Under the pieces are notes generated by a model. That model made no database searches, was not told the DNA's origin, and saw only the letters and a program-made list of their open reading frames with translations. DNA of 64,000 nt from Spiroplasma endosymbiont of Panorpa germanica (GTDB lineage Bacteria; Bacillota_I; Bacilli_A; Mycoplasmatales; Mycoplasmataceae). Shown here piece after piece: positions 1 to 64,000 of the stretch; the stretch's first letter is position 1; every line of letters begins with the position of its first letter. Location: the NCBI RefSeq assembly GCF_964019765.1, contig NZ_OZ026461.1, forward strand, positions 310,001 through 374,000, given 5' to 3'. The position numbers and the translations under genes were made by a program.

Positions 1-183
1 AAGAATGACATGATACTTTCTAGCCCTTTAAGTTCTTTTATAGTTTTTAACGACTACTTAAAAACATTCTTACTTCATAAAAATAAAAATAAATTTCTTG
101 TGTCTAAGTCACTTATGACTGAGCTAAATTCATGAAAAGATAACAATAATGATTACTATCGAAAAGAAAATAAAAAACAGTAA
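1..183 (+). CDS. RpiR-type regulator, C-terminal fragment (5' end outside window)
   Basis: About 60 C-terminal residues are open from base 1 to a TAA at 181-183, with one TGA read as Trp. I see no domain motif in the fragment alone. However, its residues DMILSSPLSSFIVFNDYLK line up with DIFYSPLQSFLFFNMIVK near the end of the RpiR-like gene that follows, including a later W in the tail. I therefore infer it is the end of a SIS-domain (RpiR family) transcription regulator and that two such regulators lie in tandem. The upstream part is not visible, so family and length cannot be confirmed. Confidence 0.5.
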
Positions 184-250
184 AAATTTTAAACCTATTG
201 AAAAAGCATTCCAAAATTATCTTTTATAAATTTGAAAAGGGGTGTTTTAA

Positions 251-1105
251 TTGAAATTAAAAATAGAGAAATTAAATGATAAACAAAGAGATTTTTTCGA
301 TTTCTACAACAATAATTTTGAAAAATACAAAACTATGTCGATAAAAGATATTTCCAAAGAATACGGATGTGGGATAAGTTTCGTTTATAATTTTTTTGAA
401 TCGATTGGTGTCAAAGGAATTAAAGAATTCATCTGAAATATCAGTTATGATAAAGGCCAAGCGAGTTTAAACGATTTTAAAGATGGTAGTGAAAACCAAA
501 AATTATTTAAGGAAATTTTTGATACAATTAACTTATCAAATTTGAGGAATTTAGAACTTTGCAACGAGAATAATAAAGATATTGAAGCTTTAATTACAGA
601 TATAATTAAAACTAAAAGAAGGTTTTGTTTGGGTTTTGGGTACTCAAAACTGGCAGCATTAGATTTTATAGGGCCATTTCATAAAATTGATAATTCGTTC
701 ATACTTGTTAACGATGAGAACTATGAAAATTCCAAAACAATTGAGATAATCAGGAATTAAGATATTTTGATTATTTTTTCAATGCGCGGAAAAAACAAAA
801 GACTAGTAAGTTATTTAAAATATTTGAAAAAAAAGACTCCTGATTTGTGCATTTACCTGGTAACTTCAAAACCAGAATGCTTGGCAGTTCAATTCACTAG
901 TAAAATTATCTTAATTGATAATATTATGAAAAGATCTGATATTTATACAACTGATATTTTTTACTCTCCGCTACAGTCCTTTCTGTTTTTTAATATGATA
1001 GTCAAAAATATGCTTTATAAAATTATTAAAAATTTAGCAAATTCTAAAGAAAAATTTGTAAACGAACAGCTAAGTTGAATAGATGAGAAAACTGATACCG
1101 AATAA
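251..1105 (+). pseudogene. RpiR-family transcriptional regulator interrupted by an in-frame TAA
   Basis: One reading frame runs from TTG 251 to TAA 1103-1105, with TGA as Trp at 434-436 and 1076-1078, but it is broken by TAA at 758-760. The N-terminal part (about 60 aa) has the helix-turn-helix character of RpiR regulators (MSIKDISKEYGCGISFVYNFFESIG). The middle and C-terminal parts resemble a SIS sugar-phosphate-binding fold, with the stop falling just before DILIIFSMRGKNKRL, where RpiR proteins carry the strand and loop that begin the second half of the SIS core. AAGGGGTG precedes the TTG start. Frame and similarity continue past the stop, so this looks like a recent nonsense mutation or a sequence error. 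A TTG at 767 could restart a 112-aa C-terminal piece, but no Shine-Dalgarno supports it. Its position before a PTS locus suits a sugar-responsive regulator. Confidence 0.65.
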
Positions 1106-1121
1106 AGGAATTAAATTCCAT

Positions 1122-1146
1122 AAAAATAGCAAATGCTATTTTTTTG
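1122..1146 (+). terminator. Rho-independent terminator after RpiR-like gene
   Basis: AAAAATAGCA and TGCTATTTTT form a 10-bp stem around a two-base AA gap, followed by a T run. It lies 17 bases after the RpiR-like stop codon. Confidence 0.6.
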
Positions 1147-1154
1147 CCTTTTAA

Positions 1155-1163
1155 TGGTATATT
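1155..1163 (+). promoter_or_regulatory. Candidate extended -10 promoter for the lipoprotein/PTS genes
   Basis: TGGTATATT matches an extended -10 (TGN plus TATAWT). No convincing -35 lies 17 bases upstream. The start would fall near 1170, leaving a very short leader with the Shine-Dalgarno AGGGAGGT at 1172-1179. This is a weak prediction. Confidence 0.3.
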
Positions 1164-1185
1164 TTCTATTTAGGGAGGTATAATT

Positions 1186-1989
1186 ATGAAAAAATTATTA
1201 GCATTATTAGCGAGTGGTGTTTTAATTTCAACAGCTGCAACTTCGGTGATTGCGTGTTCTTGAAAAACACCACCGATAAAATTTGATGAAATTTCACGAG
1301 TCATGAAAGAGATTGAAAGACAAGTCGCTGAAAATCCTAACGAAGAAACCGGCGTTGCCAATCTGAAGGCTGACGGTGAGTTTGGAGAATCCCTATTTGA
1401 TATGAATTATGTCCAGAAAACAGAAAATAATTCTACAAATATTGATTTGAGAAAAAAATGAAGCGATGGTATTTTAAATCCGATCAATGATACGATCATC
1501 TCATATGTTCATGAGGGTAAAAATATTACCACCGGAGAAAAGGATGAAGGATTTCAAGACGACGAGTTAATGCAACTTGCTAGCATGATGAAAACTTATC
1601 ACATAACCACAAGAGTTTCAGATGTTTATGCAGAAAATGCCTTAATGGATGAGAAAAGAGAAAGCTTTTGATTATCTGATAAGTATCAAAATCCAGTAAC
1701 GGGATTTCAAAAAACAATTGATGAGGGAATAAATCCTAAGGAAGGTAATCAACCCAAAAATAAAAATAAAAATGATTTGTTAATCAATAATCAGGTTCAA
1801 GAAAAAGCGGGTGATTGAGATAAAAATTTCTTAATTTTTGATGATAATGATGTTTTCAATCTTTCAAAATCTATGCGTGCTGATTATTACGTAGTGAGAA
1901 CTAATGTTTCCTTTGGTATCAATAGAAAAGATGAAAAACTGATTGATAAGAAAGTTTGTTTTTACTTGGACGTTAAATTCAATGCATAA
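1186..1989 (+). CDS. Spiroplasma-type lipoprotein, 267 aa, unknown function
   Basis: The N-terminus is a lipoprotein signal: MKKLLALLAS, a hydrophobic core, then a lipobox-like VIAC with the Cys at residue 24. After signal peptidase II cleavage it would be anchored to the outer face of the membrane, since Mollicutes lack a wall. The mature part is hydrophilic and rich in Asp, Lys and Asn, and I recognise no domain. AGGGAGGT sits 6 bases before the ATG. Only 13 bases separate its stop from the PTS EIIBC gene, so it is probably cotranscribed with the PTS. It might be a surface component linked to sugar uptake, but that is inferred only from position. Confidence 0.8.
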
Positions 1990-2002
1990 AGGAGGTTAAA
2001 TA

Positions 2003-3991
2003 ATGGAAACAAAATTAGAGGTCCTCGAACAGACTTTGACTCTTAAAAGAATTGTTGCTGTAACGGCCTGTGCGGCTGGAATTGCCCACACATATATGGC
2101 TGCAGATGCTTTGACCAAAGAGGCTAAATCTAGAGGTTTAGAAATAAAAGTTGAAACCCAAGGTACAATTGGGGCAGAAAATGTTTTATCAGATTTAGAT
2201 ATCGCTAATGCTGATCTAGTAATAATTGCAGCAGATGTCAAAATAGATCTTTCAAGATTTAATGGTAAAAAAGTGTATCAAACTGGAGTAAATCCACCAA
2301 TTAAAAATCCCGGAAAGTTGATTGATGATGCTTGATCTAACGGGGTTGAGTATGGAAAAAAAGGTACCAAAGCAGGCTTTGTTACTTTTGGTAAAACTAA
2401 AAGAAAAGGGGTTCTAGCCCACCTGATGACTGGAATTTCTTGAATGTTGCCTTTAACAATCGCTTCAGGTCTTTTGATGGCGATTGCTAATTTATCAGCA
2501 TTTCAAACTGAATATGTCGACTCACAAGGTTGATATACTGAAAATTGAGTTTTAGGTACTAGAGTATTTCCTCAATTTTTAATGGATGTAGGTAGTTTAG
2601 GTTTCAAATTAATGATGCCTATATTTGCGGGATTCGTAGCCTATTCAATAGCTGATCGACCTGGTTTAGCTCCTGCCCTAATCGGGGGTTGAATTATTAA
2701 TGACAACAAAATGTTGGGTGTTAGTGTTCAAGTTTCGGAAAATTCAGCAATTGAACCCGGAGCAGGATTCATTGGTGCTATTGTTGTAGGATTGTTGACA
2801 GGTTATTTTGTTCAGTTACTTAAACTGATAAGATTCCCTAAATTTATCCAACCAATTGTTCCAATCATGATTATCCCGATTATTTCAACCATTGCCATCG
2901 CTTCACTTGTAAAATTCGCCATTGGTGTGCCAATTGCAAGTATGGTTCTAGCGATGTTTGAGGGATTAGAAAACCTTAATAATCAATTTGCGGGAACCGG
3001 TATTATAATAGCATTGATACTATCGGTAATGATTGCCTTTGACCTAGGTGGTCCCTTCAATAAAACTGCCTTAGTTTTTGGGACAGTAATTTTCTATCAA
3101 ACTTTAGCTGAGGCATTAGCTAAAGGTGGAACATTCTGAGATGCTAACTTTGTTCCAGGAACTGCAACACAGGCAGCCATTTCTGTACCACCACTAGGAA
3201 TGTGATTATCAACACTACTATTTAAAGATCGTTTCACTAAAAATGAGCGAATCATGGGAACAGCAGCTTTAGGAAGTGGTGTAATGGGAATTACTGAAGG
3301 TGCCATTCCGTTTGCTGCAGCAGATCCATTTAGAGTAATATTTGCCAACGTCTGTGGAGCAGCGGTTGCTGGAGTTGGAGTTACCTTATTTAATGTTAAA
3401 TTTGCCGCAGGACTAGGTTCTCCATTGGGAGCTTTCCTGGGATACATAAGAATGGATAACGCTCCATTTTATCCAATGGCTTGAATTCTACCGATTATAC
3501 TAGGAATTTGTGTCACAGCACTTTTAACTGGAGTTATGAAAAAAAGAATAACTGGAGAAGAATATGATCTTTACCTAGAAGAAAGAAAATTAGTTAAAGA
3601 AAAAAGAAAAACTCGTAAGAAAAACTTCAAACTTTTATTCACAGAACCAAAATACGCATTTCAAAAATTTGGAAAACATCAAAAACAATGGTGATCAAAT
3701 TTTAGTAAAAATTCAAAAGAATATTGATCTTGAATTGGTGCGGGAATCAGAGACTATTTTGTAGACTGAGGTCATGCTTTTGCTAACTTCTTTACCAGAG
3801 TTAAAAAAGCTTTCACACCAAAAACACAAGAGCAAAAAGACCACATAAAAACTTTGAAAATGGAACACAAACAAAAATTAGAAGATAACAAAATTAAACG
3901 AAAAGAAGAAAAAGAAAAAGAACGTCAGATTGAAATTGAAGAGCGCGAAGCTCGTAGAGCTCAAAAAATCTCCAAATCAAAAGATGTTTAA
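2003..3991 (+). CDS. PTS fructose-family EIIBC permease, 662 aa
   Basis: This is the membrane permease of a phosphoenolpyruvate sugar phosphotransferase system. Residues about 15-110 are a fructose-type EIIB domain with the phosphorylatable Cys23 in the sequence TACAAGIAHTYMAAD (the family usually has CPTGIAHT). Residues about 135-515 are the multi-spanning EIIC channel, including AFDLGGPFNKTA and GITEGAIPFAAADP, both typical of fructose-type EIIC. An unusual tail of about 150 residues follows: first aromatic and basic, then a highly charged Lys/Glu coiled coil to the end. GGAGG precedes the ATG. EIIA is encoded separately just downstream. No 1-phosphofructokinase gene is adjacent, so fructose as substrate is likely by family but not proven; mannitol or another hexose is possible. 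Confidence 0.88.
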
Positions 3992-4011
3992 ACTTAGAAA
4001 GAGAGACTAAA

Positions 4012-4470
4012 ATGGATAGTAATATTTTCAACAAAAATCAAATTTACACTCAAATAGAGGCTACATCAAAAAAAGAGGCTTTTAAATTTATTGCTCAAGC
4101 TTTCGTTGATAATAACGCTTCAAGTGATTATAAAGCTTGTTTTAAAGGGTTGCTAGCAAGAGAAAAAGAGGGCAGCACAGGATTTAATGAAGGGATCGCA
4201 ATTCCACATGCCAAAATCAAAGAGATAACCACCCCAAAAGTTTTTGTCATAAAATTCAAAGAAGGGGTGGAGTGAAAATCGATTGATGATTCAAAGGTCA
4301 AGATTGCTATTGCTCTAGCGATTCCATTCTCAAATTCTGAGCAACAACACCTAAAAATTCTAAGCAGTATTGCTAGAAAATTAATTGATGATGATTTCAG
4401 ACAACAACTAAATAGTGCAACTAGCGCTGAAGAATTATTTAAAATAGTTTCTAGTGTAGAAGTCGTTTAA
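4012..4470 (+). CDS. PTS fructose/mannitol-family EIIA, 152 aa
   Basis: This cytoplasmic phosphocarrier passes phosphate from HPr to the EIIB domain of the upstream permease. The fold is the EIIA-fructose/nitrogen family (PTS_EIIA_2). The active-site His66 lies in GIAIPHAK, preceded by EGSTGFNE, matching the family pattern. Length is normal. GAGAGAC stands before the ATG, 20 bases after the EIIBC stop, so the two genes are one transcription unit. One TGA (Trp) lies at residue 88. A strong bidirectional terminator follows. Confidence 0.88.
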
Positions 4471-4478
4471 AAATATTT

Positions 4479-4508
4479 AAAAAAAGTTCGCCATTGGCGA
4501 ACTTTTGC
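4479..4508. terminator. Bidirectional terminator between EIIA and pepA
   Basis: AAAAGTTCGCC (4482-4492), loop ATT, GGCGAACTTTT (4496-4506) gives an 11-bp perfect stem with A runs on one side and T runs on the other. It therefore works on both strands for these convergent genes. Confidence 0.85.
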
Positions 4509-4524
4509 TATATATTAATCAAGA

Positions 4525-5874
4525 CTATTTGTTTAGTAGTTCAAACATATTTTTAAGCATAATCCCATTTCCTCTAGTTGGGGTATGACCAGTTGCAGCA
4601 ACATCTAAGTGAATTAAAGGAACTCCCTCGCTAAATTCAGCTAAGAAAGCTGCAGCATTACTACTACCACCATCAGGAACAGGGGCCATGTTGGTCAAAT
4701 CAGCAATGGCGCTGCTTCTCATATATTTATAATTTTGGCTGTGAATTGGCATTCTTCAAATTTCTTCATGACCCTTTAATGATGCTTGATAAAATTCTTC
4801 ATAAAACTTATCATCAGTGGCAAAAGCCCCGGTCATATAAGTTCCCAAACAGAATCGAATTGCCCCAGTTAGGGTTGCCACATCAATCATTTTTTGAGCT
4901 TTTAGATCTCTGATAGCATAAGTAATTGCATCTCCTAAAACAAGGCGACCCTCAGCATCAGTATTCAAGATTTCTACTGTTAAACCATTGTAGCTCTTAA
5001 CAACGGTTTCAACCAGAGTCCCTTTTCCTCCAATACGATTCTCAGTTAAAACAGCCACAGCAGCAACGTTTGCTTTGGCCTTGGCCTTTCCTAATCCCAG
5101 AACTGTAGCACAAGTGACAGCAGCTCCGGTCATATCAAACTTCATACCCTTCATACTAGCTGATAGTTTTAAAGAATAACCCCCGGAATCAAAAGTAATC
5201 CCTTTACCAATTAAAGCAGTTTTTTCTAATTTAGCATCACTGCAGTATTCAACAATAACAACTTTAGGTTCTTCGTAGCTAGCAGCATTAACCGCTAATA
5301 GCATTCCCATTCCCAATTTTTCAATATCTTTTTTATCTAAAACCGTTACCTTAATTTTTTCAATATCTTTGGCTTTTTCCTGGATTTTTTGAGCAAAATA
5401 TTGTGGTGTACAGATATTTGGGGGAGTATCTTGTAAATCTCTTGCAAAATTAACAAACTCCATTTTAATCTCTTGATTTTTAAAACGATCTTTAAAATCA
5501 ATTTTTGAAATCAAATTAAAGATTCTTGAAGATTTGCTTGCTTTTGTTTTCAAGGAAAACTGTTCGTGATCTAAGAACATTAATGCTTCACAACAAGCAT
5601 CAAAAACAGTGTCTTCCTCCTTGAATATTTCAATGAAAGCATCCAAATCAATATCAAAGCTAAATTTAAAATCATTGTATATTTTTTTAATAGCTGAGCT
5701 AATTTCCTCGTATAAATCATGGCTCATAGTTTTGTCCACTACCAAATAAATCGCTTCTTCTTGAGAAATAATTGAAGCCTGACCCTTAATTGGAGCGATT
5801 AATTTGTTTTTAATATCTTTTAATAGAATAGGTTTAACTATTAAACCTTGGTTTTTGTCATTTAATGTAATCAT
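4525..5874 (-). CDS. pepA: Leucyl aminopeptidase (M17 family), 449 aa
   Basis: This is a cytoplasmic metalloaminopeptidase that removes N-terminal residues from peptides, releasing amino acids the cell cannot make. The M17 signature NTDAEGRL is at residues 304-311. The metal-binding region GKGITFDSGGYSLK comes before it, and the C-terminal GG(S/N)AAAFL helix region is intact. The family forms hexamers with two metal ions per active site. I placed the start at the ATG (5872-5874) because GGAGGT precedes it by a normal distance; an upstream in-frame TTG overlaps that ribosome binding site. One TGA codes for Trp. It is transcribed alone on the minus strand. Confidence 0.92.
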
Positions 5875-6011
5875 AATTACCTCCAAGATTATTATATTAT
5901 TATTTTTTTATTTATTTCAACTTTTAAATTTTATCTATGTTAAAATTTTGTTTCAGAGCGATGTTATGCATTTAGATTATTTGATTACTTAATTTAAAGG
6001 AGAACGAAAGC

Positions 6012-6308
6012 GTGAGAAATAAGCTGATTTTATTAAATCACAACAGGTACGACTATCTTTATATAATGAAAAAAAACGAATCACCAATTTGATATTTTAG
6101 AACTATAGAAAGACAAATAACTAAAACCAATGCCAAAGTGATTTTTGATTTAAATTCCCAAAGCGATAAGTTTGATGAACGATTCTGTACTTGTGAAATA
6201 AAAAATAGTTTTTTTGATAAAGAGACTTTCGCAAAATTGAATAATGTCTCACAAGATTTACTAGAGGCCATATCTTTAATTTATGATAAAAAAGCAAATC
6301 TGAAATAA
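6012..6308 (+). CDS. Hypothetical protein, 98 aa
   Basis: This small soluble protein begins at GTG 6012 behind AAAGGAG (5997-6003) and ends with TAA. It contains one TGA-encoded Trp. I do not recognise a domain. The N-terminal MRNKLILLNHNRYDYLYI suggests a beta strand pair, and a central FCTCEIKN carries two Cys. It precedes pepF by 36 bases, and an extended -10 element lies between, so it may be transcribed separately. Confidence 0.6.
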
Positions 6309-6318
6309 TAATTAAAAG

Positions 6319-6327
6319 TGCTATAAT
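6319..6327 (+). promoter_or_regulatory. Extended -10 promoter element for pepF
   Basis: TGCTATAAT is a perfect extended -10 (TGN plus TATAAT) 18 bases before the pepF start codon. No clear -35 is seen, which is usual for extended -10 promoters. The pepF Shine-Dalgarno AAAGGAG follows. Confidence 0.55.
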
Positions 6328-6344
6328 CTTTTAAAGGAGATTTT

Positions 6345-8126
6345 ATGAAAAGAACAGAAGCAAATAAAGAATATAAATGAGATTTTTCTCATTTATATAA
6401 AGATATTTCTGAATGGAAAAAACATTTAAAAGAACTTGAAAAAGATGTGGCAACTTATTCAAAATTTAAAGGGAAGTTAGGTGATGAAAAAACTTTTTTA
6501 GATTATGTTGATTTTGACACCAAAAATGACTTAGCAATGATGAAATTGGGTCAATATTTACATTTACAAGATATTGACCAAACAAATACTGAATTCCAAG
6601 AATTAGAAGGTCATATGATGAACTATTATCAAAATCTAAGAATAGCTACAAGTTTTATTGCTCCAGAATTAAAAGCTTTAGGGGAAACTAAGGTTTTAAA
6701 ATGATTGGAAAATAGTGATAAGCATAATCAGTTCGTATACTCATTTCAAAAGTTTTTCAAACAAGCAAAACATGTTTTACCAGAAAAAGACGAAGAGCTA
6801 TTGAGTAAGGTATCACGTTCACGTGGAGCTGTTGGTTCGCTTTATGATGTCTTGGCTTACGCAGATCGTATTGAGGAAAAATTTGTGTGAGAAGGTAAGG
6901 AACAACCTTTAACTCAAACTTTACTGACAAAAATTATGGAAGATTCTGATCCACTAAAGGATCAAAACACCAGAATGGAAGCTAGCAAAATTTTTGGTAA
7001 AAATTTTGCAGAGAAAAAACATTCATTTGCAAAGATATATGAAGGAATTCTACAGTCAGGTTATGAAAATGTTAAGATTAGAAACTATGGTTCGTCTTTA
7101 CAAGCTAGCCTTTCAGGGGATAGCATCCCGACAGAAGTTTATGAATCTCTTGTCAATATTGGGGAAAAATTCATTAAACCTTTCAAAGATTACAATTTGT
7201 TAATTAAAAAACATTTTAAATTTAAGAAGTTTTATCCAACCGATCGAATGATCAAGTTAGAAAAGGAATTTAATGCTAACTTTACAGTGGATGATGCAAA
7301 ATCGTTAATTAAAAAAGCTTTAAAAATTTTGGGGCCAGAATACCTAGAAAAGCTTGAAATAGCTTGATCTGCAGATAGAATTGATTATTTTGAAGACACC
7401 AATAAAAGAGATGGAGCTTATTCTTCGGGAGGAGCTGGAGTTGAACCTATTATATTAATGAATTGAGATGATAAACTTTCATCTGTGGCTACTTTGGCTC
7501 ATGAAATCGGTCACAGTGTTCATACATTGTTTGCCGATGAGGCTCAGAAATATCCCTTGAGTGAATATCCTATTATATTAGCTGAAGTTGCAAGTACTTT
7601 AAACGAACATCTTTTGTTTGAGCACCTTTACAACAACGCTAAGAATAAGCACGAAAAAATCTACTTACTTCAACAAAGAATTGGTGATTTAACAGGAACG
7701 TTTTTTAGACAAATTCAATTTGCTAAATTTGAACTAGAAAGCCATAAATTAATCGAGAATGGAATTCCAATCACAGCAGAAGTTCTAGCTAAATTGTTTA
7801 AAGATTCAGAACAAAGTTTTGGATATGATGTTTTTGATAACAGCGATAAGTTGCCTTATGGATGACCTAGAATTTCACATTTCTTCCACTCGCCATTTTA
7901 TGTTTATAAGTATGCAATCGATGTAACAGCTAGTTACAAATTGTACCAAGATATCAAAGATGGAAAAATTAGCCAAGCAATAGACTTTTTAAAGGCTGGT
8001 GGTCACAAAGACCCATTAGAAATTTTAAAAGACTTTGATATTGATTTCACCAAAGAAATCACCTACCAACCTTTAATAAACGCCATTGAAAATATGGTTG
8101 AAGAGTTAAGCAAGTTGCTAAAGTAG
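6345..8126 (+). CDS. pepF: Oligoendopeptidase F (M3B family), 593 aa
   Basis: This cytosolic zinc endopeptidase cuts imported oligopeptides into smaller pieces. The zinc motif HEIGH occupies residues 386-390 in TLAHEIGHSVHTLFADEAQ, and the third ligand region EYPIILAEVASTLNE follows. Length is normal for the family (about 600 aa). AAAGGAG precedes the ATG. Six or more TGA codons are read as Trp. With the aminopeptidase nearby it forms part of the peptide-catabolism set expected of an amino-acid auxotroph. Confidence 0.94.
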
Positions 8127-8138
8127 GGAGAAATTAAT

Positions 8139-8513
8139 TTGGATGATTTTATAAGATTAATTTTTAGAATACTTTATTATATTTTCCTTTGATGAATATT
8201 AGATTGGATTTTTAATCCAGATCGTAAAAATAAAAATCGTTACAACAACTTCAATAGTAACACCGATGATTATGAAGAAAGCTCTCAAGATAACCAATTC
8301 GCTCAAATGAATCCCTCTAAATTAGAGGAGAGCTACGGGGTTTTGGGAGTAACTAGCGAAATCAGTGATAAAGAATTAAAAAAAGTTTATCTACAATTAG
8401 CCAAAAAATATCACCCAGATAGTGTTGAATCATCAGAAACAGAAGAAACCAAGATGGCTGAAATTAACTCAGCCTATCAATATATCTGCGAAGCTCGTAA
8501 AATTCGCAAATAG
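8139..8513 (+). CDS. Membrane-anchored J-domain protein, 124 aa
   Basis: The N-terminal 20 residues (DDFIRLIFRILYYIFLWWILDW) are strongly hydrophobic and look like a membrane anchor. A polar Asn/Asp-rich linker follows, then a J domain from about residue 62 with YGVLGV, a basic helix II and the essential HPD motif (KKYHPDS). There is no Gly/Phe region or zinc finger, so this is a class III DnaJ-like co-chaperone that would stimulate DnaK at the membrane. I chose TTG 8139 because AGGGAG lies at the right distance and the hydrophobic segment would otherwise be lost. The gene starts 12 bases after pepF. Confidence 0.75.
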
Positions 8514-8521
8514 ATAGAAAT

Positions 8522-8552
8522 AAAAAAATTTGACATTTGTCAAATTTTTCTT
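8522..8552. terminator. Bidirectional terminator
   Basis: AAAAATTTGACA, loop TT, TGTCAAATTTTT forms a long hairpin with A and T runs on either side, between the plus-strand J-domain gene and the minus-strand peroxiredoxin gene. Confidence 0.75.
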
Positions 8553-8590
8553 TGTTTTAAAAGTTATGGTATATAATTTTGAAGCGGTTT

Positions 8591-9016
8591 TTAAAGACTA
8601 GCTATTAATTCCTTAATATGTTCCACGGCTTCCACGTTGCGCATTTCTTTTTTAACGTTCAATTCTTTGTCAAGAATAAAACTCGAACGAATTGCTGCGT
8701 CGTCATTATCTTGGTCCAGAACCATTAGTCCTTTATGCAAAATTTCTTCTGTGTCAGAAATGAGCGGAAATGTTAATTTGCAATTATCTACAAAATCTTG
8801 TTGATCACTTATCAAGTCTCTTGAAGCTCCAACTACGGCATAACCTTTACTTTCAATTAACTCGAGATTTTTTTCAAATTCTTTAGCTTCAAGCGTACAA
8901 AAAGTTGTGTTTGCGTGAGGATAAAAAAATAATACAATTCCTTTTTCTTTAGCCAAATTTTTTAGTGTCTCTTTTGAGCCATTGTTAAGTTTATACATTG
9001 TAGTTTTTCAGTCCAT
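8591..9016 (-). CDS. Peroxiredoxin, Bcp/PrxQ-like, 141 aa
   Basis: This is a thiol peroxidase that reduces hydrogen peroxide and organic hydroperoxides. The peroxidatic Cys40 lies in FFYPHANTTFC, which keeps the family pattern P-x3-T-x2-C. A second Cys (Cys79) could be a resolving residue. The thioredoxin-fold strand FILDKELNVKK is in place near the C-terminus. I chose ATG 9016 because AAAGGAG precedes it and the first residues contain a TGA Trp; a later in-frame ATG (8998) lacks a good site. The start overlaps the end of the upstream peroxiredoxin-like gene by 26 bases, implying coupled translation. Confidence 0.85.
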
Positions 9017-9458
9017 AATATATCTCCTTTTGAATCTGTTCTAGATTTCATTGTTGATAAATGCTACGGAATTCTAATTTTACGTTTAATTCTGAACTTA
9101 ATAAAAAAATTGATTTTTGAATTATCGGTCTTGTATACTCAGGTGTATTTTCAAAGTATACAGCATTGAATACATTAGTTAAAGTTCCGTCAAAGTCATT
9201 AATCAAAATGACATTGCTTTCACTATTAACTAACTCCTGGTTTTCATTTCCAGGTAATGTCCGACATATTCCAATAATTTGATAGTTACAAAAATCCTTT
9301 TCTTGTAACATATTGTTAAAATTGATTATTTCCTCTAGACATTCGTCCTCTTCGGGAAAAAATCAAAAAATCAACGGATGTGATTCTATCAGTTTATTAA
9401 AAGAAATTTTTACTCCGTTTTGATGATAAATTGAATACTCTCGTAACTTTCAACTCAT
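8991..9458 (-). CDS. Divergent peroxiredoxin-like protein, 155 aa
   Basis: This gene shares the outline of the downstream Bcp-like protein. The strand HPLIFWFFPEEDEC aligns with GIVLFFYPHANTTFC, and both place a Cys at residue 40. Next comes a helix, then the strand YQIIGICR. The C-terminal SIFLLSSELNVKLEF matches SSFILDKELNVKKEM. The catalytic Thr and normal loop spacing are lost, so peroxidase activity is doubtful. GGAGAAAAG precedes the ATG. Under code 4 the frame continues through TGA at 9048-9050 to TAA at 8991-8993, overlapping the next gene. It may be a decaying duplicate or a regulator or partner of the intact enzyme. Confidence 0.6.
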
Positions 9459-9509
9459 CTTTTCTCCTTTTATCGTGACAAAAGTGCATTTTTTATTAAG
9501 TGTGCTATT

Positions 9510-10382
9510 TTACACTTCTTCACCTGCAAGTAGTTTTTCCAAAAAGAAACCTACTCCACCTTGGTCGTTTGTTTCATGAGTGATGCCACTTGCAACAGCT
9601 TTTAAGTCATCGTTACCATTTTTCATAGCAACACCATAGCCAACCAACTGAATCATGTCATAATCATTCATTTGATCTCCAAACGCGATGACATCTCTAA
9701 TGTCCTTATTATAATATTGAGCCAGTATATTTGAAACATAACCCTTGTTTACTAATTTATTAGTTAAAGTAATCATACTTCGATTTTCGTCATCTAAGTG
9801 ACCATATACTGTTCCAGTTTGAACCTTAATGGTATTTTTGAATGCTTCTAGTCTTCTTAAAACATCATCTTTTAGTTCTGGATTTTTTAAAGTCAATACG
9901 ACATTGGTGCTAGGACCCGCTCAGACCTCATATGGGTTGGCGATAAAATATTCATCATCTTCGACGTCATCTAAATGAAAAAAGTTTTCCAAAAAAGAAT
10001 CTTTTTTCATAACAACCGCTCTGTTATAGTTTTCTATTAGGATATTGTCAACAGCGTCTTTAATGACGGGGTCATTGATTACGCCAATAACTGTTTCATA
10101 ACTAATAGGAAGCACCATACGCTTAAACATGCGTTTCAACGGGTCGTGAATATGTGCTCCATCAAAATTAGTCAAAAGGGAAGACAAACCTAATTCTCTG
10201 TAAAATCTTATACTCGCACGATGTGGTCTACCGGTTACGATGCAAACTCGATGTCCATCTTTTTCGGCCTTCTTTAGAACCTCAATTGTTTTTGGGTGCA
10301 TACTCATGCCACCTTTAACTAAAGCTGTTCCGTCTAGATCTACTAAAATTAGCCTCTTCTTATCTAAATGTTGTAATTTCAT
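9510..10382 (-). CDS. Cof-type HAD-superfamily phosphatase, 290 aa
   Basis: This is a cytoplasmic Mg-dependent phosphohydrolase of the HAD type IIB (Cof/YidA) group, acting on small phosphorylated metabolites such as sugar phosphates or pyridoxal phosphate; the substrate cannot be read from sequence. Motif I is LVDLDGTA with nucleophile Asp15 and acid Asp17. Motif II is TGRPHRAS. The terminal motif GDQMNDYDMI coordinates magnesium. I chose ATG 10382 because AAGGAG precedes it; the longer frame to 10430 has no such site. One TGA (Trp) joins the two halves of the frame. It is the first gene of a minus-strand group with the two peroxiredoxin-like genes. Confidence 0.85.
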
Positions 10383-10452
10383 CGTTCTACTCCTTTGAAA
10401 GATTTTAACCCACATTTCTCTAAAACACAAAGAATTATTTACTATTTTTTCA

Positions 10453-10480
10453 TTGACTTTAATGTTAAAATGTTCATAAT
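10453..10480 (+). promoter_or_regulatory. Promoter of the ABC gene pair, with candidate operator
   Basis: TTGACT (10453-10458), a 16-base spacer and CATAAT (10475-10480) make a good sigma-70-type promoter. A perfect 11-bp inverted repeat, CTTTAATGTTA (10457-10467) and TAACATTAAAG (10480-10490), flanks the spacer and covers the end of each hexamer. That position suits a repressor operator. Confidence 0.55.
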
Positions 10481-10501
10481 AACATTAAAGAAGGTCAAAA
10501 A

Positions 10502-11275
10502 ATGAGTCAAAAAATTTTAAGTGTAAAGGATTTAAAAAAAAGTTATGGTAAAAAGAATGTAATAAAAAATATCACAATTGATATTATGCAAGGTGATAGA
10601 ATTGCCATTGTGGGTCCTAACGGGTCGGGGAAAACTACATTCTGTGAGTTGATTTCAGGAATCATTCAATCAAATTCTGGAACGATTGAAAAAAATAAGA
10701 ATTTGGTCATTGGAATGCAATTGCAAGGTACCGAAGCTCCTAAAAAAATTAGAGTTTGGGATTTTATCCGCTATTATATTGATAGTTTTCAAATCAAATT
10801 GAATGATGTTGAACTAGATCAAATTTTCAAAAAGTTTGCAGTTAGTGAAATCATGGATAAAGATATTTCAAACCTTTCTGGGGGACAAAAACAAAAAGTT
10901 AATATTCTGCTCTCAATAATTAACGACCCAGATCTTTTGATTTTGGATGAACTAGGTAACGGTTTAGATATTGAAATTGTTGACACAATTTACAACAATT
11001 TAAATCAATTTTTAAAAGATCCTCTTAAAACTTTAATTTTGGTATCTCATAATATGGAAGAAATTCAGAATTTTTCTAAAAGAATCATCTTTATAAATGA
11101 GGGAGAAATTATTTCAATTCACGACACTAAAAATGTTATCAAGGAATATGGAAATGTTAGGGAATTTGTTAGAACTAAGTTTAAAGAATATAAAGTAGAT
11201 AGCTATGATATAAGCGCACAGAAAGGGGTCGACCAAAATGCAGAATGAGTTAAAGATCGTAAAAGAGGAAAATAG
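10502..11275 (+). CDS. ABC transporter ATP-binding protein, 257 aa
   Basis: This is the nucleotide-binding subunit of an export-type ABC system. Walker A is GPNGSGKT at residues 38-45, the ABC signature is LSGGQKQK, Walker B is LLILDELGNGLD, and the switch His is in LVSHNMEE. Read with code 4, the frame passes a TGA at 11246-11248 and ends at TAG 11273-11275, overlapping the permease gene by 38 bases, which implies translational coupling. The set resembles drug or peptide efflux and multi-permease (ABC-2) systems. The substrate is unknown. Confidence 0.88.
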
Positions 11276-12011
11276 TTTAGATAAAAAGATTCACCACAAA
11301 CCTGGACCAGCTTACTCTAAATTTCTTATAAGAATTGCTAAACGTCAGAAATATTTTTTGATTTCAGCTTTCATAATCGGTTTGCTTTTTGGAAGTTTGT
11401 TTCCATTTTTGTATTTACCATTATTTAAGTATTTTATTGAAGATGAAAAACGTCTAGTTGAGGTTTACCGACTGGTTTTCTTGATGTTAAATATTGTAGC
11501 TTCAATTTCGTTAATTGGTACCTTTTTTCAAAAAATATTTTTTGAAAATCGCAATACAGTAGTATTCAAAAGAGTGGCTTTAACTGGAATAAGTAAAAAG
11601 AGCTTCTTGATTTTAAGTTCTTTGGTTATTTTCTTATACGCCTTTACTGCATACTTGATTTCAATAATTTCTTTTACAGTTGGAGCTGCTATTTTTATTG
11701 ACAATGGACTTGCTAAAATTTATTCATCTTGAAATATTTTAAGAGATTTATTAATATATTTATTCTGTACCATTGCATTTATTGGGTTTTTGTTTGTAAT
11801 TTTCTCGTTAACACATTCGGTAACAATTGCTAAAATTATGACTATCCCATTTGTGTTAATTAATTTATTTGTTTTTAGTATGGTAGTTTTAAATTTAGAC
11901 ATCGAAATGAAAATTATGAACTTAATAATGTGAATATATTTGCTGTTTTTAATCTGTTTAGCAATTATATTTTGATTTATTGCTTATAAAAAATTTAGAT
12001 TCCATTTCTAG
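11238..12011 (+). CDS. ABC-2-like permease, 257 aa
   Basis: An integral membrane protein with a basic N-terminal tail (about 40 residues) and roughly six hydrophobic segments, for example LISAFIIGLLFGSLFPFLYL and LLFLICLAIIFWFIAY. It starts inside the ATPase gene, with AAAGGGG at 11222-11228 as the ribosome binding site. Size and topology fit an ABC-2 type permease that would form a dimer with the upstream ATPase. One or more TGA codons encode Trp in the second half. There is no substrate-binding protein, so export is more likely than import. Confidence 0.75.
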
Positions 12012-12060
12012 TCATTTAATCGTAGTTTTTTTAGTCTAATACCATTTTAAACATCTTGTG

Positions 12061-12069
12061 TGATAAAAT
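12061..12069 (+). promoter_or_regulatory. Candidate extended -10 promoter for alaS
   Basis: TGATAAAAT (TGN plus TAAAAT) stands about 30 bases before the alaS start, with only AT-rich sequence at the -35 position. Confidence 0.35.
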
Positions 12070-12098
12070 AAAAATAATTATTTCTAGGAGCAAAAATT

Positions 12099-14780
12099 AT
12101 GAAGAAACTAAGTACCAACGCCGTAAGACAAATATGAATTGACTTTTTCAAAAGTAAAGAACATCTCTTTTTACCACCAGTATCTCTTGTGCCAGTACAA
12201 GACCCAAGTTTGTTATGAATAAACTCTGGGGTAGCTACATTGAAACCTTACTTTGATGGACGTCTAACACCACCATCTCAAAGATTGACCAATTCGCAAA
12301 AATCTATTAGAACTAATGATATCGAAAATGTTGGGGTAACTGCAAGACACCATACAATGTTTGAAATGTTAGGAAATTTTTCAATTGGGGACTACTTCAA
12401 AAAAGAAGCAATCGAATTTGCCTGAGAACTATTAACTTCAAAAAAATGATTTGACATTCCGGTAGAAAAACTTTATATTACTGTTTTTGAAGATGACCAA
12501 GAAGCTTTTGATATTTGAACTAAAAATATCAAAGTTAGCCCAGATCATATTTTCAAAGGAACTAGAGAAACTAACTTCTGAGATGTTGGTCAAGGTCCAT
12601 GTGGACCCAATAGTGAAATATTTTTTGATCGCGGTCCAAGCTGAGATCCAGAAAATATTGGTCCAAAATTACTAAAAGATGATATTGAAAATGATAGATA
12701 TATTGAAATATGAAACATTGTATTTTCACAATTTAACAATGACGGAAATAACAACTATACAGACTTACCTAGAAAAAATATTGATACGGGAGCGGGATTA
12801 GAACGTTTAGTATCCATTTTTCAAGATGCTCCAACTAATTTTGAGACAGATTTATTTATGCCAACTATTGAGGCAATTGAAAATATAGCTGATCGTAAAA
12901 AAACTTATAATTTCAAAGCGGCAAGTGAAAATAAGGGAGTAATTAACCGCGATAACACTGCATTTAAGGTAATTGCTGACCATATTAGAGCGGTAACATT
13001 TGCTATTTCAGATGGAGTATTTCCAGGTAATAAAGATCGTGGGTACATAATTCGTCGATTAATTAGAAGAAGTAGTGTTTATGGAAGAAAATTGGGAATT
13101 GACAAACCGTTTTTATACCGACTTGTTGATATTGTTGTGGGTACAATGAAAGAATTTTACCCATATTTAATTGAGAAACGCAACCTTGTTGTGGAGAGCA
13201 TTAAAACTGAAGAAGAAAAATTCTTAAAAACCTTAACTAAAGGTAGTGAAATGCTTGAAAATGTGATGGCAAAACACAAAATAATTTCAGGAAAAGATGC
13301 ACTTTTATTGTTTGAATCTTTTGGTTTTCCAATTGAATTAACAATTGAGCTTGCAGGCGAGCAAAACATTAAAGTTGATCAAAAAGAATTTGAAATTCTT
13401 TTGGATTCAGCTAAAGAAATTGCTAGAAATTCGCGTAAGGATTTAAAAGCTTGAGACAAGCAAAACGAAATATTTACAAAACTAAAAGTTGAATCAAAAT
13501 TTGTTGGTTGAGACACTGAGTCAAATATAGCTAAGGTGGTTTACTTATTTCAAAAAGACAAACCCCTAAATGAAGTAACCGGAGACGAAGCTTTTGTAAT
13601 CCTTGATGAAACTCCTTTTTATGCTGAAAAGGGTGGACAAGCAGCTGACAGAGGAACTTTAACAATTAATGGTCAAGATTTTTTGGTTATTGATGTTCAA
13701 GAAGGTCCAGGTCACCAAAATATTCATCGTGTTATTTTAAATAATAAAAAAATTAAAATTGGAGATATTGTAGAAACTAAAGTTGATTCTGAAAAGAGAT
13801 ACTTCACAATGAAAAACCACTCAGGAACTCATATTCTTCATGCTGCTCTAAGAGAAGTTTTAGGAAATGATGTAATGCAGTCAGGTAGTTATAATGATGA
13901 AAATGGCTTAAGAATGGATTTCAACTTTAATAGATTAATAACATTAGAAGAAAACCACAAAATTCAAAAAGTGGTTGATCGCGAAATTGGTCTACAAGTA
14001 CCTCGTGAGGTTTATTTCACAACAATGGATGAAGCTGTTAGCAAGCATAAAGCTTTGGCCTTTTTTACAGAAAAATACGAAGGAATTGTTAGAGTAGTAA
14101 AATTTGGTGATTTTTCATCGGAATTGTGTGGTGGAACACACGTTGAAAACACTAAAGTAATCGAAGACTTAGTTATTACTTCAATTGAATCTAAAAGTTC
14201 AGGGATTTATCGTATCCACGCACTAACGAGCCACCAAACTGTTAATGATTATGTTAGTGAAATTTTTAACAACGTAATTCAGGAAGCTAAAATTATCATG
14301 AGTAAGTATGAGAATAGTTCGAAAACTTTAAAGGATTCTGAGCTAATTAAGTGTTATGATAAATTATTGAAAGTGGAAAATAGTAAATTTAATATTGGTA
14401 TCTTAAAACAATGTTTAGAGGAACTGAAAAACATCTTTAAGAATTATGATAAAAAAGTTCAAGACTTAGTTATTTCAGAGCAAATCTCAAAATTTAGCGA
14501 TGTTAAGCCAGTTTTAAATAACGATAAAGTTAACCAAATCGAAATAAAAGCTAAGAACTTGGAAGTTAAGGCCATAAAAGCTTTAATTGACAATCTAATT
14601 AATAAACACAAAGATGTTATTGTTATAGTTACAAGTCAAATTAATGGAGAAAACGTTTTAGCGGTTGGAGTTAGTGATTCTTTGAATACTAAATTCCCTG
14701 CTATTGATATTTTCAAAAACTATAAAAATCTTAGTCCTAAGGGTGGGGGAAATAAATTTTTTGCCCAAGGTAAGTATTAG
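12099..14780 (+). CDS. alaS: Alanyl-tRNA synthetase, 893 aa
   Basis: This enzyme charges tRNA-Ala in the cytoplasm. The class II catalytic half opens with [18 protein letters not shown] and contains [14 protein letters not shown] and [20 protein letters not shown]. The editing domain has its zinc-binding sites His574 and His578 (HSGTHILHA) and Cys677 and His681 (CGGTHVEN), so mischarged Ser and Gly can be cleared. A C-terminal oligomerisation domain ends with [15 protein letters not shown], typical of the C-Ala domain. Full length is normal. CTAGGAG precedes the ATG. Many TGA codons encode Trp, making this one of the clearest proofs of code 4 in the window. Confidence 0.97.
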
Positions 14781-14805
14781 AATATCAATTTAAAACGGAG
14801 GATCT

Positions 14806-16053
14806 ATGAGAAGTATTACTAAGAAAATTGTAACAACCATGTTCTTGCTGGTACTTTATTTTATTTACTCAGCGTTTTTAAAGGAGTTTCAAGAAAAAAA
14901 TTCAGTATTGTTTTCACTTTTTGATCCCTTTAAGTTGATAATATTAGCCTTTATTTTCAGCATTATCGTCTCTACTTTCAATTCAATCTTTTTGGGATGA
15001 ATTAAAAAAATCAATGCCTATCAAAAAAACCGAAATAGTTTTTTACTGATTTACTTTGATGAAACTATTGCTGGATTGAAAAAAACTCAAATTTTATTAA
15101 AGTCTAAAAATACTCAAGAGCTGAAAAGTCAATTGTCTCTTGTTAACAAATTAACATATAAACCAATTTTTATGAAAGTCTTAATTGAGGACTTAATTAA
15201 TGCTATTATTTGTGAGAAGGATTTATCAGATTTTGATGCTCTAATTGAAAACTGTATCGAACAGATTGAAGGCATAAAGGTTAGTGAGCAAAACCACTTA
15301 ATCACAAATAAAAGAGAAGCATTTTTTGATGTCAGAAAGTCTTACGAGTATAACTCTCAGGGATCAAAGTTTTACATTGATTATTACCAAAAGAAACAAG
15401 ATATTTTATCTAAAAATAGAAGAAATGAATGAAACTTATTATCTTTACAGATGCTGAGAATTTATCCTATTATTATATATTCTGTGTTAATATCATTATT
15501 AGCATGTATATTGATAACGCCGCTGGCCGTATTTGTTATCAAAGGAAATACTTTCATAATAATCGCCGCGACTTTTGTATCTTTTAGTACATGTTTAGCA
15601 GTTATTTGACACTCTATTTACTTATTTAAAGATCCAAATAGCAGAGTATTAATTAAGAGAGCTATGTTGTTTTACCTAGTATTAATCATAATGGCCATAA
15701 ATTTAATATGATGTTTTGTAAATATTCAAAACACATTAACAGTTCAAACAACTGAAAACGGGCAACAAGAGTTATTTAATTTCTTATTTGAGATATTATA
15801 TTGCGTTCTTTCCACAGCTCTTATGGCGTATGTTTTTACTACTCTAATTGAATTATTCAGGGATGTTTATTTCAACAAAATAATTCTTTGAGAAGGGATT
15901 ATAGTTCCAAGTATTGTATTCTTTGTTATTTCAATAATAAATATCTTAAATTTATCACTTAAAAATTCTCAGTTCTATTTTAGTATTAATTTATGAATTA
16001 TGAGCTTATATTGAATCGGAGTCTGAATGATGACCCCAATTTTAAAATTTTAA
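14806..16053 (+). CDS. Multi-spanning membrane protein, 415 aa, unknown function
   Basis: The N-terminus has two transmembrane segments (about residues 10-28 and 40-63). A soluble stretch of about 150 residues follows, rich in Lys, Glu and Leu and probably helical. The C-terminal half has about six further hydrophobic segments. I recognise no family. Only 25 bases lie between alaS and its start, with ACGGAGG as the ribosome binding site, so it is likely cotranscribed with alaS. It ends 20 bases before an ABC exporter gene, with which it may also be coexpressed. Confidence 0.75.
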
Positions 16054-16073
16054 AATCAGAAAGGTTGATATTA

Positions 16074-17954
16074 ATGCAAAAAGAAAAAAAATCTTTAACA
16101 GATGTTAGTAAATATATTGAAACCTCAGAAGAACAGAAAATGTCTTCCCTAGCCTTAATGAAAAGTATTAAGAATAGAAGAATTGGTTTTTTTAAACTTG
16201 TAACAATTTACTATGGACGTTATTTTTGAGAATCTTTAACAATAATCTTAGCTTTAATAATTTCTTCAATAGCAATTGTTTCAATGACATTCATTATTTC
16301 CAAACTAGTTGCACAGGTAATGTTTGAATTTGGAAGCAATTCATCAAGTGGGGCAAACTTGGTTGAAACCGGATTGCTTTGATATTGATGACTAACGATC
16401 GCGTTTATTACTTTGATTATAGCTGCTGTGGCCACTTGGGTTAGAGAAAAAATCGGAGGCATGCTTGGTCGTAAAATCGAAATGGACGTTAGAAACGCGG
16501 TCTTATCAAACCTAATTAATATGAATATTGGTTATTATTCAGATAAAAAAATCGGAGAAATCATGACCAAATTAATAAATGATACTCAAATTTTAGGTGA
16601 TGAAGCCCAACTAACTCCGGCCAACTTAATTAGTATTCCAATTATTTTTATTGGATCAGCATTTTCGCTAATTATTGTGGATTGACCAACTGCGGTAATC
16701 GCCTTATTTTGTACTATATTTTTTATGCTAATGGTAATTTTTACTTTTAATGCACAATCAATTGAAACAGAAAAAGTTAGAAAAAAAGTTACTGAAGTAA
16801 ATGGTGATTCAACAGATAGAATTGGTGCTATTGCCTTAATCAAGGCTTCGGGAACTGAAAGATATGAACAAAAACGTTTAAAAATGATTAATGAGGACTA
16901 CTACCGCTCTAATAAAAAATTAAACTCAGTTCAAGCTAGCACAATTACTATTATTATTATGAGTGCCTTGTCACTAACTTTGATTGCTATAGCCTCAGCT
17001 ATTCTAATCTATAAAGATCAACCTGGTGGGGGAGATATAATTATTCGAATCCTACCTTCATTAATTACGGGTATTAATACTTTGGCTTGACCAATTTATA
17101 CTCTAACAGGATTGATTCCTGGAATGGCTCGTGCCACCGCTTCCACAAGAAGGGTAATTGAATTAATTAAAGTTGATTCAACTTTAGATCCCAACGAGTT
17201 TGCTCCAGTTGTTGAAAGTATTACTGGTGATATTCATTTAAAAGATGTTGTTTTTGAATATCCAGAAAAACCAGGGGTTACCATCTTACCAAAAACTAAT
17301 ATTACTTTCCAAAAAGGTAAAAGTTATGCTTTTGTTGGAGAAACTGGTAGTGGTAAATCAACTATTTCAAAATTGCTATTAAGATTTTATGATCCAACAA
17401 GTGGAGAAGTTTTGATTAACGATACTGATTTAAAGAAAATGAATCTATCAAGTTATTTAAGTCACGTTGGATATGTTGAACAAGAACCCAAAATCCTTTA
17501 TGGAGATGTCATGTATAACGTTAGATATGGTAACTTTATGGCCACTGATGAGGAAGTTATAGAAGCTTGTAAAAAAGCTAACTTACACCATTTAGTAGAA
17601 ACCTGAACTAATGGGTATCAAACAATTCTTGGAGAACGTGGGTTTATAATGTCTGGGGGACAAAAACAACGTCTTGTAATCGCTAGAATTATTTTAAAAG
17701 ATCCTGAAATTCTAATTCTTGATGAAGCAACCAGCGCTTTAGATAACATTGTAGAAAAAGAAATTCAAAAAGAATTAGAGAAAATAATGATCGGGAAAAC
17801 AACAATTTCTATCGCACACCGATTAAGCACAATTAAAAATGCTGACCAAATCTTTGTTTTGGGTAGTGGTCAAGGGATTGTTCAAAGCGGTACTTATGAT
17901 GAACTAATTAGTAAACCAGGCCACTTTAAAAAACTTCATAGTGCAGGTAGTTAA
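16074..17954 (+). CDS. ABC exporter, fused membrane and ATPase domains, 626 aa
   Basis: This half-transporter of the MsbA/LmrA/BmrA type has about 50 leading residues, then a six-helix membrane domain (residues about 50-365) and a nucleotide-binding domain. Walker A GETGSGKST starts near residue 422. The signature is MSGGQKQR and Walker B ILILDEATSALD, with the switch region SIAHRLSTI. Two copies would form the working exporter for lipids, drugs or peptides; the substrate is not evident. AGAAAGG precedes the ATG. An upstream in-frame stretch from 15993 lies inside the preceding gene and is not part of the protein. Confidence 0.93.
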
Positions 17955-18008
17955 AATATTGTTGTTTTTGCAATTAAATAATGTTAATATAAATTTAAGA
18001 GGTATTTT

Positions 18009-18473
18009 ATGGTAATTTGAATCGTTTTAACCGTATTTCTAATATTAATATTTATAGCTTTTATTGGCTATACTTTTATTGCTAAATTCAAAAATTATCA
18101 AAAACTTGCTGTTGAACAAATTGTCAATACTTTTATTGAAATAGGGGTTCCTGACTACGAGTTTATTAATCCAGATTTAGAAAAAGAGCTTTTTAAAAAA
18201 GTAAGAAAAGAAGTCTCTTCAATCAAGAATAATTATGGATTAGCTAGAAATAATCGCGACTGAGAAGAACAAAGGGTTAAAAAAAATTGTTTCTCGATAG
18301 TTTGTGAAATATATGAAAGAGACTCGGGTATTAGTGTTAAATCAGGATTAAACAAAAAACCAATCCCCCCAACTAGAAGTCAAATTATTGGTGATGAAAC
18401 CATTTCCTTAGAAGAGAGAAATCGTTTAATTAGGGAATTGGAGCGCGAAATCACTAGAAACGAAACATCTTAA
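18009..18473 (+). CDS. Hypothetical membrane-anchored protein, 154 aa
   Basis: A single N-terminal transmembrane helix (residues 2-26, beginning MVIWIVLTVFLILIFIAFIG) is followed by a charged cytoplasmic or surface domain, which ends in a Glu/Arg-rich helix. Two TGA codons encode Trp, at residues 4 and 84. TAAGAGGT lies before the ATG. I do not recognise the family. It stands alone between the exporter gene and a terminator. Confidence 0.7.
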
Positions 18474-18478
18474 TTAAA

Positions 18479-18514
18479 CAAAAACGGCGATCACAGGATT
18501 GTCGTTTTTTTAAA
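18479..18514 (+). terminator. Rho-independent terminator
   Basis: AAAACGGCGAT pairs with ATTGTCGTTTT around CACAGG, with G-T pairs, followed by seven T. It ends the gene at 18009-18473. Confidence 0.75.
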
Positions 18515-18543
18515 TAAATTAAAATTATTTTCAAAAAAGGTAT

Positions 18544-18565
18544 TGCTTTTATGTGAATATATAGT
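18544..18565 (+). promoter_or_regulatory. Candidate promoter of the structured RNA
   Basis: TTGCTT (18544-18549) is followed by an AT-rich spacer and TATAGT/TAACAT-like -10 sequences near 18560-18572. The spacing to TAACAT is 16 bases. The exact -10 is uncertain. Confidence 0.35.
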
Positions 18566-18571
18566 AACATT

Positions 18572-18906
18572 AAGGAACCCTAGGCAGTTGTAAGCAAAGG
18601 TGATTGCCAAGGGTCTTTACGGTTGTCTTAAGCCTGCTATAACTATATTTAGCCCTGTTATGCAGGCTTAATACTTATCAATATACAAAATCGGGAGCAA
18701 AGGCATGTTATGACAAGTTAAATCCAAAATTTCATCTTAGGTTTGAAGTATGCTTATAGTTAAACTCATTAAAAATTACTTCATGTTTGACTTGATTGAC
18801 AAACTTTTGCCTCTTTTATTAAAGACTTTCTTTATGTAGTAAGTATCATCAAGGCGGTTAATAGTCCTTGAAATTAAACAGCCATTAAATATGGCTGTTT
18901 TTTTTG
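18572..18906 (+). ncRNA. Putative structured non-coding RNA of about 330 nt, unidentified
   Basis: This 600-base gap between genes has no credible reading frame on either strand. It contains a run of hairpins. The 5' one pairs ACCCT/AGGGT and GGCA/TTGCC. A 15-bp stem follows, with TTAAGCCTGC (18628-18637) plus ATAAC pairing with GTTAT plus GCAGGCTTAA (18662-18671) and one bulged T. Further on, GTTTG/CAAAC and TCAAGG/CCTTGA hairpins lead to a terminator at 18876-18906. A promoter-like sequence precedes it. Conserved RNase P RNA, tmRNA, SRP RNA and T-box motifs were looked for and not found. It could be a free small RNA, or an attenuated leader of the S10 operon. Confidence 0.5.
18876..18906 (+). 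terminator. Rho-independent terminator of the structured RNA
   Basis: AAACAGCCAT, loop TAAAT, ATGGCTGTTT and a run of T: a perfect 10-bp stem with a strong T tract on the plus strand. Confidence 0.85.
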
Positions 18907-18970
18907 CTAAAAGTCCTATTTTTACACGAATTAGACCCGCAAAAAAATTTATTTTTTTTCTGAAAAAGTA

Positions 18971-18998
18971 TTGATTATCATATTTAAGAGTGTATAAT
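18971..18998 (+). promoter_or_regulatory. Promoter of the S10 ribosomal protein operon
   Basis: TTGATT (18971-18976), a 16-base spacer and a perfect TATAAT (18993-18998). Transcription would begin near 19005, leaving a leader of about 68 bases that can fold as GACAAC/GTTGTC just before the ribosome binding site of rpsJ. Confidence 0.8.
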
Positions 18999-19072
18999 TT
19001 GAATTGCATGTATATTTTGTGTGCAAAGAGACAACACACTGATAAAGGTTGTCATTGATAAGGAGGATTGAA

Positions 19073-19384
19073 ATGGCTCAACAACAAAAAATTAGAATCA
19101 AATTAAAAGGTTACGACCACGCTATTGTGGATCAATCAATTTCAAAAATTATTGAAGCTGCTGAATCTACTGGAGCTAAAGTTCGTGGACCAATACCACT
19201 ACCAACAGATAAACAAATCATCACTATTCTTAGAGCTGTTCACAAATATAAAGACAGTCGTGAACAATTCGAGATGAGAACACACAAAAGAATACTAGAA
19301 ATCTTTAACCCTACCCCAAAAACAATGGACATTCTTACAAGAGTTCAATTGCCAAGTGGTGTGGATATCGAAATCAAATTATAG
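19073..19384 (+). CDS. rpsJ: Ribosomal protein S10, 103 aa
   Basis: S10 belongs to the 30S head and also acts as NusE in antitermination. The sequence [20 protein letters not shown] and the conserved [20 protein letters not shown] are diagnostic, and length is normal. I chose ATG 19073 because AAGGAGG lies 6 bases upstream, rather than the longer frame from 19049. It is the first gene of the large ribosomal operon that runs to rplQ. Confidence 0.97.
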
Positions 19385-19435
19385 TTATTTTTAACAAAAT
19401 ATGCATGATTATCATCAAATAGGAGGAAATATCGT

Positions 19436-20275
19436 ATGAAAGGAATCTTAGGACGCAAGTTAGAAATGACTCAAGTCTTTACAGAGAATGGTAAATTATT
19501 ACCTGTTACTGTAATTGAAGTGCAACCAAATAAGGTTTTACAAGTTAAAACAGTCGAAACTGACGGTTATCAAGCAATTAAGCTTGGTGTACAAGATAAA
19601 AGACAAAACCTTGTAAATAAACCAGCAATGGGAAACTTTAAAAAAGCAAATTCAAATCCTAAGCGCTTCGTAAAAGAAATCAGAGATATGAGTGGATATG
19701 AAATTGGAAATGAAATTAACATTTCTGACTTATTCGCGGCTGGTCAATTTGTCGACGTAACAGGAATATCAAAAGGAAAAGGTTTTGCCGGAGCAATTAA
19801 ACGTCATAACTACTCAAGAGGACCAATGGGTCACGGTTCGGGATACCACCGTGGAATTGGTTCAATGGGAGCTATTATAAACAGAATTTTTAAAAGTAAA
19901 AAAATGGCAGGTCATATGGGACATGAACAAGTAACAATTCAAAATCTAGAAGTTATCTTTATTGATAGCTCAAGAAATTTATTGTTAGTTAAAGGATCGG
20001 TACCTGGACCTAAAAAACAATTTGTTAGAATTCAAGAAAATGTAAAGGGAATAAAATCAAAAGATCCCGTTAAATTATTGATGAGAAGCGAATTGTCTGA
20101 AGATGGTGCTAATAAGCCAAAAACTACTTCTGAGAGCGAAATCAAAGAGGTGTTAATTGAAGCACCAGTTGTTGAAGAAGCACCAGTTGTTGAAGAAGCA
20201 CCAGTTGTTGAAGAAGCACCAGTTGTTGAAGAAGCACCAGTTGTTGAAGAAACAACTGATAGTGAAGTTGAATAG
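19436..20275 (+). CDS. rplC: Ribosomal protein L3 with acidic repeat tail, 279 aa
   Basis: L3 nucleates 50S assembly and reaches toward the peptidyl transferase centre. The core, from [15 protein letters not shown] through [13 protein letters not shown], is typical and ends near residue 215. An unusual tail follows: a linker, then five perfect copies of EAPVVE (residues 242-271) and a short acidic end. L3 is normally about 205-225 residues. AGGAGG precedes the ATG. The same [10 protein letters not shown] sequence recurs in the L29 extension 4 kb downstream. Confidence 0.95.
20159..20248 (+). repeat. Five perfect 18-bp tandem repeats inside rplC
   Basis: The unit GAAGCACCAGTTGTTGAA occurs five times with no mismatch and encodes EAPVVE five times. 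Perfect identity, including third positions, suggests recent slippage expansion. Confidence 0.95.
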
Positions 20276-20286
20276 AGGGGGATTAC

Positions 20287-20913
20287 ATGAAAGCACAAGT
20301 ATATGATATTAAAGGCGAAAATGTTAAAGAAATTGTTTTAAATGATAAAATTTGAGCAATAGAACCACATCAACAAGCTATATATGACACAGTTATTTCT
20401 CAACAAGCAGCATTAAGACAAGGTACTAAAAAAACTAAAACCAGAGCAGAAGTTCGTGGTGGAGGTAGAAAACCTTGAAAACAAAAAGGTACTGGTAGAG
20501 CACGTCAAGGATCAATAAGAGCTCCTCAATGAAGAGGTGGGGGTATTGCCTTTGGACCAACTCCAGATATTAACTACAAAAAATCTGTAAATAAAAAAGT
20601 TAGACAACTTGCTTTTAGAAGTGTATTAAGTCTAAAAGCGCAAGAGCAAAATTTAGTAATTATCGACAAATTCAACTTCGAAAAACCATCTACAAAAGAG
20701 ATGGTTGAAGTAATGACAAATCTTAAAGTTGATAATCAAAAAACTTTAATTGTAACAAGAGAATCAGAAGAATTAGTAATTAAGTCTGCAGGAAATTTAC
20801 CAGGAGTAAAAACCTTAGACTCACAAAAACTTAATTTATTTGATTTATTAAACGCAAGTAAATTAGTAATCACCGAAGAAGCAGTTCTTCGTGTTGAGGA
20901 GGTGTATTCATAA
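20287..20913 (+). CDS. rplD: Ribosomal protein L4, 208 aa
   Basis: L4 lines the narrowest part of the 50S exit tunnel. The tunnel loop is intact, with [20 protein letters not shown] containing one TGA Trp, followed by RAPQWRGGG. Length is normal. GAGGGGG lies before the ATG, 11 bases after rplC. The stop overlaps the rplW start (TAATG). In Gammaproteobacteria L4 represses its own operon; I see nothing here that tests that. Confidence 0.96.
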
Positions 20914-21197
20914 TGCATTTAACTAATGTAATTAAAAAACCGGTTTTAACAGAAAAATCATATATTGGTCACGCAAATGGTGTTTACACTTTTGAAGTTG
21001 ATCGTAGATCTAATAAAACTCAGATTAAAAAAACGTTCGAACAAATCTTTCAAGTAAAAGTTGAATCAGTAAGAACAATGAATTACGATGGAAAAGAAAA
21101 ACGAATGGGTAAATTTGTTGGAACAACAAATAACAAGAAAAAAGCAATCATCACTTTAAAAGCTGGTGAAAAATTAGACTTATTAAACGACTTATAG
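20913..21197 (+). CDS. rplW: Ribosomal protein L23, 94 aa
   Basis: L23 sits at the tunnel exit and is the docking site for trigger factor, SRP and SecY, next to L29. The start [12 protein letters not shown] and the conserved [20 protein letters not shown] identify it, and length is normal with no extension. It overlaps rplD by one base, with GAGGAGG inside the end of rplD as its ribosome binding site. Confidence 0.96.
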
Positions 21198-21255
21198 AAA
21201 AAAGCTTAGGCGAAAATTATTATAAGCGTATAGTTTGGCGATAAGGGGGAAAATT

Positions 21256-22092
21256 ATGCCAATTAAAAAGTATAGACCTATAACTAACGGTCGTCGTAAT
21301 ATGACAACAATAGATTATAGTGTTTTGACAACTTCTAAACCTGAGCCCTCATTATTAGGGAAAATAAATGAGCATGCAGGTAGAAATAATCATGGTCAAA
21401 TAACCACTCGTCATAAAGGTGGGGGACATAAACGTAAGTACCGTATTATTGATTTTAAAAGAAATAAATTAGATATACCTGGTAAAGTTGCAACCATCGA
21501 ATATGACCCAAATAGAAATGCATTCATTTCATTGATTAATTATGCAGATGGTGAAAAAAGATACATTCTAAATGTAAAAGATTTAAAAGTGGGAACTGAA
21601 ATAATCGCTTCAGAGAATGCTGATATTAAATTAGGAAACGCAGCACCATTAAAAAATATTCCAGAGGGTACTTTAGTTCACAATGTTGAATTGCGTCCCG
21701 GAAAAGGTGGACAAATGGCCAGAAGTGCTGGATCAAAAGTTCAAATTTTAGGAAAAGATGATGATGGTAAGTATGTTACTTTAAGATTAGCATCTGGTGA
21801 AGTACGTAAAGTATTAGCTGAATGTTATGCCACAATTGGAGAAGTTGGTAACGAAGAGTACAACTTGGTAAATTGAGGTAAAGCAGGTAGAAACCGTTGA
21901 AGAGGTATTAGACCAACTGTTCGTGGTTCTGTAATGAACCCTAACGATCACCCTCATGGGGGAGGAGAAGGGCGTGCGCCAATTGGACGTAAAGCTCCTT
22001 TAACTCCTTGAGGTAAAAAAGCTCTTGGAGTTAAAACTCGTGACAAGAAAAAAGCTTCAACTAAATTAATTGTAAGAAGAAGAACCAAATAG
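21256..22092 (+). CDS. rplB: Ribosomal protein L2, 278 aa
   Basis: L2 is a core 50S protein needed for subunit joining and peptidyl transfer. The start [17 protein letters not shown] is typical, and [13 protein letters not shown] carries the conserved His near the catalytic centre. ATG 21256 is preferred over the in-frame 21235 because AAGGGGG is properly spaced. Several conserved tryptophans are encoded by TGA, for example in LTPWGKKALG. Confidence 0.97.
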
Positions 22093-22110
22093 GTTAGGAG
22101 GGAATAGTAT

Positions 22111-22380
22111 ATGTCAAGATCGCTAAAAAAAGGTCCTTTTGTTGATGACTACTTATTAAAAAAAGTAGAAGCATTAGGCGAAAAAAAAGAAATTATCAAA
22201 ACATGATCACGTCGTTCAACAATTTTTCCTAACTTTATTGGACATACTTTCGGAGTATACAATGGAAAAGAATTTATTCCAGTATACGTTACCGAAGATA
22301 TGGTTGGACACAAACTAGGTGAATTTTCTCCAACAAGAAAATTCGGTGGTCATGGAGACGACAAGAAAAAGAAAAAATAG
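22111..22380 (+). CDS. rpsS: Ribosomal protein S19, 89 aa
   Basis: S19 lies in the 30S head and contacts S13 and 16S r[21 protein letters not shown] at the start and [18 protein letters not shown] near the end are diagnostic. One TGA encodes the conserved Trp of KTWSRRST. GGAGGG precedes the ATG. A lysine-rich C-terminus closes the protein. Confidence 0.96.
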
Positions 22381-22399
22381 GTAGAGGGAGAACATCATA

Positions 22400-22735
22400 A
22401 TGGAAGCAGTAGCTAAATTACAAATGATTCGTATCGCACCTAGAAAAATGAGACTTGTTGTCGATACGATCAGAAATAAGAAAATTGCTGATGCTGTAGC
22501 AATTTTAATGAACTTAGATAAAAGAGCAGCAGAACCTGTATTAAAATTATTAAACTCAGCAGTTGCAAATGCTGTAAACAACAACGGAATGGAAGCAGAT
22601 AAGTTATTTGTTAAAACCGTTTTTGTAAATGAAGGTGCAACTCTAAAAAGATTTAGACCTAGAGCTCACGGTAGAGCTTATGAGATTTTAAAAAGAACAA
22701 GCCACGTAACAATTATTGTGAGCGACATTAGATAG
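22400..22735 (+). CDS. rplV: Ribosomal protein L22, 111 aa
   Basis: L22 contributes a beta hairpin to the exit tunnel, where macrolide resistance mutations can arise. [16 protein letters not shown] and the hairpin [18 protein letters not shown] are conserved. Length is normal, without the long extension seen in some mycoplasmas. GGGAG precedes the ATG. Confidence 0.96.
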
Positions 22736-22748
22736 GAGGAGTAGAAAA

Positions 22749-23447
22749 ATGGGACAAAAAGTATCACCAAATGCCTTGAGAATAGGTATTATTAGAACTT
22801 GAGATAATCGTTGATTTGCCGAAAAACAAGAGTATGTTAAGTGACTACACCAAGATATTAAAATTCGTAAAAATGTCTTGAAAAAATTAAGAAATGCGGC
22901 AGTTTCAAAAATTGAAATTGAACGTACTAAAAAAGAAATTAAATTAATTGTTAAAACTGCTCGTCCTGCTATTGTTTTAGGTCAAGAAGGTAAAAACATC
23001 GAAAGTATTGTCTTAGAAGTTAAAAAAACAATTAAAGACAGAACTGCTAATGTAAAAATTGAAGTAGTTGAAATTAAAAACCCAGATGTTGACGCAACTC
23101 TTGTTGCTCAATGAATTGGTGAACAGATTTCAAATCGTGCTTCTTTTAGAACAGTTCAAAAATTAGCTATCAGAAAAGCTCTAAGAGCTGGTGCAAAGGG
23201 AATTAAAACTTCTGTATCAGGTAGACTTGGTGGAGTAGAGATGGCTAGAACTGAGGGTTACCTTGAAGGATCAGTACCTTTAAGTACTCTTAGAAGTGAC
23301 ATCGACTACGCACTATATGAAGCAAAAACAACTTATGGTCAAATCGGAGTAAAAGTTTGAATTAACCATGGTGAAATATTAGTTAAAGAAATTAAAAATA
23401 AAGATAAAGTTATTTCAGATAACAATTTTAAAAGGGAGGCGAAGTAA
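22749..23447 (+). CDS. rpsC: Ribosomal protein S3, 232 aa
   Basis: S3 forms part of the mRNA entry channel and has mRNA-unwinding activity together with S4 and S5. The KH domain contains [17 protein letters not shown], and the C-terminal domain has [18 protein letters not shown]. The start [18 protein letters not shown] includes a TGA Trp. TAGGAGG lies before the ATG. Length is near normal. Confidence 0.96.
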
Positions 23448-23450
23448 TTT

Positions 23451-23864
23451 ATGTTAATGCCAAAAAGAACGAAATATCGTCGTCCCCACAGAGTAAGTTA
23501 CGAAGGAAAAGCTAAAGGTGCAAGTTTTATTGCATTTGGTGAATATGGATTGATGTCATTAGATGGTGCTTGAATTACAACACGTCAAATCGAAGCAGCT
23601 CGTATTGCTATGACTCGTTATATGAAACGTTTTGGAAAAGTTTGAATTAGAATTTTCCCACATATGGCTAAAACTAAAAAACCTTTAGAAGTTCGAATGG
23701 GAAGCGGAAAAGGTGCACCCGAAGATTGAGTAGCAGTAGTTAAACAAGGTACTTTTATGTTCGAAATCGCTGGTGTTCCTGAAGAAACAGCTAGAGAAGC
23801 TTTGCGTTTAGCAATGCATAAATTACCTGTACGTTGCAAAATAATTAAGAGAGGTGAAGAATAA
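23451..23864 (+). CDS. rplP: Ribosomal protein L16, 137 aa
   Basis: L16 helps position aminoacyl-tRNA in the A site. [15 protein letters not shown] and the conserved [14 protein letters not shown] with MFEIAGV identify it. It starts 4 bases after rpsC, with GGGAGGCG in the end of rpsC as its ribosome binding site, and overlaps the next gene by one base (TAATG). Confidence 0.96.
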
Positions 23865-25777
23865 TGTCTAAATCAGTAGAATTAATGACTGAATTGAGAA
23901 GCAAGTCTGTTGAAGAACTAATTAAATTAGGTGAAGAACGTCGTGCAGAATTATTCGCTCTTAAATTTCAAGCAGCTGTTGGTAGTTTAGAACAAACTCA
24001 CAGAATTTCTTATATTAAAAAAGAAATCGCTAGAATTGAAATGCTCTTAACTGAGAAAAAAAATAGTGGTACTAAAATTAACAAGAACGTTAAAATTGAT
24101 TACTCAAAAGCTGTTGAAGCTGCTGAAAAATCAGGAAAAGAAGTTCGTAAAAAACAAAAAGAAATGATCGAAAAATTACAAGCCGAACAATTTGGAATGG
24201 AAAACGACTCTAATGAGGATGCAATTGCAAAATTAATGGAAGAAAACTTGGTTGTTGAAGAAGCACCAGTTGTCGAAGAATTACCAGTTGTTGAAGAAGT
24301 AATTGAAGAAGAACCAGTTGTCGAAGAAATTATTGAAGAAATTATTGAAGAAGAACCAGTTGTTGAAGAAATTATTGAAGAAGTAATTGAAGAAGAACCA
24401 GTTGTTGAGGAAATTATTGAAGAAGTAATTGAAGAAGAACCAGTTGTTGAAGAAGATGATTCTGAAGAAGAAAGATTAGCTGCAGAAGCTGAAGCTAGAA
24501 GATTAGCTGAAAAACAAGCTGCCGCTGAAGAAAAAGCAAAAGCAGAAGCTAGAAGATTAGCAGAAGAACAAGCTGCTGCTGAACAAGCTGCCGCTGAAGC
24601 AAAAGCAGAAGCTGAAGCTAGAAGATTAGCTGAAGAACAAGCTGCTGCTGAACAAGCTGCCGCTGAAGCTAGAAGATTAGCTGAAGAACAAGCTGCCGCT
24701 GAAAAAGCTGCCGCTGAAGCAAAAGAACTATCTGAAGCTGAAAAAGCTGCCGCTGAAGCAAAAGCCAAAGCCGATGCTGAAAAAGCTGCCGCTGAAGCTG
24801 CCGCCAAAGCAAAAGCCGATGCTGAGGCTAAGAGATTAGCTGAAGAACAAGCTGCCGCCGAAAAAGCTGCCGCTGAAGCCAAAGCAAAAGCCGATGCTGA
24901 AGCTAAGAGATTAGCAGAAGAACAAGCTGACGCTAAAGCAAAAGCCGATGCTGAAAAAGCTGCTGCTGCCGCTGAAGCCAAAGCAAAAGCCGATGCTGAA
25001 GCTAAGAGATTAGCTGAAGAACAAGCTGCCGCTAAAGCAAAAGCCGACGCTGAAGCCAAAGCAGAAGCAGAAGCTAAGAGATTAGCTGAAGAAAAAGCCA
25101 AAGCAAAAGCAGAAGCAGCCAAGGCTAAGGAATTAGCCGATGCTGAAGCTAAGAGATTAGCTGAAGATACTAAAAAGTTAGCAGAAGAACAAGCAAAAGC
25201 AAAAGCTGAAAAAGCTGCTGCAAAAGCTAAAGCCGATGCTGAAAAAGCCAAAGCAAAAGCAGACGCTGAAAAAGCTGCTGCAAAAGCAAAAGCAGACGCT
25301 GAAAAAGCTGCTGCAAAAGCAAAAGCAGACGCTGAAAAAGCTGCTGCAAAAGCAAAAGCTGATGCTGAAAAAGCCAAAGCAAAAGCAGACGCTGAAAAAG
25401 CTGCTGCAAAAGCAAAAGCTGACGCTGAAAAAGCCAAAGCTAAACCAAAAGCTACACAAGCTAAACCAAAAGCTACAGAAGTTAAAAAAACAAGTCAAGA
25501 TGATACTTGATCTATTAAAAAACCTACAGCTACAATTACAAAACCTAAAAAAGTTGAACCTGTTTCAATTAAAAAAGTTGAAATTGGTAAGGCGGAAAAT
25601 TCAAACGTTGAAGGAATTCAATTAAAATTACAAGCAAAACCTAAAAATTCAAATACTTATGTATTTGGATCAAATGCAGCAGAAGCAAAAAAACAAATCG
25701 AAGAAGCCAACAAACGTGCAGCTGAAAAACGTCTTCAAAAACGTCAAGAAGCAGCTAAAAAAGGAGTTAAAAGATAA
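23864..25777 (+). CDS. rpmC: Ribosomal protein L29 with giant C-terminal extension, 637 aa
   Basis: Residues 1-70 are a normal L29 ([35 protein letters not shown]). L29 flanks the exit tunnel beside L23. About 570 extra residues follow: a basic linker (70-128), an acidic block of [13 protein letters not shown] repeats (130-200), then some 325 residues of Ala/Lys/Glu-rich helix ([10 protein letters not shown] and 11-residue [11 protein letters not shown] repeats), then a more complex C-terminus (525-637) ending in a basic [23 protein letters not shown] Trp at residue 549 shows that the frame continues. The frame is clean, with conserved flanks and overlapping TAATG junctions on both sides, so this is real and not an artefact. 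The repeats predict a long single alpha helix or coiled coil. Confidence 0.92.
25261..25359 (+). repeat. Three perfect 33-bp tandem repeats in the rpmC extension
   Basis: A 33-base unit beginning AGACGCTGAAAAAGCTGCTG repeats without mismatch from 25261, 25294 and 25327. It encodes an 11-residue period, which fits a hendecad helical repeat. Degenerate copies lie on either side (about 24470-25440). Confidence 0.85.
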
Positions 25778-26034
25778 TGGACAGAAATAGTAGAAAAACA
25801 TACCAAGGTAAAGTTGTTTCAGACAAAATGAATAAGACTATAACTGTTCTTGTCGAAACTTATAAAAACCACCCAGTATATAAAAAACGTGTAAAATATT
25901 CTAAAAAATACAAAGCTCATGATGAAAACCAAGTTGCAAAAATTGGTGATAAAGTAGAAATAATGGAAACTAGACCATTGTCTGCTACTAAAAACTTCAG
26001 ATTAGTTAGAGTTATAGAGAAAGCTGTAGCTTAA
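25777..26034 (+). CDS. rpsQ: Ribosomal protein S17, 85 aa
   Basis: S17 is a primary 16S rRNA binder of the 30S body. [19 protein letters not shown] and the conserved [21 protein letters not shown] identify it. Its ATG overlaps the rpmC stop by one base, and AAAGGAG within the end of rpmC serves as its ribosome binding site, so its translation depends on ribosomes finishing the very long L29. Confidence 0.96.
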
Positions 26035-26068
26035 TAAGTTACAACATTCGAAAGGTTAGTGAAATAAA

Positions 26069-26437
26069 ATGATCCAAAATGAATCAAGATTAAAAATAGC
26101 CGATAATTCAGGCGCAAAAGAAGTTTTAGTAATTCGTAATCTAGGTGGAAGTGTTAGAAAATTTACAAATATTGGCGACATAGTTGTTGTTACTGTTAAA
26201 TCTGCTGCTCCAGGTGGAGCAATTAAAAAAGGACAAGTAGTTAAAGCTGTAATTGTAAGAACAGTTAGAGGATTAAGAAGAGAAGATGGTACTTATATCA
26301 AATTTTCTGAAAATGCCGCTGTAATTATTAAAGAGGATAAAACCCCTCGTGGAACGCGTATTTTTGGCCCAATTGCGCGAGAAGTTAAAGAAGCTGGTTT
26401 TGCTAAAATAGCATCTTTAGCACCAGAAGTTTTATAG
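26069..26437 (+). CDS. rplN: Ribosomal protein L14, 122 aa
   Basis: L14 contacts 16S rRNA in an intersubunit bridge and is where RsfS binds. [20 protein letters not shown] and the highly conserved VVRTVRG-type segment ([14 protein letters not shown]) are seen, with [22 protein letters not shown] at the end. Length is normal. Confidence 0.96.
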
Positions 26438-26449
26438 GAGGACTTAGTA

Positions 26450-26767
26450 GTGAATAAGCAAAAAATCATTAAAGGTGATGTTGTTAAAGTCATCGCCGGA
26501 AGTCACAAAGGTAAACAAGGGCCAGTATTAAAATTATCAAAAGATAAGAAAAGAGTTTATGTTGAAGGTGTTTCTGCAATAAAACACTTTAAACCAACTC
26601 AAACAGATTCAGAGGGAGGAATTAGAGAAATTCCTGCAGCTGTTGATATATCAAATGTAGCAATCATTGATCCAAAAAACAAAAATTCATTTTCAAAAAT
26701 TGGATACCAAATTACTGATGATAAAAAAATTAGAATTGCGCGTAAATCAAAAGCGCCGCTTAAATAG
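26450..26767 (+). CDS. rplX: Ribosomal protein L24, 105 aa
   Basis: L24 starts 50S assembly and lies near the tunnel exit. The KOW motif region [21 protein letters not shown] is clear. The start is GTG 26450 behind TAGGAGG, one of few GTG starts in the operon. Length is normal. Confidence 0.95.
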
Positions 26768-26778
26768 AGGGAATTTTT

Positions 26779-27333
26779 ATGGCAGAAAAATATGTGAATC
26801 GTTTAGAAAAACAATATAAAGACAAAATTGTTCCTGAGTTATTTAAGGAAAAACAATATAAATCAGTAATGGAAGTACCAAAATTAGAAAAAATTGTAAT
26901 AAATATGGGAATTGGTGATGCTGTTCATGACGTTAAAAAACTTGATGATGCAGTAAACGAATTAACTCAAATAACAGGATCAAAACCATTAGTAACAAAG
27001 GCAAAAAAATCTCTTGCTGTATTTAAATTACGTGAGGGAATGCCAATTGGTACTAAGGTTACTTTAAGAGGAAGAAAAATGTATGATTTCTTAGATAAAT
27101 TAATCAATGTTGCGCTTCCTCGTGTAAGAGACTTTCGTGGAGTATCTAAAACTAGCTTTGATGGTTTTGGAAACTACACTTTAGGTATTAAAGAACAAAT
27201 CATTTTCCCTGAAATTGACTACGATAAAGTTAAAAAAGTAAGAGGAATGGATATTACTATGGTAACAACTGCAAAAAACAATACCGACGCATACTCATTA
27301 TTAGAAAAAATGGGAATGCCTTTCGTTAAGTAG
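26779..27333 (+). CDS. rplE: Ribosomal protein L5, 184 aa
   Basis: L5 binds 5S rRNA and contacts P-site tRNA. The conserved segments [26 protein letters not shown] and [21 protein letters not shown] are all present. AGAGGGA lies before the ATG. Length is normal. Confidence 0.97.
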
Positions 27334-27345
27334 GGGGATGGAGAA

Positions 27346-27531
27346 ATGGCTAAAAAATCATTAAAAGTAAAACAAGCTCGTCCGCAAAAATTTGCCGTTC
27401 GTGCTTACACTAGATGTGGAAATTGTGGTAGACCACACTCAGTTCTAAAAAAATTCAATTTATGTCGTTTATGTTTTAGAGATTTGGCTTACAAAGGTCA
27501 AATTCCTGGAATTAAGAAAGCATCTTGATAG
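27346..27531 (+). CDS. rpsZ: Ribosomal protein S14, zinc-binding short form, 61 aa
   Basis: This is the type Z S14 of the 30S head. Four cysteines (CGNCG and CRLC) form the zinc site. The frame runs through a TGA to the adjacent TAG, so the protein ends in Trp as usual for S14. TAGGGGGATGGAG precedes the ATG. Confidence 0.96.
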
Positions 27532-27558
27532 AGAGTATTTGAAAGGAAAAAAAGAAAA

Positions 27559-27948
27559 ATGACAACAGACGTTATAGCAGATATGCTTACAAGAATTCGT
27601 AATGCTAACCAAAGATATCACAAAGATGTGATTATTCCAGGTAGCAAAATGAAATTAGAAATAGCTGACATTTTAAAGCGTGAGGGTTTCATTGATGGTT
27701 TCACAGTAGAGGAAGACTTCAAGAAAAACATCACAATCAATTTAAAATACAAAGGTAAATCAAGAGTTATCCAAGGACTAAAAAGAATATCAAAACCAGG
27801 ACTTAGAGTTTACGCACAAGCTTTAGAAATTCCACAAGTACTAAACGGATTAGGTATTGCAATAATTTCAACTTCAAAAGGAATAATGACAGATAAAGAG
27901 GCTCGCCAACAAAAAATTGGTGGAGAAGTCTTGGCATTTGTTTGATAG
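27559..27948 (+). CDS. rpsH: Ribosomal protein S8, 129 aa
   Basis: S8 binds the central domain of 16S r[16 protein letters not shown] at the start and [19 protein letters not shown] in the middle are typical, and the C-terminal [19 protein letters not shown] is conserved. The terminal Trp is encoded by TGA next to the TAG stop. GAAAGG precedes the ATG. Confidence 0.96.
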
Positions 27949-27964
27949 TAGGGGGTAATAAAAT

Positions 27965-28507
27965 ATGTCACGTATAGGAAACAGAGTTTTATCAATCCCT
28001 GCTGGAGTTGAAATAAAAGTTGAAGCAGGAAACAATGTTACAGTTAAAGGTCCAAAAGGAGAATTAAAAGCTAATTTTGCACCAGTAATAGAAATAAAAG
28101 TAGAAAACAACACAATTAGCACAATTAGAGCTAATGAAATTAAACATACAAAACAATTGCATGGTACTACTAATTCATTACTTCAAGGAATGATTGAAGG
28201 AGTTAGCAATGGTTTTGTTAAAGAATTACAAATTGTAGGGGTTGGTTATCGTGCAGCTCTTGCAGGTAATAAAATCAACTTATCACTTGGTTACTCACAC
28301 CCGATCGAATATGAAATTCCAAAAGGAATTTTAGTTGAAATTGCAAAACCAACTGAAATTAAAATTTCAGGAATTGACAAACAGTTGGTTGGAGAAGTAG
28401 CTGCAAATATTAGAGCATATAGAAGACCAGAACCTTACAAAGGTAAAGGTGTTAAATACAAAGACGAATACATTATTAGAAAAGAAGGTAAAGCAGCTGG
28501 TAAGTAG
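27965..28507 (+). CDS. rplF: Ribosomal protein L6, 180 aa
   Basis: L6 lies near the sarcin-ricin loop and the factor-binding site. [18 protein letters not shown] and the C-terminal signature [23 protein letters not shown] identify it. AGGGGGT precedes the ATG, 16 bases after rpsH. Length is normal. Confidence 0.97.
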
Positions 28508-28523
28508 GCTGTAGATTAAAAGA

Positions 28524-28874
28524 ATGAAATTTACAAAAACAGAAGCAAGAAAAAGACGACACTTTAGAGTTCGTAAAAAGGTTTCAGGAACTAGTTCTAA
28601 ACCAAGACTTAATGTATTCAAATCAAATACCAATTTTTATGCTCAAATAATTGATGACGTAGCAGGAGTAACTTTAGTATCGTCTTCATCATTAAAGATG
28701 GACTTAAAAAACAAAAATAACATCGAAGCTGCTAAGGCAGTGGGAAAAGACTTAGCTGAAAAAGCTAAGGCTAAAAAAATATCAGAAGTTGTGTTTGACC
28801 GTGGAGGATATTTATTCCATGGTAAAGTTAAAGCTTTTGCCGAATCAGCAAAAGAAAATGGAATGAAATTTTAA
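28524..28874 (+). CDS. rplR: Ribosomal protein L18, 116 aa
   Basis: L18 binds 5S rRNA with L5. [21 protein letters not shown] and the terminal [19 protein letters not shown] are conserved. The sequence before the ATG (GTAGATTAAAAGA) has no good Shine-Dalgarno, which is unusual in this operon. Translation may rely on coupling with rplF, whose stop lies 16 bases upstream. Confidence 0.95.
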
Positions 28875-28893
28875 TTAATGGAGGAAATGAAAA

Positions 28894-29607
28894 ATGAGTA
28901 CAGAAGACAAAAAAGTAATCGAAGTTAATTCTTCAGAAATTGCAAAACCAACTGAAAAAACTTTTACTCCAAGACCAGGTAACCGTCCAGGTAACAAATT
29001 TGGTAACGGAGAGAAAAAACCTTTTAACAAAGATGGTAAAAGACCTTTTGATAAAAATAATCGTCGTTTTGAAAAAGAAAAAGACCCTTATGAAGAAAAA
29101 GTTGTTAAAATTAACCGTGTTACAAAAGTTACTAAGGGTGGACGTCGTTTTAGATTTGCCGCAGTAGTAGTTATTGGTGACAAAAAAGGTAGAGTTGGTT
29201 TAGGAACTGGAAAAGCTAATGAAGTTCCAGATGCAATCAAAAAAGCTGTAAAAGAAGCTAAAAAATCATTAATTAAAGTTTCATTATCAGGAACAACAGT
29301 TCCCCATGAAGTTATAGGACATTATGGAGCTGGTAGAGTTTTAATCAAGCCTGCTAAAAAAGGTACCGGAGTAATTGCCGGGGGACCTGCAAGAGCTGTG
29401 ATTGAATTAGCCGGAGTTCATGATGTTTATGCAAAATCACTTGGATCAAACACACCAATAAATATGATTAGAGCAACAATTGAAGGTTTAAAATCAATGC
29501 AAACCCCTGAATCAATCGCAAGATTGCGTTCAAATTCAAAAGTTGAACAAAGACAAGCTCCAATAGTTGAAGCTAACCCAGTTGCTGAAAAAATTGCAAC
29601 TGCTTAA
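28894..29607 (+). CDS. rpsE: Ribosomal protein S5 with N-terminal arm, 237 aa
   Basis: S5 helps form the mRNA entry site and controls decoding fidelity. The core starts near residue 71 ([21 protein letters not shown]) and contains [12 protein letters not shown]. About 70 residues precede it, rich in Pro, Gly, Asn, Lys and Arg (for example [20 protein letters not shown]), and appear disordered. The usual length is about 165 aa, so both ends are longer here. AATGGAGG precedes the ATG. Confidence 0.95.
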
Positions 29608-29625
29608 TGAAAGGAAGTTAAATTT

Positions 29626-30063
29626 ATGAAATTACATGAATTAAAATACACTCCAGGTAGTCACAAAGATGCTACTAGAGTAGGACGTGGAATGGCTTCT
29701 GGGAAAGGTAAAACTTCAACTAGAGGACACAAAGGTCAAAACTCACGTTCTGGAGGAGGAGTTCGCCCCGGTTTTGAAGGGGGACAAACACCTTTATTCA
29801 GAAGATTACCAAAAATTGGATTTACAAGCATGAATCGTAAAGAGTTTGCTATTGTAAATTTAGAACTTATTGAAAAACTAGGTTTAACATCTGTTGATCA
29901 CAAAACATTGATTGAAAAAAAAGTGATTAAAAATGAAAAAACATTGGTAAAAGTTCTAGGAAATGGTAAAATAACAAAATCAATCAATGTAAAAGTTAAC
30001 AAAATATCAAAATCAGCCGAAGAAGCTATTAAAGCTAGCGGGGGAACAGTAGAGGTGATTTAG
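29626..30063 (+). CDS. rplO: Ribosomal protein L15, 145 aa
   Basis: L15 is a late-assembling 50S protein. [22 protein letters not shown] and [22 protein letters not shown] are diagnostic. It follows rpsE directly, so the L30 gene usual at this point in many Firmicutes is absent. GAAAGGAAG precedes the ATG. Its stop abuts the GTG start of secY. Confidence 0.96.
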
Positions 30064-31497
30064 GTGGCTCTTAAGTCTATTAAGAAATCTAAAAGAAAAA
30101 ATACTACAGTAAAAGACGAATTCGTAAAAGGTAATTTCTTTATAAGAAACAAAGACCTTGTAAAACGAATTGTTTTTACTTTAATAGTACTTGTATTAGT
30201 TAGACTTGGAACCTTATTAACTGTACCAGGAGTAACATTATCTCCAAATTTTAAAGAAAGTATTGATAATCAAGAATTTTTTCAATTACTTTCAACTCTT
30301 GGAGGAGGAAGTATTGGGAGATTCTCAATTCTTGCTTTAGGAGTTTCCCCATACATTACAGCCTCTATTATTGTGCAATTACTGTCAACTGATGTAATTC
30401 CGGTTTTATCTCGCTGAAATAAATCTGGTGAACGAGGAAGAAAAAAACTTGATCGTTTAACAAAATTACTTACTATTCCGTTTGCTTTAATGCAAGGAAT
30501 TGCTACAATTTTCACTCTTGTTCAGCAGGGATTGATTTCTCCGAAATGATCTAGTAGCGAACTTGGAACAGCACCAGCATGATTTTACTTCATTCTGGTT
30601 CCAGCTGTAATGCTTGCCGGAACGTTCTTAATGTTATGAATTGCTGATCAGATTACCACTAGAGGTATAGGTAACGGGGTTTCAATAATAATATTTACAG
30701 GTATAACAGCTAGTTTACCTGCAAACTTTATTAACACATTCAAATTCTGAGTAAATGGTAAAGAAGAGGCAACCATTCTTTTTGAGGGAATTTTATATTA
30801 CTTAATTTATATACTGGCCTTTTTGTTGGTAATATTCTTTGTAGTTTTAATGAATGAAGCAGAAAGAAAAGTACCAATTCAACAAACTGGAGCTGGACTA
30901 ATTGATTCTGAACAGCATACCCCTTATTTACCGCTAAAAGTAAATAATGCAGGGGTTATCCCCGTGATATTTGCTTCAGCAATTATTTCAACTCCGATGA
31001 CTGTTTCTCAAATTATCGAAGTTTCGAATCCCAACAGTGGTTTTGTTTATTTTACAAATAATTTCTTGTCGTTTTCAACATGATGAGGAATAGGGATTTA
31101 TTCAGTACTGACAATTTTATTCACATTTCTATATGCTCAAGTGCAAATTAATCCTGAAAAAATTTCAGAGAACTTTCAAAAATCTGGGACATTTATACCA
31201 GGAATTAAACCAGGAAAAGATACAACAAAATACCTTTCTGCAACAATCAATAGGCTAAGTATTTTGGGATCATTCTTCTTGGCCCTAGTAGCAGTGTTAC
31301 CTTATTTAATTACAAAAGTTACAAATCTTCCAAGTAACTTGGCGATTGGGGGAACCGGTCTAATTATTTTAATTTCTGTATCCCTTCAAACGATTCAACA
31401 AATTAAGGGAAGAATTATTCAACAAGCGTTTATTGATAAGAAAAAAGAGAAATTTTCAGAACAAGGCGAAGACGCAAGTATTAATCACATTTGGTAG
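30064..31497 (+). CDS. secY: Preprotein translocase subunit SecY, 477 aa
   Basis: SecY is the membrane channel for protein secretion and insertion. The cytoplasmic N-terminus is followed by about ten transmembrane helices. Conserved features include SILALGVSPYITASIIVQLL near helix 2 and the loop TRGIGNGVSIIIF. The gene starts at GTG 30064 directly after the rplO stop, with AGAGGTG as the ribosome binding site. Many TGA codons encode Trp. Confidence 0.97.
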
Positions 31498-31506
31498 GAG
31501 AAAAAA

Positions 31507-32151
31507 ATGAATATTATTTTATTAGGAGCTCCAGGGAGCGGTAAAGGAACTCAAGCTGAAAAGTTGGTTCAAGATCATAATTTTGAACAACTTTCAACAG
31601 GGGACTTATTTAGAAAAAATATCAATGATAAAACCGAAATGGGAGTGGAGGCTAGTAAATTGATCAATGCAGGAAAACTAGTTCCCGATGATATTACAAA
31701 TAAAATGGTTGATAATCATTTGAAAAATAATCGCAGTGATGGTTTAATTTTTGATGGCTACCCTAGAACAATTAATCAAGCTGAGGTTTTAAATGATTTG
31801 TTAAAATCATCTCAATCAAAAATTGATAAAGTCATTTTATTAGAAGTCGACGAAGAAAAACTCTTAGAAAGACTTGTGGGACGATTAATTTGTCCTCAAT
31901 GTAAGAGAAGTTTTCATGTAAAAAATCGACCTCCAAAAACGCCGGGAATTTGTGATTATGATAAATCAGTTTTAATAACTCGTCCAGATGATAGCCCTGA
32001 GAAAATTTCAATAAGATTACAAGCTTATGAAAAAGAAACTAAACCCTTAGTGGAGTTTTATGAAGGTAAAGGTAATTTAATTAAAATCAAGGCAGACAAT
32101 TTAACCTCTCAACAAGTGAACGAAAGTATTTTAAAGGCGTTGGAGCTATAA
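31507..32151 (+). CDS. adk: Adenylate kinase, 214 aa
   Basis: It interconverts AMP and ATP with two ADP in the cytoplasm. The P-loop is GAPGSGKGTQ at residues 7-16, followed by STGDLFR and the AMP-binding DGYPRTINQAE. The LID domain is the long zinc type, with CPQC, then C and a terminal Asp (GICDYD) as the likely fourth ligand. The stop overlaps the map start by one base. Confidence 0.97.
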   Translation: MNIILLGAPGSGKGTQAEKLVQDHNFEQLSTGDLFRKNINDKTEMGVEASKLINAGKLVPDDITNKMVDNHLKNNRSDGLIFDGYPRTINQAEVLNDLLKSSQSKIDKVILLEVDEEKLLERLVGRLICPQCKRSFHVKNRPPKTPGICDYDKSVLITRPDDSPEKISIRLQAYEKETKPLVEFYEGKGNLIKIKADNLTSQQVNESILKALEL

Positions 32152-32906
32152 TGGTTACTATTAAATCCGAATTTGAAATTTCAAAAATGAGAATTGCTGG
32201 CCAAGTTTTAGGTCAAGCATTGAAATTGTTAGAGGAAATGATACAACCAGGAGTTAACTGTCTAGATTTAGATAAAGCCTTTATTGAATTTATTACTTCA
32301 AAAGGATGTACAAGCAATTTTCTAGGTTATTATGACTATCCAGCTCATATTTGTGTATCTGTTAATGAACAACTAATACACGGTATTCCACAAAACCGCA
32401 TTTTAAAAGATGGTGATATTGTTTCAATTGATACAGGTTGTGTCTTTGAGGGGTATCATGCTGATGCGGCTTTGACAAAAATTTGCGGAGAACCTAGAAA
32501 TAACTTAGAATTAAAATTAGTGAACGACACAAGAAAGTCACTAGAATTGGCAATTGAACAGGTGAGAGACGATGTACGCATCGGAACCATTTCTGCTACT
32601 GTTCAAAAATTTATTGAGCAAAATGGTTTTCAATTGCCAACAGATTTTGCTGGACATGGAATCGGTACTGCAATGCATGAAGATCCGTTAATTCCTAACA
32701 CAGGAAAAATGGATACAGGAATGCGTTTAAAAGCAGGAATGACTATTTGTATCGAACCAATGGTGCAAATTTCCACTAGCAAAACAATTACCGCAAAAGA
32801 TAAATGAACAGTTATTTCTGCGGACAATAGTATGGCTGCACACTTTGAACATACTATCTTGGTAACCGAAGAGGGATGTGAAATCCTTACTTTATTTAAA
32901 GATTAG
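32151..32906 (+). CDS. map: Methionine aminopeptidase type I, 251 aa
   Basis: It removes the initiator Met from nascent proteins. Metal ligands are visible in order: Asp in [16 protein letters not shown] (two Asp), His in FAGHGIG, Glu in CIEPMV and Glu near the end in [11 protein letters not shown]. One TGA Trp lies at residue 219. It overlaps adk by one base and precedes infA by 11. Confidence 0.96.
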
Positions 32907-32917
32907 GAGAGATAATT

Positions 32918-33139
32918 ATGGCAAAAGAAGATCTTTTAGAAGTAGAAGGTATTGTGCAAGAAGTGTTGCCAAACGCAACATTTAAGGTGAAACTAGAAAA
33001 CGAAATTGTTATCGACGCCCACGTGTCGGGTAAAATCCGAATGAATTACATCCGCATTTTACCCGGAGACAAGGTAACAGTTGCAATTTCACCATATGAT
33101 ATGACACGTGGTAGAATTACTTACCGAAACAAAGGTTAG
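32918..33139 (+). CDS. infA: Translation initiation factor IF-1, 73 aa
   Basis: IF-1 occupies the 30S A site during initiation. [20 protein letters not shown] and [19 protein letters not shown], ending [10 protein letters not shown], give the complete OB-fold. TAGGAGAG precedes the ATG. Confidence 0.97.
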
Positions 33140-33172
33140 TAATATTTAAACAAAAATTATGGAGGTTATAAG

Positions 33173-33286
33173 ATGAAAGTAAGATCATCAGTCAAGAAAA
33201 TATGCGATAAATGTCGTGTAATTAGACGAAAAGGCCGTGTAATGATTATTTGTGGCCAACCCAAACATAAACAACGACAAGGTTAA
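33173..33286 (+). CDS. rpmJ: Ribosomal protein L36, 37 aa
   Basis: The smallest 50S protein, too short for most gene finders. [14 protein letters not shown] and [22 protein letters not shown] give the zinc site C-x2-C, C, H. ATGGAGG precedes the ATG. Confidence 0.97.
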
Positions 33287-33310
33287 TATAAGAAAGAAAG
33301 GAAATAAAAA

Positions 33311-33676
33311 ATGGCTCGTATTAGTGGAGTAGAAATTCCAAATGAAAAAAGAGTAGTTATTGCTCTGACTTATATTTATGGAATAGGTTTATCAACATCA
33401 CAAAAAGTCTTATCTGCTACTGAAATTAGCGAAGACGTTCGTGTTAAGGATTTAACAGAAGAACAAATTAAGAAAATTTCAAGTCAGCTTTCAGAAATTA
33501 AAACTGAAGGAGATTTACGTAGAGAAACAGCTTTAAATATCAAAAGATTAATGGAAATCGGAAGTTACAGAGGAATGCGTCACCGTAAAGGTTTACCTGT
33601 TAGAGGTCAATCAACAAAACAAAACGCACGTACCAGAAAAGGTCCCAAAAAAACTGTAGCTAACAAGAAAAAATAG
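33311..33676 (+). CDS. rpsM: Ribosomal protein S13, 121 aa
   Basis: S13 in the 30S head contacts the P-site tRNA and forms bridges to L5. [25 protein letters not shown] and the C-terminal [16 protein letters not shown](S/R)T are diagnostic. GAAAGGA precedes the ATG. Confidence 0.97.
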
Positions 33677-33695
33677 GTAGAAGGAGAACGTAATT

Positions 33696-34088
33696 ATGGC
33701 AAAACCACAATCAAAAACAACCCGCAAAAAAGTCAAAAAAGACATTGCAAAAGGGATAGCTCACATTCACTCTACTTTTAACAATACAATTGTTACAATT
33801 TCAGATGAAAAAGGAAATGTACTTTCTTGATCTAGTGCTGGTGCACTAGGATTTAAAGGTGGTAAAAAATCAACCCCTTATGCTGCTCAAATGATTGCTG
33901 AAGCTGCTGGTAAAGGAGCTATGGACAATGGAGTTAACTCTGTTCAAGTAGAAGTTAAAGGTCCTGGTCCAGGTAGAGATGCTGCAGTTAGAAGTTTACA
34001 AGCAATTGGGCTAACAATTACATCAATTAAAGATACAACACCAATCCCACATAATGGAGTACGTCCACCAAAACGTCCAAGAGGTTAA
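33696..34088 (+). CDS. rpsK: Ribosomal protein S11, 130 aa
   Basis: S11 lies on the 30S platform near the E site and Shine-Dalgarno helix. [21 protein letters not shown] and the C-terminal [18 protein letters not shown] are conserved. One TGA encodes the Trp of [19 protein letters not shown] precedes the ATG. Confidence 0.97.
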
Positions 34089-34089
34089 T

Positions 34090-35043
34090 ATGAAACAATT
34101 TACAAAACCAGAATTTAACCTTTTAAAAGAAGAAAAAGGTAAAGCTTATGGTAAATTTATGGTAGAACCACTTGAAAGAGGTTTTGGTATTACACTAGGT
34201 AACGCTTTGCGTCGTACCCTTTTGGCTGCGACTCCAGGAGCTAGTGTTTATGCGATAAAAATAGTTGGAGCTGCACATGAATTTACTTCAATTAATGGGA
34301 TAGTTGAAAATGTAAGTAGAATTATTTTAAATATTAAAAATTTAGTACTAACAATAAATGAAAATATTTTTGAAGACGAAGAAGTTGCGGAATTAAAAAT
34401 TTCAGCAAATACTGTAGGAGAAGTTCTTGCAAAGGATATAATTTGTCCAGCCGGAGTGGAAATTTTAAATAAAGATTTACATATTGCAACAATCGCTGAT
34501 GGTGGTAGTTTGGAAATGATTTTATTTGCAAAAAATTCTCGAGGATATCGTTCATTTAAAGAAAATAAAAAAGAGAAATTAGTTGCAGATGCAATCACAA
34601 TTGACTCGAACTATTCTCCAATCGTTAACGTAAACTACTCAGTTGATGTAACTAAAATCGGACGTTCAATCGATCTTGAAAAATTAGAGATTGAAGTTGA
34701 AACAAATGGTTCAATTTCAGCAGCTGATGCAATTGCTGTGGCTTCAAAAGTTATGGTTGAACATTTAGAATTATTTGTTAATTTAAATAGTGAAATTTCA
34801 ACTTTAGAAGTAATCGGACAAGCAGATGACGACGATGAAAAAGAATTAGATAAAATGATTGAAGATTTAGACTTTACTCAAAGAAGTTTAAATTGTTTAA
34901 AAAGAGCTCAAATCAACACTCTAAGAGACTTGGTTTCAAGAACAGAAGATGAAATCCAAGAGATTCGCAATTTAGGACGCAAATCATTTAAAGAAATTAA
35001 GGATAAAGTTGCTCAGTTAACTTTAAACTTTAAACAGGATTAG
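34090..35043 (+). CDS. rpoA: RNA polymerase subunit alpha, 317 aa
   Basis: The alpha dimer scaffolds RNA polymerase assembly. The N-terminal domain includes FMVEPLERGFGITLGNALRRTLL, and the C-terminal domain (residues about 250-317) carries the DNA- and activator-binding helices LNCLKRAQINTLRDL and RNLGRKSFKEI. ATG 34090 begins one base after the rpsK stop; the longer frame from 34054 is inside rpsK. Length is normal. Confidence 0.97.
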   Translation: MKQFTKPEFNLLKEEKGKAYGKFMVEPLERGFGITLGNALRRTLLAATPGASVYAIKIVGAAHEFTSINGIVENVSRIILNIKNLVLTINENIFEDEEVAELKISANTVGEVLAKDIICPAGVEILNKDLHIATIADGGSLEMILFAKNSRGYRSFKENKKEKLVADAITIDSNYSPIVNVNYSVDVTKIGRSIDLEKLEIEVETNGSISAADAIAVASKVMVEHLELFVNLNSEISTLEVIGQADDDDEKELDKMIEDLDFTQRSLNCLKRAQINTLRDLVSRTEDEIQEIRNLGRKSFKEIKDKVAQLTLNFKQD

Positions 35044-35056
35044 GAGGAAAGATTAT

Positions 35057-35416
35057 ATGTCATATATTCAAAAACGTGGTAAAAATACAGCTTGAAGAGT
35101 CGCTTTGATGAGAAATCTAACCACTGAACTTATTATTTCAGAAAGATTAGAAATAACAGAAACAAGAGCAAAAGAATTACGTACTCATTTTGATAAGATG
35201 GTTACCTTAGGTAAACGTCAAGATCTTCATGCCCGTCGTCAAGCAGCGGCATGATTGAGAGACATTGATGCAAGCGAAAAAGAAACTGCTTTGCAAAAAT
35301 TATTTAATGACTTAGCAAAACGTTTTAAAACAAGAAATGGTGGATATACTCGTATCTTAAAATTAGATAACAGAAGAGGCGATAACGCACCAATGGTAAT
35401 AATAGAATTAGTTTAA
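35057..35416 (+). CDS. rplQ: Ribosomal protein L17, 119 aa
   Basis: The last gene of the superoperon. L17 is near the tunnel exit. [32 protein letters not shown] and the C-terminal [23 protein letters not shown] are typical. GGAGG precedes the ATG. A strong terminator follows at once. Confidence 0.96.
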
Positions 35417-35426
35417 AAATATTTTT

Positions 35427-35456
35427 AAAATAACCCAATTAAGGGTTATTTTTTTT
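35427..35456 (+). terminator. Terminator of the ribosomal superoperon
   Basis: AATAACCC, loop AATTAA, GGGTTATT and a run of eight T, 12 bases after the rplQ stop. Confidence 0.9.
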
Positions 35457-35458
35457 GA

Positions 35459-35464
35459 TATAAT
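35459..35464 (+). promoter_or_regulatory. -10 element upstream of the small membrane protein gene
   Basis: A perfect TATAAT directly follows the superoperon terminator. It would start transcription near 35471, only a few bases before the ATG at 35476, so either the mRNA is nearly leaderless or the ATG at 35488 is used. Confidence 0.4.
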
Positions 35465-35475
35465 AATTTTTAGAA

Positions 35476-36027
35476 ATGAGCGATACTATGAATAAAAATA
35501 CTTTAAAACTTACGTCAAAAATTGTTACAGCGACATCACTGTCAATTTACTTACTTTTAGTTTTAGTCTTTGCCCCAGTTTTAATCAAAAACGATGATCA
35601 AGGTTCATTTTATGTCTTTCTTTACGGTTATCTATTTTTAACACTTATACCTTATTCGGTCGTAGGACCATTATTTCTTTGAAATTTTCAAGTCGAAAAG
35701 AGAAACTATAATCAGTCACTAATTTTCTCGATTTTAATCATAGCAACCCAAATTCCCTTGATAAGTATGCTAGCATATGGTGTTTCTCAATTTGACAACT
35801 GAAAAGTAACTGAATACGCTAATTCAAGTCATTTATTCATTGAGTCAACTTTAATTTTAATCTCATCAATCCTAATCATTATTTCTTTGTTATATCTGAT
35901 TTTTAATAAAAAACCAGCAGAAATCGATCCTTGAGATAGCATTGTTATTGAGATTGAAAAACGCTCACGTCAAAGCATTAAAGATGCAAGAGAAGATTTG
36001 CAGAAATTTAAGGCTGAACTTAAATAA
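35476..36027 (+). CDS. Hypothetical membrane protein, 183 aa
   Basis: Four hydrophobic segments are visible (about residues 20-37, 47-67, 82-102 and 124-142), followed by a charged C-terminal helix (EIEKRSRQSIKDAREDLQK) that probably lies in the cytoplasm. I recognise no family. The start is uncertain: ATG 35476 lacks a Shine-Dalgarno, and ATG 35488 has only a weak one. Three TGA codons encode Trp. Confidence 0.65.
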
Positions 36028-36173
36028 AATTATAATTATTTTCTGGTTTATTAATAATATGCTTGATTATATTAATTTTAAAGGTTAAAATAATATCTAA
36101 GCAATTACAACTTATATGATTTATAATTAGTATAAGGTACTAAAATTTTGTTTAAATCCAGAAAGGTGAAAAT

Positions 36174-37373
36174 ATGAAAGAAGTTTATTTGAATAAAAAT
36201 GATTTAAATGATTTTAAACTTAAGTTGAATGAATTTAACGATAAATTAGCTCAAGCTGGTCAAGAATATGTTGAAATTAAATTTAAAGTTGTTAATGGAG
36301 AAGCTGATAAAGCAGAAAAACTTCATTACATTGAAGCTCATAAGCAAGCCCAAATCGCATACAGACAAATCGCAACGACACCAATTTTTAGGGACAACTA
36401 TTTAAGAGCCAAAGAAAAATTTAAAAATCTTTCAAGTGATAGCCAGGAATACCAAGAAGCCAAGGACAACTTCATTGAAGCAAAAGAACTTTTTAAAGCT
36501 TCAAAAGTTGCCATTAGAGAAAGGGGGGTATCAGGAGAGTTATCAAAAAAAAGCGAAATCGCTTTGGAATTGAAAAATCTAAACTATCGATACCCAAAAT
36601 CAGCTCAATTAGTTGTTAGGGATGTAAGTGTTAAAATTAAGCACGGAGAGTACGTAGCAATTATTGGTCATAATGGTTCAGGGAAATCAACTTTAAGTAA
36701 ATTAATTATTGGTGTTTTAACCCCAATTAGCGGTAGTATGTATATTTTTGATAACCATGTTACTCGCAATAATTTAAATATCATCCGTAGGTTTTTAGGG
36801 ATTGTTTTCCAAAATCCTGATAACCAATTTATTGGTTCAACAGTTAAAGATGATATTGCCTTTGGTTTGGAAAACCGTCGTATAGATCCAAAATTAATGC
36901 AAGAAAAAATTGAAAATGCAGCTAAAAAGGTAAGGATGGAGAAGTTCTTAGATCATGAACCATTAATGCTTTCGGGAGGTCAAAAGCAAAGGGTTGCCAT
37001 TGCCTCGGCCTTAGCGCTTTCCCCAGATATAATAATTTTTGATGAAGCAACTAGTATGCTAGATCCAAAGGGTAAAAGAGAAGTAAAAGAAATAATGGTT
37101 GAGCTTAAAAATACTCGAGAAAAAACTATATTCTCAATTACTCATGATATGGACGAAATTTTAAATGCTGATAAAGTTATGGTTATGAATGCGGGAAGCT
37201 TAGTCAGATTCGGAACTCCAAAAGAAATATTAAAGGATCGTGATTTTTTAAGATCGATTCACTTGGACATCCCCTTTATTGCTCAAGTAGAAGAAGCTCT
37301 GAATGGAATTGGATTTAAAATAAATGATTCAGAAAATCTAGATGAATTGGTGAAAAAAATATGCAAGAAATAA
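36174..37373 (+). CDS. ecfA1: ECF transporter ATPase EcfA1 with N-terminal extension, 399 aa
   Basis: This is one of two ATPases that energise vitamin and cofactor uptake by ECF transporters. The ABC domain starts near residue 125 ([22 protein letters not shown]). Walker [10 protein letters not shown] starts at residue 165, the Q-loop segment is VFQNPDNQF, the signature LSGGQKQR and Walker [14 protein letters not shown]. The first 120 residues are an additional, highly charged helical region not found in ordinary EcfA (about 280 aa). GAAAGGTG precedes the ATG. EcfA2 overlaps by 13 bases and EcfT follows. No substrate-binding S component is in the window. Confidence 0.93.
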
Positions 37374-38377
37374 AACAAGTTAAAAGCAGTAAAGTAGAAA
37401 GTAAAATAAATAAAATGAATAAAAAATCTGAAAAAGAAATTCAGATTAAATATAAAAAAGAATTTCAACAATTAAATAAGACAAAAAAAGGGAACTTTAA
37501 CTTCAAAGAAGACATTGTTTTTGAAAATGTCTCATACACTTACGGTAAAAAAACTCCCTTTGAATTCAGAGCTCTTGACGGAACTAGTATTACAATTAAA
37601 AAGGATATTATTACCGCTGTAATTGGTACAACCGGTAGTGGTAAATCAACACTAATACAGTTAACAAATGGGCTATTAGTTTCTGAAACTGGTAGAGTAT
37701 TGGTTGGAGAGTATCCAATATTAGCAAATAGTAAAAAGATTAAAGAAGTTAAAAAGTTACGAAGAGAAATTGGATTAGTATTTCAGTTTCCTGAGTATCA
37801 ACTTTTTCAGTCAACTATTGAAAAAGACATCTCTTTTGGACCAATAAATTTAGTTGGTAAATCACAAACTAAAGAAGCTATAAGTGACGTGCCCAGACTA
37901 CTAGAATTAGTAAGTTTACCAGCAGATTACTTAGAAAGAAGTCCTTTTGATTTATCTGGAGGTCAGAAAAGAAGAGTTGCCATTGCAGGGATTATTGCGA
38001 TGAATGGAAACACTTTAGTTTTAGATGAACCTACAGGTGGTTTGGACCCCCAAGGGGAAGAGGATTTTATTAAATTATTTGACAAATTAAACAAAGAACA
38101 AGGAAAAAGAATTGTCCTAGTTACGCATAATATGGATCACGTTCTGCAAATAGCTGATGAGGTGGTTGTTATGCATTTAGGAAAAGTTATAAAAGTGGGA
38201 ACACCATTTGAAATCTTTAGGGATCAAAAACTTTTAGAGTTAATAGAAATTGATCCTCCAAAAATTTATCAACTAGTTCATAAACTGGCAGATGCTGGGA
38301 TTGATTTATCAGATAAACCAATTCGTACAATTGCAGATTTTACAAAGGAACTAAAACTTGTAAAAAATAAGAAATAG
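37361..38377 (+). CDS. ecfA2: ECF transporter ATPase EcfA2, 338 aa
   Basis: The second ATPase of the ECF energy module. Walker [10 protein letters not shown] begins at residue 89, later than usual because a Lys-rich extension of about 50 residues precedes the domain. The Q-loop is [10 protein letters not shown], which is diagnostic for EcfA2, with signature LSGGQKRR and Walker [15 protein letters not shown]. It overlaps the end of ecfA1 by 13 bases, so the products should be made in equal amounts for the A1-A2 heterodimer. Confidence 0.93.
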
Positions 38378-38393
38378 ATTGGAGAAATAATAT

Positions 38394-39329
38394 ATGAGAA
38401 TGGTCTTCGGTAGATACATGCCCTATAATTCAGTAATTCATCGAATGGATCCCCGTTTAAAGTTGTTTATGATTTTATCAATGATAACAGCGTTATTTTT
38501 CCCGGTTGGTTTCACAGGTTTTACCTTTTTAATTGTTTTGATAATGACTATTTTCACAATGTCAAAACTAAAATATTCAATGTTATTAAAGTTATTAAGA
38601 CCCATAATTTTCATGTTTTTGGTAGTTTTCCTATTTAACATTTTTATAGCAAAACCATCAATGCATCCAGACAATATCTTAACAAACTGAACTCAATTAA
38701 GTGCAGGATTTAGTTATGGACTTTTTAAGGATTATGGTTATACTTTGAGAATTTGAAATATTTACTTGAGTGAATATGTAGTTTATTCTTCAATAATGTT
38801 ATCTTTAAGAATATTTTTAATGATAACTTGTACAACTATTTTAACTGGAACAACCCAACCTTTAGAGTTGACTTTGGCGATTGAAGATTTATTATTTCCA
38901 TTGCGAATAATTGGGATTCCGGTTTACATTTTTTCAACCATTATCTCAATTGCTTTGAGAATGATACCAACATTAATTGATGAAGCGGGAAGAATTATGA
39001 AAGCCCAAGCATCTCGAGGAATTGACATTAAAAATGGTCATTTCAAAGATAAAGTAAAAGGGATGACATCGCTTATCATACCTTTATTGGTTTCATCGTT
39101 TCAAAAAGCCGAGGACTTGGCTTTTGCGATGGATTCAAGAGGATATGACCCTCACGCAAAAAGAACTCGTTATCGCCAAGTAAAATTTCAAATAGTTGAT
39201 ATTTTTATCTTTTTGATTTCATTAACAGTGGTTTCGTTTGTTATCGCTTATGCTTTTTCAAGTGTATTAAATCAATTCTATATACCAAGAATCGATGGGA
39301 TTTTGTACAAAGATTTTAGTCGATGGTAA
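38394..39329 (+). CDS. ecfT: ECF transporter transmembrane subunit EcfT, 311 aa
   Basis: EcfT couples the two ATPases to the exchangeable substrate-binding S components. RYMPYNSVIHRMDPRLKL at the start is typical, and the coupling helices carry the two Ala/Ser-Arg-Gly motifs, KAQASRGID and AMDSRGYDP. About six transmembrane segments are seen. TTGGAG precedes the ATG. Its end overlaps truA by 7 bases, the same arrangement as in many Firmicutes. Confidence 0.94.
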
Positions 39330-40078
39330 AAAAGAACTGTTATTTATTGAGTTTAGCCTACAATGGTACTAACTATTCAGGTTGAGTAATTCAAAACAAG
39401 CAGATAACAATTCAGGGTTGCTTAAATAAAGCTATCAAAAGTGTGATTAAAAGTAGTGATTTTAGAACGATTGGTGCTAGCAAAACTGATGCAAAAGTAC
39501 ACGCTCTAGATCAAAAAGTTTGATTGCAACTTAATTTCGAACCTAACCTTACAGGTTTTGCAGCCGGAATAAATAAAGCCTTACCCGCAGATATTAGGGT
39601 TTTAGACATCAAGCCCGTGGATGAAAAATTTTATGTCCGCAATACCGTTCAAAAAACTTACAAATATCAAATTAATAATGGTGAGTATGATGTATTAAAT
39701 GAAAATTGATTTTTGTACTATGATTACAAAAAGTTAAATTTAGAAGAACTTAGAAAAAATGCTCAAATTTTTATTGGAAAACATGATTTTTTTGCTTTTT
39801 CAGGACTATCCCTTGAAGAAAGGTTGCAAATTAATACAATAAGGTCAATTGATGAAATTAAGGTTGAAGAAGTTTCAAACCACAGTTTTATTATTTATTT
39901 TGTCGCTAAGGGTTTTATCAGATACCAGATCAGAACAATTGTCCAAACAATTTTGGCTATTTGTGAAGGTAAGATAAGTGCTCAGAAAGTTATTTCGGCA
40001 CTAAAAGGTGATATAGATAAAAAAATCCCTTATCGCGCTAAACCCAAAGGTCTGACTCTTGTGAAAATAAACTATTAG
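39323..40078 (+). CDS. truA: tRNA pseudouridine(38-40) synthase TruA, 251 aa
   Basis: TruA isomerises uridines in the anticodon stem of tRNA. YLLSLAYNGTNYSGWVIQ at the start fits the family. The catalytic Asp lies in GASKTDAKVHALDQ; the family usually has G-R-T-D-x-G-V-H, so the Arg before Thr-Asp is Lys here and the Gly before Val is Lys. The C-terminal FIRYQIRTIVQTILAI matches the conserved region. It overlaps ecfT by 7 bases. Two TGA codons encode Trp. Confidence 0.9.
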
Positions 40079-40139
40079 TAGACTTCAAATAATAGTTTAA
40101 AATTAGTATTTTTTACTTTTAAATTTACTCTATTTACTA

Positions 40140-40145
40140 TATAAT
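40140..40145 (+). promoter_or_regulatory. -10 element of the rplM-rpsI operon
   Basis: A perfect TATAAT about 50 bases before rplM. No clear -35 is spaced correctly. The leader (about 40150-40190) includes TTAGCCCCGGACAAGTCTAA, which could be a site for autoregulation, though I cannot show it. Confidence 0.45.
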
Positions 40146-40192
40146 ATTATTGCTTACTCATTAGCCCCGGACAAGTCTAAGGAGATTTAAGC

Positions 40193-40651
40193 ATGAGACA
40201 AACAACACTAATCAAGACAGCAGAAATTGCTAAAAAATGATATATTGTGGACGCTCAAGACGCAATTGTAGGTAGATTAGCTACTCAAGTTGCGATGGTA
40301 TTGAGAGGGAAACACAAACCCACTTTTACCCCACATATTAACAACGGTGATCACGTTATTATAATTAACGCTGATAAAGTTAGATTTACAGGGAAAAAAG
40401 AAACTGATAAAAATTACTACCACCATACAATGCACCCTGGAGGATTACGCAGACGTAACGTTGCGACTCAACGTGAACTACAACCAATTAAGATTTTAGA
40501 ACACGCAATTCGTTTAATGTTACCAAAAAATGTTCAGGGTTCAAACCAATACCGTGCATTACATGTATATGCTGGAAGTGAACATCCACACCAAGCACAA
40601 CAACCAGAAGTACTTGTAATTGATTCAAATAGAAATGGAGATAAGAAATAA
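40193..40651 (+). CDS. rplM: Ribosomal protein L13, 152 aa
   Basis: An early-assembling 50S protein. [21 protein letters not shown] and [22 protein letters not shown] are diagnostic. A TGA encodes the conserved Trp near residue 16. TAAGGAG precedes the ATG. The stop overlaps the rpsI start (TAATG). The last 20 residues ([17 protein letters not shown]) are slightly longer than average. Confidence 0.96.
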
Positions 40652-41058
40652 TGGCAGCAAAAAAATCTGATGCAGCAATGTATCGAGGAACCGGAAGAAG
40701 AAAATCTTCAGTTGCTCAAGTTATTTTAACTCCAGGTAATGGCGAAATTATTGTAAATGGTAAGAAAGCATTGGACTTTTTCCCTTATGCAACTTTAGTT
40801 CAAGATATGGAGCAACCTTTAGAAGCTACAGGAACCAAAAAAGACTTCGACATTAAAATTAAAGTTAATGGTGGAGGATTTACAGGTCAAGCTGGAGCTG
40901 CTAGATTAGGTATCGCACGTGCGCTATTAGAAGCCAGTGTTGATTACAAACCTCAATTACGTGGTTTAGGATTACTAACCCGTGATGCGAGAGTTAAATT
41001 ACGTAAACAATACGGGCTTTATGGTGCTCGCCGTGCCCCACAATACTCAAAACGTTAA
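40651..41058 (+). CDS. rpsI: Ribosomal protein S9, 135 aa
   Basis: S9 reaches the P-site tRNA with its C-terminal tail. [21 protein letters not shown] and the ending [20 protein letters not shown], with the invariant terminal Lys-Arg, are complete. It is translationally coupled to rplM through a one-base overlap. Confidence 0.97.
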
Positions 41059-41066
41059 GATTCATG

Positions 41067-41090
41067 AAACACTTTTGAGTGTTTTTTTTT
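41067..41090 (+). terminator. Terminator after rpsI
   Basis: AAACACT, loop TTTG, AGTGTTT and a run of T just after the rpsI stop. Confidence 0.85.
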
Positions 41091-41132
41091 CGCAAAAATG
41101 CCTAAAAGAGTATCAATTTTGAGAAAATCAAT

Positions 41133-41138
41133 TATAAT
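41133..41138 (+). promoter_or_regulatory. -10 element upstream of the large lipoprotein gene
   Basis: A perfect TATAAT lies 67 bases before the ATG. The -35 region is not clear. It implies a leader of about 60 bases. Confidence 0.45.
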
Positions 41139-41204
41139 AGATTTATAAATATCAGGCGAGAAAATTATTACTACTACCTTATTGTAAACAAGAAAGGAAA
41201 TGTA

Positions 41205-43172
41205 ATGAAAAAAATTTTAAGTTTACTAGCAGCAGCGAGTTTAATAACTTCATCTGCTGCAACAACTATAGCATGTCATAAGAAAGAAACTAATTCTAAA
41301 CCAGCCCCTAAAAAAATAAATGAGAAAAATTTAGAACAGGGTTTACTAGCAGCAGCTCAACCATTCATCTTAGCAGATGCTGACGGGTACAATATTAATT
41401 ATTTAGCGAATACAATTATTGGTAAAACTAAATTGACAGACAGCCAATATTCATTTGATTCAAAAGATAATGACTTGAGTGGTATAAAAACCGTTAGCGA
41501 TTTCTGAGATAAAAATATCTACGTAAATGGAAGTTTTGCTGATACAGCGAAGTCAACAAATCTAAGTATTTTTAAAAATAGCAAAGAAAATGTTTCAGAA
41601 GATACTCAATTCCAATTAGGAGTAGCGTCTATTTTTATAGACTCCGTTGAACAAAATAATTTAGCAGCAGTTTTTGATGTTTTTGGTGAACAGATACCTT
41701 CTATTATAACTCCAGAATTGACTGAGCAAATTTTGAAATTGTTAAGTAAAGATAACCTAACAAATTTTGCTGACACATTTGATTTAAGTGCTTTTGATGG
41801 ACTTAGTTATAAAGATGTAATTGGTTATTCAATAAACATCCTAGCAAATGCCTTGTCTTCTGGACTGGAAATGCGTGAGGGTTTGGTTGTTGCTATTCCA
41901 ACTAGTGATGAAGGAACAAATGATAAAAATTTAGAAACTGGATTAAAGCTGGTATCAAAAGCCATTCAGAAGTTGACTAAAGGTGAGACAATTGATTTTT
42001 CAAACGCTCTTTTCCTTTCAAATATAATCAAATTTCTAATTATAACTAATAACTATATAGAACAATTTGAAACTTATGATAAATACGAGAACCCGACAGC
42101 AACTAAACTTTGATCAGCTAAGGAAAACAATCTAAATATAATAAAAAAAGTGTTGGACTCAAAATTTTCTGCTAAAGGTATAGAGTTTAATCCTAGCAGA
42201 TTTTTGAAAACAATAAATAGATATCTTATTCCCAAAGGAAACGAAAAAGATATTTTCCAATTTCAAAAAATACTGAATATCTTGCTGCTTAATAATAATG
42301 GTTTGTTAAAAATTATTAGACAGTTTTTATTAGATACATTGATTAAGAGTGATTTTATTATCGATGTTGCTATAATACCGCTTATTAAAGGAATTTTAGA
42401 ACAAAAAAGCATAAAGCCAACTCTAGAAGTTCTTTTGCCATTCGTTAGTGGTGATCTGAAAATAGCAATTGAAGAAATCCAAAAGAACGAGGAGTTTACT
42501 AAAAACCCATTGCTTTCAATTTATAGTGGTAATGGAATGAAGTTTATTTCTAAATTAATTCCAGCTCTAGAAAGTGTTGTTGGTGAAGGCAGTTTAAGTG
42601 ATTTATTAAATAATTTAAAAATAGGTGAAGTACTTTCATTAAAAGAATTTTTAGAATCTGCTATTGGTGGAAATAGTCCTGAGCTGCCTCAGGGGATCCT
42701 AATTGAAGATGTCCTTAATTTGATTAATTCTTTAGGTAAAAGTGACGCACCTGGAAATAATAACAAGACAGTGTTAGAAAAAGCTTTAAAGAACCCCGAA
42801 AAGCTTTTAAGTATTCTTGGATTTGATAAAAATACCAAAACCTTCAAAATTGATTCACCTCTTTCTCATCTTGACAAAATTTTGAGTAACAAAGATTTAT
42901 TGAAATTCTTAAGTAAATTAGTAGGAATTGTTAAAGATAGTTTAGAAAGATTTTCAAATAATTTTAATAATGAGCTTATCAATAAGCTAAAAAAAGATAA
43001 ATGAACGTTATTAGAATCAAAGCCAATTTATGATTCTAATAAAAAACTCACCGACTTTAATTTAATTATAAAATATGAAAATAAGGAATACACATTAAAT
43101 GCAAAAGTAGCAGACGGAACAACAAGTCTGATGGGTGAAAAATTTTATATTAATTATATAAATAGAAAATAG
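41205..43172 (+). CDS. Large lipoprotein, 655 aa, unknown function
   Basis: The signal peptide MKKILSLLAAASLITSSAA ends in a lipobox-like TIAC, with Cys24 as the lipid attachment site, so the protein should sit on the cell surface. The mature part is mostly helical and Leu/Ile/Lys-rich, with no domain I recognise. Segments such as LDKILSNKDLLKFLSKLVG suggest helical repeats. A few TGA codons encode Trp. AGAAAGGAAA precedes the ATG. Multi-copy lipoproteins of this type in Spiroplasma are often variable surface proteins. It has its own promoter and a long palindrome at its end. Confidence 0.85.
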
Positions 43173-43199
43173 GTAACGTTACTAAACCATAAATACACC

Positions 43200-43234
43200 A
43201 ATAATCCCTTTTAAAATTTTTAAAAGGGATTATT
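43200..43234 (+). terminator. Long palindromic hairpin after the lipoprotein gene
   Basis: A 35-base sequence in which 17 bases starting AATAATCCC are the perfect inverse complement of the last 17 around one central T. It most likely acts as a terminator, although the T run after it is poor. Confidence 0.6.
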
Positions 43235-43293
43235 TATTTAGCAATCTTTTGATTAACATTAACGTTCTAGTTTTAGGTTAATTTAACTTTAAA

Positions 43294-43302
43294 TGTTATA
43301 AT
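43294..43302 (+). promoter_or_regulatory. Extended -10 promoter of the helicase/AAA+/radical-SAM operon
   Basis: TGTTATAAT is a perfect extended -10. It lies 24 bases before the ATG of the helicase gene, with AAAGAAAGGG as the ribosome binding site. No comparable promoter was seen inside the operon. Confidence 0.6.
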
Positions 43303-43326
43303 TAGATAAAAAGAAAGGGAATAAAT

Positions 43327-46300
43327 ATGTCGCAAGAAATTACACATGATAACAAAGAATTATTTTTCGACTTTTTTCTCTTTAAAAATAAGTATAAGGA
43401 TAACCTTGAAGAACTTGATGAATTTATCTCAAGTTTTAAGATAGATAACATAAATAAATTATCAGACCTGGAAGGTTTCTTTAAGGGTACAATGTTAAAA
43501 CAAGTATTTCTATGTTTGGTTGATAATAAAACCAACACGGTAGGTTTGAAAAATTCTAAAAATGGTCAGAAGGAAGTATTTAATTTTCTTTTTAGATTTG
43601 AATTTTCTGATATTTATCAATCAAGACTTCCTCTAGGATGCTGTGTGGCTTTTGGTGCGGATATTGACCCAAAGAGAGCTGTTGTAAATGTCAAAAATAT
43701 CTTTATTACTAAACTTACTAGCAAACCTCAATATTTTGAGTCAGTCATCAAGGATTGTCGTTCGCGTGTAATTTATTCAAATACTGAAATTAGTAATGAG
43801 GAGCTTTTGGAAAGAAATGTACTAAACTCTGAAACAGTTTCAAAAATCAATAAACTTTTAACTAACTTTGAAAATGAAGCTTTGGAGTGAGAAAATTACT
43901 TAGATTATTTGAACGATTCTCTTGAAATTAAACGTCGTTTAGCAATCCCCTTTTTAAATAGTGAAATTAGTGAGTTTATAAAAATAGATAAAAAAATGGC
44001 AAGCTCTTTGAGCGAAGAGGCAATTGATCACTTCGTATCTTCTAATTACAAATATTTTGATAAAAAATATGAATCTACTTTTAATATGAAAAATATTAAC
44101 TATGAAATTGTCAATATAGTAACATTTGAAATAATAAGTGACCTAGAATCCAAAAAGTTTAACCGAATAAAGAAAATGGATGACCTCTTTTTATTACCGA
44201 TATCTTCTAATAAAAATATTCAAAACTTTTCTCAATTAAAAAATAACATTGATTCAATTTTGAATTTTAAAAGTTTAGGGGAGAATGCAATAAGAGTGGA
44301 TTCAAAAATTCGATTAGATATTTTAGTTGGTAATCGTGAAGTTGGTAGCTTATTTAATTATTGAAAAACTAACGGCACAACTATTTTAGGTCATTTTCCT
44401 GACCAATTAAAGGAAATTAATGGTTTAGAAACAATAGAAAATAACAAAATTTTGTCAGTTAGCTATGAAATAACGAATTTTGATATTGAAGATTTAAATA
44501 AAAATGACTTACTTCATAGTTTAAAAAATGGATACCTATCATATCTGGGTATTGGTGACGAAACAATTATCAAGAGAAGTAGAGGCATCATAAAAAAAAT
44601 TAGAAATGGATGAGTTAAAAACCCTTATCTAGCTAATTATTTATTCAATACCGAATCAATTGAGGTAAATAACTCTGAGCAAGAATATAATTTAGAAAAT
44701 GTTAACTTTTATAATGAACTAAATCATAAACAAAAAGTTGCAGTTGTTAAAGCTCTAAACTCAAAGGATATTTTTTTATTACAAGGACCTCCGGGGACTG
44801 GAAAAACTCAGGTTATTTCTGAAATTGTTTATCAATTAGCTAACAGAAATAATAAGGTATTGATTTCTTCTCAAAATCATGAGGCTATTAATAATGTTAT
44901 CGATCGTCTGCCTTTAGAACCCGATCTTTATAAAATGAGATTAAGCAACGTTTCTTTTTTAGAAAATAAAAATGTTAACAATTTTGCCCCCGAAAGATTA
45001 TTGTTGAACTATTATAATTCAGTTGGAAAGATTGTCTATGATAAAGTTTTTCAAAACGGAGAAGATCTAAAATCAGCAAAAGAAGAGTTGTTGCAAATTG
45101 AAAAAATGCTGGCTGATTTCGATTCAGTAAAAATAAAGAATGATGAGCTTTCAAAAATTTCAGCCAAGATAGAATCTATAAAGAGTGAAATATCTTTAAT
45201 CCAGGAAAAATTCAATTCTGAAAATATTGAATACGAAGATTTAGAAGAGGATATTTTTCAAATAGAAAATCTTTCAAAAAATATAGAAACAAAAAACTTT
45301 GATGGAGTAGTTCCAAATAATAGAATTATTATTGAGGTTTATGAAAAAGTTTTAAAGAAAAATATGGATCTGTTATTTCAAAAAATATCAAAAGAACCTT
45401 CAGAGAATGTTTATAAAAATATTGGTTATATCTGAAATCGTTTTGTTTTAAACAACAAATCATATATCGACTTACTGGATTTAAAAAATAAATTGTCTAG
45501 TTTAAGTGCTACAAGTGAATATGAAAATGTAATCAAATTAAAAAACGAAATTAACGATTTAGAATTGGAAATTGAAAAAGATAAATATATCAGCAATTTA
45601 AATGTTATTTTAAATAATTTTAATCGTGAACTTAATAAAAAAATTAAAAGTTTTTCTAAAAAAAATAATTCTAATTCAGATCAAACAAAAATTAACTCTT
45701 TAAATCATGAATTAAATAATTTATTAGTCAGTCACTCTAAAATTAAAAAAAGTATTTCTGAGGTAATGGGAGCAGTTCAATCAAAAGTTGAGATTTTTAA
45801 TAGTCTTTACGGTAAAAATTTAAATGTCCTAAGAGATGATTATAAAAAAATAATAACTGATAAACTGCAAGAACTTGATAAAAAAGTAGATATTTTTGAA
45901 AATAATAAACAAAAATTGAAACCTATTTACGAAAAAACATTGAGATTCCTTGGGAATCATTATGAATTGTACTATGATTCGAATAAAAATAATGATTCAA
46001 TAAAATTTAATTTCCAGACGCTAAATGAAACGAAAAAATTTCTACCAATATTAATAAAAAATTTAACAAATATTTATGCTATGACTCTGAATTCACCAAG
46101 TCAATTTTACTTTGAAAAAAATAAAATTGCTAAAAGTGTTGATTTAGAAAAAATTGACTTAAATAATTTGAATATTGATACAGTAATTATCGATGAAGCA
46201 AGTAAGGCTACAATGTTAGAAATAATAATGCCCTTGGTTTTTGGTCATAGTTTAATTTTGGTTGGTGATTATCGTCAGTTACCCCCTTTAATAAAAATAA

Positions 46301-47169
46301 CCCAAGCAGAAGTTGATTTTATAAATGCAGAAACTAACAAGAATTATGACTTTGAAAAAATTTATAAATTACTTGATGATTCTATTTTTAAAAAATTAAT
46401 CACAAGAGCCAACCCAACAATTAAAGAGACTTTGCAAGTTCAATATAGAAGTAGCCGACAAATTATGGAAGTTGTTAACAATTTTTACGATGGTTATTTA
46501 AAAATTGAAGATGAAACCGATTTGAAAAAATTCCATAACCTAAAAGTAACCTCATCAATTGGTAATAGTATTATTTCCCCAGAAATTTCAACTTACTGAG
46601 TTGATTCAAGCCGCAGGGCTGATGGAGAATTATCTTTAGAACAAACCGAAGATTTTTCTACAAGTTTTTATAATGATTTAGAAATTGATTTAACAATTGA
46701 AATGATAAAAAAAATCGATAAGAGTGTGGGGGAGAGAAAGTCAAATTTTTCTGAAAAACCTTCGCTTGGAATAATCTGCATGTACGGACTCCATGTTAAT
46801 AAAATGAAAAGATCTTATAAAAAAATTAGTTCTTCAATTAATAATTTGAAGGTAATAATAAGCACTGTAGATGATTTTCAAGGTAAGGAATGTGATTTTG
46901 TTATTGTTAATTTAGTCAGAAATCCTGCTAAAATTTCAAGTATAGGACAAAAATTTATTAAGCGATACGAGAGAATCAATGTAGCTTTTTCTAGAGCAAG
47001 AAAGTTATTAATTATAATTGGTTCATCAAGAACAACGAATGGTGTATCAGTAAAGATACCTGATATGGAAAATCCATTAAAAATTAAGTCATTAAATGTG
47101 TATGATGATATATTGTCTTACATTAACTTCCACAAAGGTTATAAAACGGCTAAAGATATTTATGAATAG
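43327..47169 (+). CDS. Giant SF1 (UPF1/Dna2-like) helicase, 1280 aa
   Basis: This is a cytoplasmic nucleic-acid helicase or translocase. About 480 N-terminal residues have no recognised domain. Motif I (Walker A) GPPGTGKT is at residues 487-494, followed by Ia ISSQNHEAINNV. A long, mainly coiled-coil insertion of roughly 400 residues separates this from motif II DEAS (residue 956), motif III LVGDYRQLPP, motif IV/V DDFQGKECDFVIVN (near 1180) and motif VI NVAFSRARK (near 1217). This order defines superfamily 1, UPF1-like group (AAA_11 and AAA_12). Several TGA codons are read as Trp and the frame is continuous. It opens a five-gene operon, ending 11 bases before the next start. RNA or DNA may be the substrate. 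Confidence 0.88.
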
Positions 47170-47180
47170 GAGATAAAGTT

Positions 47181-49391
47181 ATGATTTTTGAAAATATTAA
47201 ATTGAAGTACTATAAAATTTCAAATCCGCTACAGATTGAATATTTTCAAACTCGTAAGCCGAATCTTTTTGAATTTTTAATACTGCAAATAATTATTGAT
47301 CATCCCGATAGAAGTGATACTATGCAAGAGATTTTGAAAAAAGATTTTAATATTTCTGAAATTACTATTTTTCAGAAAACTTTTATTGAACTTAAAAAAA
47401 ATAAATTAATTAAGGAGAAAGTTTTAAATTCAATTGATTATATAGTTTCACGAGGAGATTCAAATTTTAATTCGCCTATTGAAAAATTTGACGTTGAAGA
47501 AGAAATTAAAAAAGTTTTTAAAACTGAAAATTATGTTATTTCTCAAGAAACAAAAAACAAAAGAGTTTTTGTTGAGTATGATTTTATAAACGAAGAATTC
47601 AAAATTAAGGATACAAATTCTGAAAAAAATTTTACTAGTACCTACAATTATGAAATGAAAAATGATTTCAGCAAAAATCTTGATAAAAAAGATTTCGAAA
47701 ATATATTAGATAAATATCTCCATGAAAATAATGATTGATTTTCATCAGAGGATATTTTAAAAGATGTTTTCTTTAACAATGATAATACAAAACAGCTTAA
47801 TAATTTACTATTCTCAAGTAAAATAAACTCGGTTGTTTGTGAAAAGCAAATAAGTCTTGAAATAAAAAATAACGGAGCTGTCAACATTATCTCTGAAAAT
47901 CAAAAGATTTTGAAATATTTTCAAGATAACGAATCTGCTAGAAGTGATTTATTCAAAAGCATCATTGAACAGTATAATCATAAGATACTAGAAATTTTTG
48001 AACCAAAACGTGGGGTAATCGACCAAACTATTTTTGATGAGAAAATTTTTAGTCATGATAATCTACCTGATTATGAAAGAAGTGAACTTCTTTTATTGAA
48101 TAATGACGATTATTTTGCAGAAGATAAAGTTTTGAATTTCAAAAAGCTAACTAAAAATACCAAATATATAATTATCTATAACTCAAAAGCAAATACATCA
48201 TTGCAAGAATTTAAAGATGGCAAACAGATTTTTTATCTAAATCAGGTTAGCGATGACACACTGATTAATTCAACAGTTTCATTCTTAAATTTCAATACTG
48301 GTTTTACAAATTTTGCTTTAGTAAAAACACCGCTAACAAATTTGAATTTTGAAATACCTATTTTCAAAAAAATAAATAATACCAACGATCAGCAAAGAAA
48401 AGTTTTGGAAAGTGTTTGTCTTGGATTAACAAATACATTTAAAAGAGCTATGAATACTAAGGAGTATTCCAAAGCGGTTTATCTTTTTGAAATGATTAGA
48501 ACTTTAAATCATGTTGAAAACGCTTTTGAGGTCATTGAAGAAAAACTGATTAGTGATATATCAGAAGGAGAAGTTTTTGAAAATTTCGGGTCTTTATTAA
48601 AATTATCAACTACTGAGGCTATTTTTAAAAAATACGAAACTATAATGATTAAAATATTATCCGACATTGGTAATTCAAAAAATCATTCTTCATTACCTGC
48701 TATTTTGGGTAAATACAGCATCTTTAATAAGGAAGTTTTTAAAAAGATTTTATTTGATGTAAAATCAGATTTCAATCTTGAACAGATAATAAAGATGGAT
48801 GAAGTTTTGAAAAAAATGGATATTGATATTTGGAAATTCAATATTTTTAATTGTTTAAAGGTGTTAGCTGAACGTTTTGTTAATAATCCCAAATTTGACT
48901 CTTTAAATTTAAGCAATTCAAGTAATTCATTAATTTTAAAAAATCATATTGAATTATTTAATAACTACATTATAATGACGTCGTATTTTAATAAGAAACA
49001 ATACGACGAAGCAGCTCAAATTTTTGCTAGTCTTTTTGAAAATCTAATTAATGTGCTCAATAATTTAAAAAATATTAAAAATGATTTTGAAACTTATTAT
49101 AGATATCTTGGGGATAAAATGGCATCGTATTATTCTGAATATAATACCTATCTAGAAGGCAAAATTGCCCTTAACATAAAAACGCCAATTTGAAATATAA
49201 GATCTGAAAATATCAAAAAATACCAAAAATTAAATGGAGAATTAAATAAAAATATGCCAAAAATTCTATTTAATTACCCATTAGAATTTAAAATTGCATA
49301 TGTAAACAAGGAAGAAAACTCAAGTAAAAATGATTGATTCTTCGCTAAGATCAATGTTAAACAATTGATTTTAGATATTTATGCGAGATAG
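47181..49391 (+). CDS. Unknown 736-aa protein of the helicase operon
   Basis: I recognise no family with certainty. Residues about 25-85 (FEFLILQIIIDHPDRSDTM then TIFQKTFIELKKNKLIKEK) look like a winged helix-turn-helix. The middle (about 310-360) alternates strands and turns, for example NTKYIIIYNSKANTSLQEF. The C-terminal half is predicted to be helical and may be a repeat-type scaffold. There are no obvious catalytic motifs or membrane segments. AATAGGAG precedes the ATG, 11 bases after the helicase stop. Three TGA codons encode Trp. Base and codon use match the neighbours. Confidence 0.75.
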
Positions 49392-49405
49392 AATAGAGGA
49401 TTAAA

Positions 49406-50497
49406 ATGAGCAAATCAGCCAAGGAAGTACTATTAGACTATAAAAGAAAAGTAAAACACATTTCTGATGATATAAATTTTTTGATTAATACAATAAAAAT
49501 GATTATAGCATCTTGTGAAAAAATTGATAACTCCGATATTTACCATGAAGAGCTTAACATGTTATTGAAAAGATTGAACGAAAAACAATTCGAATTAAAT
49601 ACAAATGCGCTTGATAAAAAAATTTCAAAAGATGTTCACACAGCTACAGAAACTCTGAAAGAAATTAATTCCTATTTAAATCGCCAAGTAGATGATGTGG
49701 CACTAATAAAGCAGGCGGCATTAGAAATTAAAGCTAAGGTTATTAAATCAGAAATTGAACAAACTCAAATAAATTTAAAAAACAATACTTATAATTCATT
49801 TCGCGAGGCTGTGGATAAAGTTTTAGATAGTATCAACGATGCTGAAAGTTACAATTTTTTGAAAAAATATGTTGAGGAAAACCAAAATACTTTGATTAAT
49901 GTAGGCCTTAATTCAATACAAGCTCATTTACTTCAACAAGCGGCTGATTTTGTTGTCAAACCTCAAAGCATCTTGAGCAGGGTTGTTAATTTTCAACTTG
50001 AACAGTTTAAAGATGATCCCGATTTAATGGATATAATCAAGGCGAATAGCAAAGAGGTTGAACTTTCGATTAATGAGAATAGTACTTCAGAAAAAATAAA
50101 AGCCTTTTTAAATGAAACAGAGCATCAAATAGCTTCTGAAGTTATCCGAAAAGAGGTTATAATTAAAATAATCCAGGCAATAAGAAATGTTGGTTTTGTT
50201 GTTAACAAAAGTGATGTGGTCAGAGCTAAAATGGGAAATAAAGTTATGATTTTAGCTCAAAAACCAACTGGAGAAACAGCGCAATTTGCAGTCGACCTAG
50301 ATGGTAGCTACATTTATAACTTTGAAGGATATGAAGGCAAAGAGCACGATTATGATACTGATGATTTTATTCAAAAATTAAGAGATTTTGGCCTTGCTAC
50401 TAGCGAGGAATTTCAAACAGTCTATCGTAAACCTAATTTCGTCGCAAAAAAAGAGAGCGCGATACAAAATGTTAATAATAAGAAAAAAACAAAATAA
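49406..50497 (+). CDS. Coiled-coil protein with C-terminal DUF1257/DUF2997-like region, 363 aa
   Basis: The N-terminal 260 residues are almost entirely charged helix (coiled coil), starting KEVLLDYKRKVKHISDDI. The C-terminal part changes to alternating strands: IQAIRNVGFVVNKSDVV, then AQFAVDLDGSYIYNFEGYEG and a helix FIQKLRDFGL. The latter resembles, by eye, the pattern of small DUF2997 proteins (a strand, Asp-Gly, a Gly-x-x-Gly turn, a helix), and the former the DUF1257 (Ycf35) pattern. I recall these families near AAA+ and radical-SAM genes in other bacteria, but could not check. AGAGGA precedes the ATG. It may be the partner or substrate adaptor of the AAA+ protein that follows. Confidence 0.7.
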   Translation: MSKSAKEVLLDYKRKVKHISDDINFLINTIKMIIASCEKIDNSDIYHEELNMLLKRLNEKQFELNTNALDKKISKDVHTATETLKEINSYLNRQVDDVALIKQAALEIKAKVIKSEIEQTQINLKNNTYNSFREAVDKVLDSINDAESYNFLKKYVEENQNTLINVGLNSIQAHLLQQAADFVVKPQSILSRVVNFQLEQFKDDPDLMDIIKANSKEVELSINENSTSEKIKAFLNETEHQIASEVIRKEVIIKIIQAIRNVGFVVNKSDVVRAKMGNKVMILAQKPTGETAQFAVDLDGSYIYNFEGYEGKEHDYDTDDFIQKLRDFGLATSEEFQTVYRKPNFVAKKESAIQNVNNKKKTK

Positions 50498-50505
50498 GGA
50501 GTTTT

Positions 50506-52311
50506 ATGAGTACAAGAAATCAATTTATACAATTACAAAATATATTAGGGATTAAAAAAGTTATTATTGTTGAAGGTAATGTGGATGACATTTATTTGGA
50601 TAATAACGAATATGTTAACATTCACAAAAAAATCAAATCAATATTGGATGCAAAAAAAGTTAATAGTCAAATATTTTGAGACAAAATTGATGGCTTAAAG
50701 GGACATGGGATTCAGGATTTAATTCTAATGCCAGAAACCCAAAAAGTTGAAGGTGAGTCATACGATGAAATTGATGAACTATTTTCAAGTAACCCTGAAA
50801 ATGACCAAAAAGACCCTAATTTTAAAAAACCAGAAAACTTCTTTGCTCTAGTAAGAAGAAATCTAAATCGCAATGATGACAAAAAAGTTGTTTTCATTTT
50901 AGATTATTCTGATTTCATATTTAATGATACACAACTTTTAGAAGAAGATAGAAATAATTTGATAAGTTTAAGCAAAACTTTGAAAGAAAATCAATTTAAA
51001 ATATCTAAAGTATCTAAAACTGATTCATCAATAATTTTGATAACAAAACAACTTTCTCAGTTGCCTCCAAGAATATACCTTAATAATCCTGAGGTTACAA
51101 CACTGACATTACCAAAACCAAATCGTGAAGAGCGCAAGACTTTCATTGCCTCGCTAAAAAATCAAATTCAAGTTACAGATGCAGATGACAAAAATTTTGT
51201 AGAAAATTTGACCGATACTTTTGAGGGATGAACCTTAAAAGAAATTTCACAGTTCACAAAATTCACTAATAACAATGAAATGTCTACTTTTGAAAAATCA
51301 TTAAATAACTACAAATATGGGGATAAAGACTCTCCTTGGGAAGACTTGAATTATGAAAAGTTATCAAACTTAAAAAGAGAATTAAAATCGAGAGTTATTG
51401 GTCAAGATTCAGCGATTGATAAAGTGGCAACAGTTATTTACAAGGCGTATACCGGGCTATCTGGGGTGGCTTATTCTTCAAAAAAAACCAAACCAAAGGG
51501 AACTTTGTTCTTTGTTGGTCCCACAGGAGTTGGGAAAACTGAGTTAGCCAAAGCAATTGCTAAATTTGTGTTTAATGATGAGGCTAATCTAATTAGATTT
51601 GATATGTCTGAATATTCTCAATCTAATAGTGATCAAAAATTGATTGGAGCCCCACCAGGTTATATAGGATTTGAAGGTGGAGGACAACTAACCAATGCTG
51701 TAAAGCAAAAACCTTTTTCAGTTATTTTATTTGATGAAATTGAAAAAGCTGATTCAAGCATTTTTGATAAGTTCTTACAAATTTTAGAAGATGGTCGTTT
51801 AACAGACAATACCGGACAAACCGTAAGTTTTACTGATTCAATCATCATATTTACCTCAAATATTGGGTCAGCTCATGTTAGCGCCTCTTCAAAGCCTGAA
51901 GTTACTTCAGAAAAATTCTTAAAATTTGTGGAGGACTTCTTTACTCAAGAACTTGGTCGTCCTGAACTTTTAGGTAGATTTGGAAATAACATAATTCCGT
52001 TCAATTTTATAACTGATTATGATACCAAAGCTAAAATTATTAAGCAAAAACTAAAACCAATTCAATTGGCTGTATATGAAAAATTTCATATTCAAGTTCA
52101 TGTCGAAATAACTGAAAAATTGATTGAAATAATTTTAAAAGAAGCCAATGAACAACGTGGAGGTCGAGACATCCTGAATGCTCTTGAAAAACAGTTTGTC
52201 GATCCGCTTTCTCTGTTTATTTTTGAAAATCAAGTTAGTCTTAAACCGGGAACAAAAATTGAAGCAGTTGTCGATCGCGAAGAAATAAAATTTTTGGTGA
52301 AAATTGGCTAA
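50506..52311 (+). CDS. Two-domain AAA+ protein, degenerate D1 plus ClpB-type D2, 601 aa
   Basis: Residues 1-260 resemble an AAA module that has lost its Walker A: the first strand reads VIIVEGNVDDIYL and a Walker B-like strand reads KKVVFILDYSDFIF. Residues about 290-600 are a complete ClpB/ClpA D2-type ATPase, with Walker A GPTGVGKT (338-345), pore-region GAPPGYIGFEGGGQLT, Walker B ILFDEIEKAD, the arginine finger segment LGRPELLGRFG and the sensor-2 helix QRGGRDILNALE. The protein should form a hexameric unfoldase or remodelling ring. There is no ClpP-docking loop I can identify. AAGGAG precedes the ATG, 8 bases after the previous stop, and the radical-SAM gene starts inside its end. Confidence 0.85.
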
Positions 52312-52909
52312 TTTAAATATTAACAATTTTGTCTCTCAAACCGTGATTGAAGGGCCGGGCAAAAGGTTTGCGGTCTGATTTCAGGGATGTTCAATTGGAT
52401 GTAGAAATTGTAGTAACCAAGAAATGCTAAGCTTTGAAAAGAAAATGTTTCTTCCAGTATCTCTTTTGGTTGAAAAAATCAAGGAATCTAAAGAAAAATT
52501 TAACATTCAGGGTTTAACTATTCTGGGGGGGGAACCTTTTTTGCAACCAGATGGGCTTTTAGAATTGGTTGAACAAACAAAACAACTAGGATTAAATATT
52601 ATCATATTTTCAGGATTTTTATATGAAAATTTAGAAAAACAATTTTTTGAAATTTTGGCCAATGTGGATATTCTTATTGATGGACCATTTATTTCTTCAA
52701 AACTGGATAAAAAAAGACGTTTAATCGGAAGCACCAACCAAAGAGTTATTAAAATAAGTGATCATTTTGAAAATGATGATTATTTTGAAAAATCAGTTTG
52801 AGAAGTTGATATTCACATTAATAATTCTATCGCCACAATCAATGGGGATGGTTCTATTTTGGATAACGATGAAGGTCTAAATATATTTAATATTGAGAAA
52901 AAAAATTAG
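52304..52909 (+). CDS. Radical SAM activase-like protein (NrdG-type), 201 aa
   Basis: The [4Fe-4S] cluster site is CSIGCRNC (C-x3-C-x2-C) in VWFQGCSIGCRNCSNQEM, preceded by VIEGPGKRFAV as in the NrdG / 4Fe-4S single-cluster family. The SAM-binding GGEP motif follows in TILGGEPFLQP. The start must be TTG 52304: it is the only start codon before the cluster site, it overlaps the AAA+ stop by 8 bases, and GGTGA lies just upstream. The protein is small and lacks a second cluster domain. No anaerobic ribonucleotide reductase is adjacent, so it probably acts on a partner of this operon. A strong terminator follows. Confidence 0.8.
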
Positions 52910-52917
52910 ATTGAAAT

Positions 52918-52953
52918 AAATACCACTTTTTTGAAAAAAGAGTGGTATTTTTT
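52918..52953 (+). terminator. Terminator of the five-gene operon
   Basis: AAATACCACT pairs with AGTGGTATTT, extended by T/A pairs around a GAAA loop and followed by T residues. It lies 8 bases after the radical-SAM stop. Confidence 0.85.
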
Positions 52954-53031
52954 AAATTAAGAAATATAATATTTTTAGATTTTAGATTACAAACTTTATT
53001 AAAATAATTAAATAGAGGAGAAGGTGTCACC

Positions 53032-53520
53032 ATAAAACACAAGATAAAGATTTTATCCCCGATTGATGGATTTATTATAAACAAATCATTTGAACTAATT
53101 ATGAATTTTGAAAGGAAGACAGCAATTATTAGAATTCGTCCCGATTCAGAAACTATTTATCCTCCAATTCAGGAAGCTAAATTAACCTACCACTCTAAAA
53201 ATCATAAAATATCTTTTACGGCTCTTAGAAGTTTGGCTGAAATAAACCTATTAACACAGCAATCTGAGGAATCGTTTTTTATTACAGAGAAATACGATGA
53301 TATTATTACTAATTTTCAACATATTGCCAAAATAGATTTGCAAAAATTTAATGACAATAGCTCCTCAATTGATTTGGAATTTATAATCAATCCAAAATGG
53401 GATTTAACTCTTAAAAAATCAAATCGAATTGTTGCTCATGGAGATTTGATAGCTGAGTGAACCTATGAATCTCCCACAAAAAAAGAGCGTTCTGATTCTC
53501 AGAGGTACAATTTTGATTAA
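53032..53520 (+). CDS. Degenerate glucose-EIIA-like protein, about 162 aa, possible ATA start
   Basis: The opening KHKIKILSPIDGFII matches the start of PTS EIIA-Glc domains (I-x-S-P-x-D-G), and later TIYPPIQEAKLTYHSKNHKISF fits the strand order around their phosphate site. However, the two active-site His (usually T-x-H-A and V-H-x-G) are replaced, so it cannot carry phosphate as normal. No ATG, GTG or TTG in frame lies behind the good AGAGGAG (53014-53020). ATA 53032 is at the right distance and mollicute code allows ATA starts. Starting at ATG 53101 would remove the N-terminal fold. It may be a regulatory relic or a decaying gene. It ends at TAA 53518-53520. Confidence 0.5.
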
Positions 53521-53545
53521 AAAGTAAAAAAATAATTAAAAATTG

Positions 53546-53574
53546 TTGAAAAATTTTTTTATTTAACATATAAT
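53546..53574 (+). promoter_or_regulatory. Promoter of tRNA-Ile
   Basis: TTGAAA (53546-53551), a 17-base spacer and a perfect TATAAT (53569-53574). The predicted start is a few bases before the mature tRNA 5' end. Confidence 0.8.
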
Positions 53575-53587
53575 TGTAAATGGTTTT

Positions 53588-53664
<77 letters not shown>

Positions 53665-53677
53665 TTTATAGAATTTG

Positions 53678-53705
53678 TATCGCCAATTTGGTGATATTTT
53701 TTATT
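53678..53705 (+). terminator. Terminator after tRNA-Ile
   Basis: TATCGCCA, loop ATT, TGGTGATA (one G-T pair) then a T run. It separates the tRNA from the MATE gene, although some read-through probably serves that gene, which has no other clear promoter. Confidence 0.65.
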
Positions 53706-53723
53706 TTAAAAGGAGGGGCAAAA

Positions 53724-55424
53724 ATGCATGAAAATTTAAAATCTATTAAAAAGCAGAAATTTTTTGCCTCGAAGGCTTGATATGGAGCCGCCTTTGCGAT
53801 TATAATTTGAGCCATATTTCAAGAAATTATTATGGCATCAACTGATATTGTTGATAATATTTTTGTAAACTTCATTAAAGATCTTCCGGGATTATCACAG
53901 TTGAATGAAAAAATTGATAGTTCGGGTTGAGATTTATTAACAAGAGAACAACTAAAGGCCGCCCGTTTAAATGACTATTTTGGGGATGGAATGAGTTATA
54001 CAGCCGGTCAGTTATCAGTTAATGGGGTTGCTGCTAGTAATCAAATCTATATTCTGATGTACACAATTTTATCAGGATTTTGTTATGGAGCCGGTATTTA
54101 CTCGGCGCAATATTTTGGATCGGGAAACTATGAAAAGTTGCGTCAAATAACAACTTTAAAATTTTATGTGGCTTTAATTGTAACTGTGTTTTTTGCCTTT
54201 CTAGGAATACCAGGAATTACTTCTCATTTAATATGATTTACAACCGGAGTTCCTGTAGCTGAACAACCCGATAGTTTTTTATCAGTTTCAAGTTCAACAG
54301 AAGAGATTCATAGTTGATTCAATTATTTTCAATTTGAAGCTGCTAAAATTTCAACCGAGCAAGGGGAGAAATATTACCGCATAGTTTCAATGAGTTACGT
54401 GCTTTTATCAATAAACCAAACAGTTATTACTTCACTTAGAGAAACTCGTAGACCATTTTATTCATTTTGAATGTCGATAATATCTTTGGTAACAAACTGT
54501 ATTTTAAATGTATTTTTAACAGCCCCAAGTTTCTTAGGTGATTTTAAAGGTCTAGGAGTTGGGGGTTGTGCTTGAGCAACTTTTTCTTCAAGAGTTATTC
54601 AAACAATTTTCGTTGTCTCGCTTTGTTCAATTAAAAGGTTTGAGTTCATTCCCAATCGAACAAGTTTTGTGGTCCAAAGTGCTATTTTGAAAAATTCATT
54701 AAGCAAAGCTATGCCGATTGTTATGAACGAATTATTTGCCGCAACAAGTTTGATACTACAAATAAAACTTCGTGCTAGTTATTCAGTTGAAGCCCTGACA
54801 GCTAATGCCATTTATAGCACTATTGTTATGTCGTTCTTCTGACCGCTTTATCACGGAATGAACGCAGGAATTTCTGCCTTCGTTGGAAATGAATTGGGTG
54901 CAAACCGCTTGAATGAAGCCCAATATAATGCAAAGCATCTAATGCTAATTTCTGTTGGTATCGGTTTGGCTTTTGGTGGAATTTTAGCTATAACTTCACC
55001 TTGAATTCCGGGTCTGATTTTTACCTCTTCAAATCGCGAAGCACAAAGAATTGCTCATTATATGTTGTTGTTCTATGGAATATTTTATCCACTAGTAACC
55101 ATCTCCAATGCTTGTTATTCGACTCTGAGAACGGGTGGGGCTGTATGAACAGCCTTTATCATGGATGGTTTATTCACTTGAGTAATTCAAATTCCTCTTT
55201 TAGCAACATTAATAACTTTGAATTCAAAATCAATAATCATTTTAGATATTATCTGAATTCAATTAGCTTTAATGTCAACAGAGATAATCAAAGTGTTTTG
55301 AGCCTACTATAATTATTCAAAAAAACGCTGAGTAAAAAACCTGACAATCGAAACTACTAAAATTAATTTGGCAGAACAATCAAAAGTCGCTGAAGAAATC
55401 GAATCTAAAAAATATCCCACTTAA
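53724..55424 (+). CDS. MATE-family efflux transporter, 566 aa
   Basis: A sodium- or proton-driven multidrug/toxin exporter. About twelve membrane segments are visible, with MATE-like ANAIYSTIVMSFFWPLYHGMNAGISAFVGNELGA in two stretches. An insertion of about 60 hydrophilic residues (near 35-90) follows the first transmembrane helix, and another (about 185-215) makes the protein longer than the usual 450 aa. AAGGAGGGG precedes the ATG. Over ten TGA codons encode Trp. Confidence 0.85.
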
Positions 55425-55431
55425 TTAAGTT

Positions 55432-55468
55432 AAAAATCTTATTATCCGTTGTGATTTTAAGATTTTTT
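55432..55468 (+). terminator. Terminator after the MATE gene
   Basis: AAAATCTTA and TAAGATTTT enclose a 14-base loop and are followed by T residues. Confidence 0.7.
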
Positions 55469-55506
55469 TTATGTTAAAATAAATTAAATTAGAAATGAGA
55501 GTAATT

Positions 55507-57921
55507 ATGGATTTTTCACATAAAGCAATAGAAAAAAAATGACAAAAATTTTGAGAAGAAAATCAAACATTCAAAACCACTAACAAAAATGACAAGAAAG
55601 CCTATATTTTGGATATGTTCCCGTACCCATCAGGGGCAGGTTTACACGTTGGTCACCCACGAGGTTATACTGCAACTGATATAATTGCACGAGTTCGCCG
55701 CATGCAAGGATATGATGTTCTCCACCCAATTGGATGAGATGCTTTTGGACTACCAGCAGAACAATACGCTCTAAAAACTGGAAATGACCCAAGAGAGTTT
55801 ACTAGCAAAAATATTCAAGTGTTTAAAAAACAACTCCAAACTTTGGGTTTTAGTTTTGACTACAATAAGGAGATTAACACATCTGATCCAAATTACTATA
55901 AAATTACTCAATGAATTTTTCAAAAATTATATGAAAATGGTTTAGCTGAAACTAGAGAAGCTGATGTAAATTGATGTGAAGAGCTAGGAACTGTTTTAGC
56001 TAATGAAGAAGTTCTAAACCAAAACGGAAAAATGGTTTCAGAAGTTGGTGGTTTTGAGGTTATTAAAAAACCGATGAAACAATGAGTTTTGAAAATCACT
56101 AAATATGCTGACAGACTTTTAGCAGGACTAGAAAATTTGGACTGACCAAACTCTGTCAAAGAATTGCAAAAAAACTGAATCGGTAAATCTCAAGGACTAG
56201 AAATTAACTTTGAAGTTGTGGAATCAAAAAAAGTTATTAATGTTTTCACAACAAGAGCTGATACAATTTTTGGCGTAACTTATTTAGTTTTAGCCCCTGA
56301 ACATTTAGAAGTGCTAAACTTAACTACAAATGACCAAAAAAAATCAGTAGAGAAATACATTCTAGAAACTAAGTCAAAAACTGATATTGATCGTCAAGAT
56401 GATTCTAAGCCAAAAACAGGGGTCTTTACAGGGTCTTATGCTAAAAATCCAGTTAATGGTGAAAAGTTACCAATTTATATTGCAGACTATGTTTTAAAAG
56501 ATTATGGATCAGGAGCTGTTATGGCAGTTCCAGCTCACGATCCTCGTGACTGAGAATTTGCTCAAAAATATAAACTGTCGATCAAGTTTGTTCAAAAGTC
56601 AAAAACAACTGATAAACCTTTTGTTGGTGAAACTCAAATAATTAATTCTGAATTTTTAAATGAATTAACCCCAAAAGAAGCTTTGAAAAAAATAACTAAG
56701 TTTTTGGAAGATAAAAAAATAGCAAATAAAAAAATTAATTACAAACTAAGAGATTGATTATTTTCTCGTCAAAGATTTTATGGAGAACCATTTCCACTTT
56801 TATTTTTAGAAGATGGTTCAATTGCTTTGATACCAGAAAACGAACTACCAGTTTTATTGCCAAAAATCGACTATATTAAACCAAGTGGAACCGGTGAGTC
56901 TCCGTTAGCAAATGCCAAAGAATGAGTAAATACAACTTATCAAGGCCAAAAGGCTAGACGTGAAACAAACACAATGCCTCAATGAGCTGGAAGTTGTTGA
57001 TATTACTTAGCTTACATTTTAACAACTAGTCCAAATAATTTTGTAGACATTAAAAGCGAAGAAGCCTTTAGTCTATTTAAAAAATGATTACCAGTAGACT
57101 TATATATTGGTGGACAAGAACACGCTGTCCTTCATTTACTTTACGCTAGATTTTGACATCAAGTTTTATTTGATTTAAAAATAGTGCCAACTCCTGAACC
57201 ATTCCAAAAATTATTAAATCAAGGAATGATACTTGGTGAGAATGGTGAGAAAATGTCCAAGTCAAAAGGTAACGTAATTAATCCTGATGAAATTGTTGAT
57301 TCTCATGGTGCTGATACTTTAAGAATTTATGAAATGTTCATGGGACCAATTGATGCAGCTTTACCTTGAAGCTTTAAAGGATTGGATGGTTCAAGAAAAT
57401 GACTAGATCGAGTTTATCGTCTGATTACTAATAAAAAAATCACAACTAAAAATAACCAAAATTTAGATTTCATTTATAATGAAACAGTTGCAAAAGTAAC
57501 TCAAATGATTGAGGACTTAAAGTATAACACAGCAATCTCACAAATGATGGTTTTTGTGAATGCAGCCAATAAAGAAGACGAGATTTATAAACCTTATGCT
57601 GAGGGATTTATTAAAATGCTTTGTGTATTTGCGCCCCATCTTGGTGAGGAACTTTGGGAGGTTTTAGGAAACAAAGGATCGATTGCTTATCAACAATGAC
57701 CTCAAAGTGATGCTGATAAAATGCAAAAAAACAATACAACTGTTGCCGTTCAAATTAACGGAAAATTAAGAGCAACTATTTTGGTTAACGTTGGAACTCA
57801 AAAAGATCAATTATTAGAGTTAGCCAAAAATGAAGGCAATATCAAAAATTATTTGCATGGTAAACAAATTATTAAAGAGATTGTTGTAGTTGATAAAATT
57901 GTTAACTTAGTAATTAAATAA
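55507..57921 (+). CDS. leuS: Leucyl-tRNA synthetase, 804 aa
   Basis: It charges tRNA-Leu. The class I HIGH motif is HVGH at residues 47-50 in [17 protein letters not shown], and KMSKS is at residues 582-586. The CP1 editing domain is present, with [20 protein letters not shown] and [17 protein letters not shown], so the enzyme keeps proofreading, unlike some reduced mycoplasmas. Length is normal. More than fifteen TGA codons encode Trp. GAGAGTA precedes the ATG. Confidence 0.97.
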
Positions 57922-57940
57922 AACCATTGATATGAATCAA

Positions 57941-57997
57941 AAAAACCCAACAACGAGTAGGTCAATTAAAATTGCCAAATCACTTTGTTGGGTTTTT
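57941..57997. terminator. Bidirectional terminator between leuS and the GNAT gene
   Basis: AAAAACCCAACAA (57941-57953) pairs with TTGTTGGGTTTTT (57985-57997), a 13-bp perfect stem with a 31-base loop, symmetric for both strands. Confidence 0.75.
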
Positions 57998-58001
57998 ATA
58001 T

Positions 58002-58439
58002 TTAGTATTTGTAAACCATTTCGATGTGGTCAATACCATCTTCGTCAAAAACTTCTCCGGTAGTAAGTGCAAAACCATGATTAGCATACATTTTTTGAAT
58101 ATATGCTTGTGCGTGAATTATGATTTCATCTCCACCAAGTTCTTTGATTTTTTTAATCATTTCTTGAACTAAAGGAGCGCTCAATTTTTTACCACGATGT
58201 TTAATATCAATAGCTAAGCGTCCTAAACCATAGGTGTTACCTTCTCTTTGAAAAATGCGACCCACTCCAATTAAATCATCATTTTCAAAGCCCAGTAAGT
58301 GTCAGGCTGTATCATCAATTTCATCAATTTCTAGACTTTCATCAACTTCTTGTTCGGTGCAAAAAACTTGAATTCTTAGTTTCATGGCCTGCTCTCAATT
58401 TTTACTGTCTTGTTCTTTTTTAAATCAAATAAATTTCAT
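58002..58439 (-). CDS. GNAT-family acetyltransferase (ElaA-like), 145 aa
   Basis: It transfers acetyl from acetyl-CoA to an amine or protein substrate that is not known. MKLRIQVFCTEQEVDESLEIDEIDD is the ElaA-type start (the family often reads R-x-x-V-F-x-x-E-Q), and GLGRLAIDIKHRGKKLSAPLV is the acetyl-CoA pyrophosphate loop region. I place the start at ATG 58439 after AAAGAGGT; three TGA codons encode Trp. A later in-frame ATG at residue 19 has no good site. It is a lone gene on the minus strand. Confidence 0.82.
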
Positions 58440-58501
58440 AAATACCTCTTTCAAAAATATTATATCATTTTAAAGAATGTATTTTATATGTCCTTTCATA
58501 T

Positions 58502-58510
58502 TGATATAAT
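58502..58510 (+). promoter_or_regulatory. Extended -10 promoter of rlmH
   Basis: TGATATAAT fits an extended -10, 23 bases before the ATG. Confidence 0.5.
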
Positions 58511-58533
58511 ATAATTTGATAAAAGAGGAACTT

Positions 58534-59001
58534 ATGAAATTAAAATTAATAACCTTTGGCAAGATGGATAAGAGTTACTTAAAAGAGGCTAATCAAGACT
58601 ATTTAAGTCGAATTAAGAAGTTTGCTGATTTTGAAGTAATTGAACTCAATGAACAAAGTTCGTTGTCGTTGTTAAAAGCACAAAAAATCCAAGAAGAGGC
58701 GGTTTTGACTATTTTAGAAAAAATTAGCACAACTTTTGAGGTTTTTTTGCTAGACATTAATGGGGTAAATTACAACTCTGTGGACTTCGCTAAAATCATC
58801 GATGATAACAAGAATTTCAAGTCAGGTAAGTTGGCTTTCATTGTGGGTCCCAGCGAAGGATTTTCTGATAATTTCAAAACCCAATTTCACAAGATCAGTT
58901 TTGGCAAAGCAACTTTTCCACACCAACTTTTTAGAGTAATGCTTTTAGAGCAAATTTATCGTAGCTTTAAAATAATAAATAATGAAAAATACCATAAATA
59001 A
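58534..59001 (+). CDS. rlmH: 23S rRNA pseudouridine-1915 N3-methyltransferase RlmH, 155 aa
   Basis: This SPOUT-fold homodimer methylates pseudouridine 1915 in helix 69 of 23S rRNA. LAFIVGPSEGFSDNF is the knot SAM-binding segment, and the C-terminal FPHQLFRVMLLEQIYRSFKI, ending in YHK, is strictly conserved. I chose ATG 58534 behind AAGAGGA; the frame from 58516 has no such site. Length is normal. Confidence 0.96.
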   Translation: MKLKLITFGKMDKSYLKEANQDYLSRIKKFADFEVIELNEQSSLSLLKAQKIQEEAVLTILEKISTTFEVFLLDINGVNYNSVDFAKIIDDNKNFKSGKLAFIVGPSEGFSDNFKTQFHKISFGKATFPHQLFRVMLLEQIYRSFKIINNEKYHK

Positions 59002-59002
59002 C

Positions 59003-59035
59003 ACTTGTCAAGTAAAATAACTTGACAAGTCTTTT
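59003..59035 (+). terminator. Terminator of rlmH, overlapping the rpsP promoter
   Basis: ACTTGTCAAGT (59003-59013), loop AAAATA, ACTTGACAAGT (59020-59030) and CTTTTT. The second arm contains the TTGACA of the next promoter. Confidence 0.8.
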
Positions 59036-59050
59036 TGAATAAGATAATAT
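59022..59050 (+). promoter_or_regulatory. Promoter of the rpsP-rimM-trmD-rplS operon
   Basis: A consensus TTGACA (59022-59027), a 17-base spacer and TAATAT (59045-59050). The -35 hexamer is in the descending arm of the rlmH terminator. Confidence 0.85.
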
Positions 59051-59078
59051 TATCAAGTATTTAAATAAGGAGGTAAAA

Positions 59079-59369
59079 ATGGTTAAGTTAAGATTAAAAA
59101 GAGCTGGTAAAAAAAGAGCTGCTTTTTACAGAATTGTAGCTTCAGATGCACGAGTTAAACGTGATGGTGAATACATTGAATTAGTTGGAACTTATAACCC
59201 AATCAATGGTGAAGTAACAGTTAGAAAAGAAATCGCTTTAAAATGACTAAATGATGGAGCGCAACCAACAGATACAGTAAGAAATATTTTCTCTAAACAA
59301 GGTATTATGACTGAATTTCACAATACTAAATTAGAAAATAAAAAAACTCTTGAAAAATCTAAAAAGTAA
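59079..59369 (+). CDS. rpsP: Ribosomal protein S16, 96 aa
   Basis: S16 binds the 5' domain of 16S r[28 protein letters not shown] and [19 protein letters not shown] are diagnostic. The C-terminus is about 10 residues longer than average and Lys-rich. ATAAGGAGG precedes the ATG. It heads the conserved rpsP-khpA-rimM-trmD-rplS gene order. Confidence 0.96.
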
Positions 59370-59393
59370 AGTCTTGAAATCGGGTATAAGTAA

Positions 59394-59648
59394 GTGTTAT
59401 TAAGTGATTTAAAACTACTTTTAAAAGCCATTTTTCTGGATGAAAATAATTTCGAAGTTAGAGATTTATCTAAATCACAAGCTGAACAGAAATATCTCAT
59501 AGTAGTTGATCAAGATATTATTGACAGTTCTTTTAAAGGAGCTAGTGAAATATTTAGTTCAATTCGTGAAATAATGAATTTTAAGTCGAAACTAATTTGC
59601 GAAGATAATAATCTAGAAATTTTGTTTGAGGTATATAATGGATATTAA
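59394..59648 (+). CDS. Degenerate KhpA-like protein, 84 aa
   Basis: This occupies the place of khpA (ylqC), an RNA-binding KH protein found between rpsP and rimM in Firmicutes. Size fits (about 80 aa), and the order helix-strand-strand-helix-helix-strand can be traced: LKLLLKAIFLDENNFEVRDL, QKYLIVVDQDI, then SFKGASEIFSSIREIMNF and LEILFEVYN. The KH loop Gly-x-x-Gly is missing, SFKGAS taking its place, so normal RNA binding is doubtful. The start GTG 59394 has only a weak Shine-Dalgarno. It overlaps rimM by 11 bases. The assignment rests on position and secondary structure. Confidence 0.6.
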   Translation: MLLSDLKLLLKAIFLDENNFEVRDLSKSQAEQKYLIVVDQDIIDSSFKGASEIFSSIREIMNFKSKLICEDNNLEILFEVYNGY

Positions 59649-60144
59649 AAATGAACTAGTTAAAGTCGGCATAATTTCAACAAGTCACGGTATAAAAGGG
59701 GAATTGAAGTTTAAAATTATTGATAAATTTATTGATAATAATCAATGAGATAACGCAGTAATTTTTATAGAAATTTCTAATTCTCAAACCTTACCAGGAG
59801 TTATTGAAAAAAGTTTTTATAAAAATCAACATTTGATAATAAAACTGAAAGGCTTTGACTCTATTAATGAAATCCAGGATTTTTTAGGAAAGAACGTTTG
59901 ATTTAAATGAGACGAATCACTTGTTTCAAAAGTTAAAACCAATTTGGGATTCAAAGTAGAATTTGAGAATAATCAAATTGGGGAAATTATTGAAGAGTTG
60001 AATAATGGAGCTCAAAAAATTTTGAGAGTTAAATATTTTAGTGATCAAAAGGATTTGTTAGTACCATTGGTTGATAGATATTTAGTGGAAATAAATGAAG
60101 AATTAGAATCAGTTATTATGAAAAACCTAAAGGAATTGATGTAA
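59638..60144 (+). CDS. rimM: Ribosome maturation factor RimM, 168 aa
   Basis: RimM binds S19 and helps 30S head assembly. The start VKVGIISTSHGIKGELKFK is the RimM N-terminal domain, and the PRC-barrel part includes LLVPLVDRYLVEINEELESVI. GAGGT lies before the ATG at 59638. It overlaps the KhpA-like gene by 11 bases and trmD by one base. Three or more TGA codons encode Trp. Confidence 0.94.
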
Positions 60145-60872
60145 TGAAGTTTTCGATATTAACATTGTTTCCCGATATTATTGATAACTACTTAAAACAA
60201 TCTATCATGAAGCGTGCGCTAGAAAAAAATCAGGTTGAAGTTGAAATTGTGGATATCCGTGATTTTGCCAACTCACCACAAAAACAAGTCGATGACTATC
60301 AATATGGTGGGGGCAAAGGCATGGTTTTAATGATTGAACCACTGGTTAAAGCGATTCGCAGTGTAGAAACTAAAAATTGTTTAAAGATTTTATTAACACC
60401 TCAAGGAGAAACTTGAAATCAAAAAAAAGCTCGTCAGATTTCTGAAAAACAAGATCATATTATCTTAATAGCTGGTCATTATGAAGGTTTTGATGAAAGA
60501 ATTTTGCACTACATTGATGTTGAAATTTCTATTGGAGATTTTATTATTACCGGGGGAGAATTAGCAGCTTTAGTATTAGTTGATTCTCTTGTGCGAATAA
60601 CCCCGGGGGTAATTGAGGCTGCCAGTCACGAACTGGAAAGCTTTGAAAATGACTTGCTGGATTTTCCGGTTTACACAAAACCCTTGAATTTTGAAAATCA
60701 CTTGGTTCCCGAAGTATTAACCTCAGGACATCACAAAAATATTCAAAATTATCGTGAAGAACAAGCTTTGCTCAAAACTTTAAATAAAAGACCCGATATT
60801 ATTATTGAAAAAAATTTATCAAATTATCAAAAATTAATTTATCAAGAAAAAAAATTGAAAGGAGACAAATAA
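60144..60872 (+). CDS. trmD: tRNA (guanine-37-N1)-methyltransferase TrmD, 242 aa
   Basis: It methylates G37 next to the anticodon and so prevents frameshifting. The opening [18 protein letters not shown], the knot [12 protein letters not shown] and [16 protein letters not shown], and the C-terminal [12 protein letters not shown] are all present. One TGA encodes the Trp in GETWNQKKA. Overlaps of one base with both neighbours couple translation. Confidence 0.97.
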
Positions 60873-61270
60873 TGAACGCATTGTCTAAATTAACATCTGA
60901 CTTTATGAGTGTCCAATTACGTGATGACTTACCAAAATTTTCATCAGGGGACACAATTAAGGTTAACGTTAAAATTAAAGAAGGGGAAAAATTCCGTATT
61001 CAAGCCTTTGAAGGATTGGTAATCAAAACTCAAGGAAGTGGAATTTCATTCTCAGTTATTGTAAGAAAAATTTCAAATGGAGTTGCTGTGGAAAGAACTT
61101 TCCCACTACATTCACCAATTATTGATTCAATTGAAGTATTAAAAAGAGGTCGAGTTCGTCGTGCCAGAATTTACTACATCAGAAAATTATCAGGAAAAGC
61201 TGCCCGTATTAAAGAAATCGTGACTGCTAAACCAGTTAAAAATAAACCTGTAGAAAAAAAAGATAAGTAA
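60872..61270 (+). CDS. rplS: Ribosomal protein L19, 132 aa
   Basis: L19 sits at the 30S-50S interface. [20 protein letters not shown] and [31 protein letters not shown] are diagnostic. The C-terminal 20 residues ([14 protein letters not shown]) are a basic extension. AAAGGAG inside the end of trmD is its ribosome binding site. Confidence 0.97.
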
Positions 61271-61278
61271 TATAATTG

Positions 61279-61314
61279 AGCCATTTTAGATGTAAAAACT
61301 AAAATGGTTTTTTT
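61279..61314 (+). terminator. Terminator after rplS
   Basis: CCATTTTAG and CTAAAATGG form a 9-bp stem around a 9-base loop, followed by seven T. Confidence 0.85.
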
Positions 61315-61426
61315 ATGAAAATTTATCATAATTATAATAAAGAGGTCGATTTGCTATTATTATTTTTTGGATTTTAACTTAAAACATTAAAAATAATATA
61401 AAATATACTTGTAAAGAGGTGAATTG

Positions 61427-62332
61427 ATGGATTTAGAAAAGGCCAGTTTTAATTGATTCCCAGGTCATATGAATAAGGCTATAAAAGAAATTCAGAAACA
61501 AATTCCAGTTGTGGATTTGATTATTGAAATTGTGGATGCCCGGGCTCCTTATTCTTCTCAGAACCCAATTTTTAAAAAAATTCTTGCCAATAAAAGCAAA
61601 TTGTTAGTCTTTACTAAATGTGATTTGGCTGATGGGAACGTTGTTAAAGAATGGAAAAATTACTTTGAATCAAAGGGTAACTTTGTTTACTTGATTCAGA
61701 ATAAAACAGTCCCAATAGTTAGTGAAATAATTAAGCAAATTAATAAAATAACCTTAGATAAGCAAAATCGCGATAAAAATCGCGGTATTGTAAATCCTCA
61801 AATTAATGCTTTAGTAATTGGGGTGCCAAATGTTGGTAAATCAACAGTTATTTCTCGATTAGCTAAGGGTAAAGAGCTTAAAATTGGTAATAAACCAGGA
61901 GTTACAAGAGGAATGCAAAGAATTAATCTTGATAAAAATATCACTCTGATTGATACACCAGGAATTTTGCCAGCTAAGTTTAGCAATGAAAAAGAGGCCA
62001 TTAATTTAGCTGCTATTAACGCCATTAAAAGAGAGGTTATTCCCAAGGAACGTTTTGTTTGTCTTTTACTACAAAATCTTTACAATAACTATCAAAAAAA
62101 TTTAGAAGATTTTTTTAAAGAAGATCTCAATTTCGATAAACCACTTTCACTAGATGACAGTGTGGCCATGTTAGAAAATTATGCTAAGAAAAATCAGTGA
62201 ATAGTTGTGGAGGGGGTTTGGGACGTTGAAAGAGTAATGGAATTATTTATTAGCGATTTGTTTAAAAATAAGCTAGAAAATATATCTTTTGAGAATCCAA
62301 GTTTTTTAATAAATGAAGAAGTTAAATGATAG
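61427..62332 (+). CDS. rbgA: Ribosome biogenesis GTPase RbgA (YlqF), 301 aa
   Basis: A circularly permuted GTPase required for late 50S assembly. Motif order is G4 TKCDL (near residue 60), then G1 GVPNVGKST, G2/switch GVTRG and G3 DTPG, as expected for permuted GTPases. The start FNWFPGHMNKAIKEI is the family signature. The frame passes TGA 62327-62329 to TAG 62330-62332, overlapping rnhB. AAAGAGGTG precedes the ATG. Confidence 0.95.
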
Positions 62333-62945
62333 TTTAATAAAGTTTGATCAAAAAATTAAAATCCAAAATAATGTTAAAATTATTTCTGGAACTGATGAAG
62401 CAGGACGCGGGGCGATGGCGGGGCCTGTGGTTGTTGCTTCTGTAATCTTAAAAGATGATTATGAAAATTTGAAAATAAAAGATTCCAAGCTCTTGTCTAA
62501 AGCGCAAAGAGACAAACTCTTTGTTGAAATTATTCAAAATTCAGTTTGCTATGAAATTTGTGTGCTAGATAACCAAAGCGTAGATCTTCTCAATCCTAAA
62601 CAAGCAAGTCGTCAAGGAATGATTGAAACAATTAAAAATCTAAAAATTAAACCTGAACTAGCACTAGTGGATGCTGAAAAAATTTTAATTAATGATTTTG
62701 AAATCCTGCCCCTGATCAAAGGAGATTTTCTTAGTCAATCAATTGCAGCAGCTAGCATCCTAGCCAAAGTTAGTCGTGATAGAATTATGATGGACTACCA
62801 CCAACAGTATCCTTTATTTGAGTTTGATAAGCATAAAGGGTATTGTACAATTAGACACCAAGAGTTGGTTAAAAAACATGGAGTATTACCAATCCATCGA
62901 AAAACATACAAACCAATTAAACAAATATTGAAAGAGGTAAGTTAT
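62313..62945 (+). CDS. rnhB: Ribonuclease HII, reading in frame into the next gene
   Basis: RNase HII removes ribonucleotides from DNA. Catalytic residues are Asp28 and Glu29 in GTDEAGRGAMAGP, an Asp in ALVDAEKI and one in the C-terminal part; HKGYCTIRHQELVKKHG and PIHRKTYKPIKQ finish the typical domain by about residue 205. No stop codon then occurs: the frame continues through KEVSY straight into the ATG of the phosphohexomutase gene. I place the end at the base before that ATG, but the primary product may be a fusion. It overlaps the end of rbgA by 20 bases. Confidence 0.85.
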
Positions 62946-64000
62946 ATGAAATTTAACAAAGAAAACGAGATTTATAAATCTTGAGTAGAGAATAACTTCT
63001 TAGACCCAAAAATAAAAGTTGATTTATTGGCAGCAAGTGATGAAGAACTTTCGGCTGCTTTTGAATTAGAATTGGAATTTGGAACTGCGGGAATTAGAGG
63101 AATTTTAGGAGCAGGACCTGGTCGTTTCAACCAGTACACTGTTAAGAAAGTAACTATAAGTTATGCAAAGTTACTAATAAAAAAATATCCCAATGATTTA
63201 AATCGTGGAGTTGTAATTGGTCATGATAATCGTTATCAATCAGCAGAGTTTTCAAATTTAGTAGCTGAAATTTTAACAAGTTTTGGAATTAAGGCTTACT
63301 TGTTTGAAAACAATTCAATGAAACCAACTCCAGTTGTAAGTTTTGCTACCAAGCATTTAAATTGTATTGGAGGAATTGTAATTACTGCAAGTCATAATCC
63401 AGCTCAATATAATGGTTATAAAATTTATGATGAATTTGGTTGTCAATTAATGCCTGTGGACACAGATATCATTGCCAATGAAATGGAGGCTATTGAAAAC
63501 ATTATTGGTTGAACATACAAACCAAATAATAATCTCTTAGAAACTGTCGGGGAATCAACAATTGGAGCTTATGTAGAAATGGTTGCTAATTTGCAATTCT
63601 ATAAAAGATCGCCAAGAGATAATTTTAAAATAGTTTATTCAAATGTTAATGGAACTGGAATTGAATTTGCCCCTCCAATTTTGAAAAAATATGGTTATGA
63701 TGTAATTCAAGTCAAAGAACACGCTTTTGAAGACCCTTCATTTAAAAATGTTGGTAATCCAAATCCAGAATTTGAACCAGCTTGAGAATTTCCTATTAAG
63801 TATGCTGTTGAAAACAAAGCGGACCTAATCGTTATAAATGATCCCGATGCTGATCGAATCGGAATTGCTATTCCAGACCCAAAAAAACCTTCAGAATACA
63901 TTCGCCTAAGTGGTAATGAAACAGGAGCGCTTTTAATTAATTGAAAATTGAGCCAGCAGAAATTGAGTCAATCAATTCCTGAAAACCCGGCTTTATATTC
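62946..64000 (+). CDS. Phosphoglucomutase/phosphomannomutase, 3' end outside window
   Basis: It interconverts hexose 1- and 6-phosphates in the cytoplasm. Residues FGTAGIRGILGAGPGRFN open domain 1. The active Ser is in TASHNPAQYNGYK, and the magnesium loop is NDPDADRIGIA. GAGGT lies 8 bases before ATG 62946, so independent initiation is likely even though the ATG is in frame with rnhB with no stop between. At least five TGA codons encode Trp. About 350 residues are visible of an expected 550-570. Confidence 0.9.

What the first reader, a model, noticed from the sequence alone, without database searches (positions are those of the whole stretch)
43327..52909. Five-gene helicase / AAA+ / radical-SAM operon, possibly an undescribed system
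Seen: five same-strand genes with gaps of 11, 14 and 8 bases and a final 8-base overlap, one extended -10 promoter in front, one strong terminator behind, and no promoter inside. Products: a giant SF1 helicase, a 736-aa unknown, a coiled-coil protein, an AAA+ ring protein and a radical-SAM activase-like protein. Known: SF1 helicases move on nucleic acid, ClpB-type rings remodel proteins, and NrdG-like proteins install glycyl radicals or otherwise modify a partner. Inference: the AAA+ ring may reshape a complex that the radical-SAM enzyme modifies, with the helicase supplying nucleic-acid work, as in RNA/translation quality control or phage defence. Nothing matches a named defence system I know.
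Basis: partly seen in the sequence, partly recalled or inferred. Interest (0 to 1): 0.88.

Follow-up and report, generated by a model that had tools for sequence, protein, structure and literature searches.

The report
Five-gene helicase–AAA–radical-SAM defence-like operon
The five genes are the Spiroplasma branch of a previously unnamed, travelling five-gene system, which elsewhere carries an RNA-cutting domain and sits among virus-defence genes and on plasmids, so it is probably an anti-virus system that Spiroplasma inherited, kept, and altered by losing the RNA-cutting motif.

Summary
The operon is real (translation table 4; gaps 11, 14, 8; 8-base overlap). All five genes, in this order, recur in 27 other Spiroplasma-family genomes, another mollicute, 15 sampled Bacilli genomes of five families, and plasmids of five proteobacterial genera. 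Outside Spiroplasma the distribution is patchy and the gene tree mixes families, so the set travels; several copies adjoin Abi, Thoeris or Type IV restriction genes (no matched control). The 736-aa 'unknown' is an effector ending in a HEPN RNase (RNxxxH 16/16) in Bacilli and a PIN RNase in Proteobacteria. In Spiroplasma the motif is gone (0/20), yet all five genes are under purifying selection. Genes 1-2 resemble CnuH-CnuE of CoCoNuTs (eLife RP94800), but McrB/McrC are absent; a ClpB-like AAA with an inactive first half, a coiled-coil protein and a NrdG-like radical-SAM protein stand there instead. Glycyl-radical activation is unlikely: ten operon-bearing Spiroplasma lack any glycyl-radical enzyme. 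No searched library or paper describes the set. I read it as a new variant of RNA-targeting defence, in Spiroplasma probably domesticated. Function and mechanism are inferred, not tested.

The parts
43294..43302 (+). extended -10 promoter-like sequence TGtTATAAT
   Evidence: read from sequence; no statistical support in AT-rich DNA
43327..47169 (+). helA: UPF1/IGHMBP2-like SF1B helicase with 466 residues between Walker A and Walker B (helical, G/P-poor insertion), CnuH-like
   Evidence: Pfam AAA_11/AAA_12; TIGR00376 176 bits, PADLOC MkoA 300 bits; SEN1/SMUBP-2/UPF1 structures; insertion
47181..49391 (+). midB: effector-type protein, CnuE-like; full-length homologue of Bacilli proteins that end in a HEPN RNase, but without the RNxxxH motif
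   Evidence: HHalign E 4.9e-36 to Bacilli midB; motif 0/20 Spiroplasma vs 16/16 others; dN/dS 0.07-0.25 in pairs with dS of 0.1 or more
49406..50497 (+). ccC: long helical/coiled-coil protein with a conserved C-terminal alpha/beta domain (invariant F294, G300, Y304, G308, E310, D317)
   Evidence: alignments A3, A7; model pLDDT 75, helices 5-261 then strands; no fold match
50506..52311 (+). aaaD: two-part AAA+ protein; N-terminal half without Walker A, C-terminal half ClpB-D2-like with intact Walker A/B and aromatic pore loop, no ClpP-binding loop found
   Evidence: motif counts 21/21 and N-terminal Walker A 0/21
52304..52909 (+). rSAM: minimal NrdG/PflA-type radical-SAM protein, CxxxCxxC and GGEP conserved
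   Evidence: Fer4_12 116 bits; NrdG model 101.8 bits, below its 126.1 cut-off; motifs 21/21 and 18/18
52918..52950 (+). intrinsic-terminator-like hairpin with T tail

Best explanation
The operon is the vertically inherited Spiroplasma branch of a horizontally mobile five-gene anti-invader system. Model: the UPF1-like helicase moves on RNA or ssDNA and binds, through its helical insertion, the winged-helix-like N-terminus of the effector protein. In the mobile forms the effector's C-terminal RNase (HEPN in Bacilli, PIN in Proteobacteria) cuts RNA after infection and stops phage or cell. The ClpB-like ring, with one live ATPase domain per subunit, threads or remodels a protein of the complex, with the coiled-coil protein as adapter. 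The radical-SAM protein modifies a protein partner that the ring exposes, licensing or disarming the nuclease. In Spiroplasma the RNase motif is gone while the three other enzymes keep their catalytic motifs, so the system there probably works without that RNase: domesticated, or using another effector. Shown: gene content and order, motifs, effector swap, motif loss, purifying selection, patchy and mixed-family distribution. Inferred: defence function, complex formation, direction of control, substrate of the radical-SAM protein.
For: Same five genes and order across phyla. Effector swap: PIN_4 E 1e-19 to 1e-24 in four plasmid copies and 3e-6 in the fifth; HEPN motif 16/16 in Bacilli and G050; the two types share the N-terminal ~240 columns (E 1.7e-6). 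Patchy: 9/196 and 6/160 genomes of two Bacilli orders at E below 1e-71. Gene tree mixes families f16/f30/f35 and a mollicute. Neighbours: AbiJ/Abi_C, AbiEii, DruE, Thoeris ThsA+ThsB, GmrSD/HEC-05, Type II methyltransferase, PDC-S01, TerB and HEPN. Three high-ranking plasmid helA relatives outside the operon lie inside BREX, next to Qat, and with hsdR and toxin-antitoxin genes; one is followed by a protein with a C-terminal PLD domain. CnuH-CnuE precedent. AAA+rSAM also pair with ProA/Hhe-like helicase-nucleases. Purifying selection in Spiroplasma.
Against: No experiment links any copy to phage resistance. Neighbour genes were partly chosen by eye and there is no matched control. In Spiroplasma the operon is fixed and syntenic (next to rplM-rpsI or leuS), unlike a typical defence island. 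The winged helix is inferred from a low-confidence model. No phage record holds most of the AAA protein or of the helicase.
Confidence: 0.62

Rival explanations
1. It is a housekeeping RNA/protein quality-control operon: the UPF1-like helicase clears RNA-protein complexes, the ClpB-like ring remodels them, and the radical-SAM protein modifies a component. Mobile copies are spread-out versions of the same function.
For: Nearly fixed, syntenic and under purifying selection in Spiroplasma; beside ribosomal-protein genes in several genera; UPF1 plus a PIN or HEPN RNase resembles eukaryotic RNA surveillance by analogy; an RNase III-like gene follows in three Bacilli copies.
Against: Patchy presence and mixed-family tree outside Spiroplasma, carriage on conjugative plasmids, defence-type neighbours, effector swapping, absence from several genera of the same family, decay in G524.
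Confidence: 0.2
2. Toxin-antitoxin-like maintenance module: the HEPN/PIN protein is a toxin held by the AAA/coiled-coil/radical-SAM part and serves plasmid or island stability.
For: HEPN and PIN are common toxin folds (PMC3710099); plasmid carriage.
Against: Roughly 10 kb and five genes is large for an addiction module; nearly always the whole set; the toxin motif is lost in Spiroplasma while the supposed antitoxin genes stay conserved.
Confidence: 0.1
3. Radical-SAM activase operon that installs a glycyl radical (NrdG/PflA-type).
For: Best profile matches are NrdG and PflA.
Against: Score below the NrdG cut-off; 10 operon-bearing genomes have no glycyl-radical enzyme; a dedicated NrdG sits beside NrdD in this genome.
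Confidence: 0.02
4. In Spiroplasma the operon is a decaying relic with no present function.
For: RNase motif lost; helA broken in G524; decayed copy in Mesomycoplasma hyorhinis; operon split in S. poulsonii.
Against: dN/dS mostly 0.02-0.25 in all five genes; catalytic motifs of the AAA and radical-SAM proteins 21/21; aaaD is still intact in S. poulsonii.
Confidence: 0.06

Closest known systems
CoCoNuT systems, CnuH-CnuE pair (Type II/III; eLife 2024 RP94800, PMC11090510)
   Same: UPF1-like SF1 helicase with a large helical insertion after Walker A, followed by a protein with an N-terminal winged-helix-like part and a variable C-terminal nuclease (HEPN with RxxxxH, PLD); overlapping genes; predicted RNA targeting. 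One CoCoNuT extension also has a tandem AAA+ whose first domain is inactive.
   Different: No McrB-type GTPase or McrC and no TerY-P; instead a ClpB-D2-like AAA, a separate coiled-coil protein and a NrdG-like radical-SAM protein. The term 'PIN domain' does not occur in that paper. Spiroplasma copies lack the RNase motif.
Hhe / ProA (DUF4011 helicase-nuclease anti-phage proteins)
   Same: The same AAA+rSAM pair stands beside ProA/Hhe-like proteins on Aristaeella and Rhizobium plasmids.
   Different: helA lacks DUF4011 and the MTES_1575 nuclease and scores far below those models.
Mokosh (MkoA helicase)
   Same: MkoA is the best PADLOC match of helA, 300 bits.
   Different: No kinase or phospholipase-D partner; four other genes.
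ClpB/ClpC disaggregases and Dodola DolB / PDC-M37B
   Same: C-terminal half of aaaD (ClpB 262 bits; DolB 88; PDC-M37B 135).
   Different: First half has no Walker A; far below the ClpB cut-off (1232); no DUF6414 partner.
NrdG / PflA activases
   Same: Minimal radical-SAM fold, CxxxCxxC, GGEP.
   Different: No glycyl-radical substrate in many operon-bearing genomes; last gene, after the ClpB-like AAA, in every five-gene copy.

Membership tests
CoCoNuT (Type II/III) | McrB-like GTPase (NxD) and McrC-like partner in the operon | tested here: not met
   No McrB/McrC among the five gene products; the AAA protein is ClpB-D2-like, AAA_2 174.7 bits
CoCoNuT (Type II/III) | UPF1-like SF1 helicase (CnuH) with large helical insertion after Walker A | tested here: met
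   UPF1/SEN1/SMUBP-2 matches; 462-475 residues between motifs I and II, G/P-poor
CoCoNuT (Type II/III) | CnuE: elongated wHTH fused to a nuclease effector, directly downstream of the helicase | tested here: inconclusive
   Nuclease effector met outside Spiroplasma, not met in Spiroplasma; the wHTH rests on a low-confidence model; no direct profile comparison with published CnuE
Mokosh | helicase partnered by a Ser/Thr kinase or fused to a PLD nuclease (definition from memory) | tested here: not met
   No kinase or PLD in the five proteins
Hhe / ProA | DUF4011 helicase-nuclease above the NCBIfam cut-off | tested here: not met
   helA 21.5 bits (Hhe, cut-off 2000) and 50.5 (ProA, cut-off 1500), no DUF4011
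ClpB chaperone | two active AAA domains, equivalog cut-off | tested here: not met
   261.7 vs 1232 bits; N-terminal Walker A 0/21
NrdG (anaerobic RNR activase) | score above TIGR02491 cut-off and a glycyl-radical reductase to activate | tested here: not met
   101.8 vs 126.1 bits; 10 operon-bearing genomes without PF13597 or PF01228
Prokaryotic viperin (pVip) | score above the viperin model | tested here: not met
   31.6 vs 180 bits; 32 bits PADLOC
Dodola | DolA (DUF6414) plus DolB (composition from memory) | tested here: not met
   DolB-like half only, 88 bits; no DUF6414 match in the five proteins
Any anti-phage system | demonstrated reduction of phage plating | not testable with these tools
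   needs experiment

The most novel reading that the evidence does not exclude
A new class of RNA-targeting immunity in which a ClpB-like unfoldase hands a protein to a NrdG-like radical-SAM enzyme, so that a radical-based post-translational modification switches a UPF1-like helicase/RNase complex on or off; Spiroplasma has fixed a nuclease-less version as a core cellular machine.
Probability: 0.25. Interest if true: 0.92.

Novelty: new variant of a known kind. Interest (0 to 1): 0.72.

Why it matters
I know of no described anti-phage system that couples a NrdG-type radical-SAM protein and a ClpB-like unfoldase to an RNase effector, and the library and paper searches found none. If confirmed it adds a new kind of control (threading plus radical chemistry) to CnuHE-type RNA-targeting immunity. 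Its spread over Mollicutes, Bacilli and Proteobacteria, including conjugative plasmids, makes it testable in ordinary laboratory hosts. In Spiroplasma it offers a case of a defence-like system kept under selection after losing its nuclease motif.

Tried and rejected
Table 11 reading breaks the genes; table 4 was needed. Glycyl-radical activation rejected. Viperin, Mokosh, Hhe/ProA, ClpB and NrdG membership rejected on scores. AlphaFold of midB with four sequences was poor (pLDDT 43) and was not searched; ccC gave no fold match at E<=0.001. The N-terminal half of aaaD matches AAA proteins only below significance (VCP-like, E 0.06), so 'degenerate AAA' is a reading, not a result. Profiles of Bacilli midB and of ccC found no convincing solved structure. 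The E. coli genome collection gave only ClpB-type fragments. The genome-contig scan found only three Spiroplasma loci. The viral-contig scan with the rSAM alignment gave one locus, whose ORF list showed no obvious partner gene (read by eye). Literature: ten searches found no description of the five-gene set; only openly licensed PMC papers are held, so absence is weak evidence. No Rfam match inside the operon; no notable repeats. Only the aaaD tree was built.
Full report
1. The observation. The window lies at 310001-374000 of a single 1,054,068-base mollicute contig. Read with TGA=Trp, five genes follow each other on the + strand at 43327-52909 with gaps of 11, 14 and 8 bases and a final 8-base overlap. 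A TGtTATAAT sequence precedes them and a 15-bp terminator-like hairpin follows. Claims about internal promoters are not testable here: consensus matches are near the shuffled background. The organism group is Spiroplasma: a scan of named genomes with the third protein returned S. poulsonii and S. phoeniceum.

2. The proteins. Gene 1 (helA) is a UPF1/IGHMBP2-like SF1 helicase with 466 residues between Walker A and Walker B, a long helical G/P-poor insertion. Gene 2 (midB) has no family match on its own. Gene 3 (ccC) is mostly helical with a conserved C-terminal alpha/beta domain. Gene 4 (aaaD) joins an N-terminal half without Walker A to a ClpB-D2-like half with intact Walker A, Walker B and aromatic pore loop, and no ClpP-type loop was found. 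Gene 5 (rSAM) is a minimal radical-SAM protein of the NrdG/PflA type with CxxxCxxC and GGEP.

3. Co-occurrence. In a sample of 148 genomes of the order, the radical-SAM protein at high score and the coiled-coil protein occur in the same genomes of the family, and the other genera of the family lack both. I fetched 27 of these loci plus one from another family (G050): all have five genes in the same order, next to rplM-rpsI or leuS in most. In one (G109) three extra genes sit between ccC and aaaD. In the most diverged group midB was recognised by position and size in the BLAST map and then by alignment. A profile of ccC then found the same set in Bacilli that use the standard code. Fifteen Bacilli loci carry all five genes in order: six (rSAM split into two ORFs in L125) and nine (helA cut by the contig end in some). 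One further locus (L126) has a shorter ccC, aaaD and rSAM only. A protein search of plasmids found the same five genes in the same order in Photobacterium, Moellerella, Polaromonas, Acinetobacter and Leisingera.

4. Mode of spread. In two Bacilli orders only 9 of 196 and 6 of 160 genomes have the marker at high score (one search's tally of 10 includes one match at E 8e-4). The aaaD tree puts all Spiroplasma in one clade, but mixes families f16, f30 and f35 and the mollicute G050 on short branches. The system therefore moves between Bacilli and has entered a mollicute lineage, whereas in Spiroplasma it is inherited vertically. G524 has only a broken helA, and Mesomycoplasma hyorhinis has a decayed copy.

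5. What midB is. Proteobacterial midB ends in a PIN_4 RNase domain. Bacilli and G050 midB end in a HEPN-type domain with RNxxxH in 16 of 16 sequences; Pfam HEPN families match L127, and DUF4145, a HEPN family, matches L122 (PMC3710099). The two types share their N-terminal ~240 columns (E 1.7e-6). Spiroplasma midB aligns with the Bacilli protein over its whole length (E 4.9e-36) but has the motif in none of 20 sequences. So the protein is an effector carrier with exchangeable RNase tails, and the Spiroplasma line lost the catalytic motif.

6. Is it still working in Spiroplasma? Yes by selection: dN/dS is 0.01-0.25 for all five genes in every pair with dS of about 0.1 or more; the one pair with dS of 0.01-0.04 is uninformative. 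Walker motifs of the AAA protein and the Fe-S motif are complete in all sampled copies. In S. poulsonii the operon was split but aaaD is intact about 60 kb away. Whatever it does there does not need the HEPN active site.

7. Defence context. Neighbours of the mobile Bacilli copies include AbiJ/Abi_C, AbiEii, a DruE-like C-terminal part, Thoeris ThsA and ThsB, GmrSD (HEC-05), a Type II methyltransferase, PDC-S01, TerB and a HEPN protein. That is 7 of 15 loci, without a matched control, with neighbours picked partly by eye, and with a prophage-tail gene beside the methyltransferase case. Among the plasmid helicases that score highest after the five-gene plasmids I looked at three: one lies inside a BREX operon with DarT, one next to QatC, one with hsdR and toxin-antitoxin genes; the last is followed by a protein with a C-terminal PLD domain. 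The AAA+rSAM pair is also found beside DUF4011 helicase-nucleases similar to the anti-phage proteins ProA and Hhe.

8. The radical-SAM protein. Ten operon-bearing Spiroplasma genomes (G032, G076, G079, G088, G091, G100, G112, G135, G144, G493; for G493 only ccC was looked for) have no match to Gly_radical or NRDD, and the window's genome has a separate NrdG beside NrdD. Glycyl-radical activation is therefore not its general role. Its place, overlapping or abutting the AAA gene in nearly all copies and found with it even without genes 1-3, suggests that it acts with the AAA ring (inference).

9. Comparison with the known. The CoCoNuT paper (PMC11090510; [quoted passage not shown] helA-midB fits that pair. 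The McrB/McrC core that defines CoCoNuTs is absent, so this is not a CoCoNuT; it works like one in its first two genes. The ring motor here is ClpB-like, and radical-SAM chemistry is added. No model in PADLOC, NCBIfam or Pfam covers the set, and ten literature searches found no description, with the limit that only openly licensed papers are held.

10. Judgement. Best reading: a new variant of RNA-targeting, CnuHE-type defence, with a domesticated or altered Spiroplasma branch. Shown by computation: operon conservation, mobility, effector swap, motif loss, purifying selection, lack of glycyl-radical partner. Inferred: anti-phage activity, complex formation, and the role of AAA threading and radical-SAM modification.

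Noticed in passing
L081 4915-6021, L129 12981-14087 (also L082, L083, L084, L130): In citri-group Spiroplasma the radical-SAM ORF is fused in frame to a redoxin/thiol-peroxidase-like domain (368 aa; Redoxin E 3e-12).
   Followed up: partly
L121 13432-13932, L122 13442-13951, L144 5425-5925: An RNase III-like gene starts 3 bases after the radical-SAM gene: possible sixth gene of some Bacilli copies.
   Followed up: partly
L085 4569-7796: In G109 a spiralin-domain protein, an amidohydrolase and a DeoR-type regulator are inserted between ccC and aaaD.
   Followed up: partly
L136 1137-18999; L140 12989-23085: AAA+rSAM pairs on Aristaeella and Rhizobium plasmids stand beside DUF4011/MTES_1575 helicase-nucleases, with kinases (and FHA and PP2C in Aristaeella): a second, different system built on the same pair.
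   Followed up: partly
L138 2941-10295: Mesomycoplasma hyorhinis has a decayed helicase-to-AAA remnant near rpmH/rnpA/yidC.
   Followed up: no
G000:C1:656380-658909: Class III ribonucleotide reductase NrdD with its own NrdG in the window's genome; patchy in Spiroplasma.
   Followed up: partly
G817 (S. poulsonii record of L128): helA 108698-112519, aaaD 172396-174213: The operon is split by about 60 kb, yet aaaD is intact.
   Followed up: partly
window 41205-43172: Large predicted lipoprotein (655 aa) between rpsI and the operon, only 35% identical in G047 and absent from that place in G064.
   Followed up: no
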